Shown here: positions 1 to 64,000 of the stretch, one piece after another
How the letters are laid out: the number at the start of each line of letters is the position of its first letter
Numbering within the stretch: the first letter of the stretch is position 1
From: Parasedimentitalea maritima
Lineage (GTDB): Bacteria > Pseudomonadota > Alphaproteobacteria > Rhodobacterales > Rhodobacteraceae
Direction of reading: 5' to 3'
Assembly (NCBI RefSeq): GCF_005771405.1
Contig: NZ_VAUA01000004.1
Span: 186,001 to 250,000, forward strand
Length of the DNA stretch: 64,000 nucleotides
Program-made: the position numbers and the translations under genes
The notes under the pieces: model-generated
What the model saw: only the letters and a program-made list of their open reading frames with translations
Databases searched by the model: none
Told to the model about the DNA's origin: nothing

Positions 1-793
1 CACCGAGCCGTTCTCCTAGTAAGAAATAGGCGATGGTGACGCCAAAGACTGGATTAAGGAAATGGAACGTAGCAGCACGCAAGGGCCCAATGCGGTTCAA
101 CAACAGAACCCAAATAAAGGTGGCAATCAGGCCGGGGACCAATGTTGTATAAACAAAGGCCAGCGCCAATGGCAGGGTTGGCGTGATGTAGATGTCTTCG
201 AACAGCGGTGCAGCAACAAACAACAAGGCGGAGCCGATTAGCATTTGAAGCCCGACTACCATCATGAAATTGCCACCCGATGTTGCTCCGCGTAGTGATA
301 GTGTTGCCAGGGTCAATGCTAAGACTCCTACACCGCAAAGTGCCATCCCAAACAGATCAACGCCGGCACTGACACGGGTACCCATGATCAGGGCTACACC
401 CAAAACCCCTGCGATTAACCCGATGATGCCTAGTGGTTTTAGCCGCTCGCCGAATATCAGCCAAGAAGCCAGCGCCACCAGCAGTGGCATGGTGGCGGCA
501 ATAATAGCGGCGAGCGAGGCTTCTATGGTCTGCATGGCCACAAAATTGAGGCCCAGGTAAAGCGCATTCTGGCAGATTCCAAAGATCATTGTGGCGCGCC
601 ATTGACCACGGCTAAGGTGCCAAGTTTGACCCATCACCTTGGCAATGGCGACACCAAGCAAGCCGGAAACCAGGAACCTCATAGCCAGTGAAAACAGTGG
701 TGAGGCATCGGTGACGATAATTCTGGCTGAGGTAAAGGCGGATGACCACATCAGGGCAAATGCAAGCCCCATGGCAATTGCGCGTGCATCCAT
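1..793 (-). CDS. DMT/EamA-family exporter, partial (3' end outside window)
   Basis: The visible part is about 264 codons of a hydrophobic protein that runs off the left edge, so its C-terminus is missing. It begins MDARAIAMG at the ATG at 793. The last visible residues, around FLLGERL, are the typical EamA-repeat ending (helix, short loop, GE motif). Two EamA repeats of about five helices each can be recognised, which fits a 10-TM drug/metabolite transporter of the inner membrane. The start lies 4 bp after the stop of the upstream LysE-family gene, so the two are probably co-transcribed as a small-molecule efflux pair. The substrate cannot be told from sequence. Confidence 0.85.
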   Translation of the reverse strand, partial: MDARAIAMGLAFALMWSSAFTSARIIVTDASPLFSLAMRFLVSGLLGVAIAKVMGQTWHLSRGQWRATMIFGICQNALYLGLNFVAMQTIEASLAAIIAATMPLLVALASWLIFGERLKPLGIIGLIAGVLGVALIMGTRVSAGVDLFGMALCGVGVLALTLATLSLRGATSGGNFMMVVGLQMLIGSALLFVAAPLFEDIYITPTLPLALAFVYTTLVPGLIATFIWVLLLNRIGPLRAATFHFLNPVFGVTIAYFLLGERLG

Positions 794-797
794 GTGA

Positions 798-1421
798 TCA
801 ACCCAGCCGTGCGGTAAAGATTTGCCAGCTAGCTGTGGCAAACGCAGCGGCAAACAGGGTTTCGAACGTGCGGCGCAATCGTTGGTAGATACGTACGGCG
901 GCGGCGCTTGAGAACAGCAAGGCATAGCCGTGGAAAATCAGAGAGCTTTGAACTGCGATGACCGTGATCACTGTCAACAAAACTGACGGCTCGGTGCCGG
1001 GTGGAATCGCGATCGCGTAGAGCGAGCCAAAGAACAGAACAGCCTTGGGGTTGGTCAGATGAAGGGCGAGCCCCTTGGCATAGATCGACTTCAATGATTT
1101 AGCCGCTGAACTGTGCAATTTAGGAGTGCCAGGGGTGAGGGCAGAGCGTGCTGAACGTATCGCCAGATACATCAGATAAGCAGCGCCGAAATACCGGACC
1201 GCTTCAAACATCCAGGCATTGGCAAGCATGATTGCCCCCAGACCAAAGGCCGCGGCTACTGACCAGATCAGCGAACCAGTAGAGACGCCTGCGGCTACAA
1301 TCAACCCAGCCTTACGCCCGCGTTGCATCGCGGTTCCGGCAATGGTCAGCGTTGCTGGGCCGGGGCTGAGACACGCCAGCAGTCCAGCTGCCATGATCAA
1401 CAATAAGTTTACGCCATCCAT
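798..1421 (-). CDS. LysE/RhtB-family amino-acid exporter
   Basis: A 207-residue integral membrane protein of the LysE/RhtB translocator family, which exports amino acids or homoserine-lactone-like metabolites. The N-terminal SPGPATLTIAGTAMQRG stretch is the family signature, followed by five to six predicted hydrophobic helices. The length is normal for the family (about 205). It is followed 4 bp later by a DMT exporter on the same strand, which suggests an efflux operon. The substrate is unknown; family members differ widely, so only the general role is supported. Confidence 0.85.
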   Translation of the reverse strand: MDGVNLLLIMAAGLLACLSPGPATLTIAGTAMQRGRKAGLIVAAGVSTGSLIWSVAAAFGLGAIMLANAWMFEAVRYFGAAYLMYLAIRSARSALTPGTPKLHSSAAKSLKSIYAKGLALHLTNPKAVLFFGSLYAIAIPPGTEPSVLLTVITVIAVQSSLIFHGYALLFSSAAAVRIYQRLRRTFETLFAAAFATASWQIFTARLG

Positions 1422-1450
1422 GCGGCTTTATCCTTTATCGGAGCGGCACA

Positions 1451-1480
1451 AAAAAGGGCCGCCTCTGGGGCGACCCTTTC
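1451..1480 (-). terminator. Rho-independent terminator of the HU gene
   Basis: On the minus strand this reads as a GC-rich stem around GGGTCGCC / GGCGGCCC with a short loop, followed by a run of six T. It lies about 25 bp beyond the stop of the HU gene, as expected for an intrinsic terminator. Confidence 0.75.
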
Positions 1481-1503
1481 TGAAACTCGAAGTAATTTCA
1501 AGC

Positions 1504-1791
1504 TTAGCCGTTAACGCTGTCTTTCAGCGCCTTGGCGATAGTCATTTTGACCACCTTGTCGGCTTCTTTCATGAACTTTTCACCTGTGGCAGGGTTGCGC
1601 ACTTCGCGCTCTGGGCGCTCGCGGCAATAGATTTTGCCAACGCCGGGCAGAGTCACAGCGCCGCCACCGGATACTTCACGGGTGATCAGTGCACAAACGG
1701 CTTCCAGAGCAGCGCCTGCAGCTTTTTTGTCAGCACCCATATCTTCGGCCAGAGCGGCTACGAGTTGGGTCTTTGTCATTGGTTTGGACAT
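1504..1791 (-). CDS. HU-family histone-like DNA-binding protein
   Basis: A 95-residue small basic protein with the HU/IHF fold: an N-terminal helical dimerisation part (TKTQLVAALAEDMGADKKAA) and a beta-arm part ending in a lysine-rich helix. HU binds and bends DNA non-specifically and helps organise the nucleoid. The arm carries RNPATGE, close to the RNPxTGE signature of the bacterial DNA-binding protein family. The arm stretch before it (YCRERPEREV) is somewhat unusual in composition. The gene is monocistronic, with its own terminator downstream. The strand and start are clear; which HU paralogue it is cannot be told. Confidence 0.9.
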   Translation of the reverse strand: MSKPMTKTQLVAALAEDMGADKKAAGAALEAVCALITREVSGGGAVTLPGVGKIYCRERPEREVRNPATGEKFMKEADKVVKMTIAKALKDSVNG

Positions 1792-1931
1792 TCTTTGTCT
1801 CCTTACGTCTGCCCGACTTATGGGGCCTCATTGCGTAATCTTAGCGTTATGTTGTGGGCTAACACAACGAATAGTGTAACGAAATAAGGGTAAAACGAGC
1901 CATTTTTGGCTGAAAACCGCAGAAATCTTCC

Positions 1932-3398
1932 TTACAAAAAGGCGGTTTCGTCGAACGAGCGCAATTTCCGGCTATGCAGCCGCTCTAAAGGCATTCCGCG
2001 TAAGCGTTCCATTGCGCGTATACCGATCATCAGGTGACGCGAAACTTGGGTGCGATAGAAGTCTGAGGCCATGCCTGGAAGCTTGAGTTCACCATGCAGT
2101 GGTTTGTCAGAAACACATAGTAACGTGCCGTATGGAACGCGAAAGCGATACCCATTCGCGGCAATCGTCGCGCTCTCCATATCCAGCGCAACCGCACGCG
2201 ACTGACTCAGCCGCTGTACTGGGCCAGACTGATCGCGCAGCTCCCAGTTGCGATTGTCGATGGTGGCAACGGTGCCGGTTCGCATGATGCGCTTCAGGTC
2301 ATAACCTTCCAGTTCGGTTACTTCTTCTACCGCTTGCTCAAGTGCAATTTGGATTTCTGCAAGGGCAGGAATTGGGGTCCAGACAGGCAGGTCGTCATCC
2401 AACACGTGATCTTCACGGAGATAGGCATGGGCCAATACGAAATCGCCAAGCGCCTGAGTGTTGCGCAACCCGGCACAGTGGCCAACCATCAGCCATGCAT
2501 GCGGGCGTAGTACAGCAATATGGTCGGTCGCCGTTTTGGCGTTTGAGGGGCCGACGCCGATGTTGACCAGTGTTACGCCGCTGCCATCTTTTCGCTTTAG
2601 GTGATAGGTGGGCATTTGCGGTTGCTTGGCCGTTTTGGGAATTTCAGCATCAGCCGAGGTAATCTCTTGGTTTCCAGTGCTGACAAAACTGGTGTAGCCA
2701 GATTCCGGGTCCGCCAATTGCGCTCGGGCATAGGCCTCGAATTCTGCGACGTAGAACTGGTAGTTGGTAAACAATACATGGTTCTGAAAGTGGTCTGGGT
2801 CGGTGGCAGTATAATGTGCCAATCGTGCCAGCGAATAATCAACACGCTGTGCAGTGAACAGGGCTAATGGGCCTGTGCCATTCGCAGGGGTATAAGTACC
2901 ATTTACAATATCGTCGTTGGTGGTCGCCAGATCCGGCACATCAAAGACGTCGCGCAGGGTAAAGCCAGCAGCGCCTTCTTGTGGGATTGTCAGACCAGGC
3001 TGCGCTGCAACCGCAAAATGAACCGGGATTGGTGTGTCAGACACGCCAATGGTGATTGGCTGGCCATAATTGCGGATCAACAGAGCAATCTGCTGCGTCA
3101 GATAGTTTTCGAACAGATCTGGGCGGGTGACGGTCGTGGCGTATTCACCTGGAGCAGCAACATGACCAAAACTTAGGCGGCTATCAACTTGGGCAAAACT
3201 GGAGGTAGCGACGCGAATTTCCGGATAGAAGGCACGGATACGCTGATCATCTGGCGCGCCATCCGCCATGGCCTTTGTAAAGCCCTCACATAGAAAGTCT
3301 GTGGCCTGTTGGTACAGCAGTTGCAGCCGCTGGACAGCTGCGGTTGCATCGGTGAAGTTTTCGGGTTTTGGGTGTTGAGGAAGTGAAATGGAAATCAT
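1932..3398 (-). CDS. amn: AMP nucleosidase
   Basis: A 488-residue protein that matches AMP nucleosidase in length and layout (the E. coli enzyme is about 484). It hydrolyses AMP to adenine and ribose-5-phosphate in the cytosol. The N-terminal half is the Amn-specific domain. The C-terminal half is the purine-nucleoside-phosphorylase-like catalytic domain, with the GVGPSNAKTATDHIA and LMVGHCAGLRN stretches and a late AVALDMESATIAANG stretch, the usual nucleoside-binding MESA-type motif. The ATG at 3398 overlaps the stop of the upstream adenine deaminase gene by 4 bp (ATGA type), so the two are translationally coupled. Together they form an AMP to adenine to hypoxanthine branch. Confidence 0.93.
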   Translation of the reverse strand: MISISLPQHPKPENFTDATAAVQRLQLLYQQATDFLCEGFTKAMADGAPDDQRIRAFYPEIRVATSSFAQVDSRLSFGHVAAPGEYATTVTRPDLFENYLTQQIALLIRNYGQPITIGVSDTPIPVHFAVAAQPGLTIPQEGAAGFTLRDVFDVPDLATTNDDIVNGTYTPANGTGPLALFTAQRVDYSLARLAHYTATDPDHFQNHVLFTNYQFYVAEFEAYARAQLADPESGYTSFVSTGNQEITSADAEIPKTAKQPQMPTYHLKRKDGSGVTLVNIGVGPSNAKTATDHIAVLRPHAWLMVGHCAGLRNTQALGDFVLAHAYLREDHVLDDDLPVWTPIPALAEIQIALEQAVEEVTELEGYDLKRIMRTGTVATIDNRNWELRDQSGPVQRLSQSRAVALDMESATIAANGYRFRVPYGTLLCVSDKPLHGELKLPGMASDFYRTQVSRHLMIGIRAMERLRGMPLERLHSRKLRSFDETAFL

Positions 3399-5197
3399 GT
3401 GACGGACTCAATAACTGGAATTTTCTGGAAAGTACGCACGTCGACGAGGCCAAGATCGGATATTCGCAATTCAGGAATGACCACTAATGCCAATAGTGAG
3501 TGCTGCATGTAGGCGTTGTTCAGAGAACACCCACAGGCCTGCATTGCCTCACCCAAGGCCTGAGCTTTGGCGGCCACCTCGGTCGCTGGTTTATCCGACA
3601 TCAATCCGGCGATGGGTAATTCTATCAGCGCGAGTTCTTCACCATCACGGAACAGCGTAACGCCGCCGCCAACTTCGGCCAGACGGTTGGCAGCCATCGC
3701 CATTTGCTCGCGGTCAGTGCCGACCACAATCATGTGGTGACTGTCATGCGCGACGGATGATGCCATCGCCATTTTCCCTTGATAGCCAAAACCTGAAACA
3801 AAGGCATTGGTGACGCCACCAGTCGCGCGGTGACGTTCAACTAGGGCGATTTGCATGGTGTCGCCTTCACCTTCGACTAACCCATCTAGAACGGGTAGAT
3901 CCGCCATGAGCGCCTTGGTTGGAGCCTGGTTTTCAACCATGCCAATAACATTGACCGTAACACCGTTAGCGCCTTCGGGAGCTGTGATCTCAAAATCCTT
4001 AGCGCCGAGTTCATGGCCCAGATGTATGGTGCCGCGGGCGCTATCAGGCCAATCATAATGTGGGCAATCCACCTTGATAGAGCCTGATTCCGCTACAATT
4101 CGGCCTCGAGCGATTACGGTCTCGATGGGCAGTTCTGTCAGATCTGAAGTCAGGATGATGTCCGCCCGACGGCCTGGTGTGATCGAACCAATGTCGCGCT
4201 CCAGCCCAAAATGTGTGGCGGTGTTGATGGTTGCCATCTGTAAGGCAACGATTGGATCGCAACCGCAAGCAATGGCATGACGTACCACCCGATTCATATG
4301 GCCATCGTTGACCAGTGTTCCAGAATGACAATCGTCAGTGCATAGGATGAAACTGCGTGGATCCAATCCCTTTTCTGTCACCGCGGTGATCTGACTTTCA
4401 ATGTCGTACCAGGCGGAACCTAGTCGCATCATCGACCGCATACCTTGGCGGACCCGAGCGATCGCATCTGCCTCGCAGGTGCCTTCGTGGTCGTCTGCCG
4501 GCCCGCCCGCCACATAGGCGGCGAAGTTCGGCCCCAAATCGGGCGAAGCATAATGGCCGCCTACGGTTTTCCCGGCCCGTTGCGTCGCTGCAATTTCGGC
4601 TAACATTTTGGGGTCGGCGTTTGCCACACCGGGGAAATTCATCATTTCGCCCAAGCCCACGATGCCGGGCCACGACATTGCTTCAGCCACGTCCTCGGGT
4701 GAAATTTCATACCCTGTGGTTTCAAGTCCCGGGGCCGAAGGTGCACAGGATGGCATTTGGGTGAAAATGTTGACGGGCTGCATCAGCGCTTCGTCATGCA
4801 TGTACTTCACGCCGTCCAAACCCAGCACATTGGCAATCTCATGTGGGTCGGTGAACATCGACGTGGTGCCATGCGGGATAACGGCGCGGGCAAATTCGGC
4901 TGGGGTCAGCATGCCGGACTCAATGTGCATATGGGCGTCGCACAAGCCAGGGATCATAAAGCGGCCATTGGCCTCGACCACCTGGGTGTCCGGTCCAGTG
5001 CAATAGGAGGCATCGGGACCAACATAGGCGATACGCCCGGCTACGATGGCAATGTCATGATCGGGGAGAACTTCGCGGGTATGAACATTTACCCATTTAC
5101 CTTGGCGTATAACCGTATCTGCAAACGCGCGTCCGGCGGCAACTGAAATGAGTTTGGGGGCGACGTCGGGCCAACTTGGAAAAACTATGTCTGTCAT
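3395..5197 (-). CDS. ade: Adenine deaminase
   Basis: A 600-residue amidohydrolase-superfamily enzyme that deaminates adenine to hypoxanthine. The metal-binding DAHMHIESGM motif lies near residue 95, followed by HGTTSMFTDPHEIANVLG, both characteristic of Ade. A later CTDDCHSGTLV stretch supplies further metal ligands. The reading frame stays open further upstream to 5329, but the ATG at 5197 (MTDIVFPSW) starts at the family's usual N-terminus and is preferred. The stop overlaps the start of amn by 4 bp. The product of Amn (adenine) is the substrate of this enzyme, so the pair should feed AMP-derived adenine into the hypoxanthine pool. Confidence 0.92.
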   Translation of the reverse strand: MTDIVFPSWPDVAPKLISVAAGRAFADTVIRQGKWVNVHTREVLPDHDIAIVAGRIAYVGPDASYCTGPDTQVVEANGRFMIPGLCDAHMHIESGMLTPAEFARAVIPHGTTSMFTDPHEIANVLGLDGVKYMHDEALMQPVNIFTQMPSCAPSAPGLETTGYEISPEDVAEAMSWPGIVGLGEMMNFPGVANADPKMLAEIAATQRAGKTVGGHYASPDLGPNFAAYVAGGPADDHEGTCEADAIARVRQGMRSMMRLGSAWYDIESQITAVTEKGLDPRSFILCTDDCHSGTLVNDGHMNRVVRHAIACGCDPIVALQMATINTATHFGLERDIGSITPGRRADIILTSDLTELPIETVIARGRIVAESGSIKVDCPHYDWPDSARGTIHLGHELGAKDFEITAPEGANGVTVNVIGMVENQAPTKALMADLPVLDGLVEGEGDTMQIALVERHRATGGVTNAFVSGFGYQGKMAMASSVAHDSHHMIVVGTDREQMAMAANRLAEVGGGVTLFRDGEELALIELPIAGLMSDKPATEVAAKAQALGEAMQACGCSLNNAYMQHSLLALVVIPELRISDLGLVDVRTFQKIPVIESVT

Positions 5198-5338
5198 GTG
5201 CCAATTGTTATGATTGTCGCGCCGAGCGCAAGCCCCCGTATTGTTCTGAGTTCCCGAATACACTCTCTTTGATGACAAGAAGATGTCAGTGTCCGCGACC
5301 CCCTTGCGCACCAGGCGCGCGCGGCGCATTTATGCAGC

Positions 5339-6208
5339 ATGAAAAAAACACTGCTCTGCCTTGGATATGGATATTCGGCCCGTGCATTGGCACGCTTACT
5401 GCTTGCTGATGGTTGGCGGGTGATAGGAACATCACGTGAGTTGATCGCTGAAGATGGCGTAGAAATGATGACCTGGCCGGGCGATGATGTGTCGCTACAA
5501 GGTGTCACCCATGTGCTGTCCTCGATTGCGCCCACTTCTAAGGGTGATCCGATCCTGGCCGCATTGCGAGACAAAATTGCGGCCGCCACGACGTTGGAGT
5601 GGGTGGGCTATCTATCAACAACCGTTGTCTACGGCGATCATGACGGTGGTTGGGTGGACGAAACCACGCCGATCACTCCATCTGCTGACCGGGGAAAATG
5701 GCGTGCGCAGGCCGAGGCCCAGTGGCAATCCATCGCCGGTCTGCCGCTGCATATTTTTCGGCTGGCAGGCATCTACGGACCGGGTCGCGGGCCGTTTGCC
5801 AAATTGATGTCTGGTAAAGCGCGGTTGATCATCAAGCCGGGTCAGGTGTTCTCGCGCATTCATGTTGATGACATTGCTCAGGTGTTGGCAGCGTCGATCG
5901 CCCAGCCCAATCCCGGCGCAGTCTACAATGTCTGTGACGATGTCCCAGTGCCACCCCAGGACGTGCTTAGCTATACGGCCGAACTGCTGGGCTTGGCCAT
6001 GCCGCCCGAGGTGCCGTTTGAAGAGGCCGCAATGACCCCAATGGCTCGCAGTTTCTATAGTGAGAATAAGCGGGTTGGGAATGCGCTGATCAAGGATGAG
6101 TTGGGAGTAAAGCTACGGTACCCCGACTATCGCACCGGGTTACAGGCCGTGTTCAAGGCTGAGGATATGGAGAAATTTGTGCCCCCGGCAGAGCCTCCTG
6201 CATTGTGA
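5339..6208 (+). CDS. NAD(P)-dependent epimerase/SDR-like oxidoreductase (YeeZ-like)
   Basis: A 289-residue Rossmann-fold protein of the extended-SDR type. The N-terminal LGYGYSARALARLLL is a glycine-rich dinucleotide-binding loop. A central YLSTTVVYGDHDGGWVDE stretch aligns with the part of NAD-dependent epimerases that carries the active-site Ser/Thr and Tyr. FRLAGIYGPGRGPF is another hallmark of the superfamily. The closest recognisable group is the YeeZ-like COG0451 proteins, whose substrate is unknown. It is divergent from ade (141 bp between the starts) and is followed by a small hypothetical gene 27 bp downstream, possibly co-transcribed. Confidence 0.8.
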   Translation: MKKTLLCLGYGYSARALARLLLADGWRVIGTSRELIAEDGVEMMTWPGDDVSLQGVTHVLSSIAPTSKGDPILAALRDKIAAATTLEWVGYLSTTVVYGDHDGGWVDETTPITPSADRGKWRAQAEAQWQSIAGLPLHIFRLAGIYGPGRGPFAKLMSGKARLIIKPGQVFSRIHVDDIAQVLAASIAQPNPGAVYNVCDDVPVPPQDVLSYTAELLGLAMPPEVPFEEAAMTPMARSFYSENKRVGNALIKDELGVKLRYPDYRTGLQAVFKAEDMEKFVPPAEPPAL

Positions 6209-6235
6209 TCTGTGGCGGGGTGAAAGGAAGGATCT

Positions 6236-6520
6236 ATGTCTAACGATACGGATCCCACGCTTGATCAACTTCATAAGCGAATGAAGAAGCGTTTTCCTGA
6301 AGCGCTGGTTGCCATACGCAAGCACCGGAAATGGTATGAGAGAACTCTCCCTGGATTTGCCCGGGATAAGGATGAGAAAAACCAGCTGAGACGGCTGGCT
6401 TTGACAGCTCCTGACAAGCTTCCGGTTTATGTGCTGGGCGACGAAACGATTGCCAACTGCATAGTTTTATTGCGTGAAAATTTTCACGCACAACGCAAGG
6501 CCGATACTTATTCGACCTAG
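6236..6520 (+). CDS. Hypothetical small basic protein
   Basis: A 94-residue protein that I do not recognise. It is preceded by a good ribosome binding site (AAGGAAGG about 7 nt before the ATG), starts 27 bp after the epimerase gene on the same strand, and uses codons like its neighbours, so it is probably real. It is rich in Lys and Arg with two predicted helical stretches (residues about 8-25 and 43-60), without a signal peptide, cysteines or membrane segment. A cytosolic protein, perhaps nucleic-acid binding, is possible from composition alone; no function is claimed. Confidence 0.6.
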   Translation: MSNDTDPTLDQLHKRMKKRFPEALVAIRKHRKWYERTLPGFARDKDEKNQLRRLALTAPDKLPVYVLGDETIANCIVLLRENFHAQRKADTYST

Positions 6521-6584
6521 ATTGAAGTCGTTCTTGCAGGTGTGTTCTTTTTTATCATCAGCTTCTTTAAATAGGAAAACCGTT

Positions 6585-8525
6585 TTACGCACGTTTCTCG
6601 CCAATCGTTGCCACGCCCAGCACATCCAGAACCTTGGCTTCGATCTGGGCCGCATCCATTCCGGCCACCTTATACATATCCGCCGGGCTTGCCTGATCGA
6701 TAAAGATGTCGGGCAGCACCATCGAGCGATACTTTAGCCCGCGATCAAACACGCCTTCATCGGCAAGCAACTGCGATACATGCGAGCCAAAGCCACCCAC
6801 GGCACCTTCTTCGATGGTGATCAGTGCCTCATGATTAGCGGCCAGATCCAGGATCATTTCGCGGTCCAGCGGTTTGGCAAATCTCGCGTCGGCAATCGTT
6901 GGAGTGATCCCTTTGGCCGATAGCGCTTCGGCGGCTTTGCGGACCTCACCCAGCCGGGTGCCGAACGACAATAGTGCCACGCGGGAGCCAGATTGGATCA
7001 TCCGGCCTTTGCCGATCTCCAGTACTTGCGGCTCATCTGGCATCTCAACGCCTTCGCCCTCCCCCCTAGGGTAACGGAAAGCAATTGGTCCATCGTTATG
7101 TGCAGCAGCGGTGGCAACCATATGTACCAGCTCAGCCTCATCCGCGGCGGCCATTACAACCATACTCGGCAGGTTGGTCATGAACCCAATGTCAAAACTG
7201 CCGGCATGGGTGGCCCCATCGGCGCCGACCAAACCGGCGCGGTCGATGGCAAATCGCACCGGCAAGCGCTGAATGGCCACATCATGTACAACCTGATCGT
7301 ACCCGCGCTGCAAAAACGTAGAATACATCGCGCAGAAGGGCTTCATGCCACCTGCGGCCAAAGCGGCTGAGAAGGTTACGCCATGTTGTTCGGCAATGCC
7401 TACGTCAAAACAGCGCGAGGGGTAGCGTTCGGCAAACAGGTTCAGCCCGGTGCCATCTGGCATTGCTGCGGTCACGGCGCAGATTTTGTCGTCTTTGGCG
7501 GCCAGTTTGACCAGTTCGTCACCAAATACCCCGGTATAAGACGGAGCGTTTGATGGAGTCTTTTTCTGCACACCCGTTACTACGTCGAATTTGGCGGTGG
7601 CATGGCCTTTGTCACGGGCGGCTTCGGCCGGGGCATAGCCTTTACCTTTTTTGGTCAATACATGGATCAAAACTGGGCCGGTGGCGCGCGTTTTGACTGT
7701 ACGTAAAACCGGTAGTAGTTGGCTTAGATCATGACCATCAATGGGGCCAATGTAGGAAAAACCAAGCGATTCAAACAAGGTGCCGCCAACAGTCATGCCT
7801 TTCAGCATATCTTTGGCACGCTTGGCGCCCTCGCGAAATGGTTCCGGCAGTAGGGATACTGCACCCTTAGCGGCGGCCTTTAATTCCTGAAACGGTTCCT
7901 CAGCATATAGCCGCGAAAGGTAGGATGACAGCGCCCCAACCGGAGGTGCAATGCTCATCTCATTGTCGTTAAGGATGACAAACAGGCGTTTGCCCAGATG
8001 GCCTGCATTGTTCATCGCTTCAAACGCCATGCCTGCTGACATCGACCCGTCGCCGATTACAGCTATACCGTCGCCTAGACCCTCGGGCACAACACCGCCC
8101 AAATCGCGAGCGACAGAAAAGCCAAGTGCAGCACTGATCGAGGTGGAACTATGCGCTGCGCCAAATGGATCGTAAGGCGATTCACTGCGTTTGGTGAAAC
8201 CGGATAATCCGTCTTTCATACGCAGAGAACGGATGCGATCGCGACGTTCAGTCAGGATCTTGTGCGGATAACATTGATGCGAAACGTCCCAGACCAATTT
8301 GTCACGCGGGGTGTCAAACACAGCGTGCAGAGCCACCGTTAGTTCAACAACGCCTAAGCCAGCACCCAAATGCCCACCCGTGGTGGAGACCGCCGAAATG
8401 GTTTCCGAACGCAATTCATTGGCCACTTGTGCCAGTTGCGAGTCACTTAGCGACTTCAGATCTGCGGGACGGTTGATCTGATCCAGCAAAGGCGTCTTGG
8501 GTCGGTTAGTGGTTTGTTCGGGCAT
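6585..8525 (-). CDS. dxs: 1-deoxy-D-xylulose-5-phosphate synthase
   Basis: A 646-residue thiamine-diphosphate-dependent transketolase-type enzyme, the first step of the MEP isoprenoid pathway (pyruvate + glyceraldehyde-3-phosphate to DXP). Visible motifs include [12 protein letters not shown], the TPP-binding [18 protein letters not shown], and [20 protein letters not shown] in the pyrimidine-binding domain. The frame is open to 8615, but the ATG at 8525 (MPEQTTN) has a strong GAGGAGGCG site just upstream and gives the usual length. It lies 22 bp downstream of the prenyl synthase gene, giving the common alphaproteobacterial order xseB-ispA-dxs, where the synthase uses the end products of the MEP pathway. 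Confidence 0.96.
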
Positions 8526-8547
8526 GCGGCGCCTCCTCTGGCGGCAA

Positions 8548-9444
8548 TTAGCTGTCGCGCGAAATAACGAAACGGGCGGCTTCGCGCAAGGTTTCGCCAC
8601 GATCACCGTAAACATCTAAGGCAGCGCAGGCCTGATTACACAATTGCTGGGCGCGCGCCTTGGCTGCATCTAACCCTAAAACAGACACAAATGTCGCCTT
8701 ACCAGCCTCGGCATCTTTACGTACACGCTTGCCAACTTTTTCAGCATCGCCCTCAACGTCCAAAATGTCGTCAGTAATTTGAAAAGCAAGGCCAAGAGCT
8801 TCGGCATAGTGCCGCAGTGGCGCAGTGTCCGCGTTCGCAATCACTGCGCCAGAGGTGGCTGACCAGGAAATTAGGCAGCCTGTCTTACGTCTTTGCAGAA
8901 GGATGATCTGTTCCAGCGTCAGTGGTTGAGGGCTAGTTTCCGCGGCGATATCGAGCATCTGCCCCGAGACCATACCATCTTTGCCGGAAGCCTGGGCCAG
9001 CATGCGGATCAGTGTTAGAGCATTAGCCCCAAATTTTGGGTTAGCAAGCAGTTCGAAACTTAGCGTTTGCAAGGCATCTCCAGCCAGCACCGCCATAGCT
9101 TCATCCCATTTGCGGTGTAGGGTTGGTAGACCTCGACGCAAGTCGTCGTCGTCCATGCAGGGCAGATCGTCATGTACAAGCGAATAGGCGTGCATACATT
9201 CGATCGCCAGAGCAGCGTCCAGCGCCACTTCATCGCTGACCTCATGCAACCGGGCGCTTTCCAATACCAGAAAACCCCGCAGCATTTTGCCTCCGGTGAT
9301 GGCATAACGCATCGCCGCTAGCAAAGTGTCGTCGCCGATCAAAGCGTCTTCCATACGGGCGGAGACCAGCTGCTGTGTGCGGCTTAAGGCGTGTGTAAAC
9401 TTTGGTGTCGGCGTTTCTTGCCGCACAACTGTGGACGCGGACAT
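8548..9444 (-). CDS. ispA: Polyprenyl synthetase (farnesyl/geranylgeranyl diphosphate synthase)
   Basis: A 298-residue trans-isoprenyl diphosphate synthase. The first aspartate-rich motif is [17 protein letters not shown] and the second is [13 protein letters not shown], the two Mg-diphosphate-binding sites of the family. GGKMLRG near the N-terminus binds IPP. It condenses IPP with allylic diphosphates, giving farnesyl or geranylgeranyl diphosphate. The start is placed at the ATG at 9444 (MSASTVV), 4 bp after the xseB stop; an upstream ATG at 9489 would overlap xseB. The exact chain length of the product cannot be read from sequence with confidence. Confidence 0.93.
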
Positions 9445-9448
9445 AGGC

Positions 9449-9691
9449 TCAGCCTGCGTCCAGTGGCTTTGTGCCAGTGGCATTGCCATTGGCGTCCAAT
9501 GTGATTGCAGCGACCTTTTCCTCGGCGCGCTTCAACTCATCTTCACATCGCTTTTTCAATGCTGCACCCCGTTCATAGAGTGCGATCGAATCGTCCAGAG
9601 CCACGTCGCCGCGTTCCAACTGGCCAACTACGGTTTCCAACTCCTTCATCGCCAATTCAAAACTCATCTCTTCGACGGGTGTCTGGGTCAT
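9449..9691 (-). CDS. xseB: Exodeoxyribonuclease VII small subunit
   Basis: An 80-residue protein with the typical XseB layout: a helical pair containing FELAMKELETVVGQLERGDV and SIALYERGAALKKRCEDEL, the family signature. XseB binds the large subunit XseA to form the ssDNA exonuclease VII; xseA is not in this window. Its start overlaps the stop of the deacetylase-like gene by 4 bp, and ispA begins 4 bp after its stop, so it sits in a tightly coupled operon. Confidence 0.95.
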   Translation of the reverse strand: MTQTPVEEMSFELAMKELETVVGQLERGDVALDDSIALYERGAALKKRCEDELKRAEEKVAAITLDANGNATGTKPLDAG

Positions 9692-10614
9692 GCCGATGCC
9701 TTTATCATTTCTGTCACATGTGCCGCGCAGGCGGTGCTCAGCGCGTTCAGATCATACCCACCTTCCAAAGTCGAGACGATACGGCCATCGCACAGGTCTT
9801 GCGCAATTTCGCAGAGTTCAGCGGTGAGCCAGGCAAAATCCTGGGTGGACCAGTTGAGATTTGCCAGTGGGTCGTCGCGATGAGCGTCAAATCCAGCTGA
9901 AATCACCAACAACTCAGGTTTAAAGTCGCGGAGGCGGGGAAAGACTTGTGCTTGATATTGGGCACGCATTTCACTGCCATCGCTATCAGGTGGCAGAGGG
10001 ATGTTGAGAACATTTCCATAGGCACCGTCTTCATCCGCTCGACCTGAACCCGGCCAGAGTGGCATTTGTTGCGAAGTAATCACCAGTACCCGGCGCTCAT
10101 CCCACAACAAGTCTTGAGTTCCATTGCCATGGTGGACGTCAAAATCCACCACCGCCACGCGTTTCAGGCCGTGGTGATCCAACGCATGCTTTGCGGCCAA
10201 AGCTGCATTTCCAAACAGGCAAAAACCCATAGATGTGTCGGTTTCGGCGTGGTGGCCAGGCGGGCGGATAGCAGCAAACGCGTTTTGAACTTCGCCAGCC
10301 AACACCATATCCACACCGCGCACTGCGGCCCCGGCAGCACGAAATGCGGCATCTAGTGATCCGGGGGACAAAAAGGTGTCACCATCAATGTTGGCCAGGC
10401 CTTGAGAGGGAAGTGCTGCGCGTAGATTCGCAAGGTAAGAGGCCGGGTGGATACGTAGAATATCATCATCGGCGGCCATTGGCGCAGTGACGCGCATTAG
10501 ATCCAGGGGTTCCAGTGCATGGAGCACATGCTCCAATCTGGCCACGGATTCGGGATGGCCCGCGGGTGCCACATGGGACAGGCAATCGGCATGGGTGATC
10601 AAGGCAGTGGTCAT
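9688..10614 (-). CDS. Histone-deacetylase-family protein (AcuC/acetylpolyamine amidohydrolase-like)
   Basis: A 308-residue Zn-dependent deacetylase-fold protein. Diagnostic motifs are IRPPGHHAE (active-site tandem His), VAVVDFDVHHGNGTQ (Zn-binding Asp and His), VISAGFDAHRDDPLANL and LEGGYDL. Bacterial members deacetylate polyamines, acetoin-metabolism enzymes or other acetyl-lysine or acetyl-amine substrates. It leads the operon deacetylase-xseB-ispA-dxs. All metal ligands expected for an active enzyme appear to be present. The natural substrate is not known. Confidence 0.9.
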   Translation of the reverse strand: MTTALITHADCLSHVAPAGHPESVARLEHVLHALEPLDLMRVTAPMAADDDILRIHPASYLANLRAALPSQGLANIDGDTFLSPGSLDAAFRAAGAAVRGVDMVLAGEVQNAFAAIRPPGHHAETDTSMGFCLFGNAALAAKHALDHHGLKRVAVVDFDVHHGNGTQDLLWDERRVLVITSQQMPLWPGSGRADEDGAYGNVLNIPLPPDSDGSEMRAQYQAQVFPRLRDFKPELLVISAGFDAHRDDPLANLNWSTQDFAWLTAELCEIAQDLCDGRIVSTLEGGYDLNALSTACAAHVTEMIKASA

Positions 10615-10941
10615 GGCAATATCTCAAAGGATGTTTGGCCATGACATTAGGATGCCTAACGGGGCGGCGGCAAGTTGGTGTTTGTCTTTCTTCTGGATGC
10701 CCGCAATGGAGCTGTCGGGCAACTGGAGCGTTTCAGTGGACCTGGGACAGTAGGTCTGGAATTGTCACCAGCTAGCGTGCACCGTGGCTGTGCTCTTCTT
10801 TAAATATATTGCCTTTTCAACCCAAGGGTTCAGCGAGGTATAGCTGGCCTTTGCGCGTGTTGGGCGAAGCAACGAAGTAAGTTTTTCTGATTTTAAACAA
10901 TATGGTAGGGGTGTGGTCCGAAAATCGCGTATTGGCTGAAA
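10615..10941. other. 327-bp intergenic stretch without a recognised gene
   Basis: This lies between the start of the deacetylase gene and the end of the response-regulator gene, both on the minus strand. The deacetylase promoter should be at its left end. The part around 10798-10830 and 10880-10905 is AT-rich (TTTAAATATATT, TTTTAAACAATAT). I see no convincing terminator, RNA or coding frame here. Confidence 0.5.
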
Positions 10942-11643
10942 TCAGTCAGGGGCAAGCATATATCCGGCGCCGCGTACCGTTTGCAGGTATTGTGGTTGCT
11001 TTGGGTTTGGTTCGATTTTGCGACGCAGTCGGGTGATCTGAACATCCACCGCGCGTTCCTGTGCTTGACCCCTGTCACGACCCAGATCTTCGACCAGTTT
11101 GGCACGGCTGACGGCTTCGCCTGGGCAGGTTGAAAAGATTTTCATCAGCTGACTTTCGGTGCCGGTTAGCCGAATAAGCTGGTCGCCCTGCCACATTTCA
11201 CCACGGTCGATATCATACCGGATCGGTCCCAAATGCAGGACTTTGGGCGCTGCCTCCTGCGCTGAAGTTTCTGGCATACGGCGCAGAATTGCGTTGATTC
11301 GGAGTAACAGTTCCTTGGGTTCAAATGGCTTGGCCAGATAGTCATCAGCCCCAGCCTCTAGCCCTGTAATGCGGTGTTCGGTTTCACCACGGGCCGTTAA
11401 CAGCATGATTGGAGTGCTGAGAGTCTCGCGTAGGCTGGTGGTCAGCGATATCCCGTCTTCGCCCGGCATCATGACATCCATCACGATCAGATCAAATTCT
11501 AAACCGTCCAGTACCCTACGGGCGTGGGCAGCATCCCGGGCAGAAGTCACCAGAAAACCGGCCCGAACTAGAAACTTCTTAAGCAGGTCACGGATCCGCT
11601 CATCGTCATCTACAATCAACAGATGGGCGTCAAAACCACTCAT
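10942..11643 (-). CDS. petR: OmpR-family response regulator, PetR-like
   Basis: A 233-residue two-domain regulator. The receiver domain (residues about 6-118) has the acidic pair (DDD near residue 13), the phospho-acceptor aspartate in LIVMDVMMPGEDG, the Thr in LLTARGE and the Lys in YLAKPFEP. The C-terminal winged helix (about 133-228) ends in VDVQITRLRRKIE and LQTVRGAGYML, typical of OmpR/PhoB members. No histidine kinase is adjacent. Instead, a MarR-family gene lies just upstream with a 4-bp overlap, the arrangement described as petP-petR in Rhodobacter capsulatus, where it affects cytochrome bc1 expression. The gene symbol is inferred from this context. Confidence 0.75.
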   Translation of the reverse strand: MSGFDAHLLIVDDDERIRDLLKKFLVRAGFLVTSARDAAHARRVLDGLEFDLIVMDVMMPGEDGISLTTSLRETLSTPIMLLTARGETEHRITGLEAGADDYLAKPFEPKELLLRINAILRRMPETSAQEAAPKVLHLGPIRYDIDRGEMWQGDQLIRLTGTESQLMKIFSTCPGEAVSRAKLVEDLGRDRGQAQERAVDVQITRLRRKIEPNPKQPQYLQTVRGAGYMLAPD

Positions 11644-12152
11644 GAGCCTGCGTCCCGCATTTTGGCATAGGCGCGCCGCATGTCCGAATCCATCATGGCC
11701 TCCAACACTCTTTTGAAGCCGTGCACCGCTTCGGGTCCCGCATCCTTGAATGCGGCTCGCATCCGTGCGCGCTGGGCATCAGATAGGGTCGCCTCCAGTG
11801 CGTGGCCTGCGTCCGTCAGGAACAGATGCCGCTCGCGCTTGTCGATAGTGCCGACGCGGCTCTCGACCAGGCCATCACCGATCAATGTACGGAGCACCCG
11901 ATTCAAAGACTGCTTCGTCACGCCTAGAATGGTGAGAAGGTTATTCACGGTGGTTCCGGGAGCGCGATTGATGAAGTGGATGGCGCGGTGATGGGCGCGA
12001 CCGTAGGCCATTTCCGTCAGGATGCGGTCAGGGTCAGCCGTAAAGCCGCGATAGGCAAAGAACATTGCCTCAATCCCCTGCCTGAGTTGTTCGTCAGTGA
12101 GGAATAGCAGGCTTTCACCGCCAAAACTCTGACTTGAACGTCCATCCGACAT
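11640..12152 (-). CDS. petP: MarR-family transcriptional regulator, PetP-like
   Basis: A 170-residue MarR-type winged-helix regulator. The recognition region NNLLTILGVTKQSLNRVLRT and the wing GTIDKRERHLFLTDAGHAL are clear. It overlaps the response-regulator start by 4 bp, so the two are co-translated. Divergent from it is ilvE, with 160 bp between starts. In R. capsulatus a MarR-type gene (petP) and response-regulator gene (petR) are adjacent and needed for bc1 synthesis; this pair fits that order. Its ligand and operator are unknown. Confidence 0.72.
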   Translation of the reverse strand: MSDGRSSQSFGGESLLFLTDEQLRQGIEAMFFAYRGFTADPDRILTEMAYGRAHHRAIHFINRAPGTTVNNLLTILGVTKQSLNRVLRTLIGDGLVESRVGTIDKRERHLFLTDAGHALEATLSDAQRARMRAAFKDAGPEAVHGFKRVLEAMMDSDMRRAYAKMRDAGS

Positions 12153-12312
12153 AACGCGCCCCCATCTTTCAATCGTGCCCAGTTTAAGTCAGCGTTATTG
12201 ACATTCCAAGAGCGAAGAGGTATCGAATCTCAGTTTTGGCGCAATAATATGTCCTTTTCGGCCCTAATTGACGCAACAAACGAAAAGATGACGATGCTTA
12301 GGAGGAAACAGC

Positions 12313-13179
12313 ATGTCGGGATATGATGATCGGGATGGTGTTATCTGGATGGATGGCGAAATGGTTGATTGGCGCGATGCACAGGTGCATGTGCTGTCTC
12401 ATGCCATGCACTATGCCTCTTCAGTTTTTGAGGGTGAGCGCGCCTATAACGGCAAGATTTTCAAAAGCCGCCTACACTCGGAGCGCCTGATCAAGTCGGC
12501 TGAAGCGTTGGATATGCCGATGCAATATTCGGTAGACGATATCGAAGCAGCCAAGGAAGAGGCGCTAAAAGCCAGTGGGCTGCAGGACGCATACGTTCGC
12601 GCATTGGTATGGCGTGGCTCGGGCGAGGACATGGGGGTCGCTTCGGCCAAGAACCCGGTGCGTATGGCAATCGCGGTTTGGGGTTGGGGTGCCTATTATG
12701 GCGACGCTAAAATGCAAGGCGCCAAGTTGGACATCGCAGAGTACCAACGGCCCAGTCCTGCAACCATCCCTGTGCATGCCAAGGCCGCTGGCCTTTACAT
12801 GATTTGTACGATCTCCAAGCACAAGGCCGAGGCCAAAGGCTGCTCTGATGCGTTGTTCATGGATTACCGCGGCTACGTGGCCGAAGCGACCGGCGCAAAT
12901 ATTTTCTTCGTGAAAGACGGTGAAGTACACACACCGCTGCCGGATTGTTTTTTGAACGGTATCACCCGCCAGACTGTGGTTGGAATGCTCAAGGAGCGTG
13001 GCATCACTGTGCACGAACGTCATATCATGCCCGAAGAAATGGCTGGATTTGAACAGTGCTGGTTGACCGGAACTGCTGCCGAAGTAACCCCGGTAGGGCA
13101 GATAGGCGACTATACGTTTGAGGTTGGAGAAATGACCCGCGAGATTGCAGAAGCCTATGAGGCGCTGGTACGGGCCTAA
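12313..13179 (+). CDS. ilvE: Branched-chain amino-acid aminotransferase
   Basis: A 288-residue fold-type IV PLP aminotransferase that interconverts valine, leucine and isoleucine with their keto acids. The N-terminal SHAMHYASSVFEGERAY, the ISKHKAEAKG region containing the PLP-lysine, and YVAEATGANIFFVKDGEVHTP followed by LNGITRQTV are family signatures. A strong AGGAGG lies before the ATG (12299-12304). It is monocistronic, with a clear intrinsic terminator at 13204-13234, and is divergent from the petP-like gene. Confidence 0.93.
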   Translation: MSGYDDRDGVIWMDGEMVDWRDAQVHVLSHAMHYASSVFEGERAYNGKIFKSRLHSERLIKSAEALDMPMQYSVDDIEAAKEEALKASGLQDAYVRALVWRGSGEDMGVASAKNPVRMAIAVWGWGAYYGDAKMQGAKLDIAEYQRPSPATIPVHAKAAGLYMICTISKHKAEAKGCSDALFMDYRGYVAEATGANIFFVKDGEVHTPLPDCFLNGITRQTVVGMLKERGITVHERHIMPEEMAGFEQCWLTGTAAEVTPVGQIGDYTFEVGEMTREIAEAYEALVRA

Positions 13180-13203
13180 TACTTTGTAAAATCAAGTTTC
13201 ACG

Positions 13204-13234
13204 ACGGGCGCCAACAAGGCGCCCGTTTTGTTTT
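13204..13234 (+). terminator. Rho-independent terminator of ilvE
   Basis: A perfect 9-bp stem ACGGGCGCC / GGCGCCCGT with loop AACAA is followed by TTTTGTTTT. It lies 25 bp after the ilvE stop. The stem could also slow transcription of the convergent LysR gene, but there is no T-run on that side. Confidence 0.9.
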
Positions 13235-13237
13235 CCG

Positions 13238-14098
13238 TTAATATACATCGCCTCTTTGTGACAGTAGCCAGTTCACGACAGTTTTCCGTGCTGGGTTTGG
13301 TGCTTTTCTGCGAGGCCAGACAACATAAAAACCAGCGTCTTTTATGGCAGGGGTAAGCCAGACTTGTTGCAGCGAGGGATTGCCCAGAAAAATCTGTGGT
13401 ACCAGTGCGATCCCCAGACCGTTCATCGCAGCATCCATCGCAAGTGCAGTTTGGTTGAACTGTAATAAGCGTTTTTGCGTAGTTAGCCCGGCGTTTCGTA
13501 ACAATTGATCCCAGTAATGGTGCCCATCCTGGATGAGCGTGTGCTTGGTTAGACTTTCCAACGTGGGCGTATCTTTCAACGTTAGAGCCACATTTTTGCT
13601 TGTAACGGCAACCATATCCAGGGGCGACAAGCATTCAGATTGCAGATCCAGATCACTGGGGCGCGGACCCAACCGGATCGCCAGATCAATGCCGTCATGC
13701 TTGAAATCACTCAGAGCCTCCTCGGCCAGAATTCGCAGTTCAATGCCCGGATGCGTTGCCTCAAAGTCGGGCAAACGTGGAACCAGCCATTTGGCGGCAA
13801 AAGATGGCGGCACAGACAGTGTTACCTTTTGCTCGGCAGGGACAAGGCTATTGGTTGCGTCCTCAATCAGCGCCAGCGCTTGGCGCACTGGGTTATGATA
13901 TCTGCGGCCAGTATCGGTTAGTGATAATCCACGCGCCTGCCGCAAGAACAGCTTGTGCCCAAGCTCCGTTTCCAACCGACGTACCTGTTGCGCCACTGCG
14001 CCCTGTGTCAAATTCAGTTCTTCCGCGGCCAAGCGAAAATTCAGATGCCGGGCGGCGGCATCAAACATCCGCAGAGAGTTTAAGTTAGGAGGTCGCAT
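13238..14098 (-). CDS. LysR-family transcriptional regulator (GcvA-like)
   Basis: A 286-residue LysR regulator. The N-terminal HTH reads NLNSLRMFDAAARHLNFRLA followed by ELNLTQGAVAQQVRRLE, the GcvA/AmpR subgroup pattern. A periplasmic-binding-protein-like effector domain follows. The ATG at 14098 is chosen because it gives the standard N-terminus; a longer frame to 14263 would overlap the divergent SDR gene. It faces that SDR gene with 102 bp between starts, so the SDR gene is the likely target, as usual for LysR divergent pairs. Confidence 0.88.
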   Translation of the reverse strand: MRPPNLNSLRMFDAAARHLNFRLAAEELNLTQGAVAQQVRRLETELGHKLFLRQARGLSLTDTGRRYHNPVRQALALIEDATNSLVPAEQKVTLSVPPSFAAKWLVPRLPDFEATHPGIELRILAEEALSDFKHDGIDLAIRLGPRPSDLDLQSECLSPLDMVAVTSKNVALTLKDTPTLESLTKHTLIQDGHHYWDQLLRNAGLTTQKRLLQFNQTALAMDAAMNGLGIALVPQIFLGNPSLQQVWLTPAIKDAGFYVVWPRRKAPNPARKTVVNWLLSQRGDVY

Positions 14099-14200
14099 TT
14101 GAATTGAGCCAATAGTTTTCCTACAGGCTTGCGCGATGAGAGATGATTGGTCAAGTGCGCTGATTGGCCCCATCTTACTTATAACAGATAGGAGCAAGAT

Positions 14201-14899
14201 ATGACCAAAGTAGCACTGATTACGGCTGGTGGCAGCGGTATGGGCGCCGATGCAGCACGGCATTTGGCAGCAAATGGGTATCAGGTGGCGATTCTCTCTG
14301 CCTCTGGCAAAGGGGAGTCGCTGGCGAACGAGCTTGGCGGCGTAGGCGTCACCGGATCAAACCTTGAAACAGCCGATCTTCAGGCCCTGGTGGACCTAGC
14401 GATGCACCGTTGGGGGCGGATTGATGTGTTGATCAATTCTGCGGGCCACGGACCCAAGGGGGATATCATGGATATCAGTGACGACGACTGGCATTTGGGC
14501 ATGGATTACTACTTGCTGAACGTAGTCCGCCCCAGCCGTTTGGTGGCTCCAATCATGGCAGCGCAGGGCAGTGGTTCGATCATAAACATATCGACGTTTG
14601 CGGTGTTTGAGCCTGACCCGCTGTTCCCGACATCGGGTGTATTCCGGGCTGGACTCGCCAGCTTTACAAAATTGTTTGCAGATAAGTTCGCCGCTCAAGG
14701 CGTGCGAATGAACAATGTGCTACCCGGTTTTATCGACAGCCTTCCTGAAACTGAGGATCGCAAGGCCCGCATTCCAATGGGGCGGTATGGTACTGCACGC
14801 GAAATCTCGGCTCTGATTGCCTATCTGGCCTCTGATGGTGCGGCCTATACCACAGGCCAGAATATTCGTATTGACGGCGGGCTAACCCGATCAGTGTAA
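14201..14899 (+). CDS. Divergent short-chain dehydrogenase/reductase lacking the usual Tyr-Lys pair
   Basis: A 232-residue SDR-fold protein. The cofactor loop TAGGSGMGADAARHL and the LINSAGHGP motif are present. Near residue 145, where the catalytic YxxxK normally sits, the sequence is PTSGVFRAGLASFTK. This has no tyrosine in that position, and an arginine stands where the lysine should be. The C-terminal NVLPGFIDSLPETED and GQNIRIDGG motifs are otherwise normal. It may be a reductase with altered chemistry or a non-catalytic binder. It is transcribed divergently from a LysR regulator, its probable controller. Confidence 0.85.
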   Translation: MTKVALITAGGSGMGADAARHLAANGYQVAILSASGKGESLANELGGVGVTGSNLETADLQALVDLAMHRWGRIDVLINSAGHGPKGDIMDISDDDWHLGMDYYLLNVVRPSRLVAPIMAAQGSGSIINISTFAVFEPDPLFPTSGVFRAGLASFTKLFADKFAAQGVRMNNVLPGFIDSLPETEDRKARIPMGRYGTAREISALIAYLASDGAAYTTGQNIRIDGGLTRSV

Positions 14900-14944
14900 T
14901 CCAAAAAGGAGCAGCGTCGTATTGGGTGCTGTTCCGACCTAAAA

Positions 14945-14960
14945 CCCCTTATTAGAGCCT
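14945..14960 (-). repeat. 16-bp repeat copy 1 (3' of a DMT exporter gene)
   Basis: CCCCTTATTAGAGCCT on the plus strand (AGGCTCTAATAAGGGG on the minus strand). It is identical to 17326-17341. It begins 1 nt after the stop codon of the minus-strand DMT gene. No stem is visible inside it. The conserved position beside stop codons suggests a 3'-UTR element or part of a processing or termination signal; its function is unknown. Confidence 0.6.
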
Positions 14961-14961
14961 G

Positions 14962-15903
14962 CTAACCGCCCTTGGGGTCGATCATCGGGCGGGCTTTGCC
15001 GCGCGCCACTCCTAGGCGGCTCTCGCGCCAGATCACCACTGCATTGCCAGCGATGACTAATGTTGCGCCAGCCAGCATCACCAGCGTGGGCAGCTCGGCG
15101 AACCAGACATAGCCTATGACGATAGCAAACAACATCGAGGCGTAATCATAAGGCGCCAGCATTGATGCGGCGGCAAAGCGGTAGGATGATGTCACCATAA
15201 TCTGCGCCACCCCACCGATAAATCCGCTGGCGATCAGCATCAAAAGAATATCCCAGCTTGGCACCTGCCAGCCAAAAGGAAGGGTCAGAAGCGACAAGCC
15301 TGTGGCAGTGATCGAAAAATAAAAAACGATGGCAGCCGTGTGTTCGGTTTGAACCAGTTGCCGGATGTGGATCTGCACCATGGCGCGCGCAATGGTGGCA
15401 ATCAGGATCAAAATGGCACCAAGTGTGGCGGCGTCACCGATATCTGCTCCACCACTTAATCGGGGCCAGATCATTATCATCACCCCAGCCAAACCAACGA
15501 CAACGGCACTGATACGGATCAGGCGTATAGTCTCTCCGAGAAAGATAGCCGCTAGAATCAGAGTGAAAATTGGTGTCGCAAATCCGATGGCAGTGACCTC
15601 GGGCAGGGGTAACATACCCAGGCCTGTAAAGGTCAAACCCATCGCAGATGTCCCAAGCACCCCTCGCCAAACATGGCCCATTGGGTTTTTAGCGATCAAA
15701 CCGTGGCGTAGTTCGCCGCGCATCATCAGCCAAATCACTATTATCGGGACTGCAAACAGGGAGCGAAAGAACACCGCTTCGCCGGCAGGGACATGGTCAG
15801 CAGTGGCTTTGATGATCGCCGCCATGGTGGTGAACAGCCCAATTGCTGTGACTTTTAGTCCAACCGCGAGCAACGGTCGATGCGATGTTAACGATTTTAC
15901 CAT
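14962..15903 (-). CDS. DMT/EamA-family exporter
   Basis: A 313-residue, 10-TM DMT transporter with two EamA repeats (for example AIIKATADHVPAGEAVFFRS early, and IMVTSSYRFAAASMLAPYDY in the second repeat). It sits in the inner membrane and probably exports a small metabolite. The ATG at 15903 (MVKSLTSHR) is preferred over a frame open to 16077, because the extra 58 residues are not hydrophobic or family-like. It is convergent with the SDR gene. The 16-bp repeat follows its stop codon. Confidence 0.85.
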   Translation of the reverse strand: MVKSLTSHRPLLAVGLKVTAIGLFTTMAAIIKATADHVPAGEAVFFRSLFAVPIIVIWLMMRGELRHGLIAKNPMGHVWRGVLGTSAMGLTFTGLGMLPLPEVTAIGFATPIFTLILAAIFLGETIRLIRISAVVVGLAGVMIMIWPRLSGGADIGDAATLGAILILIATIARAMVQIHIRQLVQTEHTAAIVFYFSITATGLSLLTLPFGWQVPSWDILLMLIASGFIGGVAQIMVTSSYRFAAASMLAPYDYASMLFAIVIGYVWFAELPTLVMLAGATLVIAGNAVVIWRESRLGVARGKARPMIDPKGG

Positions 15904-16127
15904 GGCGGCGACCCTGCGCTCCGACGAGGCAAAGATCAATGGGTTGATTTGGACGCCGTGCTGGTGCTGGTACATAAAGGTGCGCTGTGATGAACTACGC
16001 CAGTCCCCTAATTCATCAGCTGTGCTGACCGTTGCAGGGGGGGGCAGAGTGAATTTTGCTGGTAGCAGTGATACCATCGGCTTGGCACGTTACCTGCCTG
16101 GGGTGAGAAAATTATAGGTATAGCGCA

Positions 16128-16160
16128 AAAGAAAACCCTGCGCGAAGATCACGCAGGGTT
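16128..16160 (-). terminator. Rho-independent terminator of the cation-efflux gene
   Basis: On the minus strand a 9-bp stem AACCCTGCG / CGCAGGGTT with a 9-nt loop is followed by a T-rich tract (TTCTTTTG). It lies about 25 bp downstream of the efflux-gene stop. Confidence 0.85.
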
Positions 16161-16185
16161 GTTTGACTAAGCAACACGGGGCGTT

Positions 16186-16824
16186 TTAGTGCTGATGGGC
16201 TTCCAAATGAGCCTCTTCCGAGCGCCATTCCTTTATTGCTTGGCCAAGGATCTGGAAGGCAGAGCTGAGGAACAAGCCCGCCATGATCCCGGCAACGATC
16301 AGATCCGGCCAGCCCGAGGCAGTGCCCCAAACCCCAAGAGCCGCGATCATCACAGCGACGTTGCCAATGGCATCGTTACGAGAACACAACCAAACTGATC
16401 GCACATTGGCGTCGCCGTCTTTGTAGCGGGCCAAGATCGCAACTGAGGCCAAATTGGCAGCCAACGCCATAAAACCGATCGATCCCATGATCTGTGCCTG
16501 CGGGACACCGATGTAAAACACTGAGTATACGGTTGACCCAAACACCCAGAGCCCCATCAGCAATAGGCTGATGCCTTTACCCAGCGCCGCCAATGAGCGG
16601 GTGCGTAAGGTGGCGCCGATCACCGCCAGAGAAATGCCATAAGTGAGTGCATCACCAAGAAAATCCAGCGCATCTGCCTTAAGGGCCTGACTGCCGGACA
16701 TTTGCCCAGCACTCATTTCCACGCCAAACATGCCGGCGTTGATGGCGATCACTAGCCAAAGTCGCCGTTTGTAGTCTGCCGACACCCCGTCAAACTGGGC
16801 GTTGTGGTTGCAGCATCCTGCCAT
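16186..16824 (-). CDS. Cation diffusion facilitator-type metal exporter (short form)
   Basis: A 212-residue membrane protein with the CDF transmembrane domain. ALKADALDFLGDALTYG carries the metal-site aspartates of TM2 (the usual HxxxD is DxxxD here), and CSRNDAIGNVAVM lies in TM5. The cytosolic C-terminal domain of long CDF proteins is absent. The N-terminus MAGCCNHNAQF is cysteine/histidine-rich and may bind metal. The ATG at 16824 is chosen because the promoter described at 16856-16886 lies just upstream; a longer frame would run into the divergent merR. It likely exports Zn, Cd or a similar divalent ion from the cytosol. Confidence 0.88.
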   Translation of the reverse strand: MAGCCNHNAQFDGVSADYKRRLWLVIAINAGMFGVEMSAGQMSGSQALKADALDFLGDALTYGISLAVIGATLRTRSLAALGKGISLLLMGLWVFGSTVYSVFYIGVPQAQIMGSIGFMALAANLASVAILARYKDGDANVRSVWLCSRNDAIGNVAVMIAALGVWGTASGWPDLIVAGIMAGLFLSSAFQILGQAIKEWRSEEAHLEAHQH

Positions 16825-16855
16825 TGTCTCTTGTCCTTCGTTCTGATTCGAGGTC

Positions 16856-16886
16856 AATGTAGTTGCTCTAGCCACTAGAGCTTCAA
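16856..16886 (-). promoter_or_regulatory. MerR-type promoter of the metal exporter with 19-bp spacer
   Basis: On the minus strand TTGAAG (16886-16881) and TACATT (16861-16856) are separated by exactly 19 bp. The spacer region contains the perfect dyad GCTCTAG-TGG-CTAGAGC (16881-16865). A 19-20 bp spacer over a central dyad is the classic architecture of MerR/ZntR/PbrR-activated promoters, where the activator untwists DNA to realign the -10 and -35. The divergent merR start at 16898 lies only 12 bp beyond the -35. Confidence 0.88.
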
Positions 16887-16897
16887 GAGGTATTTTG

Positions 16898-17314
16898 ATG
16901 TACACCATCGGCGCAATGTCCAAGGCCACCGGGGTCAAGGTTCCGACCATCCGATACTACGAAGAGATAGGCCTGCTGGACGAGCCGGGGCGCAATGCGG
17001 GTAACCAGCGGCGCTTTGATCAGGCGGGCATGGACGCGCTGGGCTTTATCAAGCATGCGCGTGATTTGGGGTTCAGCTTGGACGACATCCGCGCCCTAAT
17101 GGGGCTGGACGGGCAACTGGGGGATGACTGTGTCGAGGCTGATCAGATCGCACGTAGCCAGTTAGAAAACGTCCGCGAACGGATCGCCAAGTTAGAACAG
17201 CTGGCAAGAGAGCTGGAACGGATCAGCCATCTGTGTGATGGCGGCAACGGGGGGTGTTGCAAAGTGCTGACGGCGCTGGGCGACCACAGCCAATGTGCCG
17301 GGGATCACGGCTAA
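16898..17314 (+). CDS. MerR-family metal-responsive regulator
   Basis: A 138-residue MerR regulator. The N-terminal winged helix reads YTIGAMSKATGVKVPTIRYY followed by EEIGLLDEPGRNAGNQRRF. A long dimerisation helix follows (residues about 82-112). The C-terminal CDGGNGGCCKVL and a later HSQC have the Cys/His-rich pattern of ZntR/CadR-type metal-binding loops. Start: ATG at 16898 with AAGAGG 7 nt upstream. It is divergent from the CDF exporter, whose promoter has the matching 19-bp-spacer dyad. The exact metal (Zn, Cd or Pb) is not determined. Confidence 0.9.
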   Translation: MYTIGAMSKATGVKVPTIRYYEEIGLLDEPGRNAGNQRRFDQAGMDALGFIKHARDLGFSLDDIRALMGLDGQLGDDCVEADQIARSQLENVRERIAKLEQLARELERISHLCDGGNGGCCKVLTALGDHSQCAGDHG

Positions 17315-17325
17315 ACAGTCGAAAT

Positions 17326-17341
17326 CCCCTTATTAGAGCCT
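17326..17341 (-). repeat. 16-bp repeat copy 2 (3' of aroC)
   Basis: CCCCTTATTAGAGCCT, identical to 14945-14960. It begins 4 nt after the aroC stop codon (minus strand), between convergent merR and aroC. See the other copy. Confidence 0.6.
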
Positions 17342-17345
17342 TAGC

Positions 17346-18449
17346 TCAGCCAACTTTGCCCTGATTTTCACCAATTTGTCCGCGATGCAGCAGCAATTGG
17401 TCCAGGATCACACAGGCCATCATTGCCTCACCCACTGGTACGGCGCGGATGCCAACACAGGGGTCATGACGGCCCTTGGTGATTACCTCGGCCGGAGAGC
17501 CATCCTTGCGTATAGAGGCACGTGGGGTCAGGATGGATGAAGTTGGTTTCACCGCAAAGCGCACCACCACGTCCTGGCCACTGGAAATCCCACCCAGAAT
17601 ACCGCCAGCGTGGTTGGACGAATAAACTGGTGCGCCATCATTTCCACGGAAAATCTCGTCGGCGTTTTCTGAGCCTTTGAGTCGCGCAGCATTCATGCCT
17701 TCGCCGATTTCAACACCTTTGACGGCGTTGATCGACATCATCGCCGAAGCCAATTCAGTGTCTAACTTGGCATAAATAGGCGCGCCGATGCCTGCGGGCA
17801 CGCCACGCGCCACAACCTCAACCACGGCACCAACCGAGTCATGCTCTTTGCGTAGGCCCTGCAGATAGTCTTCCCACCGCTGAACGGCATCTGCATCGGG
17901 GATCCAGAAATCATTCTGGTCGATGGCGTCCCAGTCGAACTTGGAGCGGTCAATGTCCAGCTCGCCCATGGCGACCATGTAACCTTTGATCTCCAGATCG
18001 GGGGCCAGCATCTTGATGGCCTCACGAGCAACACCTCCCGCCGCCACACGGGCAGCGGTTTCGCGGGCCGAGGACCGGCCGCCCCCACGATAGTCGCGGT
18101 TGCCATATTTTTGGTAGTAGGTGATGTCGGCGTGACCGGGGCGGAAGGTTTGGGCGATATCGCCATAGTCCTTGGAGCGCTGGTCGGTGTTTTCGATCAT
18201 CAGCTGGATCGGCGTGCCGGTGGTTTGGCCCTCGAACACCCCCGACAGGATTTTCACCGCATCCGGTTCGTTGCGCTGGGTCATGTTTTTGTTCTGACCC
18301 GGGCGACGTTTGTCCAGCCACTGCTGCAACATCGCCTCATCCAACGGAACATTGGGTGGGCAGCCATCCACGGTTGCGCCCAGCGCAGGCCCATGGCTCT
18401 CGCCCCAGGTGGTGACACGGAAAAGATGACCAAAGCTATTCATTGACAT
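17346..18449 (-). CDS. aroC: Chorismate synthase
   Basis: A 367-residue enzyme that makes chorismate from EPSP with reduced FMN, the last step of the shikimate pathway. N-terminal [20 protein letters not shown], the RRPGQN and [14 protein letters not shown] stretches and [17 protein letters not shown] are the classic signatures. The ATG at 18449 has GGAG about 11 nt upstream; a second ATG two codons later (18443) is also possible. It is monocistronic, convergent with merR, and followed by a conserved 16-bp repeat. Confidence 0.97.
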
Positions 18450-18516
18450 GGGGCGAGCTCCTTTGCCGGATGTGCTTAGCGGTGTGGCGGCTGGCTCTCA
18501 AGGGGTTTTGCACATC

Positions 18517-18582
18517 TGGGGGGGTGGGGCTCTGCCCCCGCCGTCGTTGACGGCTCCCCCGGGATATTTATGGCTAGATGAA
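18517..18582. repeat. Intergenic GC-hairpin repeat copy 1 (CCCCCGG-ATATTT type)
   Basis: GGGGCTCTGCCCC is followed by GGCTCCCCCGGGATATTT and an ATGAAG-like tail. It is related to 28588-28647. The short hairpin, the invariant CTCCCCCGG-TATTT block and the A-rich tail suggest a dispersed intergenic repeat, probably REP-like, between the aroC start and the TPP riboswitch. Confidence 0.5.
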
Positions 18583-18670
18583 GGGCGGATCATTCCAGTT
18601 TTCCAAAGTCGTAGCGCCTGATCCGGGATGTGACTTGTCTTTGGCTGGGCGCGGGCATAGGTATCGGCTC

Positions 18671-18757
18671 ACCTCGGGGTGCGTGGGACACTGCGCTGAG
18701 ATGCCATCATTGGCGGACCCGTTGAACCTGAACCGGCTAACACCGGCGGAGGGAAGG
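18671..18757 (+). promoter_or_regulatory. TPP riboswitch (THI element)
   Basis: The conserved blocks are all present in order: CTCGGGGTGC, GCGCTGAGATGCC, ACCCGTTGAACCTGAACCGG and CACCGGCGGAGGGAAGG. These are the pyrimidine-sensor and pyrophosphate-sensor arms of the thiamine-diphosphate riboswitch. It lies 45 bp upstream of thiB and should turn the uptake operon off when TPP is plentiful. It is on the plus strand, matching thiBPQ. Confidence 0.95.
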
Positions 18758-18802
18758 TCTGGGACAACATCCCCCTTGCCCGTCGCCGCAATGGAGGATG
18801 CC

Positions 18803-19780
18803 ATGAAGTATCTTGTGATTGCAGCGGGACTGTTGAGCACGACGGCGGCTTATGCCGACGCACCTGAACTGACCGTTTATACCTATGACAGTTTTGTTTC
18901 CGACTGGGGCCCCGGCCCGGCAGTGGAGAAAGCCTTTGAAGAGATCTGCGGTTGTGACCTGAAACTGATCGGCGCAGGTGACGGTGCCGCATTGCTGGCA
19001 CGCATCAAGCTGGAAGGCGAACGCTCGGACGCGGATGTTGTGTTGGGTCTGGACACCAACCTGACCGCCGCCGCCAAGGCTACCGGTCTGTTTGCCGATC
19101 ATTCGGTCACTGCCGACTACGCGTTGCCTGTGACTTGGACAGACGCAACCTTTGCGCCTTACGACTGGGGCTATTTCTCGTTTGTGCACAATGCCGATGC
19201 AGCGGCTCCAGCCAACTTCAAAGAGCTGGCCGCCAGCGACAAGAAGATCGTGATCCAGGATCCTCGCTCGTCCACCCCCGGTTTGGGCCTGCTGATGTGG
19301 GTCAAGGCGGCATATGGCGACGAAGCCCCGGCAATCTGGGCTGATCTGGCCGACAACGTTGTCACAGTGACCAAGGGCTGGTCTGAGGCTTACGGCATGT
19401 TCCTCGAAGGTGAGGCTGACATGGTGCTGTCTTATACGACTTCGCCAGCCTACCACCTGATTGCCGAAGAAGATTCTTCGAAAGCAGCAGCCTTGTTCGA
19501 CGAAGGTCACTACATGCAGGTCGAAGTTGCCGGTAAACTGGCCGCTAGTGACCAGCCCGAGTTGGCCGATCAGTTCCTGGCCTTCATGGTGTCGGATGCG
19601 TTCCAGTCGATCATTCCAACCACCAACTGGATGTACCCTGCTGTAACACCTGCTGACGGTCTGCCAGCTGGGTTTGAAACTCTGGTCGAGCCGGGCAAAT
19701 CCCTGTTGCTGACCGAAGATGAGGCAGCAGCTGTTCGCGATGCAGCTCTGGACGAATGGCTGACTGCGCTCAGCCAGTAA
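18803..19780 (+). CDS. thiB: Thiamine ABC transporter, periplasmic binding protein
   Basis: A 325-residue solute-binding protein with an N-terminal Sec signal peptide (MKYLVIAAGLLSTTAAYA). The mature start APELTVYTYDSFVSDWGPGP and DADVVLGLDTNLT resemble ThiB/TbpA. It captures thiamine and its phosphates in the periplasm for ThiPQ. The ATG at 18803 has GGAGG (18794-18798) at proper distance; the longer upstream frame is the riboswitch leader. It is controlled by the TPP riboswitch. The 3' end overlaps thiP by 25 bp. Confidence 0.95.
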   Translation: MKYLVIAAGLLSTTAAYADAPELTVYTYDSFVSDWGPGPAVEKAFEEICGCDLKLIGAGDGAALLARIKLEGERSDADVVLGLDTNLTAAAKATGLFADHSVTADYALPVTWTDATFAPYDWGYFSFVHNADAAAPANFKELAASDKKIVIQDPRSSTPGLGLLMWVKAAYGDEAPAIWADLADNVVTVTKGWSEAYGMFLEGEADMVLSYTTSPAYHLIAEEDSSKAAALFDEGHYMQVEVAGKLAASDQPELADQFLAFMVSDAFQSIIPTTNWMYPAVTPADGLPAGFETLVEPGKSLLLTEDEAAAVRDAALDEWLTALSQ

Positions 19781-21312
19781 GCGCTCGAGCTGGGATCGGC
19801 GCTGCCCTTGTTGTGGCGGCGCTGATCTTTGGCACGCTTGCCGCTGTTGTCCTGCGTGCTGAACCTGGCCGGGGGCTTGGCGCCAGTGACTGGGCGGCAC
19901 TGCGGTTTACCCTGATACAGGCTTGCCTGTCTGCCGGGCTGAGTGTGGCGCTGGCTGTTCCGGTGGCACGTGCCTTGGCGCGACGGCGGTTCATTGGCCG
20001 TCGGCTGCTGATCGCCCTGCTGGGCGCGCCCTTTATTCTACCCGTTATTGTTGCGATTCTGGGACTGCTGCAGGTCTTTGGCCGGGCAGGGTGGATTAGT
20101 GATGGCTTGGCCCTGGTTGGGCTGGAACCGGTGCAGATCTATGGATTGCATGGTGTGGTATTAGCGCATGTGTTTTTTAACTTACCCCTGGCAACGCGGC
20201 TGATCTTGCAGGGCTGGCAGGAAACTCCTGCCGAACGCTTCCGGTTGGCGGCGCAATTGGGCGCCGATGCGCGGGCTATGCGACAGTTGCTAGAGTATCC
20301 GATGCTGCGCCGCGTTGTGCCCGGCGCCTTGGCGGTGGTCTTTGCCATTTGCCTGTCCAGCTTTGCTGTGGCGCTGACCTTGGGCGGCGGTCCCCGTGCC
20401 ACCACCATCGAGTTGGCGATTTATCAGGCATTTCGTTTTGACTTTGACCTTGGTCGCGCGGCGATGTTGTCGGGGTTGCAATTGGTCCTGACGGGCGCGG
20501 CGGCTCTGGTTGCCGCCAAGGTTGCGGTGGGTGAGGGGTTCGGAACCGGGTTGGACCGCCCTCTGCAGCGCTGGGATGGCAATTCGACCACCTCGCGGAT
20601 CATGGATGGCTTCTGGATTATTCTAGCAGCCGCCTTTTTGCTTTTGCCACTGGCGGCCATTGCTCTGTCCGGCGTGCCCGGTCTGGTTGGCCTCAAGGCA
20701 TCGGTTTGGGTGGCGGCGCTCAACTCGATTTTGGTGGCCACGCTCAGCACAGTGTTGATGCTGATTCTGGCCGTGCCGATGGCGACAGCAGTGGCACTGG
20801 GGCGCGGTACCATGATCGAGGTTGCCGGTATTCTGGGCCTTGCCGCCTCGCCGCTGGTGATCGGCACCGGGTTGTTCATCGTGATCTACCCCATCGCCGA
20901 TCCCTTTGCCCTGGCACTGCCAGTGACGGCGCTGGTCAATGCGGTGATGGCACTGCCTTTTGCTCTGCGAATACTAGTGCCCCGCGCCAAATCTGTGGTG
21001 GGCCGCTATGGCCGTCTGTCGATGTCGCTGGATGTGAGAGGTTGGCCCTTTGTGCGGCGGGTGTTGTTGCCCCGGATGCGGGCGCAGATTGGCTTTTCCG
21101 CAGGGCTGGCGGCGGCGCTGTCGATGGGGGATTTGGGCGTAGTGGCCCTGTTTGCCGATCCCGAATTTGCCACCTTGCCGTTGCAGGTTTATCGCCTGAT
21201 GGGGGCCTACCGGATGGAGTCTGCAGCTGGGGCCGCGCTGCTTTTGCTGGCTCTGTCGATGTCGGCGTTTTGGATTTTGGATCGCGGAGGCCGCTGGCAT
21301 GCTGAGGCTTGA
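19756..21312 (+). CDS. thiP: Thiamine ABC transporter, permease
   Basis: A 518-residue, two-module permease with about 12 TM helices, as in ThiP/FbpB-type transporters. Each half carries an EAA loop (for example FRLAAQLGADARAMRQLLEY in the first). It forms the inner-membrane channel for thiamine supplied by ThiB and driven by ThiQ. The start ATG lies inside the end of thiB, indicating coupled translation. The exact start could be a few codons later, but none has a better ribosome binding site. Confidence 0.93.
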   Translation: MADCAQPVSARAGIGAALVVAALIFGTLAAVVLRAEPGRGLGASDWAALRFTLIQACLSAGLSVALAVPVARALARRRFIGRRLLIALLGAPFILPVIVAILGLLQVFGRAGWISDGLALVGLEPVQIYGLHGVVLAHVFFNLPLATRLILQGWQETPAERFRLAAQLGADARAMRQLLEYPMLRRVVPGALAVVFAICLSSFAVALTLGGGPRATTIELAIYQAFRFDFDLGRAAMLSGLQLVLTGAAALVAAKVAVGEGFGTGLDRPLQRWDGNSTTSRIMDGFWIILAAAFLLLPLAAIALSGVPGLVGLKASVWVAALNSILVATLSTVLMLILAVPMATAVALGRGTMIEVAGILGLAASPLVIGTGLFIVIYPIADPFALALPVTALVNAVMALPFALRILVPRAKSVVGRYGRLSMSLDVRGWPFVRRVLLPRMRAQIGFSAGLAAALSMGDLGVVALFADPEFATLPLQVYRLMGAYRMESAAGAALLLLALSMSAFWILDRGGRWHAEA

Positions 21313-21991
21313 GGATTGTCTGATTGAAAACGGCGGGTTTTCTTTGCACGCAGACCTGGAGATTGTTCCAGGTAGCCGGATTGCCGTTATCGGGCCATCG
21401 GGGGCAGGGAAGTCCACCCTGATCGAGGCCTTAGCCGGGTTTCGATCGCTCTCCAAAGGTACGGTTCGTTGGAATGGCGACGATTTGACAAAGGTCGAGC
21501 CAGGCAAACGACCCATTGCGATGCTGTTTCAAGACGGCAACCTGTTCCCGCATCTGACCGTGGCGCAGAATGTCGGGTTGGGCATTCACCCCAATCTGCG
21601 TTTGGATAGCGCGCAGCAAGCAAAGGTGCAGGCGGCACTAGCACGTGTTGGGCTCGACGATATGGAAGATCGCAAACCCGCCGCTCTGTCTGGCGGACAA
21701 CAAAGCCGGGTGGCGCTGGCACGGGTGTTGGTGCAGGGGCGCGATCTGTTGCTGCTAGATGAACCCTTTGCCGCGCTGGGGCCGGCGCTTAAGGCGGAAA
21801 TGCTGGATCTGGTGGCCGAACTGGTTGCCGAAAGTGGTGCAACCCTGTTGATGGTTAGCCATGACCCCAATGATGCCCGCCGGATTGCAGATCAGGTTGT
21901 GTTGGTGGCCGATAGTCAGGCACATCCCCCAATGGAAACTGCGGCCCTGCTTGATAACCCGCCACCAGCGTTGAAGGCATATCTAGGGTAG
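21299..21991 (+). CDS. thiQ: Thiamine ABC transporter, ATPase
   Basis: A 230-residue ABC ATPase. Walker A GPSGAGKST (near residue 31), Q-loop LFQDGNLFPHLT, signature LSGGQQSRVALAR and Walker B LLLLDEPFAAL are all intact, followed by MVSHDPNDA. It energises ThiP. It overlaps thiP by 14 bp and closes the thiBPQ operon. No thiamine biosynthesis gene is next to it, so the unit is for salvage. Confidence 0.94.
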   Translation: MLRLEDCLIENGGFSLHADLEIVPGSRIAVIGPSGAGKSTLIEALAGFRSLSKGTVRWNGDDLTKVEPGKRPIAMLFQDGNLFPHLTVAQNVGLGIHPNLRLDSAQQAKVQAALARVGLDDMEDRKPAALSGGQQSRVALARVLVQGRDLLLLDEPFAALGPALKAEMLDLVAELVAESGATLLMVSHDPNDARRIADQVVLVADSQAHPPMETAALLDNPPPALKAYLG

Positions 21992-22057
21992 CAGGGGTTG
22001 AAGCTGAATCGGCAAAAGTTGCTCGCGGTGAGCGTTCGCCCGGGTGGGTGCGGAACG

Positions 22058-22077
22058 CGCCCGCCGTGGGGCGGGCG
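22058..22077. terminator. GC-rich hairpin between convergent thiQ and ribH2
   Basis: CGCCCGCC-GTGG-GGCGGGCG forms a strong 8-bp stem with a 4-nt loop in the 119-bp gap between two convergent genes. There is no T-run, so it may act as a Rho-dependent stop or a transcription barrier rather than a classic terminator. Confidence 0.4.
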
Positions 22078-22110
22078 GACGCGTGCTCGCCGCTGGCGCG
22101 ACGAGCGAAA

Positions 22111-22551
22111 TTAAGCGGCTTTTGCCACTGCATTGCGTGTCTTGCCGATCATCAGCGCGGCATTGGCTGCTTCGCGCCCTTTTTCGACAAAATGCTCGCG
22201 GTAGATGGCGTTGTGATGGTCAGTTTCCTGATACTGGTGCGGTGTCAGGGACACTGACAGCACTGGTACTCCGGTATCCATTCCGGCCCGCATCAACCCG
22301 TCAACCACGGCCTGAGCTACAAAATCATGCCGGTAAATCCCGCCATCAACGACAAAGGCGGCACAGGCCACAGCTGCGTACTCACCTGTTGCGGCCAGAT
22401 CCTTGGCCAGCAGTGGCATCTCAAACGCGCCGGGCACGTCATAGACATCAACCTGTTCGGCTGGGATCAGCTGCAAGAAACCTTCGAGTGCGCGATCGAC
22501 AATATCGGCGTGCCATTGTGCCTTGATAAAGGCATATCGGGTGTGTGTCAT
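22111..22551 (-). CDS. ribH: 6,7-dimethyl-8-ribityllumazine synthase, type II (RibH2-like)
   Basis: A 146-residue lumazine synthase. DVYDVPGAFEMPLLAKDLA and GGIYRHDFVAQAVVDGLMRA align with the substrate-binding motifs of the family. The second matches the RibH2/type II form seen in Brucella and Mesorhizobium rather than the icosahedral type I. It condenses the ribityl-pyrimidine with dihydroxybutanone phosphate in riboflavin synthesis. The ATG at 22551 has AAAGGAG 7 nt upstream. It is a single gene under its own FMN riboswitch, separate from any rib operon, which suggests a flavin-regulated second lumazine synthase. Confidence 0.88.
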   Translation of the reverse strand: MTHTRYAFIKAQWHADIVDRALEGFLQLIPAEQVDVYDVPGAFEMPLLAKDLAATGEYAAVACAAFVVDGGIYRHDFVAQAVVDGLMRAGMDTGVPVLSVSLTPHQYQETDHHNAIYREHFVEKGREAANAALMIGKTRNAVAKAA

Positions 22552-22630
22552 GGTTATCTCCTTTGGTACAGACACGTCACCCAAGGCGATAACGAACGAT
22601 AGGGCGCACCAATGGCGCTCCCTTTCGCAC

Positions 22631-22770
22631 GTTCTCTTCCATCCGGACTATGACCGTCGGCTCTGGAATCACACCAGATCTGCTGACACCCCTAACGATA
22701 GGGCCGCTCGCGGGCTTACAGGATGAACCTGCTTACCGCCGGTGGGGAATTTCACCCCGCCCTGAGAACA
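22631..22770 (-). promoter_or_regulatory. FMN riboswitch (RFN element)
   Basis: On the minus strand the RFN core blocks occur in order: CTCAGGGCGGGGTGAAATTC, CCCACCGGCGGT, AGCCCGCGAGCG, GTCAGCAGATCTGGTG, ATTCCAGAGCCGACGGTCA and TAGTCCGGATGGAAGAGAAC. It ends about 80 nt before the ribH2 start and should shut the gene off when FMN is abundant. Confidence 0.96.
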
Positions 22771-22812
22771 AGCGCAATTTGGCAAGGGCAGGTGTGGTTT
22801 GCAAGGGGGGCA

Positions 22813-23409
22813 TTAGGAAATAAGCATCCACATCGCAACAAGCGCCAACATGCCGCCAAACAGCATATTCAGCCTTCGGGCGCTGTCTGGCGATCGGAAA
22901 TGGCTGGCAATTTGGTCTCCGATCAGGGTCCAGACCGTAAATGCGATAAAGTTATTCAGGGTGAAGACAGTGGTGATTACCAAGGTCAGTATCAAACGGT
23001 TATCGTTGGACGACGTCAGGAACTGTGAAAACATCAGTGCAATGATGACATAGGCCTTAGGGTTTAACAGCAGCAACACCACCCCATCAATAAATGAAGC
23101 CGGTCGGGCAGTCTCATCTCCTTGTAGCATACCTGATCGGAGCAGTTTCCAAGCCAACCAAAATACATACGCTGATCCCACCCATTTTAGAGCGATGAAA
23201 ATCTGTGGAAAGAGGTCAAGTGTGGTGACAAAGCCCAGACCAATGGCCGCGGTCACCAGCCATGTTGCTAGATGGTATCCAAAATTTGCACGCAAGGTTG
23301 CCAACAACCCAAACCGAGCGCCATTGGCAGCAAAGAACATGTTGCCAGGGCCGGGGCTGTAAGCCAACGGAAACAAAAAAACAGCAAGGGTAACGAGTGT
23401 TTGGGACAT
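22813..23409 (-). CDS. LysE/RhtB-family amino-acid exporter
   Basis: A 198-residue LysE-type translocator with six hydrophobic stretches. The N-terminal FLFPLAYSPGPGNMFFAANG is the family signature. The ATG at 23409 is chosen over 23415 because AGGA then sits about 8 nt upstream. It is divergent from the PaiB-like gene. The substrate is unknown. Confidence 0.85.
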   Translation of the reverse strand: MSQTLVTLAVFLFPLAYSPGPGNMFFAANGARFGLLATLRANFGYHLATWLVTAAIGLGFVTTLDLFPQIFIALKWVGSAYVFWLAWKLLRSGMLQGDETARPASFIDGVVLLLLNPKAYVIIALMFSQFLTSSNDNRLILTLVITTVFTLNNFIAFTVWTLIGDQIASHFRSPDSARRLNMLFGGMLALVAMWMLIS

Positions 23410-23547
23410 GAACATGATCCTGTTGAGACAGGAGCTTACTATCAGTTGGAGCTTGAGCGGTTCGACCCGGATCCTGCGGAATGGGTGTTGATTGTCGCTT
23501 GCCATTGGTCAGGAGGTTTTCAAGAGTGGGCGCAAAAGGAGAGATCA

Positions 23548-24156
23548 ATGCATCCCAACCCGATGTTTCACGATGCTGAAACTGAGCAGAATTTGAATTT
23601 TGCGCGTTCCCGTGGTTTTGGCGTTTTGGCGATTTCGTGCGATGGTGCTCCGTTGATCAGCCATGTACCATTCTTGCTGTCACAAGATGGTCAATGGGCA
23701 GAACTACACTTGGTGCGTTCAAACCCCATCGTAAAGATGTTGAAAAACGCCTGCCCAGCACGAATCGCCGTAAGTGGGCCTGATGGCTATGTCTCACCCG
23801 ATTGGTATGGGGTTGAGGATCAGGTGCCGACCTGGAATTATGTAGCTGTGCATTTGACAGGGGATCTGGAGTTGCGTCCGGCGGATGAACTGCGCGACCT
23901 GTTGGATCGACAATCCGCATTTTACGAGGCCCACCTGCTGCCAAAACCGCCTTGGTCTACAACTAAGATGGCTCCCGAAACATTAGAGCGGATCATGAGG
24001 ATGATTGTACCAGCGCGGATGCGAATCAGAGATGTGGATGGCACTTGGAAATTAAGTCAGAATAAGTCGATTGATGCGCGTGAGGCTGTAGCGGAGCACA
24101 TCAAGGATGGGCTTGGCTCCGAATTAGAGACGTTGGCCGTGTTGATGCAGGGCTGA
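23548..24156 (+). CDS. PaiB-family FMN-binding protein/putative negative regulator
   Basis: A 202-residue protein of the PaiB family, flavin-binding split-barrel proteins named for their effect on Bacillus protease and sporulation genes. MHPNPMF at the N-terminus, HVPFLL, and VPTWNYVAVHLTG are the recognisable motifs, and the length is typical. AGGAGAG lies 4-10 nt before the ATG at 23548. Whether it regulates genes or is a flavin-dependent enzyme is not settled. It is divergent from a LysE exporter (138 bp between starts). Confidence 0.85.
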   Translation: MHPNPMFHDAETEQNLNFARSRGFGVLAISCDGAPLISHVPFLLSQDGQWAELHLVRSNPIVKMLKNACPARIAVSGPDGYVSPDWYGVEDQVPTWNYVAVHLTGDLELRPADELRDLLDRQSAFYEAHLLPKPPWSTTKMAPETLERIMRMIVPARMRIRDVDGTWKLSQNKSIDAREAVAEHIKDGLGSELETLAVLMQG

Positions 24157-24223
24157 ATGGCGCAGAACTAGCGTCACCTGACGACGTCGCTACAGCTTTT
24201 GCGAATAACAAGGAAACAACAGT

Positions 24224-24931
24224 ATGAAACTTAGGGATAAAGTGGTCGTTGTAACCGGTGGTAGCGACGGCATTGGCAGGCATATCTGTCTAAAACTGGC
24301 TTCCGAAGGTTGTAGAATTGCCATTCTTGGACGCAATAGCGCCCGGCTGGATCAGGTCGTTGCGGAATCGCTAGATTTAGGCGCAGCAGAGGCACGCGCA
24401 TATTCTGTGGATTTTATGGATGCTCATGCGCTCGCACACACTGCGCATCTCATCGAAAGCGATTTTGGCGGCGTTGATATTTTGATCAATAACGCAGGAG
24501 TATGGCATAAGGCAGGGCCACTGGATTCCATTGATGCCGACATGTTGGTGACGACAGTTCAGACCAATCTGATCGCTTTGATGCAGCTAACCAGGCATGT
24601 TCTACCCTCATTACGGGCTCGAGACGAAGCCGCAATTCTCAACGTAGCATCCAAATCTGGCGTCGTCGCACAGGCGGGACAGTCGGTTTATTCAGCTACC
24701 AAATATGGTGTGCGTGGCTTTACTGACGTGCTGAAGGAAGATGAAGCCGAAAGTGGTGTCCGGGTTGCCGGGTTGTATCAGAGCGGCACCAATACAGGGA
24801 TGTTTGCCAAAGCTGGTGAAGATGTTCCCAACCATATTTTTACCGAACCCGAAGATTTGGCTGATGTGGTTGTGTTTATGTTGTCTCGGCCTGCCAAGTT
24901 ATGGATGCACGACGTACGCGTCGAGCTTTAG
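24224..24931 (+). CDS. Short-chain dehydrogenase/reductase
   Basis: A 235-residue classical SDR. TGGSDGIGRHI is the cofactor loop, LINNAGVW the structural motif, and the catalytic Ser and YSATKYG (YxxxK) are intact. It probably reduces or oxidises an alcohol/keto group with NAD(P). AAGGAAA precedes the ATG by about 8 nt. It is followed 64 bp downstream by a GST gene on the same strand, possibly the same operon. The substrate is not identifiable. Confidence 0.88.
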   Translation: MKLRDKVVVVTGGSDGIGRHICLKLASEGCRIAILGRNSARLDQVVAESLDLGAAEARAYSVDFMDAHALAHTAHLIESDFGGVDILINNAGVWHKAGPLDSIDADMLVTTVQTNLIALMQLTRHVLPSLRARDEAAILNVASKSGVVAQAGQSVYSATKYGVRGFTDVLKEDEAESGVRVAGLYQSGTNTGMFAKAGEDVPNHIFTEPEDLADVVVFMLSRPAKLWMHDVRVEL

Positions 24932-24995
24932 TCAGCTCAAATCATCTTCCCTTTGCCTGCCAGTTACCTACTGTGCGGGCAAAGAGGAGAACGAT

Positions 24996-25598
24996 ATGAA
25001 GCTTATTTACGCCCCAACATCACCATTCGTCCGCAAAGTTATGGTGCTGCTGCATGAAACAGACCAGCTCGATGATGTGGACATCCAATCGGTGGCCACC
25101 ACACCGCTGGCAACAGCGGATGAGGTGAAATCTGCCAATCCACTTGGGAAAATTCCCGCGCTGCAACGAGATGACGGACCCACATTATATGACAGTCGGG
25201 TGATTTGCGCCTATCTGGATGACCGTGCAAAAAGCGGTTTGTATGCGGGTGGTTGGGATAGCAGGGTGCTTGAAGCGACCGCAGACGGAATTATGGATGC
25301 AGCTGTTTCTGCCACCTATGAGCGACGGATGCGTCCCGAAGAAAAACAATGGGACGATTGGGAAACAGCGCAGTTGGGTAAGGTGGTCGGTGGCTGCGCC
25401 GCGTTGAATGCGCGCTGGATGAGCCACCTAAAGGGGCCGTTCGATATAGGCCACATCGCGGTTGGTTGTGCGTTGGGCTATGTTGATTTTCGACACCCTG
25501 ACAGCAATTGGCGCCAAGGCAATGAGGCACTGGCGGATTGGTTCAAAGGGTTCGAATCACGTCCCAGCATGTTGGCAACGCAACCTCCAGCCGGATAG
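24996..25598 (+). CDS. Glutathione S-transferase family protein
   Basis: A 200-residue GST. The N-terminal thioredoxin-like part reads LIYAPTSPFVRKVMVLLHET, with Ser as the likely glutathione-contacting residue (SPFVRKV). NPLGKIPAL carries the cis-Pro and YDSRVICAYLDD the glutamyl-binding Ser. The C-terminal half is all-helical. The ATG at 24996 has AGAGGAGA just upstream; the frame is open further back but overlaps the SDR gene. The role is probably detoxification or thiol transfer. Confidence 0.88.
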   Translation: MKLIYAPTSPFVRKVMVLLHETDQLDDVDIQSVATTPLATADEVKSANPLGKIPALQRDDGPTLYDSRVICAYLDDRAKSGLYAGGWDSRVLEATADGIMDAAVSATYERRMRPEEKQWDDWETAQLGKVVGGCAALNARWMSHLKGPFDIGHIAVGCALGYVDFRHPDSNWRQGNEALADWFKGFESRPSMLATQPPAG

Positions 25599-25809
25599 CG
25601 CAGAGCCTTGAATGACGGGCCGCGCACCCAATATCTATGTAGCTTTGCGACCGCTGCCTGTCAGAAACATGTCTATGCGGCCTTTTGCGCGTCTATGATA
25701 GCTGGACGTAAGCCATTCTCATCGGTACATACCCGCCTGAGCCACCACGAATTTTCGCGGTGCATGCGCATGTTTGCCCGAAACGGGCGCTGGAATTGGA
25801 GAAAACCTC

Positions 25810-26370
25810 GTGTCCCACGCAGAAGACAACGAAGGCACCCGGAGAGACTTCCTCTATTACGCCACCGGTGGCGCTGGGGTCGTCGCTACAGGGGCGGCCG
25901 TTTGGCCGCTGGTAAATCAAATGAATCCCTCGGCCGACGTTCAGGCCCTGTCGTCTATCATCGTCGACATCAGCGGTGTCGAAGTTGGTACGCAGCTGCG
26001 TGTGATGTTCCTGGGTAAACCAGTGTTCATCCGTCGCCGCAGCCAGAGTGAAATCGACGAAGCCCGTGCTGTTGAGCTGAGCGATTTGCCGGATCAGCTG
26101 GACCGGAACGCCAACAAGCCTGGCTTGGATGCGTCCGATGAAAACCGCACAATGGATGATGCCGGTGAATGGCTGGTCATGATGGGTGTGTGTACGCACC
26201 TTGGCTGTGTGCCTCTCGGTGATGGTGCTGGCGATTTCAATGGCTGGTTCTGTCCTTGCCACGGGTCGCACTACGACACCGCTGGCCGCATCCGTAAAGG
26301 TCCCGCGCCCGAGAACCTTCCGGTTCCTGTGGCCGTGTTCCTCGACGAAACAACGATCAAACTGGGATAA
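25810..26370 (+). CDS. petA: Ubiquinol-cytochrome c reductase, Rieske iron-sulfur subunit
   Basis: A 186-residue Rieske protein of the cytochrome bc1 complex. The N-terminal [11 protein letters not shown] is a Tat-type signal/anchor followed by a single TM helix. The 2Fe-2S ligands lie in CTHLGC and CPCHGSHYD. It moves electrons from ubiquinol to cytochrome c1 in the periplasm. A GTG start at 25810 is chosen because the protein then begins [14 protein letters not shown], the standard alphaproteobacterial N-terminus, with GGAG upstream. It is first in petABC. Confidence 0.95.
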
Positions 26371-26381
26371 GGAAACCATTT

Positions 26382-27710
26382 ATGTCCGGAATTCCGCACG
26401 ATCATTACGAACCCAAAACTGGTGGTGAAAAGTGGCTGCACAGCCGCCTGCCAATTGTTGGGTTGCTGTATGACACAATCATGATCCCCACTCCTAAGAA
26501 CCTCAACTGGTGGTGGATCTGGGGCATTGTACTGGCGTTCTGCCTGGTACTGCAAATTATCACAGGTATCGTTCTGGCGATGCACTACACACCGCATGTT
26601 GACCTGGCCTTTGCCAGTGTTGAACACATCATGCGTGACGTGAACGGCGGCTATATGCTGCGTTACGTGCACATGAATGGCGCCTCGTTGTTCTTTGTCG
26701 CTGTCTATATCCACATCTTCCGCGGGTTGTTCTATGGCTCGTATAAGGCCCCTCGTGAAATCACCTGGATCGTCGGTATGCTGATCTTCCTGATGATGAT
26801 GGGTGCCGGCTTTATGGGCTATGTCTTGCCTTGGGGTCAGATGTCGTTCTGGGGTGCAACCGTGATCACCGGCCTGTTTGGCGCGATTCCCTTTATCGGT
26901 GAAGCGCTGCAGACTTGGCTGCTGGGCGGACCTGCAGTTGGCAACGCCACACTGAACCGCTTCTTCTCGCTGCACTATCTGCTGCCATTCATCATTGCTG
27001 CATTGGTTATCGTGCACATCTGGGCCTTCCACACCACTGGCAACAACAACCCAACTGGTGTTGATGTTCGCAAAGGGTCGAAAGAAGAAGCCAAGAAAGA
27101 CACGCTGCCATTCTGGCCCTATTTCGTCATCAAAGACGTGTTTGCGCTGGTTGTTGTGTTGGTCGTGTTCTGGGCGATTGTTGGCTTTATGCCAAACTAC
27201 CTTGGTCACCCTGATAACTACATCGAAGCAAATCCGCTGGTGACACCTGCACACATCGTTCCTGAATGGTACTTCCTGCCGTTCTATGCGATCCTGCGGG
27301 CTTTCACCGCCGAAGTTTGGGTTGTTCAGTTCACCTCGTTCATCACTGGTGGCATCATCGATGCCAAGTTCTTTGGTGTGATGGCGATGTTTGGTGCGAT
27401 CGCTGTGATGGCTCTGGTGCCTTGGCTGGACACATCCCGCGTACGTTCGGGCACTTACCGTCCGATGTTCAAATGGTGGTTCTACCTGCTGATCGTCGAT
27501 TTCTTTGCCCTGATGTGGCTGGGTGCGATGCCTGCTGAAGAACCTTATGCGAGCTTCTCACTGATCGCTTCTGCTTACTGGTTTGGGTACTTCCTGGTGA
27601 TCCTGCCGCTGTTGGGTGTCATCGAAAAACCAACTGCCATTCCTGCGACCATCGAAGAAGATTTTGATGCGCATTATGGCAAGGCGTCTGACGCCAAAGC
27701 TGCCGAATAA
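26382..27710 (+). CDS. petB: Cytochrome b of the bc1 complex
   Basis: A 442-residue membrane subunit with eight TM helices that binds hemes bL and bH and forms the Qo and Qi sites. Visible landmarks are [11 protein letters not shown], the [17 protein letters not shown] helix with heme histidines, [30 protein letters not shown], and the Qo-site [14 protein letters not shown]. The length is normal for a fused alphaproteobacterial cytochrome b. It lies 11 bp after petA, with AAGGAAA before its ATG. Confidence 0.97.
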
Positions 27711-27728
27711 GAAAAGGGACCGGAAACT

Positions 27729-28517
27729 ATGTTGAAGAAACTTGTAATCGGTGCCGCTCTTGCTCTGACTCCTGTTGCCGCAATGGCAGCAGGGGGCGGC
27801 GACCAGCACATCGAGGATTTTGCGTTCTCGTTCGAAGGTCCGTTTGGCACCTACGACCAAAACCAGCTGCAACGCGGCTTGCAGATCTACACTGAGGTTT
27901 GTGCAGCCTGTCACGGGCTGAAGTTTGTCCCTATCCGCACATTGTCGGATGAGGGCGGACCACACATGCCAGAAGATCAGGTGCGCGCCTACGCAGCTGA
28001 ATACTTCTCGGTTTATGATTCCGTAGAAGATGAAGATCGTCCGGCAACTCCGGTGGACAATTTCCCAGCGAATACGAATGCTGGTGCACCTGATTTGAGC
28101 CTGATGGCCAAAGCGCGAGCAGGTTTCCACGGTCCTTATGGATCGGGTATGAACCAGTTGTTCAAGGGCATGGGCGGTGCTGAGTACATTGCATCATTGC
28201 TAGACGGCTATACTGGTGAAGAGAAAGAGGAAGCAGGGACTACCCTGTATGAAAACACCGCTTTCCCTGGTGGCTGGATTTCGATGGCACCACCACTGTC
28301 GGACGAACTCGTTGAGTTCAGTGACGGTCATGCTAACGACGTACGCGCTATGTCTCAGGACGTTGCGGCCTTCCTGATGTGGACGGCTGAGCCCAAGATG
28401 ATGGCGCGCCAGCAGGCTGGTTTTGTTGGTGTGCTGATCCTGACCATCCTGTCGGTTCTGCTGTACCTGACCAACAAGCGCATCTGGGCGCCGGTCAAGG
28501 GCCGCAAAGACAGCTAA
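27729..28517 (+). CDS. petC: Cytochrome c1 of the bc1 complex
   Basis: A 262-residue membrane-anchored c-type cytochrome. It has a Sec signal peptide ([20 protein letters not shown]). Heme attaches at VCAACHGL (CxxCH) near residue 60, and a C-terminal TM anchor ([16 protein letters not shown]) is visible. It accepts electrons from the Rieske protein and passes them to cytochrome c2. It lies 18 bp after petB and ends the operon; a strong terminator follows. Confidence 0.96.
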
Positions 28518-28538
28518 ACGCTGGTTGGATAGAAAATC

Positions 28539-28571
28539 AAAAACCCCCGTGCATCTGCGCGGGGGTTTTTC
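28539..28571 (+). terminator. Rho-independent terminator of petABC
   Basis: AAAAACCCCC and GGGGGTTTTT flank a 12-nt loop region 21 bp after the petC stop. The A/T symmetry means it could also stop transcription arriving from the convergent mtaB side. Confidence 0.92.
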
Positions 28572-28587
28572 TTTGTGGTGCAGTACA

Positions 28588-28647
28588 ACGGGGGCCAGCC
28601 CCCAGCGCTGTGCGCTTCCCCCGGAGTATTTTTTAGCAAAAAGAAAC
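28588..28647. repeat. Intergenic GC-hairpin repeat copy 2 (CCCCCGG-TATTT type)
   Basis: GGGGGCCAGCCCCC is followed by CTTCCCCCGGAGTATTTTTT and an A-rich AAAAAGAAA tail. It has the same layout as 18517-18582. It sits in the 3' intergenic gap between convergent petC and mtaB. Confidence 0.5.
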
Positions 28648-28660
28648 CACTTAGATTTGC

Positions 28661-29917
28661 TCAGGCCGTCAGCTGGTTGCCGTCAATCCCAGTGATCAAC
28701 GCCGAGACAATCTGCCCTTCGGCTTGGGGGGTGGCAAACGTCACTTCGGTAAACTGCTCGGTGCGGCCCATATGTGGGTTTTCCATCAGGATGTGATGGG
28801 TTTTGTTTAACTGTGCTTGCAAGTGACGCTGGACCTGTGCGTCGCCCGCAGTACGCAGACGGGCGGCGCGATCCTTGATGACGTTGCCATTGATCTGGCT
28901 GGGGATCTTGGCCGCCGGCGTGCCGGTCCGTTTGGAATAGGGGAACACATGCAGCCAAGTTAGGTCGCATTCGGTGATCAGTTTCAGCGAGTTTTCAAAA
29001 TGCGCTTCGGTCTCTGTTGGAAAGCCGGCAATGATATCGGCACCAAAGGTCATGTCGGGGCGCAGTTTCTGGGCCTCTTCGGCGAACCGGATGGCATCGT
29101 CGCGCAGGTGGCGGCGCTTCATCCGTTTCAGGATCAGATCATCGCCATGCTGCAGCGACAGGTGTAGATGTGGCATCAGGCGCGGTTCGGTGGCGATGGC
29201 CATCATCAGGTTCTCGTCCACCTCGATCGAATCGATGGAAGAGATCCGCAAACGGGGCAGGTCGGGCACCAACCTCAGGATCCGCATCACCAGATCACCC
29301 AGCTTGGGCGCCGCAGGCAGGTCAGCCCCCCAGGAGGTCAGATCAACCCCGGTCAGCACCACCTCGTTATAGCCGCGATCGACCAATCGTTTGATTTGAT
29401 CCACTACCACTCCGGCTGGTACTGAACGTGAATTACCACGGCCATAGGGGATGATGCAAAATGTACAACGATGGTCGCAGCCATTTTGAACCTGAACATA
29501 GGCGCGGCTGCGGGTGCCAAAGCCGTCAATCAGATGGCCAGCGGTTTCCGTGACTGACATGATGTCGTCGACCTGCACTGCTTCGCTTTCGCCGATAAAA
29601 TCCGCTGCCATGCCGGTCCAGGTTTCGGGCTGCATCTTCTCGGTGTTGCCGATAACCGCGTCAACCTCATCCATTTTGGTAAAGGTCTCAGGTTCGGTCT
29701 GTGCCGCGCAGCCGGTAACGATCAACCGGGCGTCTGGGTTTTCGCGACGCAGTTTGCGAATCTCCTGCCGGGCCTTGCGCACGGCCTCGGCCGTGACCGC
29801 GCATGTGTTGACGACCACAGCGTTTTCCAGCCCTGCCTGTTGCGACAGCTCTTTCATGGCCTCGGTTTCATAAGCATTCAATCGGCAGCCGAGAGTGGTG
29901 AATTTGGGAACGCTCAT
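28661..29917 (-). CDS. mtaB: tRNA t6A37 methylthiotransferase MtaB
   Basis: A 418-residue radical-SAM methylthiotransferase. The N-terminal domain carries cluster cysteines in TLGCRLNAYE, VNTCAVT and VTGCAAQ. The radical-SAM motif is CDHRCTFCIIPYGRG (CxxxCxxC). A C-terminal TRAM-like part follows, ending about residue 418. It adds a methylthio group to t6A37 to give ms2t6A in ANN-decoding tRNAs. Its start overlaps the dapF stop by 4 bp, so the two are translated together, a pairing often seen in this group. Confidence 0.94.
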   Translation of the reverse strand: MSVPKFTTLGCRLNAYETEAMKELSQQAGLENAVVVNTCAVTAEAVRKARQEIRKLRRENPDARLIVTGCAAQTEPETFTKMDEVDAVIGNTEKMQPETWTGMAADFIGESEAVQVDDIMSVTETAGHLIDGFGTRSRAYVQVQNGCDHRCTFCIIPYGRGNSRSVPAGVVVDQIKRLVDRGYNEVVLTGVDLTSWGADLPAAPKLGDLVMRILRLVPDLPRLRISSIDSIEVDENLMMAIATEPRLMPHLHLSLQHGDDLILKRMKRRHLRDDAIRFAEEAQKLRPDMTFGADIIAGFPTETEAHFENSLKLITECDLTWLHVFPYSKRTGTPAAKIPSQINGNVIKDRAARLRTAGDAQVQRHLQAQLNKTHHILMENPHMGRTEQFTEVTFATPQAEGQIVSALITGIDGNQLTA

Positions 29918-30756
29918 GTCAGGCTAGCCAGAAATTCAGAGGTGAAAACACCGTTAGCCACATGCATTGTGTTGCCGGTCATCCAGACACCATCCTCGCG
30001 CCAGTCGATCCACAGGGTGCCGCCATCCAGATCAATCTGCACTTTGCGACTGGTTAGTCCACGTCGGGCCGCAGCAACGGCAGTTGCACAGGAGGACGAG
30101 CCGGAGGCCAGCGTAATGCCTACGCCCCGCTCCCAGACCCGCATACGTAAGTGGTTGGGGGCGATCAGTTGAGCCACCTGCACATTGGTGCGTTCCGGAT
30201 ACAAAGGGTGATGTTCCAAACGGCCACCAAATTCCTCTAACCGGACCTGCTCGGCATCCTCGACAAAAAAGGTGCAGTGCGGATTACCCATGCCGGTTGC
30301 CGTCGGAGCACCCTCGATTGGTAGTTCCAATGTGTCCATCTCTTCGGCCAGCGGGACTTCATTCCACAGCAACTGCGGATGCCCCATATTAACCGAAGTT
30401 AGCCCGTGGCCTGCATCGCGCGCGAACAGATCACCTCGATCTGTGGTCAAGTGTAATTCGGCCTTGTCACATTCATCCATTAGCCACCGGGCTATGCAGC
30501 GAGTGGCATTGCCGCAGGCCGCAGAAGTCGATCCGTCGGCATTGTAAAAAGTAAGATGCGCGTCAGCAGCCCCATTTTCAATCACTGCCAGCTGATCAAA
30601 GCCCATCCCAAACTGGCGATGGGCGATTCCCCGTGCCAACGCAGGAGAAATTTCGACAGGATGGACGCGCGCATCAACAACGACGAAGTCGTTGCCCAGC
30701 CCATGCATCTTCATAAACGGCAATCCGGAGGAGGTTTTGGTGTTCATGTCGGCCAT
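29914..30756 (-). CDS. dapF: Diaminopimelate epimerase
   Basis: A 280-residue PLP-independent epimerase that converts LL- to meso-diaminopimelate for lysine and cell-wall synthesis. The N-terminal FMKMHGLGNDFVVVDAR is the signature. The two active-site cysteines lie in SAACGNATRC and LASGSSSCATAVAAA. The ATG at 30756 is chosen because AGGG sits close upstream; the ATG at 30747 (MNTKTSS) is also possible, and the frame is open to 30783. It is coupled by 4-bp overlap to mtaB. Confidence 0.95.
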   Translation of the reverse strand: MADMNTKTSSGLPFMKMHGLGNDFVVVDARVHPVEISPALARGIAHRQFGMGFDQLAVIENGAADAHLTFYNADGSTSAACGNATRCIARWLMDECDKAELHLTTDRGDLFARDAGHGLTSVNMGHPQLLWNEVPLAEEMDTLELPIEGAPTATGMGNPHCTFFVEDAEQVRLEEFGGRLEHHPLYPERTNVQVAQLIAPNHLRMRVWERGVGITLASGSSSCATAVAAARRGLTSRKVQIDLDGGTLWIDWREDGVWMTGNTMHVANGVFTSEFLASLT

Positions 30757-30967
30757 ATAACCCTGCCCAAAGAATGAATCCACCCTTGGGTTAAGAAAGT
30801 TGAAAAAAGCTCTTGACCGTCTGCCAAGCTGGCCCTAGAGAGAGCGCCTATCGGGACGGTGAGAATGACAAGTTCAAACGGTCGCGAAGCAAATTAAGTT
30901 CTTGATCTTCTTCGATCATTCAGCTTAAAGAGCGACACAGCAACGATCTGATCGTTTCGAAAAAAGT

Positions 30968-31043
30968 GGGCCGTTAGCTCAGTTGGTAGAGCAACTGACT
31001 TTTAATCAGTAGGTCGTTGGTTCGAACCCAACACGGCTCACCA
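30968..31043 (+). tRNA. tRNA-Lys (anticodon UUU)
   Basis: A 76-nt cloverleaf. The acceptor stem GGGCCGT pairs with ACGGCTC, followed by A and an encoded CCA. The D arm is around GCTCAGTTGGTAGAGC, the anticodon stem-loop ACTGA-CTTTTAA-TCAGT gives anticodon UUU, and the T arm is around TTGGTTCGAACCCAA. A candidate promoter TTGATC-17-TTAAAG lies at 30902-30930. The 3' half is repeated, degenerated, at 38324-38373, so this gene marks one border of the sugar island. Confidence 0.97.
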
Positions 31044-31431
31044 CTTTTCCTCTATACGAATATCGCTAGATCTGGACGCACTCAGGAATACCGGAACGTT
31101 GCTTGTGGGAAGTATCACAAGAGCTAAACCCATGGTGTCGGCAGGCGATACATAGGATGGCAGGGGTGCTTTCGGATAAGGTCAATATGGGGCGTTGAGC
31201 AAATGTTCATAGGCCCCCAGTCAATTCGTCTCGAAAATATTTCATGTTATGAATGTTGGGATTGAGTTCCAGTGCTATGTAGCCCGTCACTTTTGCAAAG
31301 AACTCTAATGTTCCGATAGCTTGATAGATCATGCGAAGAGGCTTCTTGAGGATCCCAATTCAATTTTGTTAAATGCGGACTGCACCACAAGGTTCTTGTG
31401 CTTTCGGGACGCAAACAGCGAGAAAGTCTAA
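31044..31431. other. 388-bp AT-richer stretch at the left end of the sugar island
   Basis: No coding frame, RNA or repeat is recognised here beyond the tRNA 3' flank. It separates tRNA-Lys from the first glycosyltransferase and should contain that gene's promoter. No hairpin terminator like the one at 38377-38400 follows the tRNA here, consistent with an insertion having split the tRNA from its terminator. Confidence 0.5.
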
Positions 31432-32187
31432 ATGGATAGTTTTTTACGTCTCAGCGTGTGCATTCCTGCATACTCCATGGGTGGGATGGGTGCGCAGTAT
31501 TTGAAAACGTCATTGGATATCCTGGGGCAGCAGGAGTTCCGTGATTTCGAAGTGGTTGTTGCTGATCAGTCGGATGACAATAGTATAGCTGAGCTCTGTC
31601 TGAGCTATGAAAATATGTCTGTTCGACATCTGGATACAAGGCACCTGAAACGACAAGGGTCTGCCAATACCAATGCAGCGATTGAAGCCGCACAGGGCGA
31701 AATCATTAAAGTCCTATTTCAAGATGATTTCTTGAACGGAAATGATGCGCTTACGAAGATCGCTGGAGCCTTTGACGACCCGGAGGTTCATTGGATCGTG
31801 ACGGGATCGGAGCACACCCGCGATGGTCAAACTTTGATCCGTCCATTTGTTCCGCATTTTCACAGCCGTATCCAATTTGGAAAGAATACAATAAGCAGCC
31901 CCTCGGTGCTCGCCTTGCGTCGCGCGCATGCGCCCAAATTCGATGAGGTGCTGATTTGGCTGATGGATGTAGATTATTACAAGCAGTGTTCGCTCTGTTT
32001 TGGGCTACCAAAGGTGTTGCTTGAGCCTTTGGTCGTGAACAGACAGCACTCTGGCCAAGTCAGCGCAAGCGTCAGTCGAGCGCTTGTTCGTCGGGAGTTG
32101 CGCTATGTCCGCCAAAAGTATGCGGCGCATATGAGTTGGGGCGATTGGTGGCACTATATTGGTCGACTACGAAGAACGTTTCTTTAG
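31432..32187 (+). CDS. Family 2 glycosyltransferase
   Basis: A 251-residue GT-A-fold glycosyltransferase. The N-terminal LSVCIPAYSMGGMGAQYL and VVVADQSDDNS are the nucleotide-sugar-binding beginnings. GSANTNAAIEAAQGEIIKVL and FQDDF supply the DXD-like metal site. No membrane segment is visible, so it is probably a cytosolic enzyme working on a lipid- or membrane-linked acceptor. The codon use and lower GC differ from the housekeeping genes. It is first of the sugar-island genes; donor and acceptor are unknown. Confidence 0.85.
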   Translation: MDSFLRLSVCIPAYSMGGMGAQYLKTSLDILGQQEFRDFEVVVADQSDDNSIAELCLSYENMSVRHLDTRHLKRQGSANTNAAIEAAQGEIIKVLFQDDFLNGNDALTKIAGAFDDPEVHWIVTGSEHTRDGQTLIRPFVPHFHSRIQFGKNTISSPSVLALRRAHAPKFDEVLIWLMDVDYYKQCSLCFGLPKVLLEPLVVNRQHSGQVSASVSRALVRRELRYVRQKYAAHMSWGDWWHYIGRLRRTFL

Positions 32188-32314
32188 TTACCATCGACTT
32201 CTAACGTAGAATGGCACGAGACTAGGGGGCAATTCTTTGATATGGCGTTAGCATAGTCAAATTGACTGTTTTCCGAAAGATTCGAACGTTCATCAAAGAC
32301 GGGTAGCCCACTAA

Positions 32315-32995
32315 ATGTCGCAGAAATTACTGATAGTCGGAGCAGGTGAGTTTGCTGATATTGCTTATGAGTATTTTACTGTAGATAGCTCGTACACCGT
32401 CGTGGGATTTGCTGTAGAAAAAGAATATTTCGATGAAACTGAGAAGTTCGGGCTCCCAGTCGTTGTCTTCGAGGATGCCGAAAGACACTTTGATCCAGCT
32501 ACGACTGAAGCGCATGTAGCAATTACCTCGACGCAACTTAACAGAGTAAGAGAACGCCTAATTAAATCGACCCGGGACAAGGGTTACACGTTGGCGAACT
32601 TCATAAGCCCGCGCGCAATGGTGTGGCGCACAGCGAAGTTGGGTTCAAATGTTTTCATTTTCGAAAATAATGTAGTGCAGCACGGTGTTAAAATTGGAGA
32701 TGGGTGTGTTCTCTGGTCAGGAAATCATATCGGACATCAGACGGAGATCGGCGATAACTGTTTCGTTTCATCCCATGCGGTGATTTCTGGCTATTGCAGG
32801 ATCGGTGAACGCAGCTTTTTGGGCGTGAACTGCACGTTTGCGGATAATGTGACGATCGGAGCTGACAGCTTTGTTGGCATGGCTGCTGCCGTCAACAAAT
32901 CCTTCGAAGAACCTGGATTGATATTGAATGGCAATCCCGCTACGCCATCGCGGGTCTCTTCCTATCGTTATTTTAAACTGAAGCCGTCGGCATGA
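32315..32995 (+). CDS. Sugar N/O-acyltransferase, left-handed beta-helix (PglD/NeuD-like)
   Basis: A 226-residue protein with a small N-terminal Rossmann-like part (KLLIVGAGEFADIAYEYF) and a C-terminal hexapeptide-repeat beta-helix (for example AKLGSNVFIFENNVVQHGVK, and GDNCFVSSHAVISGYCRIGE). This layout is that of PglD, NeuD and related sugar acetyltransferases, which acylate an amino or hydroxyl group on a nucleotide sugar. With the FdtA/FdtB-like genes in the same island it could N-acylate the 3-amino-3,6-dideoxyhexose. The sampled bases 32341-32460 contain only 50 G/C of 120. It overlaps the next gene by 4 bp. Confidence 0.82.
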   Translation: MSQKLLIVGAGEFADIAYEYFTVDSSYTVVGFAVEKEYFDETEKFGLPVVVFEDAERHFDPATTEAHVAITSTQLNRVRERLIKSTRDKGYTLANFISPRAMVWRTAKLGSNVFIFENNVVQHGVKIGDGCVLWSGNHIGHQTEIGDNCFVSSHAVISGYCRIGERSFLGVNCTFADNVTIGADSFVGMAAAVNKSFEEPGLILNGNPATPSRVSSYRYFKLKPSA

Positions 32996-33921
32996 CGTGG
33001 CGCAAGCAAGGACTGGTTTACTGTCCTGACGGGACTTCTTCCTGGGCGCGGCATTCCTTCATGACGCCTACTCCCTGGCTCCGGGACGGTAACACGATTC
33101 GATTGTTTGGCGGCTCGCGAGATGAACAGGGCGTCAGCCGGATTGGCTGGGTGGATGTGGACGCGGCAGACCCCAAGCACATCAAGGCAATATCTTCCGA
33201 ACCAGTTCTGGATGTCGGCGCGCCTGGCATGTTTGACGACAATGGCGTGATCATGGGCGATGTTCTGGAGGTATCGAAAGACGAACTCCGGCTATATTAT
33301 GTAGGCTTTCAATTGGTTGAGAAGGCCAAGTTTCTTGCTTTTACGGGGGTCGCAATTAGTCATGACCGGGGCGACACTTTTAGACGTTACCAGCAAACCC
33401 CAATATTGGATCGTTGCCCCGAAGGTACAATAATTGGCGCGCTTCACTCCATTTCACGGATGCCGGGCGATGGGTATCGCGCGTGGATTGCTCGCGGTAG
33501 CGGGTGGCAAGAGCTTGAGGGAAGACAATATCCGAAGTATGATTGCTGGACACTGACCAGCACTGATGGGCTTAAGTTTGACGATGCCTCTGCCAAGCAA
33601 ATTGTCACTCCTAATCAGGCAGAATACCGCATAGGTCGTCCGCGCGCCAACCAATTGGCAGACGGAACTTGGGAACTGCGAGTGACGTCGGACACATTAG
33701 CCAAACAGTATGAAAGCTTTCGGTTCACGTCTGCTGATGGGGTCACTTTTGCCCGGACCGATGCCGTAGAGTTACCGCGTGGGGATGACGGAAGCTGGGA
33801 TAGTGACATGACTTGCTATCCAGCGCACATCGAAACGCAAACTGGAGCGCGCTACCTTTTTTACAATGGAAACGACATGGGGCGCACTGGCGTGGGTGTT
33901 GCGAAGTGGCATGGTCCATGA
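32992..33921 (+). CDS. Beta-propeller glycosidase-like protein of unknown function
   Basis: A 309-residue protein with repeated blade-like segments such as DGNTIRLFGGSRDEQGVSRI, DELRLYYVGFQ, GYRAWIARGSG and GARYLFYNGNDMGRTGVGVA. These resemble the five-bladed propeller of GH43/GH32/GH130-type enzymes and their catalytically uncertain relatives often found in surface-polysaccharide clusters. No signal peptide is seen, so it would act in the cytosol. It is coupled to the acyltransferase by a 4-bp overlap. Enzyme activity (hydrolase or phosphorylase) cannot be claimed. Confidence 0.65.
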   Translation: MTWRKQGLVYCPDGTSSWARHSFMTPTPWLRDGNTIRLFGGSRDEQGVSRIGWVDVDAADPKHIKAISSEPVLDVGAPGMFDDNGVIMGDVLEVSKDELRLYYVGFQLVEKAKFLAFTGVAISHDRGDTFRRYQQTPILDRCPEGTIIGALHSISRMPGDGYRAWIARGSGWQELEGRQYPKYDCWTLTSTDGLKFDDASAKQIVTPNQAEYRIGRPRANQLADGTWELRVTSDTLAKQYESFRFTSADGVTFARTDAVELPRGDDGSWDSDMTCYPAHIETQTGARYLFYNGNDMGRTGVGVAKWHGP

Positions 33922-34005
33922 CCTGTTTTGCAGAAATCAAACCCTTCTGTAGCAGCCATCTATGCCACTTTTGGGGATATCGTTGACCAATTCACTTTCG
34001 TTGAC

Positions 34006-35454
34006 CTAAATCCATTGGGTCGCCAGCATTTTGTTGATCTCGCTTTTTATCGACGTCGGCAGGTCAGCCTCCCGAATTGCAAAGTATAGACTCAACCGAA
34101 TGGGGGCCGAGATATCTCGCCAGATGCGCTTGGGTACCTGGACCCTGTTTTGCTCGGCCCATCTGCGCGCGTTGTAATCAGAATCTCTTTGGCCAAGTGG
34201 CGGTAAATACTCGATAGCAGGAATAGGACATCCGCGCGCGGCACTCATGACTCGGTCGGTCACTGCAGTGCCAGAAAAGTCCATGAGGAGCCTTTTCTGG
34301 ATCGTTTTGAGATCGAACGGATAGGCACCACCATTAATATAGGACACAAGAGCATTTTGCATCTCATTGATGGTCTCGAATCTCAACGCGTCAGTTGGGC
34401 TGACCCCAGCGGCGTTTCCTGCATTTGGCGCAAAGCAGGGAACACCCAATGCCGCAGCTTGCGGATAGGCCGTACCTCCATCAAGCGGAAAGCTATCTAC
34501 ATAACAAGAAGCCGTTTTCAATATGTCTTCTACTTGCTTTGGTGGGAGGGGGCCGCATAGTTGGATTCGGCCCGGAAATGCGCCAGTGACTTCGCTCCAC
34601 CAGGCATCTTTTGGGGATGGTCCGATCAGAACTACATCATTTTTGATCTGTGGCAAAAGCGTCTTAAGGAAATCGGGAAAGCTAAGACCTGGGGTTGGAG
34701 AAAACTTTCCACCACCTCCCATGGATACTATTGGGCCATGGCGAGATGCGGAATGGTCTGGTACCTGATAGTTCTCGTCGATTATCGGAATGCCCATGAA
34801 GCTTTGCGCCTGCGCAGTACGGCGTCCAAGAGTGGTCTTCCAGCCAGTCATGCAGATTTCAAGCACAACGTCAGCGGCGCCCGACCCCAAGCTAAAGACG
34901 TGATCCGCATGATTGACGAACAGAATTTTCTTACCCTGAGATCTAAGGATACGGGCGGCAAATGCTGCTGCACTGTCGTCAGGGTGAATATGCAGCAGAA
35001 TAGTATCTGCCTTTTGCCCTGCAGCGACAATTGCGGCTGCACGGACAGCAGGTTTTCCTTTCAGCCTAGTAACAGTCCCTCCGAAATCGACAATATGGTT
35101 GCTTCTGCGAGGGTCGGTAACCAAGAGAGCCTGAGTCCCATGTTTTGAAAGGCCCTCGATCAATCTCCACAACAAGCGAGAGTGTCCACCCTGCTCATAA
35201 GTCTGTGTGGCAATGTGCAGGAAGTTGGTTTTTGGTAAACTTGGCTGTGATGATTTCAGAGGTCGATCTCGCCATCTTTCAAAGAAAGCAACTTCAAGGG
35301 GATCGTCCCCAAAATGCCCGGAAATATTGTCCCAATGCAAACGAGCATAGAGCCTTAACAGTGCTAAGCCATCATTCAGGTTGTTGCTTTGTAAGGCTGC
35401 GGAGCGCAATATGTTTGAGAAGGTTTTCAAGGACGTGAAGGATTGCGAATGCAT
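34006..35454 (-). CDS. GT-B-like glycosyltransferase of unknown specificity
   Basis: A 482-residue protein. Residues about 80-150 contain FLHIATQTYEQGGHSRLLWR, a GT-B N-domain beginning like those of group-1-type glycosyltransferases. The later VLIGPSPKDAWW, RIQLCGPLPPKQVEDILKTA and DGGTAYPQAAALGVPCFAP form the nucleotide-sugar-binding C-domain. The ATG at 35454 (MHSQSFTS) overlaps the stop of the upstream gene (TAATG), so the frame open to 35580 is not used. It is in the sugar island on the opposite strand from the other genes. Donor and acceptor are unknown. Confidence 0.7.
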   Translation of the reverse strand: MHSQSFTSLKTFSNILRSAALQSNNLNDGLALLRLYARLHWDNISGHFGDDPLEVAFFERWRDRPLKSSQPSLPKTNFLHIATQTYEQGGHSRLLWRLIEGLSKHGTQALLVTDPRRSNHIVDFGGTVTRLKGKPAVRAAAIVAAGQKADTILLHIHPDDSAAAFAARILRSQGKKILFVNHADHVFSLGSGAADVVLEICMTGWKTTLGRRTAQAQSFMGIPIIDENYQVPDHSASRHGPIVSMGGGGKFSPTPGLSFPDFLKTLLPQIKNDVVLIGPSPKDAWWSEVTGAFPGRIQLCGPLPPKQVEDILKTASCYVDSFPLDGGTAYPQAAALGVPCFAPNAGNAAGVSPTDALRFETINEMQNALVSYINGGAYPFDLKTIQKRLLMDFSGTAVTDRVMSAARGCPIPAIEYLPPLGQRDSDYNARRWAEQNRVQVPKRIWRDISAPIRLSLYFAIREADLPTSIKSEINKMLATQWI

Positions 35455-36401
35455 TACGACAGGTCCAATTCGTACTGGTAGAAAAGTACACTGCGGGCAC
35501 CGAACATTTCCTTTTGTCTCGCTAGTCCTGAGTTTAAAACCCGACCGCCATCTGTCGTGGATATGCCAAAGTTGAACCACGATTTATCAGCACAAACGGT
35601 CTCCAGAAGGTGCGAGATAATCAAGTCGAGTGCAGCAACACGCCGTCCATCTTCGGTGGTGGCCATGTATTGGACATGCACCACTGGGCCGCAGTCAAAA
35701 ACGACAACTCCACCCTTAATATGTTCACCGTCCAGGGCAACAAATAGACGGATTTGGTCGGGAAAATGGCCGTGAAGCTGTTCAATTTCCTCTAAACTAT
35801 GCGTAGGAGCTGCGCCATGTGCCTCAATTAGCCGTTCCGAGAGAATACGCCAAAACGCGCCGAAGTCGGTGCTTTCCTCAACTTGCAGACCAGTTTTGCG
35901 GGCCCGTGTGACCCCTTGGCGTTTGGATTTTGAGAATTTTGGAGATCGGCCAATTGCAATGGCTGACGACAGATCGCACCTGACCATCCGTGCGCCGTGT
36001 TGCACAAGAGCGTAGATGTCCTGCTCTGCCGGGTATTGGTGGAAAATATGAGGGATCGATTTGTAATGGAGATGTTTGAAGCCGTCTGCGCGTAGAGTGT
36101 TTATCAAAGCTGAAACAGTTTCGACCATCAATTCGGCGGACATGGCTTCTCCAAAAAGTAGCCCGCCATAGGTCAGGCCGCCATGTGAGTAGAGCGTGTC
36201 TTCAACGCGGTTTGCTGGTAACACGGCACAAATCTTGTCACCTGCTTCAATGATCATGGAGTAATCGTCGAAACGATCCGAATGATACTCCATGAATCTT
36301 CGGTCATGCAGAAAGGTTCCATTGCCTGACCCGTCAACAAAGGCATTCCAAGCTTCGGTGTCTTCTGCCTGAAATCGCCGCATTTTTAATTCTTTAGTCA
36401 C
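35454..36401 (-). CDS. FemAB/GNAT-like acyltransferase-fold protein
   Basis: A 315-residue protein with two GNAT-like halves, as in the FemAB/peptidoglycan-bridge and lipid-associated acyltransferase group. Recognisable stretches are TFLHDRRFMEYHSDRFDDYS early, and IKGGVVVFDCGPVVHVQYMA followed by FGISTTDGGRVLNSGLARQK late, the usual pattern of the C-terminal half. In polysaccharide clusters such proteins may attach amino acids or acyl groups to sugars. It is translationally coupled with the downstream GT-B-like gene (TAATG overlap). Its precise substrate is not known. Confidence 0.7.
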   Translation of the reverse strand: MTKELKMRRFQAEDTEAWNAFVDGSGNGTFLHDRRFMEYHSDRFDDYSMIIEAGDKICAVLPANRVEDTLYSHGGLTYGGLLFGEAMSAELMVETVSALINTLRADGFKHLHYKSIPHIFHQYPAEQDIYALVQHGARMVRCDLSSAIAIGRSPKFSKSKRQGVTRARKTGLQVEESTDFGAFWRILSERLIEAHGAAPTHSLEEIEQLHGHFPDQIRLFVALDGEHIKGGVVVFDCGPVVHVQYMATTEDGRRVAALDLIISHLLETVCADKSWFNFGISTTDGGRVLNSGLARQKEMFGARSVLFYQYELDLS

Positions 36402-36600
36402 GTTTTCCTACCACCTGCACCGCGCTATAGGGCAATTGAACTGAGTATCCCTTGTCGGTATCCCAGTATCAACAGTCCTTGGGCAATGACGCTCATGTTG
36501 TTTCACATTTTTGCCGGTGATGCGGCCCTAAATATGAAACTGTTTGCCGCTAAGGTTCTCGCGCTGTACTCAGGGAAAAGATAAAAGCGAGAACCACATA

Positions 36601-37011
36601 ATGCCCCTGAACGACTGTCGGATTATTGAATTGCCCAAGATCGCTGATGCGCGAGGAAATTTGACTTTCGTAGAAGGCGGCAATCATATTCCGTTTGATA
36701 TAAAACGCGTTTACTATCTCTATGATGTGCCCGGAGGAGCTGATCGTGGCGAGCATGGCCACAAGGCGCTGCACCAGTTTGTAATATGCATGTCTGGCAG
36801 TTTTGATCTCGTACTCGACGATGGATTTAATTCACGCCGTTTTCATCTGAACAGGTCTTATTTCGGAGTTTATGTCTGCCCGATGATGTGGCGGTATCTC
36901 GATAATTTTTCCTCAGGGTCGGTGTGTATGGTTATGGCATCTGCAAAATACGATGAGCAGGATTACATCCGGGAAAAGAGCGATTTCCTCAAGGCGGTGG
37001 GTGCATCTTGA
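36601..37011 (+). CDS. dTDP-4-oxo-6-deoxyhexose 3,4-ketoisomerase (FdtA/QdtA family)
   Basis: A 136-residue single-domain cupin. [20 protein letters not shown] and [20 protein letters not shown] carry the active-site tyrosine, arginine and histidines of the FdtA/QdtA/WxcM family. It isomerises dTDP-4-oxo-6-deoxyglucose to the 3-oxo sugar. The ATG at 36601 is chosen because the protein then starts at the usual MPLNDCRII position. It is coupled to the next gene, an aminotransferase, by a 4-bp overlap. Whether it makes the galacto (Fuc3N) or gluco (Qui3N) form cannot be told here. Confidence 0.88.
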
Positions 37012-38102
37012 AGGTTCCATTTCTAAACCTGCTTGCTGCCCATGCCGAACAGCAAGATCAGATCGAAAAGGCGCTGTTGCGAGTGGCTCGGGCGGGGTCC
37101 TACGTGTTGGGCCCTGAGCTGGAAGCGTTCGAGGAGGCTTTTGCAGCCTATGTCGGCAGCCCGCATTGTGCTGGTGTCGCGAATGGTTTGGACGCACTTC
37201 GATTGGGACTGATGTCCAAGGGCATTGGCCCTGGTGACGAAGTCATAGTGCCGAGCAATACCTATATAGCAACATGGCTGGCGGTCAGCCAATGCGGTGC
37301 TACCCCTGTACCTGTGGAGCCGTTGGTATCGACATATAACATAGACCCCGAAGCGGTACGCACTGCGATAACAAATCGGACCAAAGCTATAATACCAGTG
37401 CATCTTTATGGCCAACCGGCAGATATGGATACGTTGAATGCTATCGCACAAGAACATGACTTGTTTGTGCTGGAAGATGCAGCTCAGGCCCACGGTGCGC
37501 GTTACAAATCTCGTAGGATTGGGAGCTCGGGGACAGCGGCTTGGAGTTTTTACCCATCAAAGAACCTTGGCGCTTTGGGGGATGGTGGGGCGCTAACCAC
37601 AGATGATTCCGAAATAGCCGATCGAACGCTTCTCCTGCGCAACTATGGTTCGATCGTCAAATACGAGAATGACGTGCAGGGATTGAACAGCCGTCTCGAC
37701 CCGATCCAGGCCGCCGTTCTTCAGGTCAAGTTGACGGCACTGGATACAATGATCTCTCGGCGTCAGCACATTGCAAAGCGATATTCAGACGCTTTTTCCG
37801 CGGCTGGCCTGTGTATTCCTTTTGTACCAAGTTGGGCGGACCCCGTCTGGCACCTTTATGTGCTTCGTCATCATGACCGGGCTTCGTTCCAGAAGCGTCT
37901 GGCAGATAGCGGGGTTGGTACAGTTATTCACTATCCGATACCGCCCCACCTCCAGAAAGCATACGCAGATTTGGGTCTCTTACGCGGTAGTTTTCCCTTG
38001 GCAGAACAGTTTGCAGGTGAAGTAATCAGTCTTCCTATGTGCCCTGCCCAAACCGATGAACAGACGCATCATGTAATCGAAAGCGTCTTGAGGGTTGCAT
38101 AA
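37008..38102 (+). CDS. Sugar 3-aminotransferase (DegT/DnrJ/EryC1/StrS family)
   Basis: A 364-residue PLP aminotransferase. [20 protein letters not shown] at the start, [40 protein letters not shown], the [15 protein letters not shown] segment with the PLP-lysine, and [20 protein letters not shown] are family signatures. Paired with the ketoisomerase (4-bp overlap), it should transaminate the 3-oxo sugar to dTDP-3-amino-3,6-dideoxyhexose, as FdtB or QdtB does. The rmlA/rmlB genes that make the precursor are not in this window. Confidence 0.9.
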
Positions 38103-38323
38103 ATTACTGCTCTGGCCGTCGCTGAGAATAGCAAGATACCGGTCCTATTTGTGTCGCGATGGCTGTTATTATTGATCCCGCAACGGCCACTCGCTCAAGT
38201 GGAGATGGTCGCGAGGCTTTAGTTTAGTGGCTGAAGTGGATCGACTTGTGAAAGAGTTGATCCCGAATGACGAAGAGAAAGAACCACGCTGTTGTAGGAG
38301 TTAGCGTTTCGAGCGGGTGCAGT

Positions 38324-38373
38324 TTTTAATCAATTGGTAGTTGGCTTGAACTCAACACGGTTCACCACTTTTC
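38324..38373 (+). repeat. Degenerate direct repeat of tRNA-Lys 3' half (att-like island border)
   Basis: These 50 nt match 31000-31049 (tRNA-Lys anticodon loop to 6 nt past the CCA) at 43 positions, in the same orientation. Seven substitutions are spread along it, and the 5' half of the tRNA is absent, so it is not a functional gene. A direct repeat of a tRNA 3' end at the far border of an AT-rich gene cluster is the classic trace of tRNA-targeted integration. No integrase is present between the repeats. Confidence 0.82.
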
Positions 38374-38376
38374 AAT

Positions 38377-38405
38377 GGCTTAGGCGGAAACGCCTGAGCC
38401 TTTCT
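38377..38405 (+). terminator. Hairpin terminator next to the tRNA-Lys remnant
   Basis: GGCTTAGGCG-GAAA-CGCCTGAGCC is a 10-bp stem with a GAAA tetraloop followed by TTTCT. It lies 3 nt after the tRNA-like sequence. It is probably the original terminator of tRNA-Lys, now 7.3 kb away because the island was inserted between tRNA and terminator. Confidence 0.8.
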
Positions 38406-38621
38406 CATTTGACCATCAAAAATTCTGTTCTCCCTTTTTGTAGATGCTCTACATGCGCTGCCAAACAGTGCCGCCTATGGTTCCTGAATAAACCATTCAA
38501 ACTGTGGTTGTTTGATAGTTGTGGATATTGGCTGCAATATGAGTCTAAGCTCGGATAGTGGTGCGTAATGCGACCCATTTTCAGAGGTTGCACGACACTT
38601 CTTACATCAGGGAGTACAATT

Positions 38622-40250
38622 ATGAATAAGCAAACACGCCTTTTAATTGCCGGCTTTCTATCAAGTACCTTCATCACCGGGGCTGCATTTGCAGCAGGTG
38701 TTCACCCAACGACGGGTGAGGCATTGGCTGATGATCAAACTTTTACTTATCGCATTCTGGACGAACACAGCTCGGTTGATCCGCAAGTGGTCGAAGATGT
38801 TTCTGGTGCAGAAATTGTACGGGACCTGTTTGAGGGCCTGATGAACCAGGATCGAGACGGAAATCTGGTGCCGGGTGTGGCCACAGGGTTCACCACAAAT
38901 GACACCAAAGATGTCTATACCTTTACACTGAGAGATACGGCCAAGTGGTCCAATGGTGACCCGGTAATTGCCAGTGATTTTGTTTTCGCTTGGAAACGCG
39001 CCGTCGATCCTGAATTGTCGTCGCCTTATGCTTGGTTCGTCCAGTTAATGTCGATCGAGAATGCGGGTGCGATCATAGCTGGGGAAACGGCAGTGGATGA
39101 GCTGGGCGTCAAAGCAATTGATGATCATACACTTGAAGTACGCCTGTCCGCACCTCTCCCATATTTTGCCCAGATGACCACACACGCCACAACGTTCCCG
39201 GCCCCTCAAAAGGTGATCGAGGCTCATGGCGATGCCTGGACGAAGCCTGAAAACATTGTCTCGAACGGTGCTTACGTTTTGACCGAGCATCTGCCTCAGG
39301 AACGGTCAGTACGTGAACGGAACACGATGTATTGGGACAATGAAAATACCATTGTGGACAAGGTTGTAGCGCTGGTCATCAACGACGAAAATGTTGCTCT
39401 GACACGCTATTTAGCGGGCGAGCTTGACCGGACTGAAGTGCCTGCTGGACAATTCCCGAGATTGCAAAAGGAACACCCGGCTGAAGCCATCAGCTTTCCA
39501 CGCCTGTGCAACTACTATTACACGTTCAACCTGTCCGAAGACGGTCCAGAGGCATTCAAGGACCCACGCGTTCGCCAAGCGCTTTCCCTGGCTGTTGATC
39601 GCAAGATCATAACCGAAAAAATCCTCGCTGGTGGACAGCCTGAGGCCTATACCTTTGCCCCAGAGGCCACAGCTGGTTTTACCGTGCCGGAGGTCGAAAT
39701 GTCCGCCATGACGCAGGCGGAGCGGGACTCTCTGGCTAAGGAACTCTTGGCCGAGGCTGGGTATGGCCCGGATAACCCACTGACTTTCAACATGATCTAC
39801 AACACATCTGAATCGCACAAGAAGATCGCTGTTGCGTTGGGGCAGATGTGGAAACAGAAGTTAGGGGTACAAACCGACCTTGGTAACTTGGAGTGGAAGG
39901 TCTTCCTAGAAACACGTGGTAATCAAGATTTTGATCTGGCGCGTGGGGCTTGGTGTGGCGACTATAATGAGGCATCGACCTTCCTTGATCTGCTGCAATC
40001 CGACTCCGGATACAATGATGGTAAATTCCAAAACACCCGCGTTGATGAACTGTTGGCATCGGCCAAGATCGCAAGTGATACCACCAAGATCTATACTGAA
40101 GTCGAACAGATTCTTGCGCAAGAATCGCCGATTATTCCGATCTATCACTATGCAGGCGTTTATATGATGGACAGCGATGTCGGAAACTGGCCAGTCGATA
40201 ACGTCGAGCAGAACTGGTACTCAAAGAACCTCTACAAAATTGCAGAATGA
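38622..40250 (+). CDS. oppA: Oligopeptide ABC transporter, periplasmic binding protein
   Basis: A 542-residue class-5 solute-binding protein with a Sec signal peptide (MNKQTRLLIAGFLSSTFITG followed by AAFA). Mature motifs include SSVDPQVVEDVSGAEIVRDL, LRDTAKWSNGDPVIASDF and a late DPRVRQALSLAVDRKII, all typical of OppA. It binds peptides in the periplasm. AGGGAG precedes the ATG at 38622. It is first gene of an opp operon and followed by a strong hairpin that may set higher expression for this subunit. Confidence 0.92.
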   Translation: MNKQTRLLIAGFLSSTFITGAAFAAGVHPTTGEALADDQTFTYRILDEHSSVDPQVVEDVSGAEIVRDLFEGLMNQDRDGNLVPGVATGFTTNDTKDVYTFTLRDTAKWSNGDPVIASDFVFAWKRAVDPELSSPYAWFVQLMSIENAGAIIAGETAVDELGVKAIDDHTLEVRLSAPLPYFAQMTTHATTFPAPQKVIEAHGDAWTKPENIVSNGAYVLTEHLPQERSVRERNTMYWDNENTIVDKVVALVINDENVALTRYLAGELDRTEVPAGQFPRLQKEHPAEAISFPRLCNYYYTFNLSEDGPEAFKDPRVRQALSLAVDRKIITEKILAGGQPEAYTFAPEATAGFTVPEVEMSAMTQAERDSLAKELLAEAGYGPDNPLTFNMIYNTSESHKKIAVALGQMWKQKLGVQTDLGNLEWKVFLETRGNQDFDLARGAWCGDYNEASTFLDLLQSDSGYNDGKFQNTRVDELLASAKIASDTTKIYTEVEQILAQESPIIPIYHYAGVYMMDSDVGNWPVDNVEQNWYSKNLYKIAE

Positions 40251-40270
40251 TCGCGTGATCTTCTAACGCC

Positions 40271-40298
40271 GCCCTGCCCCTGATCTTGGGGGCGGGGC
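40271..40298 (+). terminator. Intra-operon hairpin after oppA
   Basis: GCCCTGCCCC pairs with GGGGCGGGGC (10 bp, one G-T pair) across an 8-nt loop in the gap between oppA and oppB. No T-run follows. Such hairpins commonly stabilise the mRNA of the binding protein or partly stop transcription before the membrane subunits. Confidence 0.6.
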
Positions 40299-40321
40299 TT
40301 CCGTTCTGACTGAGGTCTCGA

Positions 40322-41245
40322 ATGATCGCCTATATTATCCGGCGTCTCCTTGTCGCCATCCCGACTATACTTGTTTTAATCATAGCATCTTTCTTTTTGA
40401 TGCACTTTGCGCCGGGTGGTCCGTTCACCTCAGAGCGTCCGCTGCCACCACAGGTGCTTGCCAATATCGAAGCACGATATGGTTTAGATCAACCGTTGTG
40501 GAAGCAGCTGTATGATTATCTCTTCAACATTATCTTTCACTTTGATTTTGGCCCGTCCTTCAAGTTCAAAGATCGCGATGTAAATGACATCATTGCGCAG
40601 GGCTTTCCGATCTCGCTCACTTATGGTGCTCTATCGTTTCTCGCAGCTTCCGTTGTTGGGATTTCCTTAGGGATTGCCGCAGCCATTCGCCACAATACAT
40701 GGATCGACTACGTTGCTGTGGGGCTGGGTATCGCCGCGCAGGCGTTGCCAAATTTCATTATGGGGCCAATCCTCATCCTGACGTTTACCCTGTGGCTTGG
40801 TTTGTTACCGGGCGGAGGTTGGAATGGGGGGCAGTGGCAATACCTGATCATGCCGGTGATTGCGCTTTCAACATCCTACATGGGATCGATTGCCCGTATC
40901 ACCCGCAGTTCAATGCTTGAGGTGCTGAATTCGAACTTCATTCGCACCGCACGGGCCAAAGGACTGCCAACTCGCAGTGTAATCTGGCGGCATGCTTTGA
41001 AGCCAACCTTGTTGCCTGTGGTGTCATACCTTGGGCCGGTTTTTGTTTACGTTCTGACCGGATCGGTCTTTGTAGACATCTATTTTTCCACCGGCGGATT
41101 GGGGCAGGCTTACGTCGGCTCAGCCCTGTCGCGTGATTACGCGGTGCTATTGGGAGTAACGATCCTGTACGGCACCCTTACCGTAGTTGTGAACCTTTTG
41201 ACCGACCTGGCTTATGCCTGGTTCGATCCCAAGATCAGATATTAA
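40322..41245 (+). CDS. oppB: Oligopeptide ABC transporter, permease OppB
   Basis: A 307-residue, six-TM permease. The N-terminal YIIRRLLVAIPTILVLIIAS and the EAA-like loop around FIRTARAKGLPTRSVIWRHA are OppB signatures. It forms the inner-membrane channel together with OppC. It lies 72 bp after oppA and 11 bp before the oppC start. Confidence 0.93.
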   Translation: MIAYIIRRLLVAIPTILVLIIASFFLMHFAPGGPFTSERPLPPQVLANIEARYGLDQPLWKQLYDYLFNIIFHFDFGPSFKFKDRDVNDIIAQGFPISLTYGALSFLAASVVGISLGIAAAIRHNTWIDYVAVGLGIAAQALPNFIMGPILILTFTLWLGLLPGGGWNGGQWQYLIMPVIALSTSYMGSIARITRSSMLEVLNSNFIRTARAKGLPTRSVIWRHALKPTLLPVVSYLGPVFVYVLTGSVFVDIYFSTGGLGQAYVGSALSRDYAVLLGVTILYGTLTVVVNLLTDLAYAWFDPKIRY

Positions 41246-41255
41246 GGGGCGCAAC

Positions 41256-42185
41256 ATGTTTGGAAGCTCTCAAAAAACCGCCCGACTGGCCGAAGAGGTC
41301 ACTGATTTCACAGCTGTTCAGGGGCGTTCGCTCTGGCAGGATGCGCGCACGCGCTTTGTGCAAAATCGGGCTGCGCGTATCTGCGTCTTAATCCTAGCCC
41401 TGATCGTCGTCTTCACTATCGTTGGACCTTACTTCGCGCAGTGGAACAATGAAGAAATCGACTGGGACATCATGGGGAGCGCTGCAGAGCGGGGAATGCC
41501 ATCTTTTGCGACGGGGCACTATTTTGGTGTCGATGACTTGGGACGGGATCTTTACAGTCGAGTCATTCAGGCAACCACAACTTCCTTGTTAGTCGGGCTG
41601 GTTGGCGCTGCAATGGCGCTGTTCGTTGGCACGATTTACGGGATCATTTCTGGTTTTGTGGGTGGCCGTGCCGACAACATCATGATGCGTATTGTGGACA
41701 TACTGATGGCGATCCCCACTGTCCTAGTCATTATTTTATTGCTGGTGGTCGCTGGCCGCTCCTTCTTTATGCTGTTCATCGCCCTTGGTGCGGTCAGTTG
41801 GCTCAGCATGGCTCGGATCGTACGGGGGCAAACACTCGCCTTGAAGCACCGTGAATTCATCGAAGCTGCACGTGCCTCTGGTGTCAGTGAGATCACCATC
41901 ATGTATCGACATATTCTACCGAATTTGTTGGGTGTAGTGATCGTCTATGCCTCGTTGTTGGTGCCCGAAATGATTCTGGCGGAGAGTTTCATCTCCTTCC
42001 TCGGTTTGGGGGTTTCGGAACCCTATACCTCGCTGGGCAGTCTGATTTCCGAAGGCGCAGGCACGATGGCTTATGGCACATTGTGGCAACTGGCCTTTCC
42101 TCTTTTCTTTTACGTTACCATTATTATCACCATGTTTTTCATCGGTGATGGCTTGCGTGACGCGCTTGACCCCAAGGACCGCTGA
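41256..42185 (+). CDS. oppC: Oligopeptide ABC transporter, permease OppC
   Basis: A 309-residue, six-TM permease. The cytosolic N-tail, the [20 protein letters not shown] block and the EAA loop [20 protein letters not shown] are characteristic of OppC. The ATG at 41256 is chosen, 10 bp after the oppB stop; a longer frame overlaps oppB. oppDF begins 2 bp after its stop. Confidence 0.93.
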
Positions 42186-42187
42186 TT

Positions 42188-43990
42188 ATGAGCCTGCTAA
42201 GTGTAAAAGACCTCAGCGTTGAATTTTCCACCCCAGATGGGGCCGTGGCCGCAGTCAAAGGGATTTCCTTTGATATCCAGCCAGGTGAATGTTTAGGCAT
42301 CGTGGGCGAAAGTGGATCAGGTAAAAGTCAAACTTTTATGGCGGCAATGGGACTGCTGCCGCCAAATGGCCGGGCGAGTGGTTCTGTTTTGTTAAATGGC
42401 AGCGAGATCCTTAATTTGGCCATCCCGGAATTGAATCACATACGTGGCAGTGATGTTGGCATGATTTTTCAGGATCCCCTAACCGCGCTGACGCCTCATC
42501 TTCGTGTCGGCGATCAAATGCGAGAAGTTCTGCAGGTTCACGAGGGGATTGTCGGCAGGGAGGCCCGGCAACGTTGCCTCGAGTGGCTGGACCGGGTTCG
42601 GATTCCCGAAGCTGCGCGTCGATTGGATCAGTTTCCGCACGAATTGTCTGGAGGTATGCGCCAACGGGTTATGATCGCCATGTCTATGCTGTGTAATCCG
42701 AAACTGTTGATTGCTGATGAACCTACAACGGCGCTGGATGTGACCGTGCAGGCAGAGATACTCGACCTTATGGCTGGGCTGCAAAAAGAGCAGGGCACTG
42801 CAATTGCACTGATCACGCATGACATGGGAGTGGTTGCCCGGATGTGTGATCGTATCCAGGTCATGCGACAGGGCGAGTTTGTCGAAGATGGCGATGTTCG
42901 TGAGATCTTTCACGCCCCCAAACATGCCTATACGCGTGCGTTGCTAGAAGCGATGCCCCGCATTGATGCAGCTGACGCGCCACAGATGTTCGAAGCCAAA
43001 GCTGAACCAATCCTGCGGGTTGATGATGTTAAAGTTCATTTCCAGATGAAAATGTCAGGAGGGTTATTTGGTCGCTATGTCCCGCTCAAGGCAGTGGATG
43101 GCGTCAGTTTTGATATCCGTCAGGGTGAAACTCTTGGTGTGGTGGGTGAGAGTGGCTGTGGGAAATCCACTCTGGCACGTGCAGTTTTGCAACTGATAGA
43201 ACCTACCGGCGGCGGTGTGAGTTGGTTGGGTCAGCCAATTGTGGGCTTGAAGCGGTCCGAACTGAACAAGTACCGGAAAAACCTACAAATTGTTTTCCAA
43301 GACCCTCTGGCCAGCTTGGATCCGAGGATGACGATTTCTGCGTCTATTGCTGAGCCGCTCCTTACTTATCGACCCGACCTGACCACGCGTGAGCGAAAAG
43401 AGCACGTGGCGGCAATGATGGAAAAGGTAGGGTTGGAGCGGCATCTGTTTAACCGTTACCCACACGAACTGTCAGGGGGGCAGAACCAAAGAGTTGGTAT
43501 TGCTCGGGCCATGATCAACCGGCCCAAATTGATCATCTGCGACGAGGCGGTATCGGCGTTGGATGTGTCTATTCAGGCGCAGATTATTCAGCTTCTACGT
43601 GATTTGCAGGCTGAATTTGGTCTTGCAATGATTTTCATCAGTCATGATCTATCGGTGGTGCGGGCGATTTCTAACAGGATTATGGTGCTGTACTTGGGAC
43701 GCGTAGTTGAACTGGCAGATGGTGAAACGATTTGTTCGCAACCCCTACATCCCTATACTAAATCTTTGATTTCGGCAGTGCCAATTCCGGACCCGGATAT
43801 TGAGCGGTCTCGAAACCGCCTTAAAATACCAGGCGAGCTACCATCTCCTTTAGATCCGTCTGCTGCACTTCGGTTTTTGCCCAGCCGACTGAATACTGGG
43901 GAAATCGGATATATTCCCAAGCTGCAGGAGATAAACCCAGCTCATTTTGTTGCTGAACATGATCCATTGGATGTGATTATGACTGACTAG
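42188..43990 (+). CDS. oppDF: Fused oligopeptide ABC transporter ATPase OppDF
   Basis: A 600-residue protein with two complete ABC modules. Module 1 has Walker [14 protein letters not shown] (near residue 38) and signature LSGGMRQRV; module 2 has [12 protein letters not shown] (near residue 320) and [14 protein letters not shown], with Walker [13 protein letters not shown]. Both end with the OppD/F C-terminal extension ([12 protein letters not shown]). It supplies both ATPase halves for OppBC, so no separate oppF is needed. It ends the opp operon. Confidence 0.93.
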
Positions 43991-44077
43991 AGTTTACCTG
44001 CGCGGATGAACAAGGGTGCAGGCCATTGGTTGTCATGTTATGAATTCCATAAGCCACCGTGGTGAGGAGCGCGATCA

Positions 44078-44776
44078 ATGGTAAATTCTCTATTTCAACT
44101 ACCTGAAGTACCTTTGGTGCCGGTAAGAAATGAAGAGGCGGGGTACCCAGTTGCGCGAATTTTTTGCGTAGGACGAAATTATGCCGCTCATGCCGCAGAG
44201 ATGGGAGTTGAAGTAGACCGCGAGGCACCGTTCTACTTTACAAAGTCACCAGCCAACATGGTTCTAAGCGGAGCGGAGACCCCTTATCCACTTGGTACCG
44301 ACAATTTCCACTATGAAATGGAACTGGCGCTGGCCATTGGCGCGCCGTTGTTTCGTGCCACTTCCGAGCAGGCGCGCGCCGCGATTTATGGGTATGGCTG
44401 CGCATTGGACATGACCCGACGTGATTTGCAAATTCGAGAGAGGCAAAAACAACGACCGTGGGATCTCGGCAAGGATGTCGAAAACGGCACAGTTATGGCG
44501 CCGTTGACCCGCGCCAAGGAATGGGGCTCTCCTGATGCGCAGCGGATATGTCTGAACGTCAACGGCGAGATCCGTCAGGATGCGACATTGGCCGAACTGG
44601 TCTGGTCGGTCGAAGAGATCCTTTGTCATTTATCGCAGTTCTATCACCTACGCCCCGGCGATCTGGTCCTCACCGGCACTCCGGCGGGTGTTGGCCCAGT
44701 TGTCGCCGGTGATATCATTGAGGGTGGGATCGATGGGCTTGACCCTATTTCCCTTAGTTTGACGGATTTGAGATGA
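44078..44776 (+). CDS. Fumarylacetoacetate-hydrolase-family enzyme (fumarylpyruvate-hydrolase-like)
   Basis: A 232-residue FAH-fold protein. CVGRNYAAHAAEMG is the family start, FHYEMELALAIG supplies the metal-binding glutamates, and ALDMTRRDLQ the aspartate; VLTGTPAGVGPV is the late signature. Members split C-C bonds in aromatic-ring products (for example fumarylpyruvate) or decarboxylate keto acids. It lies between the opp operon and the TRAP/box genes but has no BoxR-type operator, so membership of the benzoate system is not supported. GAGG is 14 nt upstream of the ATG. Confidence 0.85.
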   Translation: MVNSLFQLPEVPLVPVRNEEAGYPVARIFCVGRNYAAHAAEMGVEVDREAPFYFTKSPANMVLSGAETPYPLGTDNFHYEMELALAIGAPLFRATSEQARAAIYGYGCALDMTRRDLQIRERQKQRPWDLGKDVENGTVMAPLTRAKEWGSPDAQRICLNVNGEIRQDATLAELVWSVEEILCHLSQFYHLRPGDLVLTGTPAGVGPVVAGDIIEGGIDGLDPISLSLTDLR

Positions 44777-44970
44777 TGCTTGAAATATTGTTTGCTTGTC
44801 GCGAAGTTTCCGGAAACTTTGTTGATTGGAAAATGCATGTTCATGGTTGATAGTTACAAATGCGCCTAATAGCTGGTGTGTAACCGGTTTGTTTTATGAA
44901 CCAGACATAGGTGGCGGCAGCTCTGTTGAGCAGGTACGCGGTCACTGGGAGAAAGAAACGAGAATAATTT

Positions 44971-45013
44971 GGCATTATATTGCAAACTTCAAAAATGAAG
45001 GCATTATATTGCG
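44971..45013 (+). promoter_or_regulatory. Two BoxR-type operators before the TRAP operon
   Basis: GGCATTATATTGCA at 44971-44984 and GGCATTATATTGCG at 45000-45013, 29 bp apart. Both share the pattern NGCA-N-TAT-NN-TGCN seen before the ligase, boxC and boxR genes. The second ends 26 bp before the dctP start. A BoxR/BzdR-type repressor bound here would block the promoter. Confidence 0.7.
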
Positions 45014-45039
45014 TGATAACGGTCCTAGGGAGGAATCAC

Positions 45040-46074
45040 ATGACCACTCGGAGAAAGCTACTCGGCGCCTTTGGTGCTGCAGCCATCATGGCGATGGGCG
45101 CATCATCAGCAATGGCGCAGGAAGTTACTTTGAAACTGCACCAGTTTCTGCCTGCACAGGCCAATGTGCCAAAACTGATCCTGGATGTCTGGGCGGATAA
45201 GATCGAAGAAGCGTCCGAAGGCCGCATCAAGATCGACCGTTATCCATCCATGCAGCTGGGTGGTAAGCCGCCAGAGCTGATGGATCAGGCTATTGATGGT
45301 GTTGCAGACATTGTTTGGACTGTGGTTGGCTACACACCAGGCCGCTATCCGTCGACAGAAGTGTTCGAACTTCCATTTATGATGACCGACGCCCGTGCCG
45401 TGTCGCGTGCCTATTGGGAAATGTTCGAAACCCATATGAAAGACACCGAGTTCAAGGATCTTAAAATCCTCGGTACTTGGGTTCACGGCCCTGGTATGAT
45501 CCACACTTCAGATCCGGTGGAAACACCTGATGATCTGCGTGGCATGAAAATCCGCGGTGGTTCGCGCTCGGTCAACTCACTACTGACCGAACTTGGCGCA
45601 ACGCCAGTTGGTATGCCAGTTCCTGCTGTACCTGAGGGCCTGTCCAAAGGTGTGATCGACGGTACAACTATCCCTTGGGAAGTCACCGCAGCACTGAAAG
45701 TTCCAGAACTGGTCACAAACCACACCGAATTCACTGGTAAGGCACTCTATACGCTGACTTTCGTTCTGGCGATGAACAAGCCCAAGTTTGATAGTCTGCC
45801 TGCTGATCTGCAGCAGATCATCGATGACAACTCGGGCTTGGAATTCTCAGTGTTCGCCGGTGGTACGCAGGCCGATTCTGATGGTCCTTCGCGTGAAATG
45901 GCACTGGACATGGGCAACAATGTCATCACCCTGGATGCAGAGCAAACTGCCGAATGGCGTGTGCGCGCTCAGCCTATCTATGACAAATGGCTGGCTGACA
46001 TGACTGAAAAAGGTATCGACGGTCAGGCGTTGATCGACGAAGCAACCATGCTGATCGAGAAGTACTCGAAGTAA
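45040..46074 (+). CDS. dctP: TRAP transporter substrate-binding protein (DctP family)
   Basis: A 344-residue periplasmic TRAP receptor with an RR-containing signal peptide (MTTRRKLLGAFGAAAIMAMG followed by ASSAMA). Mature start EVTLKLHQFLPAQANVPKL and a later DLRGMKIRGGSRSVNSLLTE stretch are DctP-like; the Arg that binds the substrate carboxylate is probably in the latter. AGGGAGG precedes the ATG at 45040. Its promoter region has two BoxR-type operators, so the likely substrate is benzoate or a related aromatic acid (inference). The C4-dicarboxylate role of classical DctP is therefore doubtful. Confidence 0.9.
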   Translation: MTTRRKLLGAFGAAAIMAMGASSAMAQEVTLKLHQFLPAQANVPKLILDVWADKIEEASEGRIKIDRYPSMQLGGKPPELMDQAIDGVADIVWTVVGYTPGRYPSTEVFELPFMMTDARAVSRAYWEMFETHMKDTEFKDLKILGTWVHGPGMIHTSDPVETPDDLRGMKIRGGSRSVNSLLTELGATPVGMPVPAVPEGLSKGVIDGTTIPWEVTAALKVPELVTNHTEFTGKALYTLTFVLAMNKPKFDSLPADLQQIIDDNSGLEFSVFAGGTQADSDGPSREMALDMGNNVITLDAEQTAEWRVRAQPIYDKWLADMTEKGIDGQALIDEATMLIEKYSK

Positions 46075-46092
46075 GTCTGGTACTCATCAAAG

Positions 46093-46119
46093 GGCCGCGG
46101 CGATGACTTCGCCGCGGCC
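46093..46119 (+). terminator. Hairpin between dctP and dctQ
   Basis: GGCCGCGGCGA pairs with TCGCCGCGGCC (11 bp) over a 5-nt loop, 19 bp after the dctP stop. It lies inside the operon; partial termination here would give more DctP than DctQM. Confidence 0.7.
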
Positions 46120-46149
46120 TTACTTGTGACGCGAAAGGAATGCGTAACT

Positions 46150-46734
46150 ATGCACAAGTTCATGCTAAAGCTAGCCAGGTTCATGGCTGCTACCGGTGGG
46201 TTTGTCCTCACTCTCTTGATTCTACTCACCTGCCTTTCGATTTCCGGCCGCCTGCTAAATGGATTTTTCCATGGTAATTTAATGCAGGGCATGGCGCCCG
46301 AATTTGCTGAGTGGATGATCGCGATTGGTGTTGGTCCAATCAATGGAGATTTTGAACTGGTCGAAGCAGGTGTAGCTTTTGCTATCTTCGCTTTCTTGCC
46401 GCTTTGTCAAATCACCTCAGGGCACGCATCAGTTGATATTCTGGCAAATAGTTTTTCGGCTCGCGTGAATAGATTTTTGCGCATGGTGACCGAAATTGTT
46501 TTTGCTGGAGTTTTGGTTCTCATCGCTTGGCGTCTTGAAGCTGGGATGATTAGCAAACTGAATAATGGTGAAACTTCGTTCCTACTCGAATTCCCTGTCT
46601 GGTGGGCCTATGCCGCCAGTCTGGTTGCCGCAGTGGTTGCTGCCATAGTTGGCCTATACATGGGTGCAATTCGCACCTTCGAATTTCTTACCGGCCGCAT
46701 CCTGATCTGGGACGGCGTGGAGACTGAACAGTGA
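46150..46734 (+). CDS. dctQ: TRAP transporter small permease (DctQ family)
   Basis: A 194-residue, four-TM membrane protein. The order of hydrophobic stretches and the ILANSFSARVNRFLRMVTEI segment fit the DctQ small TRAP subunit. It pairs with DctM in the inner membrane. The ATG at 46150 has AAGGA upstream; a GTG at 46126 is a less likely alternative. It overlaps dctM by 4 bp (GTGA), so they are co-translated. Confidence 0.88.
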   Translation: MHKFMLKLARFMAATGGFVLTLLILLTCLSISGRLLNGFFHGNLMQGMAPEFAEWMIAIGVGPINGDFELVEAGVAFAIFAFLPLCQITSGHASVDILANSFSARVNRFLRMVTEIVFAGVLVLIAWRLEAGMISKLNNGETSFLLEFPVWWAYAASLVAAVVAAIVGLYMGAIRTFEFLTGRILIWDGVETEQ

Positions 46735-48236
46735 CTGCTCTTGAAATCGGAATTGCCTCTTTCCCGCTCCTGATGGTGCTGATCTTTCTGCGTGTCCCCA
46801 TTGGCCTGTCGATGTTTCTTGTTGGTCTGGGTGGGCTGATGATCGTCACAGACGGTACGCTTGTGGCGTTTGGTCGCCTTAAAAACGAGACCTATTCGAC
46901 GTTTTCCTCTTATTCCCTGACCATCGTGCCGATGTTCTTGTTGATGGGGCACTTTGCGACACTCGGCGGTATGTCCAGCGCCTTGTTTAAGGCGGCTGAG
47001 GGGTTTCTTGGCCACCGCAAAGGTGGTGTCGCGATGGCAGCCATTGGTGCCTGTGCTGGTTTCGGCGCGATTTGCGGTAGTTCGCTGGCCACTGCCGCCA
47101 CTATGGGGCGCGTGGCGCTGCCGGAGCTAAAGCAATATGGTTATGCAGGCGGATTTTCAGCGGCTACTTTGGCTGCTGGCGGCACTCTTGGTATCTTGAT
47201 TCCACCCTCGGTGGTGCTGGTGATCTACGCTATTCTGACCGAGCAAAACATTGCCAAACTGTTCCTTGCGGCCTTTATTCCCGGTTTGCTGGCAGCATTC
47301 GGCTACGTGATTGTTATCTCTATTTATGTTCGCTTGTTTCCTGAATCTGCAGGAACACGACCAGCAGTTCCCTGGGGCGAACGCTTTGCGGCGCTGTTCA
47401 AGGTTTGGCCAGTGTTGATGGTGTTTGGTCTGGTCGTTGGAGGTATTTACTTGGGTTGGTTTACCCCGACCGAAGGTGCTGCGGTGGGGGCCTTTGGCAC
47501 CGGGTTGATTGCCTGGCTGAATGGCGGCCTGAATCGTGAGAGTTTGACTGATAGCTTTATGGTCACGGCTCGCTCAACTGCGATGATCTTTTTCATCGTG
47601 CTGGGTGCGGGCTTTTACAATGGTTTTCTGGCTCTAACCAAGGTGCCACAAGAACTGGCTGATTTTGTTGTCAGTCAGGGCCTTAGCCCCTGGATGGTAC
47701 TCACGCTGATCCTGGTGTTCTATTTGCTGTTTGGCTGTCTAATGGACAGTCTCAGTATGATTCTTCTGACCATCCCAATCTTCTTTCCGGTGATCTCAGC
47801 AATGGACTTTAACATGGTCTCGCTTCCTGCCATGCAGGCGAGCGCAGCAATGGAAGTGCTAAATGCCGGGGTGCCCGACGGCATGGCGGATGGTATGCTT
47901 GCCTCGATACAGGAAGCTATTGCTGGCGGAGTAGAGCTGACCCGCGACCAGATGAAAGAGCTGGGCATTCGGGTGACTGAAGGCATGGCAAACCGGATTG
48001 AGGCAGAATACGTTGCCATCTGGTTTGGTATTCTGGTTCTGATCGTGGTTGAGGTTGGCTTGATTACTCCACCAGTTGGGATGAACCTGTTCATTATCAA
48101 CGCGATGGACCGTAAGACCAAGATGATCGATACTTACAAGGCGGTGATGTTCTTTGTCGCCTCAGACTTGATCCGGGTGGTCATACTGGTGCTGTTCCCA
48201 GTCATTACGTTGCTGCCACTCATGTTGATGCACTGA
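46731..48236 (+). CDS. dctM: TRAP transporter large permease (DctM family) with an extra cytosolic/loop segment
   Basis: A 501-residue DctM-like permease. FLRVPIGLSMFLVGLGGLMI, GACAGFGAICGSSLATAATM, GGTLGILIPPSVVLVIYAIL and VGLITPPVGMNLFIINAM are family motifs. It is about 60 residues longer than usual: between the FFPVISAMDF region and AIWFGILVLIVVEV there is an inserted helical stretch (residues about 360-420, for example GVPDGMADGMLASIQEAIAG). It starts at GTG 46731 overlapping dctQ. It uses ion gradients to import what DctP binds. Confidence 0.9.
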   Translation: MTALEIGIASFPLLMVLIFLRVPIGLSMFLVGLGGLMIVTDGTLVAFGRLKNETYSTFSSYSLTIVPMFLLMGHFATLGGMSSALFKAAEGFLGHRKGGVAMAAIGACAGFGAICGSSLATAATMGRVALPELKQYGYAGGFSAATLAAGGTLGILIPPSVVLVIYAILTEQNIAKLFLAAFIPGLLAAFGYVIVISIYVRLFPESAGTRPAVPWGERFAALFKVWPVLMVFGLVVGGIYLGWFTPTEGAAVGAFGTGLIAWLNGGLNRESLTDSFMVTARSTAMIFFIVLGAGFYNGFLALTKVPQELADFVVSQGLSPWMVLTLILVFYLLFGCLMDSLSMILLTIPIFFPVISAMDFNMVSLPAMQASAAMEVLNAGVPDGMADGMLASIQEAIAGGVELTRDQMKELGIRVTEGMANRIEAEYVAIWFGILVLIVVEVGLITPPVGMNLFIINAMDRKTKMIDTYKAVMFFVASDLIRVVILVLFPVITLLPLMLMH

Positions 48237-48565
48237 CCGGATAGACTACAGTCTCCAATCCGCAATGAGTAATCGGTGATTGCACGTTGCGGATTGGTCA
48301 TGCTTTCGACTTTCTATTGGCAAGATGAACTTGGAGCGGCCCGGCTTGGTGTTTGCTCACAGCATTTATGGGCCGTTGTTTTCGACAGTTCATCAGCAGC
48401 TAAGCGTGTTCGTGTGAACTTGTGATGCATTATTATGCATGAAAATTGCGCAATATGTTGCATATCTCTGAGGCGGGTGCATTATGGCCCTTCGAATGCG
48501 TATCATCGGGGAGGGTGGTACATTGCCGGAGACTTGATCCGGCCGTCGTAGAGGGAGAATTACAA
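48237..48565. other. 329-bp gap: TRAP terminator-like hairpin and ligase promoter
   Basis: A perfect 11-bp inverted repeat CCAATCCGCAA / TTGCGGATTGG (48255-48265 and 48287-48297) lies 18 bp after dctM and may end the TRAP transcript, though no T-run follows. The rest leads into the ligase gene and contains the BoxR-type sites at 48426-48462. No coding frame is recognised. Confidence 0.6.
48426..48462 (+). promoter_or_regulatory. Two BoxR-type operators before the benzoate-CoA ligase
   Basis: TGCATTATTATGCA (48426-48439, symmetric TGCA ends) and CGCAATATGTTGCA (48449-48462), 23 bp apart, about 100-140 bp upstream of the ligase start. They match the TGCA-N-TAT-NN-TGCA pattern. Confidence 0.7.
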
Positions 48566-50119
48566 ATGACAGCCAGCTCAAATGCAGCCAGCTACTTCGT
48601 TGACCGCCACCGTCAGGAACGCCCAAACAAAATTGCCTTTCGTGAGGCTGCTGGCAAGCAGCGCAGTTTAAGTTATGGTCAGTTAGCCAAAGACAGTGAC
48701 TTGATCGCCGGGGCATTGCGTAGTGCAGGTATTGCGCGTGAAGCGCGCGTAGCCATGCTGGTGCTGGACACGATCGAGTTTCCACAGATTTTTTGGGGCG
48801 CGCTCAAGTCAGGTGTGGTACCGGTGCCCCTTAACACCCTGCTTGCAACACCGGTGTACGAAGCCATTTTGCGTGACAGTCGCGCCAGTGCTTTGTTTGT
48901 CAGTGTAGAGCTATGGCCCGTGGTAAAGGCCGCTGCGCAGATCGTACCTGAATTGAAGCAGATTGTGGTCGTAGGTGGCGAAGCACCCGATGGCACCATT
49001 GGCATGGCCGAATTCATGGCGGATGTAGACCCGTTGCAGGCGGTAACCTGCTCTGCGGATGAAACAGCGTTCTGGCTTTACTCTTCGGGTTCGACTGGAC
49101 TGCCCAAAGGCGTCAGGCACGTGCATGGGGCGCTGCGGGCTACTGCAGAGACATATGGCGCGCAAGTGCTTCAAATTCGTGAGACTGACGTGGTGTTTTC
49201 AGTCGCCAAACTATTTTTTGCCTACGGTCTGGGCAATGCAATGACATTCCCAATGGCAGTGGGCGCGACAACGATCCTGTTCCCTGACCGCCCAACGCCT
49301 GATGTGGTGTTGGATATCCTGAAAAGCGAGCAGCCAACAATATTTTGCGGTGTGCCAACACTCTATGCGGCTACATTGGCGAAACTCGAAGTGGGAGCCA
49401 AACCAGATGCGCCTCTAAGGTGCTGTATTTCAGCTGGTGAAGCGCTGCCCAAAGATGTTGGGCGAAAATGGCGAGATCTCTGGGGCGTTGATATCCTCGA
49501 TGGCGTTGGGTCCACTGAGATGCTGCATATCTTTCTCTCTAACGCACCGGGAGACGTGACCTATGGAACCTCGGGTGTTGCAGTGCCTGGATATCAGTTG
49601 CGCCTGGCAGATGAGGCCGGTGATGAGGTTGCGCAGGGCGAGATTGGTGAGTTGTTGGTACGTGGGGACTCGGCGGCAGAGGGATACTGGAACCAGCGAG
49701 ACAAAAGTCGGGCAACATTTGAGGGTGAATGGACCCGCACCGGCGATAGATACGAACGTGACGCACAGGGGCGTTACATCTACTGCGGTCGCACGGATGA
49801 TATGTTCAAGGTTTCGGGCATCTGGCTATCGCCATTTGAAGTCGAACAGGCTCTGGTCTCGCACCCATCGGTGTTGGAGGCAGCTGTTGTTGCAGTTCGC
49901 GATGGGGAAGGTCTGGAAAAACCAAAAGCACATATTGTGTTGAAGGAAGGTGATGCCAGTCCCGAGTTGGCAGCCGAGCTGAAAGCCTTTGTCAAAGAGA
50001 AGATCGGCAAGTGGAAGTACCCCCGTTGGGTAGAGTTCACGGAAGACTTACCTAAAACGGCCACAGGCAAAATCCAAAGATTCAAACTCCGCGAGAAGGA
50101 CGAAGGAGGTAGGTTGTGA
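48566..50119 (+). CDS. Benzoate-CoA ligase family protein
   Basis: A 517-residue acyl-adenylate-forming CoA ligase. The AMP-binding motif FWLYSSGSTGLPKGVRHVHG is followed by ILDGVGSTEMLHIFLSNAPG, TRTGDRYERD and the C-terminal catalytic lysine in LPKTATGKIQRFKL. The VGSTEMLHIF stretch is typical of benzoate/4-hydroxybenzoate ligases. It makes benzoyl-CoA, the entry metabolite of the box pathway encoded just downstream. The ATG at 48566 has GAGGGAG upstream. BoxR-type operators lie in its promoter region. Confidence 0.9.
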   Translation: MTASSNAASYFVDRHRQERPNKIAFREAAGKQRSLSYGQLAKDSDLIAGALRSAGIAREARVAMLVLDTIEFPQIFWGALKSGVVPVPLNTLLATPVYEAILRDSRASALFVSVELWPVVKAAAQIVPELKQIVVVGGEAPDGTIGMAEFMADVDPLQAVTCSADETAFWLYSSGSTGLPKGVRHVHGALRATAETYGAQVLQIRETDVVFSVAKLFFAYGLGNAMTFPMAVGATTILFPDRPTPDVVLDILKSEQPTIFCGVPTLYAATLAKLEVGAKPDAPLRCCISAGEALPKDVGRKWRDLWGVDILDGVGSTEMLHIFLSNAPGDVTYGTSGVAVPGYQLRLADEAGDEVAQGEIGELLVRGDSAAEGYWNQRDKSRATFEGEWTRTGDRYERDAQGRYIYCGRTDDMFKVSGIWLSPFEVEQALVSHPSVLEAAVVAVRDGEGLEKPKAHIVLKEGDASPELAAELKAFVKEKIGKWKYPRWVEFTEDLPKTATGKIQRFKLREKDEGGRL

Positions 50120-50138
50120 ACTCCAATTGTTCAATTTG

Positions 50139-50152
50139 TGCATTATATTGCG
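50139..50152 (+). promoter_or_regulatory. BoxR-type operator before boxC (distal)
   Basis: TGCATTATATTGCG, same core as the dctP sites, about 135 bp upstream of the boxC start. Confidence 0.65.
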
Positions 50153-50203
50153 CGAGTTGAGCGGAAAGCGATGTTCATCCAATCAGGTTGAGTGAAGTAA
50201 TTC

Positions 50204-50258
50204 TGCACTATCATGCATAAAATACTTTGCGAGCATCTTTGAAGTGCGATATGCTGCA
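50204..50258 (+). promoter_or_regulatory. Two BoxR-type operators before boxC (proximal)
   Basis: TGCACTATCATGCA (50204-50217) and TGCGATATGCTGCA (50245-50258), 41 bp apart, the second ending 28 bp before the boxC start. Both keep the TGC ends and the central TAT. Confidence 0.68.
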
Positions 50259-50286
50259 TTCAAGGCCGGTATAAGGAACGCGCGTG

Positions 50287-51948
50287 ATGACACAGATAAT
50301 TGACTTTCAAACTGACCCGTCAAACTACCGCCACTGGCGGGTGAGCTATGACGGTGAAGTCGCCAACCTGTTCATGGATGTAGATGAAGACGGTGGGTTG
50401 TTTGAGGGCTACCAGCTCAAGCTGAACTCTTATGATCTGGGCGTTGATATAGAGCTAGCCGATGTGGTGCAGCGGATGCGGTTCGAGCACCCGGAAATCA
50501 AAGTGGTGGTGATGCAATCGGCTAAGGAGAAAGTGTTCTGCGCTGGGGCCAACATTCGTATGTTGGGTGGTGCTAGTCATGCGCACAAGGTGAATTTCTG
50601 TAAGTTTACCAATGAAACCCGCAATACATTCGAAGCTGCCGAAGCGGATTCGGGGCAGATGTACATGGCAGCAATCAAAGGTGCCTGCGCCGGAGGTGGC
50701 TACGAACTCGCGCTTGCCTGCAATTACATCATGCTGACCAACGACAGCGCATCCTCGGTCGCTCTGCCCGAGGTGCCGTTGCTGGCGGTGTTGCCTGGCA
50801 CTGGAGGTCTGACACGGGTGACGGATAAGCGCAAAGTGCGCCGCGATCTTGCGGATGTGTTCTGCTCGATTGAAGAAGGTGTCAAAGGCCAGCGCGCGGT
50901 AGATTGGAAACTGGTCGACGAAGTGGTTGCCAATTCCAAATTTGACGCAGCGGTCACTGATCGCGCGGCAGAGCTTGCTGCGGCCAGTTCTAAGTCACCG
51001 GGTTTGACAGGCATCGAACTAACACCGCTGAACCGCCGCTTTGGTGACGATGGTTCAGTGACCTATTCTACGGTAGAGGTCGATATTGATCGTAAAAATG
51101 GTCGTGCCAATATCACCCTGAAGGGGCCTGACGGCGCTGCTCCGGCTGATATGGCCGTCTTGCAGGCGCAGGGAGCTGAAGCCTACATGTTGCGGCTGGC
51201 TCGTGAATTCGATGATGCCCTGTTGCATCTGCGATTGAACGAACGTGAAATCGGTCTGGTTGTGTTTCGCACCCAGGGCGACCGTGAAGTTTTGCTGGCC
51301 CATGAAGAACTGTTGTTGTCCAACAGTGACCACTGGCTGGCGAACGAGATCCTGAAATATTGGAAGCGGGTGTTGAAGCGGGTCGATATGACGTCTCGTT
51401 CAATGGTGGCACTGGTCGAACATGGATCGTGCTTTGCCGGAGTGTTGGCTGAACTGCTGTGGTCAGTCGACCGCAGCTACATGATGCTAGAAGAGTTCGA
51501 AGGCGACAACCGGGCTCTTGCCACCATAACTCTTAGTGAGTCGAACTTTGGTTGCTACCCAATGGGGAATGGTCTGACCCGCCTGCAAACCCGTTTCTTG
51601 GGTGATCCGGAAAACGTTGACGTGCTGAAAGGGCAAATCGGCGAGCCATTGGATGCTGACGCCTCTGATGACTGTGGTCTGATCACCTATGCCTTTGACG
51701 ACATCGACTGGGAAGACGAAGTGCGGATCTTCATGGAAGAACGTGCCAGCTTCTCGCCCGATGCGATGACAGGCATGGAGGCCAACCTGCGCTTCGCAGG
51801 TCCGGAAACCATGGAAACCCGTATCTTTGGTCGCCTCACCGCCTGGCAGAACTGGATCTTCCAGCGTCCCAACGCAGTAGGACCTGAGGGCGCGTTGCAG
51901 CGCTACGGAACAGGCAAGCGCGGCGAATACAACATGGAACGTGTCTGA
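50287..51948 (+). CDS. boxC: Benzoyl-CoA-dihydrodiol lyase (2,3-epoxybenzoyl-CoA dihydrolase)
   Basis: A 553-residue protein with an N-terminal crotonase-like domain: FCAGANIRMLGGASHAHKVN, IKGACAGGGYELALACNYIM and PLLAVLPGTGGLTRVTDKRK. The long C-terminal half is specific for BoxC. The enzyme hydrolytically opens the epoxide ring of 2,3-epoxybenzoyl-CoA to an aldehyde and formate. The ATG at 50287 is used; a GTG one codon earlier (50284) has a better-spaced AAGGA and cannot be excluded. BoxR-type operators lie upstream. It is followed by a long hairpin and boxB. Confidence 0.94.
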   Translation: MTQIIDFQTDPSNYRHWRVSYDGEVANLFMDVDEDGGLFEGYQLKLNSYDLGVDIELADVVQRMRFEHPEIKVVVMQSAKEKVFCAGANIRMLGGASHAHKVNFCKFTNETRNTFEAAEADSGQMYMAAIKGACAGGGYELALACNYIMLTNDSASSVALPEVPLLAVLPGTGGLTRVTDKRKVRRDLADVFCSIEEGVKGQRAVDWKLVDEVVANSKFDAAVTDRAAELAAASSKSPGLTGIELTPLNRRFGDDGSVTYSTVEVDIDRKNGRANITLKGPDGAAPADMAVLQAQGAEAYMLRLAREFDDALLHLRLNEREIGLVVFRTQGDREVLLAHEELLLSNSDHWLANEILKYWKRVLKRVDMTSRSMVALVEHGSCFAGVLAELLWSVDRSYMMLEEFEGDNRALATITLSESNFGCYPMGNGLTRLQTRFLGDPENVDVLKGQIGEPLDADASDDCGLITYAFDDIDWEDEVRIFMEERASFSPDAMTGMEANLRFAGPETMETRIFGRLTAWQNWIFQRPNAVGPEGALQRYGTGKRGEYNMERV

Positions 51949-51956
51949 CACACAAC

Positions 51957-52013
51957 GGTGCGTGCAAATACGCACCCAACATTGAACCCGTAGGGTGTGT
52001 GCTTGCACGCACC
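51957..52013 (+). repeat. Imperfect 21-bp inverted repeat between boxC and boxB
   Basis: Arms GGTGCGTGCAAATACGCACC plus C (51957-51977) and GGGTGTGTGCTTGCACGCAC plus C (51993-52013) pair at 18 of 21 positions over a 15-nt loop. In the mRNA this would form a long hairpin between two operon genes, probably a stabiliser or processing site, possibly balancing boxC and boxB levels. Confidence 0.75.
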
Positions 52014-52032
52014 GCCCAGTAGGAGGAATAAC

Positions 52033-53484
52033 ATGCTCGACCTGATTAATGTTAGCTATGACACTCAAATTCCAAATAACGTTGGCCTAAGCAGCGACAA
52101 AAAGGTGCTGAAGGCGCTTGAGAAATGGCATCCTGGGTACATCAACTGGTGGAACGACCTGATTCCGCAACAGTTCCAGCAGAGCATGATCTATTTGCGC
52201 ACTGCAGTTTCTGTCGATCCCAAGGGCTGGGCCAAGTTTGATTACGTAAAAATGCCAGAATACCGCTGGGGAGTGTTGCTTGCTCCACAGGTCGAAGGCC
52301 GTACTATTCCGTGTGGTGAGCATTACGGCGAACCCGCTTGGCAAGAGGTCCCAGGTGAATATCGCAATATGCTGAAGCGGATGATCGTCATTCAGGGCGA
52401 TACCGAACCGGGATCGGTTGAGCAGCAACGTTTCCTGGGCCTGACCGCACCGTCTCTCTATGACATGCGCAATTTGTTCCAGGTGAACGTCGAAGAGGGC
52501 CGCCACCTCTGGGCGATGGTCTACCTGCTGCAGAAGTATTTTGGCCGGGATGGTCGTGAAGAAGCCAACGATATGCTGATCCGGTCTTCTGGTTCCGAAG
52601 AAGCGCCACGGATGCTGGGTGCGTTTAACGAAGAAACGCCGGATTGGCTGTCTTTCTTCATGTTTACTTACTTCACCGACCGCGATGGTAAGATGCAGTT
52701 GGAGAGTCTGGCGCAATCGGGTTTTGATCCGCTCAGCCGCACCTGCCGGTTCATGCTGACCGAAGAAGCCCACCACATGTTTGTGGGTGAAACCGGGGTT
52801 GGGCGCACTATTCAGGCCACCTGTGATGCAATGAAAAAGGCCGGGATTACTGATCCATATGACATCGACAAGATCCGCGATTTGGGTGTCATCGACCTGC
52901 CCACGATCCAGAAAAAGCTAAACCTGCACTACACTCTTTCATTGGACCTGTTTGGCCAAGAAGTATCGACCAATGCGGCCAATGCTTTCAACTCAGGCAT
53001 CAAGGGCCGGTTCATGGAGCAACGGATCAAGGACGATCACAAGTTGATCAACGACAGCTATATGGTGCGTTCGATAAAAGATGGCCGGATCGTCTCAGAG
53101 GAAGTCCCAGCACTGACCGCGATCAATATGCGGTTGCGTGATGACTATGTAAAAGATGCCGCTGGCGGGGTTGGGCGCTGGAACAAATTGATCTCCAAGC
53201 TGGGGGTCGAGTTTGAGATGACCATCCCGCACGAAGGCTTTCACCGAAAGATTGGTGTCTTTGCTGCAGTTAGCATCTCGCCTGATGGCGATATCCTTCC
53301 CAAAGAAGAATGGGATGCCAAAGCAAAAGACTGGCTTCCAACCAAAGCAGATGGCGATTTCATCCAATCACTGATGAAACCCTGCATGGAACCGGGCAAA
53401 TTCGCGAGTTGGATTGCGCCGCCGAAAGTAGGCATTGATAATAAGCCCGGCGATTTTGAGTACGTACAGTTGCACATGGCCTGA
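52033..53484 (+). CDS. boxB: Benzoyl-CoA 2,3-epoxidase, oxygenase subunit BoxB
   Basis: A 483-residue diiron oxygenase. It forms 2,3-epoxybenzoyl-CoA from benzoyl-CoA and O2 with electrons from BoxA. The expected iron ligands are all visible: Glu125, Glu155 and His158 (in VEEGRHLW), Asp216, Glu245 and His248 (in TEEAHHMF). These match, with an offset of five, the ligand set I recall for Azoarcus evansii BoxB (E120, E150, H153, D211, E240, H243). AGGAGG precedes the ATG at 52033. A hairpin follows the gene. Confidence 0.95.
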   Translation: MLDLINVSYDTQIPNNVGLSSDKKVLKALEKWHPGYINWWNDLIPQQFQQSMIYLRTAVSVDPKGWAKFDYVKMPEYRWGVLLAPQVEGRTIPCGEHYGEPAWQEVPGEYRNMLKRMIVIQGDTEPGSVEQQRFLGLTAPSLYDMRNLFQVNVEEGRHLWAMVYLLQKYFGRDGREEANDMLIRSSGSEEAPRMLGAFNEETPDWLSFFMFTYFTDRDGKMQLESLAQSGFDPLSRTCRFMLTEEAHHMFVGETGVGRTIQATCDAMKKAGITDPYDIDKIRDLGVIDLPTIQKKLNLHYTLSLDLFGQEVSTNAANAFNSGIKGRFMEQRIKDDHKLINDSYMVRSIKDGRIVSEEVPALTAINMRLRDDYVKDAAGGVGRWNKLISKLGVEFEMTIPHEGFHRKIGVFAAVSISPDGDILPKEEWDAKAKDWLPTKADGDFIQSLMKPCMEPGKFASWIAPPKVGIDNKPGDFEYVQLHMA

Positions 53485-53490
53485 TGCCCA

Positions 53491-53517
53491 CAGACCCGGC
53501 GCCATTTTTGGGGCCGG
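53491..53517 (+). terminator. Hairpin after boxB
   Basis: ACCCGGC and GCCGGGT pair across an interior GCCATTTTTGG region just after the boxB stop. Only a weak T content follows, so it may be a partial terminator or mRNA-protecting hairpin inside the box operon. Confidence 0.5.
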
Positions 53518-53544
53518 GTTGTTTCACTTCACGGAGGATTCGCA

Positions 53545-53721
53545 ATGAAGATCAGCCGCACCAAAGCAGAGACGCCTAATATCAATAACCTGTCAGACCA
53601 AATTGTCGGCCTTCAAGGGCCATGTGTGGGCTGTACCAACTGCACTGGTATGTGTCAGGCATTGATTGATGCACTAACTCTACCTGATCTAATTCTGAGC
53701 AAATCCAACAGGCCCCAATGA
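53545..53721 (+). CDS. Small four-cysteine (ferredoxin-like) protein in the box operon
   Basis: A 58-residue protein not recognised as a known family. It has a clear ribosome binding site (GGAGG about 8 nt before the ATG at 53545). Its TGA overlaps the boxA ATG (ATGA), so it is translationally coupled to boxA. Residues 27-37 read CVGCTNCTGMC, giving C-x2-C-x2-C-x3-C, the spacing that binds one [4Fe-4S] cluster. No signal or TM segment is seen. A soluble electron carrier or assembly/stability partner of BoxA or BoxB is plausible, but the function is inferred from position only. Confidence 0.75.
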   Translation: MKISRTKAETPNINNLSDQIVGLQGPCVGCTNCTGMCQALIDALTLPDLILSKSNRPQ

Positions 53722-54911
53722 CCCAAGCTGTAAAGCAACACCTGATCGACCCCGAGATTTGCATCCGCTGTTATACCTGCGAGATGACATGCCCCGAAGA
53801 GGCGATCGTGCATGATGATGTCAATGTGGTTGTTGACGCATCCAAGTGTAATTTTTGCATGGATTGTATCCCGGTTTGCCCAACCGGCTCGATCGACGAA
53901 TGGCGGGTGGTCACAAGCCCTTACTCAGTTGATGATCAATTCGATTGGGAGGAAATGCCGGAACAAGCCGATATCGCCGAAGGTGGCGAAGCTGAAAGCG
54001 GCCTGGAAGCCCTGGACGATGCTATGGCAGAGCTGTTGGCCAAAGCGCACGCGGGCGCGGGCGGCAAGGCCAAAGCCCCGGCCAGTGCCTCCAAGCCCTC
54101 GATTAATATGTATAACCTTGGCAAACCGGCTACCGCACGAGTTCAGGGCAATTATCGGCTGACTGAAGAGACCAGTGATGCCGATGTCCGACATATTATT
54201 CTTGATCTTGGTGGCTTGCCATTTCCGGTTCTCGAAGGTCAAAGCATCGGGATCATTCCACCGGGTACTGATGACAACGGTCAGCCGCACTTGCCGCGCC
54301 TGTACTCAGTTTCAAGCCCTCGCGACGGTGAACGCCCGGGCTATTTGAACATTTCGCTGACGGTCAAACGGGAACCGCAGGGCGTGTGTTCAAATTACGT
54401 TTGCGATCTGGCTGCGGAGGATGAAGTTCAGCTAACTGGTCCGTTTGGATCTACCTTCCTAATGCCCAGCGATCCTCAGGCCGACATACTGATGATTTGC
54501 ACCGGCACCGGGTCAGCTCCGTTTCGCGGCTTTACTATGCGCCGACAGAGGGTCTCGCCGCAGGACAAAGACAGCATGACATTGGTATTCGGTGCCCGCC
54601 GACCGGGGGAATTGCCCTACTTTGGGCCGCTCAAGAAAATCCCAGACAGTTTTATGGCCAAGCATTTTGCATTTTCCCGTCAAGAGGATGCGCCCAAACA
54701 ATATGTGCAGGACCGCCTGCGCGAGGAAGCGGATCGGGTGGCAAAGCTGTTGCAGAACCCGAATGGGCATATCTACATTTGCGGACTAAAGGCGATGGAA
54801 CAGGGGGTCGAAGAGGCCTTGAGGGATATCGCCCGTGGTATCAATTTGAATTGGCCTGAGTTGAGAGATAGCATGCGTGACGACGGAAGATATCATGTGG
54901 AAACTTACTGA
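53718..54911 (+). CDS. boxA: Benzoyl-CoA 2,3-epoxidase, reductase subunit BoxA
   Basis: A 397-residue iron-sulfur flavoprotein. The N-terminal part holds two [4Fe-4S] sites, CIRCYTCEMTCPEEA and CNFCMDCIPVCPTGS. An Ala/Lys-rich linker (residues about 85-125) follows, then a ferredoxin-NADP-reductase-type domain with RLYSVSSPRDGER (FAD), MICTGTGSAPFRGF (NADP) and ICGLKAMEQGV. It passes NADPH electrons to BoxB. The start overlaps the small cysteine-protein gene; the thioesterase gene begins directly after its stop. Confidence 0.95.
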   Translation: MTQAVKQHLIDPEICIRCYTCEMTCPEEAIVHDDVNVVVDASKCNFCMDCIPVCPTGSIDEWRVVTSPYSVDDQFDWEEMPEQADIAEGGEAESGLEALDDAMAELLAKAHAGAGGKAKAPASASKPSINMYNLGKPATARVQGNYRLTEETSDADVRHIILDLGGLPFPVLEGQSIGIIPPGTDDNGQPHLPRLYSVSSPRDGERPGYLNISLTVKREPQGVCSNYVCDLAAEDEVQLTGPFGSTFLMPSDPQADILMICTGTGSAPFRGFTMRRQRVSPQDKDSMTLVFGARRPGELPYFGPLKKIPDSFMAKHFAFSRQEDAPKQYVQDRLREEADRVAKLLQNPNGHIYICGLKAMEQGVEEALRDIARGINLNWPELRDSMRDDGRYHVETY

Positions 54912-55358
54912 ATGACATCGCAGGAAGCATCAACAGAACCAGCTAATTTCACCCATCAAATTCGGGTTGGCTGGGGTGACTGTGACCCGGCGCAGATTGC
55001 CTATACGGGCCGGCTCCCTTGGTTTGCGCTTGAAGCAATCGACGCTTGGTGGGAGCATGTTCTAGGTGGTGATGGCTGGTTTCAGATGGAGTTGGACCGT
55101 GGAACCGGAACGCCATTTGTACACATGAGCATCGATTTTCGGTCACCGGTGACACCGCGTCATAGGCTGATCTGTGAAGTTTGGCCCTGTAAACTGGGAG
55201 GTAGCTCCATCGCGTTTCGGGTCAACGCGCGGCAGGACGGCAAGCTGTGCTTTGAGGGCAAATTTGTTTGTGTTTTCATCGCGCCCGAAACGTTCACAAC
55301 GAAGCCTGCACCGCCTGACATTCGCGATATTGTGACCCCACTCCTCCGGCCCGAGTAA
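54912..55358 (+). CDS. Hotdog-fold acyl-CoA thioesterase (box-operon type)
   Basis: A 148-residue protein of the 4-hydroxybenzoyl-CoA thioesterase family. IRVGWGDCDPAQIAYTGRLP contains the catalytic Asp of this hotdog group. A similar thioesterase is common in box clusters and is thought to release benzoate from benzoyl-CoA when CoA is trapped. Its ATG directly follows the boxA stop, so it is part of the operon. Confidence 0.88.
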   Translation: MTSQEASTEPANFTHQIRVGWGDCDPAQIAYTGRLPWFALEAIDAWWEHVLGGDGWFQMELDRGTGTPFVHMSIDFRSPVTPRHRLICEVWPCKLGGSSIAFRVNARQDGKLCFEGKFVCVFIAPETFTTKPAPPDIRDIVTPLLRPE

Positions 55359-55440
55359 CCCTGTAACCGCAAAATAATGCAGGTTCCCTGCTGTTAGGCG
55401 GGTTTCTGTTTGAACGTGCGGCTTAGTCGCTTTAGATTCG

Positions 55441-55454
55441 TGCAATATGTTACA
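55441..55454 (+). promoter_or_regulatory. BoxR-type operator overlapping the boxR start region
   Basis: TGCAATATGTTACA lies 15 bp before the boxR ATG. It fits the same pattern with one mismatch in the second TGCA. Binding here would place BoxR under its own control. Confidence 0.6.
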
Positions 55455-55469
55455 CATTTCGGCAGCCTT

Positions 55470-56387
55470 ATGAGTGAGATCACCAATTTCCGCGGCGAGA
55501 CCAGTTCGGTGTCGGATAGCGATCAAATCGACACTTCGGTATCGGCCCTAATCGCGCGGGTGGGTGAGCGGGTTCGTCGAGCGCGTGAACGCAAAGGTAT
55601 TTCCCGCCGTGTTCTGTCCGAACAATCCGGTGTGTCGCCGCGCTATCTGGCCCAGCTTGAAAGTGGTGAGGGCAATATCTCGATCGGGTTGTTACAGCGT
55701 GTGGCAATTGCGCTGGATCATCGTATTGAGTGGTTGACGGGTGAAGAGGACCCGTGGACATCGGATGCAATGCGCGTCGGTGATTTGTTTAGCAGTTCCA
55801 GCGTCGCTACTCAGCAGAAAGTGATGAGTTTGTTGTCACCTGAACCCGAGGCCAACCAGCGGGCCGGGCGGATCTGCCTAGTGGGCCTGCGCGGGGCTGG
55901 AAAATCCACTTTGGGGGCAATGGCCGGACAGGCGCTGGGGCTGCCCTTTGTCGAGCTGAACTCCGAGATCGAGGCGCAAAGCGGCATGCCGGTGGACGAG
56001 GTCATGGCGCTGTATGGGCAAGAGGGATATCGCAAGCTGGAGGCGCAAGCGATTTCACGGATTACCGCCACACATGACAGTTTGATCCTGGCCGCAGCAG
56101 GTGGTGTGGTGGGTGAACCAGAGACCTACAACAGCCTGTTGACCGGGTTTCATACCATTTGGATCAAGGCGAGCCCGGATGAACACATGTCGCGGGTCCG
56201 TGCACAGGGGGATGAACGCCCAATGGCCGGCAATCCCGAAGCGATGGAGCAGTTGCGGTCTATCCTGACCAGCCGCGAGGCGCTGTACGGCAAGGCGCTG
56301 GCGCAGCTGGATACCTCGGGGCAGGAAGTTGAAGAAACCTTGGCGGGTTTGGTTGATCTGATCCGAGATCGAGGTTTTTTAGGCTAG
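55470..56387 (+). CDS. boxR: BoxR/BzdR-family transcriptional regulator (HTH + shikimate-kinase-like domain)
   Basis: A 305-residue regulator. The N-terminal XRE-type HTH (residues about 28-90) contains GISRRVLSEQSGVSPRYLAQ and GNISIGLLQRVAIAL. The C-terminal half is shikimate-kinase-like with Walker A GLRGAGKSTLG and ELNSEIEAQSGM. In BzdR and BoxR this domain senses benzoyl-CoA rather than acting as a kinase (established for the family). The ATG at 55470 is used; no strong ribosome binding site is visible. It is the presumed regulator of the TGCA-TAT motif in this region. Confidence 0.9.
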   Translation: MSEITNFRGETSSVSDSDQIDTSVSALIARVGERVRRARERKGISRRVLSEQSGVSPRYLAQLESGEGNISIGLLQRVAIALDHRIEWLTGEEDPWTSDAMRVGDLFSSSSVATQQKVMSLLSPEPEANQRAGRICLVGLRGAGKSTLGAMAGQALGLPFVELNSEIEAQSGMPVDEVMALYGQEGYRKLEAQAISRITATHDSLILAAAGGVVGEPETYNSLLTGFHTIWIKASPDEHMSRVRAQGDERPMAGNPEAMEQLRSILTSREALYGKALAQLDTSGQEVEETLAGLVDLIRDRGFLG

Positions 56388-56434
56388 TTCAACCCTATTC
56401 TGACAGCTTTGAATGCTGTGGGCATTCGAGTTAC

Positions 56435-57649
56435 TCAGACGGGCTCTCGTAGCCAGCCTTCCGTAAACACGACCTGCGATAGCCCCGCAAACCGTGCAAC
56501 GCGTTGTAGTTCACTTTCCAACTTGCGAATGCGGGAAGGGGACCATTTGATGCCGCGCTCGGGCCAGACTGCTGTGACCTGCAACATGTCTGCATCGCGC
56601 TTTGCTTTCATGTCGATCCGGCCCACCATGCGCTCGCCCTCGAATAGGGGGAAAACGTAGTAGCCGTAGATGCGCTTGGGGGCGGGAACAAAAACTTCGA
56701 TCCGGTAGTGAAACCCAAACAACCGCTCGGCGCGTTTTCGGTCGCGCAGAGCGGGATCAAAGGGGCTGAGCACCCGCATACGGCCAGGTGCTGGTCCAAT
56801 ATCCTGAGCGGACTCAACTGTTCCTGGTCGGGCAAAGGCGCGACGCAACTTGCCATCGGTATGGGCTACGTCGACCTCTTCGAGGTTGCCCTGTTCCAGC
56901 TGCGTTTTGCACCAGTCCCGGGCTTCGGTGGTTGAGACAGTATCCCAAAACGCGGCGATCTCACGCGACGTGGCAAAGCCAAGCCGATCTAAGGCTCCAC
57001 TGCAAAGGGTATCGAGCGTTTTGGCTTCGTCAAAGGGCGAGACACCGGGGCATAGATGCTCTTCAATCACCCGTTCGGTCAGGTCATATTGTTTTTGGAA
57101 CCCCTTGCGGCCAACTACGGTTAGCGCGCCGGATCGCCACAGGTATTCCAGTGCGGTTTTTGACGGGTGCCAGTCCCACCAGCCACCCGATCCCTTTTTC
57201 TCGTCTTTGCCTACGTCGGACGACCCAACGGCCCCGTGATCTCGGATATGTTGCAGCACAGTGTCGAACTGCGCCTCATAGTTATCACGGTGCCAGTTGC
57301 GGTATCTCGATTTTAGACGAGCGGCATCCCGTTTGAATCGTAGGTGCCATTGAGGGTAGAATTGCATTGGGATGACGGCCGCATCATGGGTCCAATGTTC
57401 AAACAGCTCCCGGTCACCTTCGTACAACTGTTTCAGGTTTTGGGCGCGGTATGATGGGCGCCGGGAATACAAGATCATGTCATGGGCCCGCGCCACGGTA
57501 TTGATGCTGTCCAGCTGGACAAAGCCAAGCCGGGTGATCAGTTCCAGTAGTTCAGGGCCTTTGGCAGAGCCGGTCGGAGTCTCGATCAGTGCGTGCCGGT
57601 CCATAAACAGCCGTCGCGCTGTGCGATTGTCGAGTTGTTGCAGGGCCAT
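56435..57649 (-). CDS. YcaQ-family winged-helix DNA glycosylase-like protein
   Basis: A 404-residue protein of the HTH_42/YcaQ family. In E. coli YcaQ is a DNA glycosylase that unhooks interstrand crosslinks; other members protect against self-made alkylating products. Visible stretches are ALIETPTGSAKGPELLELIT with LGFVQLDSIN, a central winged-helix region, and QVTAVWPERGIKWSP late. The ATG at 57649 overlaps the stop of the upstream LacI gene (TAATG), so the two are translationally coupled. Whether it works on crosslinks or another adduct is unknown. Confidence 0.85.
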   Translation of the reverse strand: MALQQLDNRTARRLFMDRHALIETPTGSAKGPELLELITRLGFVQLDSINTVARAHDMILYSRRPSYRAQNLKQLYEGDRELFEHWTHDAAVIPMQFYPQWHLRFKRDAARLKSRYRNWHRDNYEAQFDTVLQHIRDHGAVGSSDVGKDEKKGSGGWWDWHPSKTALEYLWRSGALTVVGRKGFQKQYDLTERVIEEHLCPGVSPFDEAKTLDTLCSGALDRLGFATSREIAAFWDTVSTTEARDWCKTQLEQGNLEEVDVAHTDGKLRRAFARPGTVESAQDIGPAPGRMRVLSPFDPALRDRKRAERLFGFHYRIEVFVPAPKRIYGYYVFPLFEGERMVGRIDMKAKRDADMLQVTAVWPERGIKWSPSRIRKLESELQRVARFAGLSQVVFTEGWLREPV

Positions 57650-58674
57650 TAGCGTCGCTTTAGCGTGTCGCCATAACTGATGGTCGGGTTCAGCGTAATC
57701 CGGGTTTCGATTTCTTCCTCGGGGTTGTCTAGTTGGGCAGCGATGATCTCAGCCGCTTTGCGCCCTATCTCAAGTCGGCATGCATCCATGGTGGCCAGTT
57801 TTCGAGGTAGCCCTTGGAGAAGTTCAACGTCGTTGAAACCGGCCAAGCCGATCTGTCCTGGAATATCAATGCCTTGCTCCAGCAGATACAACAACCCACC
57901 GGCACCGATCATGTCATTGGAGTAATAGAGAAAATCCAAATCGGGGGAGCGTTCCAGCATTTCGGCGGTCATTTCGCGGCCCTTGGCCAGCGCTGAACCG
58001 CCTGAGTAAAAGTTGCGGTCCTCGATCTCGACGCCTTCTTTGGCCAAGGCCTCTGTAAAGCCTTCAAAGCGTTTGCGGGCGCGATGGTCCAGTGGCATTT
58101 TTGTGCCCATAAACCCGATATGGCGATAACCAGCCTTGAGGATGGCTTTGGCCATTTCACGGCCTGCACGGCGGTGTGAAATTCCCACCATCGCATCCAC
58201 CGGCTTGCCGTCGGTATCCATGATTTCGACCACTGGGATACCTGCAGCGTTCAGCATCGCGCGCGCAGAATCTGTGTGCTCTAATCCAGCGATTATCACG
58301 CCCGAAGGCCGCCATGAAAGCATCTCGTAGAGTACTTTTTCTTCTTTTTCTGGTTGATAATCGGTAACGCCGACAACTGGCTGCAGCTGGGTGGTTTCAA
58401 GAACTTCATTGATACCGGTTAGGACTTCCGGGAACACCATGTTGGACAGTGACGGAATAATCACGGCAACCAGATTGACCCGGTTAGAGGCTAAAGCACC
58501 AGCAATTTTGTTGGGCACATAGCCCAGCTCTTTGGCGGCGGCGAGCACCTTGACGCGCGTCTTTTCCGATACGTCGCCCCGATTGCGTAGCACCCGACTG
58601 ACGGTCATCTCGGAAACCCCTGTGGCTTCGGATACATCGCGGAGGGTCAGGGGGCGTTTGTTGTCCGATGTCAC
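57649..58674 (-). CDS. LacI-family transcriptional regulator
   Basis: A 341-residue LacI-type regulator. The N-terminal HTH reads TLRDVSEATGVSEMTVSRVL, then NRGDVSEKTRVKVLAAAKEL and GYVPNKIAGALASNRVNLVA. The sugar-binding-like effector domain follows. A GTG start at 58674 is preferred because GAGG lies about 8 nt upstream; a TTG at 58719 is the extreme upstream alternative. It is unusual to find it co-translated with a YcaQ-like gene. The target is unknown; a weak palindrome CAATGG-GG-CCATTG lies upstream at 58731-58744. Confidence 0.88.
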   Translation of the reverse strand: MTSDNKRPLTLRDVSEATGVSEMTVSRVLRNRGDVSEKTRVKVLAAAKELGYVPNKIAGALASNRVNLVAVIIPSLSNMVFPEVLTGINEVLETTQLQPVVGVTDYQPEKEEKVLYEMLSWRPSGVIIAGLEHTDSARAMLNAAGIPVVEIMDTDGKPVDAMVGISHRRAGREMAKAILKAGYRHIGFMGTKMPLDHRARKRFEGFTEALAKEGVEIEDRNFYSGGSALAKGREMTAEMLERSPDLDFLYYSNDMIGAGGLLYLLEQGIDIPGQIGLAGFNDVELLQGLPRKLATMDACRLEIGRKAAEIIAAQLDNPEEEIETRITLNPTISYGDTLKRR

Positions 58675-59080
58675 GTTGGCTGCCTCATGTTGTTGTTTAT
58701 AGGAGGTTAGCGCAATCAAGCCTCACAGTACAATGGGGCCATTGCAAGTGGATATATCGTCTTTGCGCGTAGGTAATTTAGCGCCTTTTGGGAAACAGTT
58801 GTGGATTGATATACAGGCGTTTTTGAGCTCAATTCGCGCGGTGTTACAAAATGCGACCGGGCTTCTCTGCGTGGAGTCAGGCTAGCATGGGCTCCTTACT
58901 AGTGGACAGGGTACTAATGCAGCTACATGGCACCGTGGTTCAACGGAATAGAGCGAAACAACCGCCTTCGTCTTGCATTTCCTGTAAGTGCAATGTTTTC
59001 AAGGGCTTATTTCGATTGGATTTGGCAGGCGCCTACTGAGTTGACATAAGTAGGGGTTTCTTTCAAAACACATAGTGTGT
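58675..59080. other. 406-bp gap before tRNA-Arg
   Basis: It contains the palindrome CAATGG-GG-CCATTG (58731-58744), which may be a site for the adjacent LacI regulator, and a TTGACA at 59041-59046 that is a likely -35 for tRNA-Arg. No coding frame is recognised in the rest. Confidence 0.5.
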
Positions 59081-59157
59081 GGGCCGTTAGCTCAGCCGGA
59101 TAGAGTGCCAAATTCCTAATTTGGAAGCCGCAGGTTCGATTCCTGCACGGCCCACCA
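59081..59157 (+). tRNA. tRNA-Arg (anticodon CCU)
   Basis: A 77-nt cloverleaf including CCA. Acceptor GGGCCGT pairs with ACGGCCC, with the discriminator A followed by CCA. The anticodon stem CCAAA / TTTGG encloses TTCCTAA, anticodon CCU (reads AGG). T arm around GCAGGTTCGATTCCTGC. A good -35 (TTGACA) lies 35 bp upstream. Confidence 0.97.
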
Positions 59158-59249
59158 TCTCAAAAACTCTAATGCTGTATAGGACTTTTGGCTCAGGACG
59201 GTTGTCCAGGGCAACGTAGTTGAATGTCATCTGAACCATACAGCCAAGT

Positions 59250-60281
59250 CTAATTTATCGTTAGCGCACCAGGCGACAAATATTCAGGCAGAGCAGGGGG
59301 TTGCAAAACGGAAAGAGTTTGCAGTCTTTTACTGGTTCTTTCGCTTGCTCCAGACAAATGAATCGCAAGTAGTTCGCAGGCGGTTCGGAAATCTTTGCGA
59401 GCCAATGCTTCATAGATGACGAGATGCTCTTGGATAAGGCGCTTGCCGTCTGGGGATCGTCCTAAGATCAAACGAAACATCTCGTTTATTGCTAATACTA
59501 ACCGTGATTTCTGGAGTGTTTTAAGCAAGTGGTCATTGGTGCAACCAGCGAGGGCCCGAACGTGTAAAGCGTTCTCTAGCTCGGAAATCTCTTCTGAACT
59601 GGGCTCTGCTTTTTGACCGTTCAAGTTCGCCAAACGGGCCAAAGCCAATTCGATTTGCGCATCTGCCAATAAAGGGCCGGACTCGGCTAAGGCCACTGGT
59701 TCTAGCAGGATACGGAGTTGATAATGATTGCGCACGTCAGATGCAGTTAGCACCGGAAGTACCCATTTCGAACGTTCGTTTTTTTGAACGATCCCTGAAT
59801 TTCGCAATTGAGAGAGCATATCTCGGACAACAGATCTACTGACAGAAAACTGCTCTGTTAGTTTTGCTTCGCTGATCTGCAAAGGGCCAAATGGTAAGGC
59901 GCGGATCAGCTCCTCCCGCAACACCGGTAGGATTTGATCGGGATTGGAAACGGCCCTCGGAACCGATCCATTTGATGTGGCATCGAACAGGGCGCGTTCA
60001 ATGGACCCGCGATGGGGGTTAACTGAAGAATCAGACCCAACCAAGAAACCGCGACCATCAAATCGTGTGATCCTATTTGCGTCATGAAGGGCCGAAAGTG
60101 CTTTTCTGATGGTTGTTCGGCTTGTGTTGAAATGTCGTGCCAGTGGCTCTTCAGTTAATACCCAGCCGGGTTTCAGACGGCCGATTTGAATCGCGTCTTC
60201 GACTGCCTTTGAGATCGATATGTATCTGGGAATAAGGGACAAATTAAGGATTCTTCTTTCCGCTTTCAGTCGGAGCAGCAC
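59250..60281 (-). CDS. GntR-family regulator with two winged-helix domains
   Basis: A 343-residue protein. The first wHTH (residues about 20-85) contains LKPGWVLTEEPLARHFNTSR and KALSALHDANRITRFDGRGF. A second wHTH-like domain (about 118-180) has LQISEAKLTEQFSVSRSVVR followed by DMLSQLRNSGIVQKNERSKW. The remaining C-terminal part is an all-helical FCD-like ligand domain. Most FadR-type regulators have only one wHTH, so this tandem layout is unusual. The start is a GTG at 60281. It is divergent from an NCS1 permease (139 bp between starts), its probable target. Confidence 0.82.
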   Translation of the reverse strand: MLLRLKAERRILNLSLIPRYISISKAVEDAIQIGRLKPGWVLTEEPLARHFNTSRTTIRKALSALHDANRITRFDGRGFLVGSDSSVNPHRGSIERALFDATSNGSVPRAVSNPDQILPVLREELIRALPFGPLQISEAKLTEQFSVSRSVVRDMLSQLRNSGIVQKNERSKWVLPVLTASDVRNHYQLRILLEPVALAESGPLLADAQIELALARLANLNGQKAEPSSEEISELENALHVRALAGCTNDHLLKTLQKSRLVLAINEMFRLILGRSPDGKRLIQEHLVIYEALARKDFRTACELLAIHLSGASERTSKRLQTLSVLQPPALPEYLSPGALTIN

Positions 60282-60361
60282 GTTTCAACCGGTACAATCT
60301 GAACGTTCCAACTATCTGTTCTGTGTAACTTAGGTTGTCGGACTGGGCAATAAAAGGCTTC

Positions 60362-60377
60362 CATTTTCTATAAAATG
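60362..60377. promoter_or_regulatory. Palindrome in the GntR/NCS1 divergent promoter
   Basis: CATTTT-CTAT-AAAATG has perfect 6-bp arms in the 139-bp intergenic region. It is a candidate operator for the GntR regulator or part of the NCS1 promoter. This is an inference from symmetry only. Confidence 0.4.
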
Positions 60378-60420
60378 AACTTACGAATACAAAAAATCAT
60401 TAATTCAGGGAGGGATGGAA

Positions 60421-61929
60421 GTGGCACTATCGGAAATGACGAACAGTCAGTCAGCTAAGGGTGAAACGTCGAGCTTGTTGGAGGCGTCGATCCTGCCAAC
60501 ATGGCTTAATCAACGGACCATTGGCGGACTGGGATACGTTTGGATCTGGATTGGGATGGCGGTGATTATCGCGACGTTTCAGCTGGGCGCGGGGGGCGTT
60601 GCAGGTTTACCACTGGCAACTGTTATTGCGACAATATTCCTGGCCAACCTAGCGTTGGGTCTGGTCATGGCGTTGACCGCTGACATTGGTACCGAACATG
60701 GCATTAGCTTTGCGGTTTACCTGAGAGCGCCTTTTGGAACGGTGGGGACGCATTTGCCATCGGTGACACGTGGGATCGTGGCATCGGCGTGGTTTGGAAT
60801 ACAAACCTATCTAGGAGCGCTGGCTCTCAACGGGATCGTGTCCTATTTGACCGGTTTTGACAGCTGGGTGTTCTGGTACGTTGTCTTTGGTGTTGTCCAA
60901 ATCATCAACACCGCATTGGGTATTCGTGCGGTTCAACTGCTGGCGAGTATCGCTGCACCAGCCATCATCGCAATCTCCATCTGGATGTATTTCACTTTGG
61001 AAGGCGTGGCTTCGGCTGAGGGGCATAACATCTGGACCTTTGCGGGTGATGCAGAAATGAGCATTGTTGCATTGTTCGTTGCAAACATGGCGTTTTGGTC
61101 TGCCCTTGCTGTGGATATCCCGAACATCACACGGTTCTTGAAGACTAAAGGTGGTGAGAAGAACTTTTTTCGTCGCAACCGAAACGTCTTTGTCGCGCAG
61201 TTCATTGCACTGCCAGTCGCGCAAAGCTGGATCGCTCTTATCGGTGCGGTGTCATTCATTGCAACGGGTGACTGGAACCCGATCAGTGTTATTCAGGAAC
61301 AGGGAACGGGTGTTACGCTCATTGTTCTTTTGGCGATGGTAATCTTGGCGCAATGGTCAACCAATACCAGCGCGAACCTCATCCCTGCCGCTCTGACCTT
61401 TGTGAATGCCGGGGCGCCACGTATTTCTTACGCGGTGGGCATCGTTCTTGCAGGCATCGTCGGGACGCTAACGATGCCGTGGTTAATCCTGAACCATCTG
61501 TTCACTTATCTGGGAATGTACGGAGCGATTTTGTCTGCCGTTGGTGGCATCATGGTCTGTGACTATTTCCTGATCCGAGGCCGTCGATTGAATGTGGTGG
61601 ATCTATACCGTGAAAATGGTCAATTCCGGTACTTCGGCGGGTGGAACCCGGCAGGTTTGATCGCCTGGGTCATCGGCGGTGGACTGGCGCTGTACCTCAT
61701 TCAGTACGCATATGTCGTCGGCTTTCCTGTTGCGATGGTCGTCTACTATGTCCTGATGAAAACCTGGGTCATGCCTCAGTGTCAGCAGGCAGAAGTAATA
61801 GATCCTGACGACCAGAAATACCTCGCAACGTCGGTCAACTTGAACTGGGTTTACACAGCGGAGAAAGGAATGCAGCGCGTCAAAACTGCAGACATTCCAG
61901 CCGCCGCCATTGCCCGTGAAGATTTGTAA
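60421..61929 (+). CDS. NCS1-family permease (cytosine/purine/allantoin/hydantoin type)
   Basis: A 502-residue, 12-TM nucleobase-cation symporter-1 family transporter. The N-terminal LPTWLNQRTIGGLGYVWIWI and a later NIPNITRFLK fit NCS1 proteins, which import pyrimidines, purines, allantoin, hydantoins or thiamine with Na+ or H+. A GTG at 60421 is chosen because GGGAGGG lies 6 nt upstream; ATG 60415 would overlap that site. It is in an operon with an amidase and a polysaccharide-deacetylase-family hydrolase, so a cyclic amide, imide or heterocycle is the likely substrate. Confidence 0.88.
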   Translation: MALSEMTNSQSAKGETSSLLEASILPTWLNQRTIGGLGYVWIWIGMAVIIATFQLGAGGVAGLPLATVIATIFLANLALGLVMALTADIGTEHGISFAVYLRAPFGTVGTHLPSVTRGIVASAWFGIQTYLGALALNGIVSYLTGFDSWVFWYVVFGVVQIINTALGIRAVQLLASIAAPAIIAISIWMYFTLEGVASAEGHNIWTFAGDAEMSIVALFVANMAFWSALAVDIPNITRFLKTKGGEKNFFRRNRNVFVAQFIALPVAQSWIALIGAVSFIATGDWNPISVIQEQGTGVTLIVLLAMVILAQWSTNTSANLIPAALTFVNAGAPRISYAVGIVLAGIVGTLTMPWLILNHLFTYLGMYGAILSAVGGIMVCDYFLIRGRRLNVVDLYRENGQFRYFGGWNPAGLIAWVIGGGLALYLIQYAYVVGFPVAMVVYYVLMKTWVMPQCQQAEVIDPDDQKYLATSVNLNWVYTAEKGMQRVKTADIPAAAIAREDL

Positions 61930-61976
61930 CCCAACCAACTCGGGTGGGTGCAATTGCGCCCACCCACGAGGCAGCC

Positions 61977-63341
61977 ATGTCAGATACATACATCAGAAAT
62001 CAGGACTTGGCCTCTGGTGGCGACGTCCCACCGTGTCGGTCACGAACGGCTAAGGCATTGTTCCAGCTGGAGAAAAATAAGTGGAACGGCGCCTGCACTG
62101 CGATCACCACCAAACGGGCGATGGCGCAGGCAGTTGAAACAGACGCACGGGAGATGAGGGGGGAACCACTTGGGCCACTGGCTGGCTTTCATGTGGTTTG
62201 GAAAGACATTTTTGATCAGGCAGGTGAAGTAACCACCTGTGGGTCAGCATTGCGACGGGATGCGCCGCGCTCAAAGCAAGATGCTCGTAGTGTACAGCAG
62301 ATTGAGGCCGCAGGTGCGGTGTCACTTGCGCGTACAGGTCTTTCTGAACTTGCCTTTTCGGGGCTGGGCATCAACCCGCATTTTGGCACCCCTCCTTCTG
62401 CTCTGTCGACCTCGAAGCCGTTGGTGCCGGGGGGGTCCACGTCGGGCGCAGCTGTGCTTGTCGCCCATGGGCTTGCTGATTTGGGTATGGGGACTGATAC
62501 ATCGGGCTCCATACGGATACCTGCAGCGCTGAATGGCATCCTAGGGTTTCGGCCAAGCTCAAGCCGCTATAGTAAAATCGGCGTACACGAGCTTTCACAG
62601 ACGCTTGACACTGTTGGCACCCTCTCTCGCTCGTTCGACCTGCTGCTGGCGGCTGACCGGGTATTGGCTAGCCCAGCTCTGGCGACCAAGGTCTACGAGA
62701 AGGCTGTGATCTTAGACCTATCGGATACGTTGGGGCCAACGTGGTCACCGGAAGTTTTCCACGCTTATGATGAGGCCCTAAAATGTGCTTCAAATGCTGG
62801 ATGGCGCATTCAGATTGGGCGGTTGCAATCTGTCGATGACCTACATGCGCTGCTAAAGGCTGAAGGCCCGCTTGTTGCGATCGAAGCTCGGCGGAAATAC
62901 TCAGGTTTGTTGTCTGGATCCGAGTCTGATCGAATTGATCCAATGATCCGCGCACGGTTGTCTCAGGCTCCAGTGCTCACGGATGCCCGGATTGCAAAGT
63001 ACATAGATAAAAGATCACAGCTGGTAGCAAAGTCGCGGTCTGAAATCGGCAACAGGCTTGTCGCCTTTCCCACAGTTCCATCTCTGCGTCACGACCTTGC
63101 CACCTATCAATATGATCTGAAAGCAGCGCAGGCGTTGAATGCTCGGTTGCTGGCCGCAACCATGGTTGGCAGCCTTCTGGATTGGCCCGGGCTAGCGGTA
63201 CCCCTGCGAAATGCAGAGGAGCGCGTCCAAGGGTCGTTCCTGCTTTCTGCAGCATCTGGAAACGATGGACTTTTGCTGGATCAAGCAAAGCACATCATTC
63301 CGCAAATCACACACTTACCCCAATCAAAACGAGGAAAATGA
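61977..63341 (+). CDS. Amidase (AS family)
   Basis: A 454-residue amidase-signature enzyme. The catalytic Lys is in [11 protein letters not shown], the Ser-cis-Ser region in [15 protein letters not shown] with [10 protein letters not shown] following, so the Ser-Ser-Lys triad looks complete. It hydrolyses linear amides; here it probably acts on an intermediate made after ring opening. The ATG at 61977 is chosen to avoid overlap. It lies 47 bp after the NCS1 permease, and the next gene starts 1 bp after its stop. Confidence 0.88.
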
Positions 63342-63342
63342 T

Positions 63343-64000
63343 ATGACAAAAGAAATTTTGGTCGCTTATGGCGTTGATGTAGATGCCGTAGCGGGTTGGC
63401 TTGGTTCTTATGGCGGAGAAGACTCTCCTGATGACATCTCACGTGGTATGTTTGCCGGGGAGGTCGGTGCGCCCCGGTTGCTAAAACTCTTTGAGAAATA
63501 CGACCTTAAGACCACCTGGTTCATTCCCGGTCACTCGATGGAGACTTTCCCTGATGAAATGGCCGCAGTTGCAAAGGCCGGACATGAGATCGGTATCCAC
63601 GGTTATTCTCATGAAAATCCTATCGCCATGACAAGAGAACAGGAAATGGCGATCCTTGATAAATCAATTGAGTTGGCCACCAAACTGAGTGGCAAACGCC
63701 CGACTGGTTACGTTGCGCCGTGGTGGGAGTTTTCAAATGTTACCAACGAGCTATTGTTGGAACGTGGTATCAAATATGACCATTCTCTGATGCACAACGA
63801 TTTTCACCCATACCGCGTGCGGGTTGGCGACAGCTGGACCAAAATCGACTACTCGCAGCATCCTGACACGTGGATGAAACCACTCGAGCGTGGCGAGGAA
63901 ACTGACCTGATTGAGATCCCAGCGAATTGGTATCTGGACGATCTGCCACCCATGATGTTCATCAAGAAATCCCCTAACAGCCATGGCTTCGTCAACCCGC
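63343..64000 (+). CDS. Polysaccharide-deacetylase-family (CE4/PuuE-like) hydrolase, partial (3' end outside window)
   Basis: About 219 codons are visible; the gene runs off the right edge. [20 protein letters not shown] has the metal-binding Asp region, [14 protein letters not shown] the HxxxH motif, and GYVAPWWEF the following substrate loop. The layout is like PuuE-type allantoinases, cyclic-imide hydrolases and HpPgdA, all CE4-fold enzymes. Next to an NCS1 permease and an amidase, a ring-opening amidohydrolase of a cyclic amide or imide is more likely than a cell-wall deacetylase (inference). GAGG precedes the ATG. Confidence 0.85.

Follow-up and report, generated by a model that had tools for sequence, protein, structure and literature searches.

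One of the questions that this locus raises is whether a single regulator can govern four promoters of a gene cluster that holds both a TRAP transporter and an aerobic benzoyl-CoA (box) pathway. In the window, that is, the whole 64-kb stretch of DNA that was analysed, the cluster contains the following genes, whose identities are firm:

45040..46074, + strand: dctP (tarP-like), TRAP solute-binding protein (PF03480; nearest solved structure TarP_Sse, 65% identity)
46150..46734, + strand: dctQ, small TRAP membrane subunit (PF04290; ATG start chosen, open frame from 46126)
46731..48236, + strand: dctM, large TRAP membrane subunit (PF06808)
48566..50119, + strand: bclA, benzoate-CoA ligase (TIGR02262, 744.8 bits vs cut-off 375)
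50284..51948, + strand: boxC, 2,3-epoxybenzoyl-CoA dihydrolase (TIGR03222, 950 bits vs cut-off 712)
52033..53484, + strand: boxB, benzoyl-CoA 2,3-epoxidase subunit (TIGR03225, 899 bits vs cut-off 499)
53718..54911, + strand: boxA, benzoyl-CoA 2,3-epoxidase subunit (TIGR03224, 534 bits vs cut-off 459)
54912..55358, + strand: 4HBT-type thioesterase, immediately preceding boxR (PF13279)
55470..56387, + strand: boxR, XRE-type DNA-binding domain fused to a shikimate-kinase-like domain (NF006015, 380 bits vs cut-off 204)

The pathway is assigned from boxA, boxB, boxC and the benzoate-CoA ligase gene, all of which score above their curated cut-offs. The boxCBA genes and the ligase gene lie directly upstream of boxR, an arrangement that is shared by most of 80 relatives, and no boxD semialdehyde dehydrogenase was found among the annotated genes of the cluster. 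BoxR contains an HTH_3 domain (PF01381) at 35-89 and an SKI domain (PF01202) at 141-293 and is 42% identical to the regulator of an annotated box cluster in Mycetohabitans. The XRE HTH and shikimate-kinase-like domains, the box-gene neighbours and the multiple TGCA-N6-TGCA palindromes described below place it with the BoxR/BzdR regulators.

Nine palindromes and their specificity

The initial annotation listed eight sites of a 14-bp motif, and all eight 14-mers were confirmed in the 64-kb window at their coordinates. On the + strand they match TGCANTATNNTGCA exactly (48426 and 50204), with one mismatch (44971, 48449, 50139, 50245 and 55441) or with two (45000). A ninth site, absent from that list, lies at 55368-55381 upstream of boxR and has one mismatch to TGCANTATNNTGCA on the - strand. 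The predicted operators are:

44971..44984, strand.: predicted BoxR-type operator 1 of dctP, GGCATTATATTGCA (20.1 bits; position and sequence conserved in relatives)
45000..45013, strand.: predicted BoxR-type operator 2 of dctP, GGCATTATATTGCG (18.3 bits; +29 bp from operator 1)
48426..48439, strand.: predicted BoxR-type operator 1 of the benzoate-CoA ligase gene, TGCATTATTATGCA (matrix match and close pair)
48449..48462, strand.: predicted BoxR-type operator 2 of the benzoate-CoA ligase gene, CGCAATATGTTGCA (+23 bp from operator 1; close pair)
50139..50152, strand.: predicted BoxR-type operator 1 of boxC, TGCATTATATTGCG (matrix match)
50204..50217, strand.: predicted BoxR-type operator 2 of boxC, TGCACTATCATGCA (matrix match)
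50245..50258, strand.: predicted BoxR-type operator 3 of boxC, TGCGATATGCTGCA (lowest-scoring, 14.1 bits)
55368..55381, strand.: predicted BoxR-type operator 1 of boxR, CGCAAAATAATGCA (18.6 bits)
55441..55454, strand.: predicted BoxR-type operator 2 of boxR, TGCAATATGTTACA (+73 bp from operator 1)

The placement in front of dctP, the CoA ligase gene, boxC and boxR was borne out, as all nine sites lie in those four intergenic stretches (867 of 10,693 bp). The proposed consensus, TGCA-N-TAT-NN-TGCA, needed a slight correction: the nine sites are imperfect 14-bp palindromes of the form TGCA-W-TATA-W-TGCA, which is also the form found in relatives, with a symmetric centre in which TAT is part of TATA.

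When at most one mismatch is allowed on either strand, the 64-kb window contains eight matching places, every one of them among the nine sites. Allowing two mismatches adds eight scattered places and gives 27 strand matches, against a mean of 22.8 in shuffled sequences, and 25 of 100 shuffles reach 27; the specificity therefore lies in the close matches, their clustering and their position and not in the raw count. A matrix made from the nine sites scores these same sites at 14.1-20.9 bits, a match by construction, and nothing else in the window above 12.5 bits (29963). In the whole 4.85-Mb genome, 66 distinct places match with at most one mismatch, eight of them inside the cluster, and the exact GCANTATNNTGC occurs at 36 distinct places, seven of which fall within the 10.5 kb of the cluster (Poisson P ~7e-13 against the rate elsewhere, for a region pre-chosen by the earlier reader). 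Two copies of GCANNATNNTGC spaced 5-35 bp apart are found genome-wide only upstream of dctP and of the ligase gene.

It was also suggested that the pattern is not seen before unrelated genes. This holds for close matches in the window, but isolated good matches exist genome-wide: 58 places outside the cluster have at most one mismatch and 29 have the exact core, and the ten outside loci that were examined around such matches, next to the boxC promoter itself as an eleventh, included no convincing promoter site. For the two strongest of the outside matches (20.6 and 18.3 bits) the settings are a gap between the ends of convergent genes and the first part of an open frame, presumably mltG as judged by eye. 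A single palindromic match of 11.9 bits was also seen 42 bp upstream of an acyl-CoA dehydrogenase-like open frame (C5:50621, L113).

Conservation of the sites in related loci

In up to 80 related loci, counting sites of at least 8 bits within 300 bp upstream, a site was found before boxC in 71/71, boxR in 79/79 and the ligase gene in 51/69. By the same count the control genes gave 2/71 (boxB), 0/76 (boxA) and 4/62 (thioesterase), and the two genes beyond boxR gave 0/28 and 1/29. Site density is 7.1 per kb in the target promoters of these loci vs 0.19 per kb elsewhere. In 198 non-redundant promoters, and with the window matrix unused, TGCA-N6-TGCA came top of 256 x 21 palindromic patterns (95 found vs 1.9 expected from shuffles). 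Upstream of boxR, a site at about -100, near the position of operator 1 here, recurs in many relatives, and the 73-bp spacing is seen 12 times.

Among the 18 of 69 ligase promoters that have no site, 14 have one of at least 13 bits ~535-640 bp upstream of the ligase start. In L040, L061, L078 and L095 this distant site lies before or at the start of a 155-209-codon open frame that leads the ligase gene; L051 has the same arrangement, with a ligase promoter match of only 8.2 bits. We take this open frame for the candidate DUF4863 gene of Betaproteobacterial clusters. Three other site-less loci (L068, L082 and L096) end within ~400 bp of the ligase gene, and in L055 the match is 26% and hardly the ligase.

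Could the repeats be chance matches that were selected by eye? The two-mismatch count, which is not above that of shuffles, would fit such an origin, yet no close match in the window falls outside the cluster, the exact cores are concentrated in it, and a site recurs at every related boxC and boxR that was counted, which makes chance scarcely conceivable. It was rejected on the site counts in relatives, the genome clustering, the matrix-free pattern ranking, the rarity of close pairs and the co-occurrence with BoxR given below. Another hypothesis is that the repeats are TATA-like -10 promoter elements common to the cluster and not operators, as the TATA centre looks like a -10 element and the sites in the window start 29-145 bp before the start codons. 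This is very improbable: in relatives the GCA...TGC arms are about as strictly conserved as the centre, each promoter in the window has two to three copies at varying distances, and most dctP orthologues of BoxR-less genomes have no sites. A consensus promoter scan, which gave six sigma-70-like promoters vs 8.5 in shuffles and so no sign that the operators overlap the polymerase site, also found no -35/-10 pair built on the TATA centres.

The promoter of the TRAP importer

Another question is whether the sites upstream of dctP belong to the same regulon. In relatives, 27 of the 51 stretches upstream of dctP have the two sites at a spacing of exactly 29 bp; the commonest base has a mean frequency of 0.92 and 0.88 within the sites, against 0.47 between them and 0.46 and 0.51 in the flanks. 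For co-occurrence, a dctP site was counted if it had at least 12 bits within 350 bp upstream; one DctP search covered 47 genomes, with G046 (best DctP 43%) and L080 left out, and in the family searches scoring was mostly confined to the seven top first-look candidates of each genome. Such a site is present in 55 of 66 genomes that carry BoxR vs 3 of 20 without it, the genomes not being phylogenetically independent, and in 0/19 dctP paralogues. The other 11 BoxR-carrying genomes have no site of this strength within 350 bp upstream of the dctP copy that was read, and in some of them the operon may begin with a different gene or with a tandem copy. In the BoxR-less set, 17/20 have no such site despite DctP identity of up to 85%; the exceptions are G072 (13.1 bits), G049 (14.4) and G143 (17.1, genome 77% complete). 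The paired arrangement occurs in 40/46 and 7/20 genomes of the first and second BoxR sets and in 2/20 without BoxR. Searching the 20 BoxR-less genomes for BoxR down to E 1e-15 gave only shikimate-kinase-domain matches, in five of them. Since boxB is also missing in 19 of the 20, the effect of BoxR is inseparable here from that of the pathway.

One possible option is that the bclA, boxC and boxR sites are BoxR operators and that those of dctP are a similar site of some other regulator, or leftovers without effect. The three BoxR-less genomes with a dctP site would fit this option, and so would the TRAP binding-protein genes of genomes without boxB, where another control is needed; in L046 this gene adjoins genes that resemble those of the gentisate pathway. 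We consider the option unlikely, as both arms match the common palindrome, the sites are much better conserved than spacer and flanks, most BoxR-less orthologues have no site, and orthologues distant from boxR retain both (L135, L152).

A single BoxR regulon over four promoters, including that of the TRAP operon, as the initial annotation proposed, is a prediction well supported by the site conservation, the dctP footprint, the BoxR-less genomes and the paralogues.

Model of the regulon and comparison with known systems

It is very likely that the nine palindromes are operators through which the adjacent BoxR controls dctPQM, the ligase gene, boxCBA-thioesterase and boxR, and that benzoyl-CoA releases it. 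Binding, repression and release by benzoyl-CoA would follow the example of Azoarcus BoxR/BzdR. One BoxR dimer would probably occupy each palindrome, and adjacent dimers would probably cooperate. When there is no substrate, BoxR would close the four promoters; when benzoate is activated to benzoyl-CoA, release of BoxR by the thioester would let uptake, activation, ring opening and the production of further BoxR proceed together. Judging from protein similarity, the importer would take up benzoate or a related aromatic acid. It is likely that the BoxR regulon of Rhodobacterales acquired a TarPQM-type TRAP importer, typically via a conserved operator pair 29 bp apart, so that intracellular benzoyl-CoA switches on high-affinity uptake of the compound from which it is made, and that gain or loss of the operators goes together with that of boxR, even at importers unlinked to boxR.

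The predicted regulon appears real and is ordinary, with the TRAP transporter as its one probable new type of member, and the motif alone adds nothing new on BoxR. A known regulatory system is extended to marine Alphaproteobacteria, an uncharacterised TRAP transporter gains a probable substrate class and signal, and the dctP site pair can be used to predict importers of benzoate-like acids among the many Roseobacter TRAP operons.

The importer is of TarP type: a DctP-family protein with DctQ and DctM partners (PF03480, PF04290, PF06808), near a solved TarP. DctP is 65% identical by sequence match to TarP_Sse of TarPQM (PDB 7nr2/7nra), whose entry titles name the aromatic acids coumarate and cinnamate, and has the same fold (Z 28.0, rmsd 2.7, 294 residues) in a model of middling quality (mean pLDDT 65.7), which was used for reading the titles of sequence relatives' entries. 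DctP is thus a putative aromatic-acid binder and, unlike TarP, would be tied to the benzoyl-CoA pathway through BoxR-type sites.

In two studies, BoxR/BzdR operators are described as TGCA-N6-TGCA, with the consensus ATGCACTATAGTGCAT, a TATA core and a CTATAG centre (PMC6449761, PMC6678401), and those of BzdR are backed by DNase footprints (PMC6678401). The initial annotation mentioned TGCA-rich operators of the related BzdR; the fixed TAT core that it regarded as new was already published. The Betaproteobacterial system (Azoarcus PN promoter; Suvorova and Gelfand, 2019) shares with this locus the TGCA-N6-TGCA motif with a TATA centre, usually several per promoter, the location of sites at the box, ligase and regulator genes, and the two-domain regulator. 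The related promoters here are likewise enriched in TGCA-N15-TGCA, which forms part of OR1 at the Azoarcus promoter (32 found vs 2.4 expected); the inner arms of two sites 29 bp apart form this pattern, which explains 12/34 cases. In the published cases neighbouring sites mostly stand 3-5 DNA turns apart, and here the spacings are 23, 29, 41, 65 and 73 bp. At positions 5 and 10, A/T is favoured in these Alphaproteobacteria vs the published C/G. In the mostly open literature covered, including PMC6449761, PMC6678401, PMC4424350, PMC10803450 and PMC12442348, no BoxR-TRAP link was found, and the inclusion of a TRAP transporter among BoxR targets looks new. The Betaproteobacterial study describes divergent clusters and names ABC transporters and benK, whereas here boxR follows the box operon with the same orientation and the transporter is of the TRAP type.

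The palindromes of the box cluster

The window comes from a genome of 4.85 Mb and encodes a BoxR whose nearest named relative is that of Zongyanglinia huanghaiensis (98% identical). The features discussed here, in window positions, are:

44078-44776, hydrolase gene (PF01557), upstream of dctP
+ strand, genes dctPQM (TRAP transporter), benzoate-CoA ligase gene, boxC, boxB, boxA, thioesterase gene and boxR
44971 and 45000, sites before dctP
48426 and 48449, sites before the ligase gene
50139, 50204 and 50245, sites before boxC
53545-53721, + strand, 58-codon open frame that follows boxB and ends in a stop overlapping the start of boxA
55368-55381 and 55441, sites before boxR

Eight of these sites had been listed in the initial annotation, and their coordinates were confirmed exactly; the ninth, at 55368-55381, is added here, and in many relatives sites are found at a similar distance to boxR. 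All nine are imperfect 14-bp palindromes. The fixed TAT core that had been described is indeed present, but it belongs to a symmetric TATA centre, since the consensus across relatives is TGCA-W-TATA-W-TGCA.

Allowing one mismatch at most, the motif occurs at eight places in the window, every one inside the box/TRAP cluster, while with two mismatches the count is at chance level. In a matrix scan the best place beyond the nine sites reaches 12.5 bits vs. 14.1-20.9 bits for the nine, which themselves built the matrix. A genome-wide scan for the exact core GCANTATNNTGC gives 36 places, seven of them within the cluster's 10.5 kb (Poisson P ~7e-13), more than expected by chance. Pairs of relaxed cores 5-35 bp apart exist at only two places in the genome, upstream of dctP and upstream of the ligase gene. 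With up to one mismatch there are 66 places genome-wide, eight of them in the cluster; of the two best matches beyond it, one lies between convergent gene ends and the other within coding sequence.

The 58-codon frame has a GGAGG ribosome site and the cysteine pattern CxxCxxCxxxC. It is matched in 61 of 80 related loci, just upstream of boxA among the matches listed, and no Pfam or NCBIfam model scores above its cut-off. It could encode a small iron-sulphur protein belonging to the box operon.

Conservation of the sites at box genes

The same promoters were compared in 80 loci encoding BoxR relatives (the best 80 of 147) by applying the matrix from the nine sites, at a threshold of at least 8 bits, to the 300 bp preceding each gene wherever sequence sufficed. 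Sites recur, as the initial annotation had suggested checking, at boxC (71/71), boxR (79/79) and the ligase gene (51/69), and 14 of the 18 ligase promoters lacking one have a strong site 535-640 bp further upstream. Among control genes the counts were 2/71 for boxB, 0/76 for boxA, 4/62 for the thioesterase gene and 0/28 and 1/29 for the two genes past boxR. Against circularity, a matrix-free test ranked 4-mer palindromes with gaps of 0-20 against shuffled promoters, using 198 non-redundant promoters of 220 bp each and excluding the four nearest relatives. TGCA-N6-TGCA ranked first (95 found, 1.9 expected), and TGCA-N15-TGCA was likewise enriched (32 found, 2.4 expected). In the redundant promoter set, a pair of N6-type sites at a distance of 29 bp accounts for 12 of 34 TGCA-N15-TGCA cases and does not explain the remaining 22.

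Downstream of boxR, four related loci (L069, L096, L106 and L068) have BoxR-type sites upstream of an open frame, which in the first three reads like a putative fusion of enoyl-CoA hydratase and 3-hydroxyacyl-CoA dehydrogenase and in L068 like its dehydrogenase part; in L095 such a site precedes a frame of comparable length. The Betaproteobacterial study reports functions of this kind in some BoxR regulons (PMC6449761).

Sites at dctP with and without BoxR

We searched for dctP in the 47 genomes from which 47 of 48 loci come and examined its upstream DNA in 46, of which 39 have at least one site of at least 9 bits within 150 bp and 38 have two or more. Adding five further copies (51 stretches), the spacing is exactly 29 bp in 27 and 19 bp in seven. 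Across the 27, conservation is 0.92 and 0.88 in the sites vs. 0.46-0.51 in spacer and flanks, a contrast partly built in, since the matrix selected these sites. The pair is also retained by dctP orthologues distant from boxR (loci L135 and L152). In genome G260 boxR and dctP sit on different contigs (63 and 3, respectively); in genome G021, with the same dctP coordinates, boxB lies ~5 kb away and both dctP sites are kept (L152). This points to a BoxR that would act on the dctP sites in trans.

Among 295 family genomes, BoxR was found in 63 (E 1e-60) and a close DctP in 94 (E 1e-140). The DNA upstream of dctP was examined in 20 genomes that have DctP and lack BoxR, and in another 20 that have the two, picked from the DctP list by similarity order (one BoxR-less genome, G194, was skipped; the first of tandem dctP copies was used). 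By a uniform rule, which required the best-scoring place within 350 bp to reach 12 bits, BoxR-carrying genomes have a site in 41/46 (first set) and 14/20 (second set), those without BoxR in 3/20, and less similar dctP copies from the first genomes (44-65% identity) in 0/19. Fisher tests give 0.001 for 20 vs. 20 and 4e-8 for 66 vs. 20, uncorrected for relatedness among genomes. DctP orthologues of the BoxR-less genomes are up to 85% identical to that of the window. Paired sites occur in 40/46 and 7/20 with BoxR, 2/20 without it and 0/19 of the less similar copies; the pair is thus less regular in the second BoxR-carrying set.

Good dctP-promoter sites are present in two loci, L214 (genome G049, 14.4 bits) and L221 (genome G143, 17.1 bits), although no BoxR was found there. 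They may be remnants of a lost regulon, or BoxR may have been overlooked because the genome is incomplete. A laxer search of the 20 BoxR-less genomes did not find BoxR, giving shikimate-kinase-domain matches only, in five, and just one of the 20 has boxB.

The importer and comparison with known regulons

Among solved structures, DctP is closest to TarP_Sse (65% identity), whose entry titles name coumarate and cinnamate complexes; the next closest are TRAP proteins from marine metagenomes, with the title wording 'specific for aromatic acid ligands'. Based on this kinship, dctPQM likely imports benzoate or a relative. In one related locus (L046, 16865-19904) the TRAP operon is reversed and preceded by genes which, judged by eye, resemble those for an FAD monooxygenase and for a gentisate dioxygenase; an FAH-type hydrolase gene separates the two, and the dioxygenase-like gene has a single BoxR-type site (15.8 bits) upstream of it.

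In the most likely mechanism, BoxR dimers would bind at the palindromes and keep boxR and the genes for uptake, activation and ring cleavage silent until benzoyl-CoA releases the dimers; both repression and inducer are taken from studied relatives. Published work describes BoxR and BzdR as repressors that combine an XRE with a shikimate-kinase-like domain and recognise repeats of TGCA; in the footprinted Azoarcus promoter, OR2 and OR3 contain TGCA-N6-TGCA (PMC6678401). A comparison of 32 Betaproteobacteria reports the BoxR consensus ATGCACTATAGTGCAT, with sites almost always multiple and spaced mainly by 3-5 DNA turns (PMC6449761). The motif, initially thought to be new, is therefore already known. 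At a Betaproteobacterial box locus of Mycetohabitans (L243) the best site by our matrix (15.3 bits) separates boxR from the operon divergent to it; the 12.8-bit match before boxC does not rise above background at this locus, where two other places reach 12.9 bits.

The published Betaproteobacterial targets are box genes, the ligase, the regulator and ABC or benK transporters, and the word 'TRAP' is absent from the main text of that study (PMC6449761). A 4-hydroxybenzoate-induced TRAP transporter is reported to adjoin the pca genes in Roseovarius nubinhibens, in an account that does not mention BoxR (PMC12442348). Where the Betaproteobacterial regulon has ABC or benK transporters, the window's cluster has a TRAP transporter, and so far as the searched literature shows, the new part is the TRAP operon as a member of the BoxR regulon.
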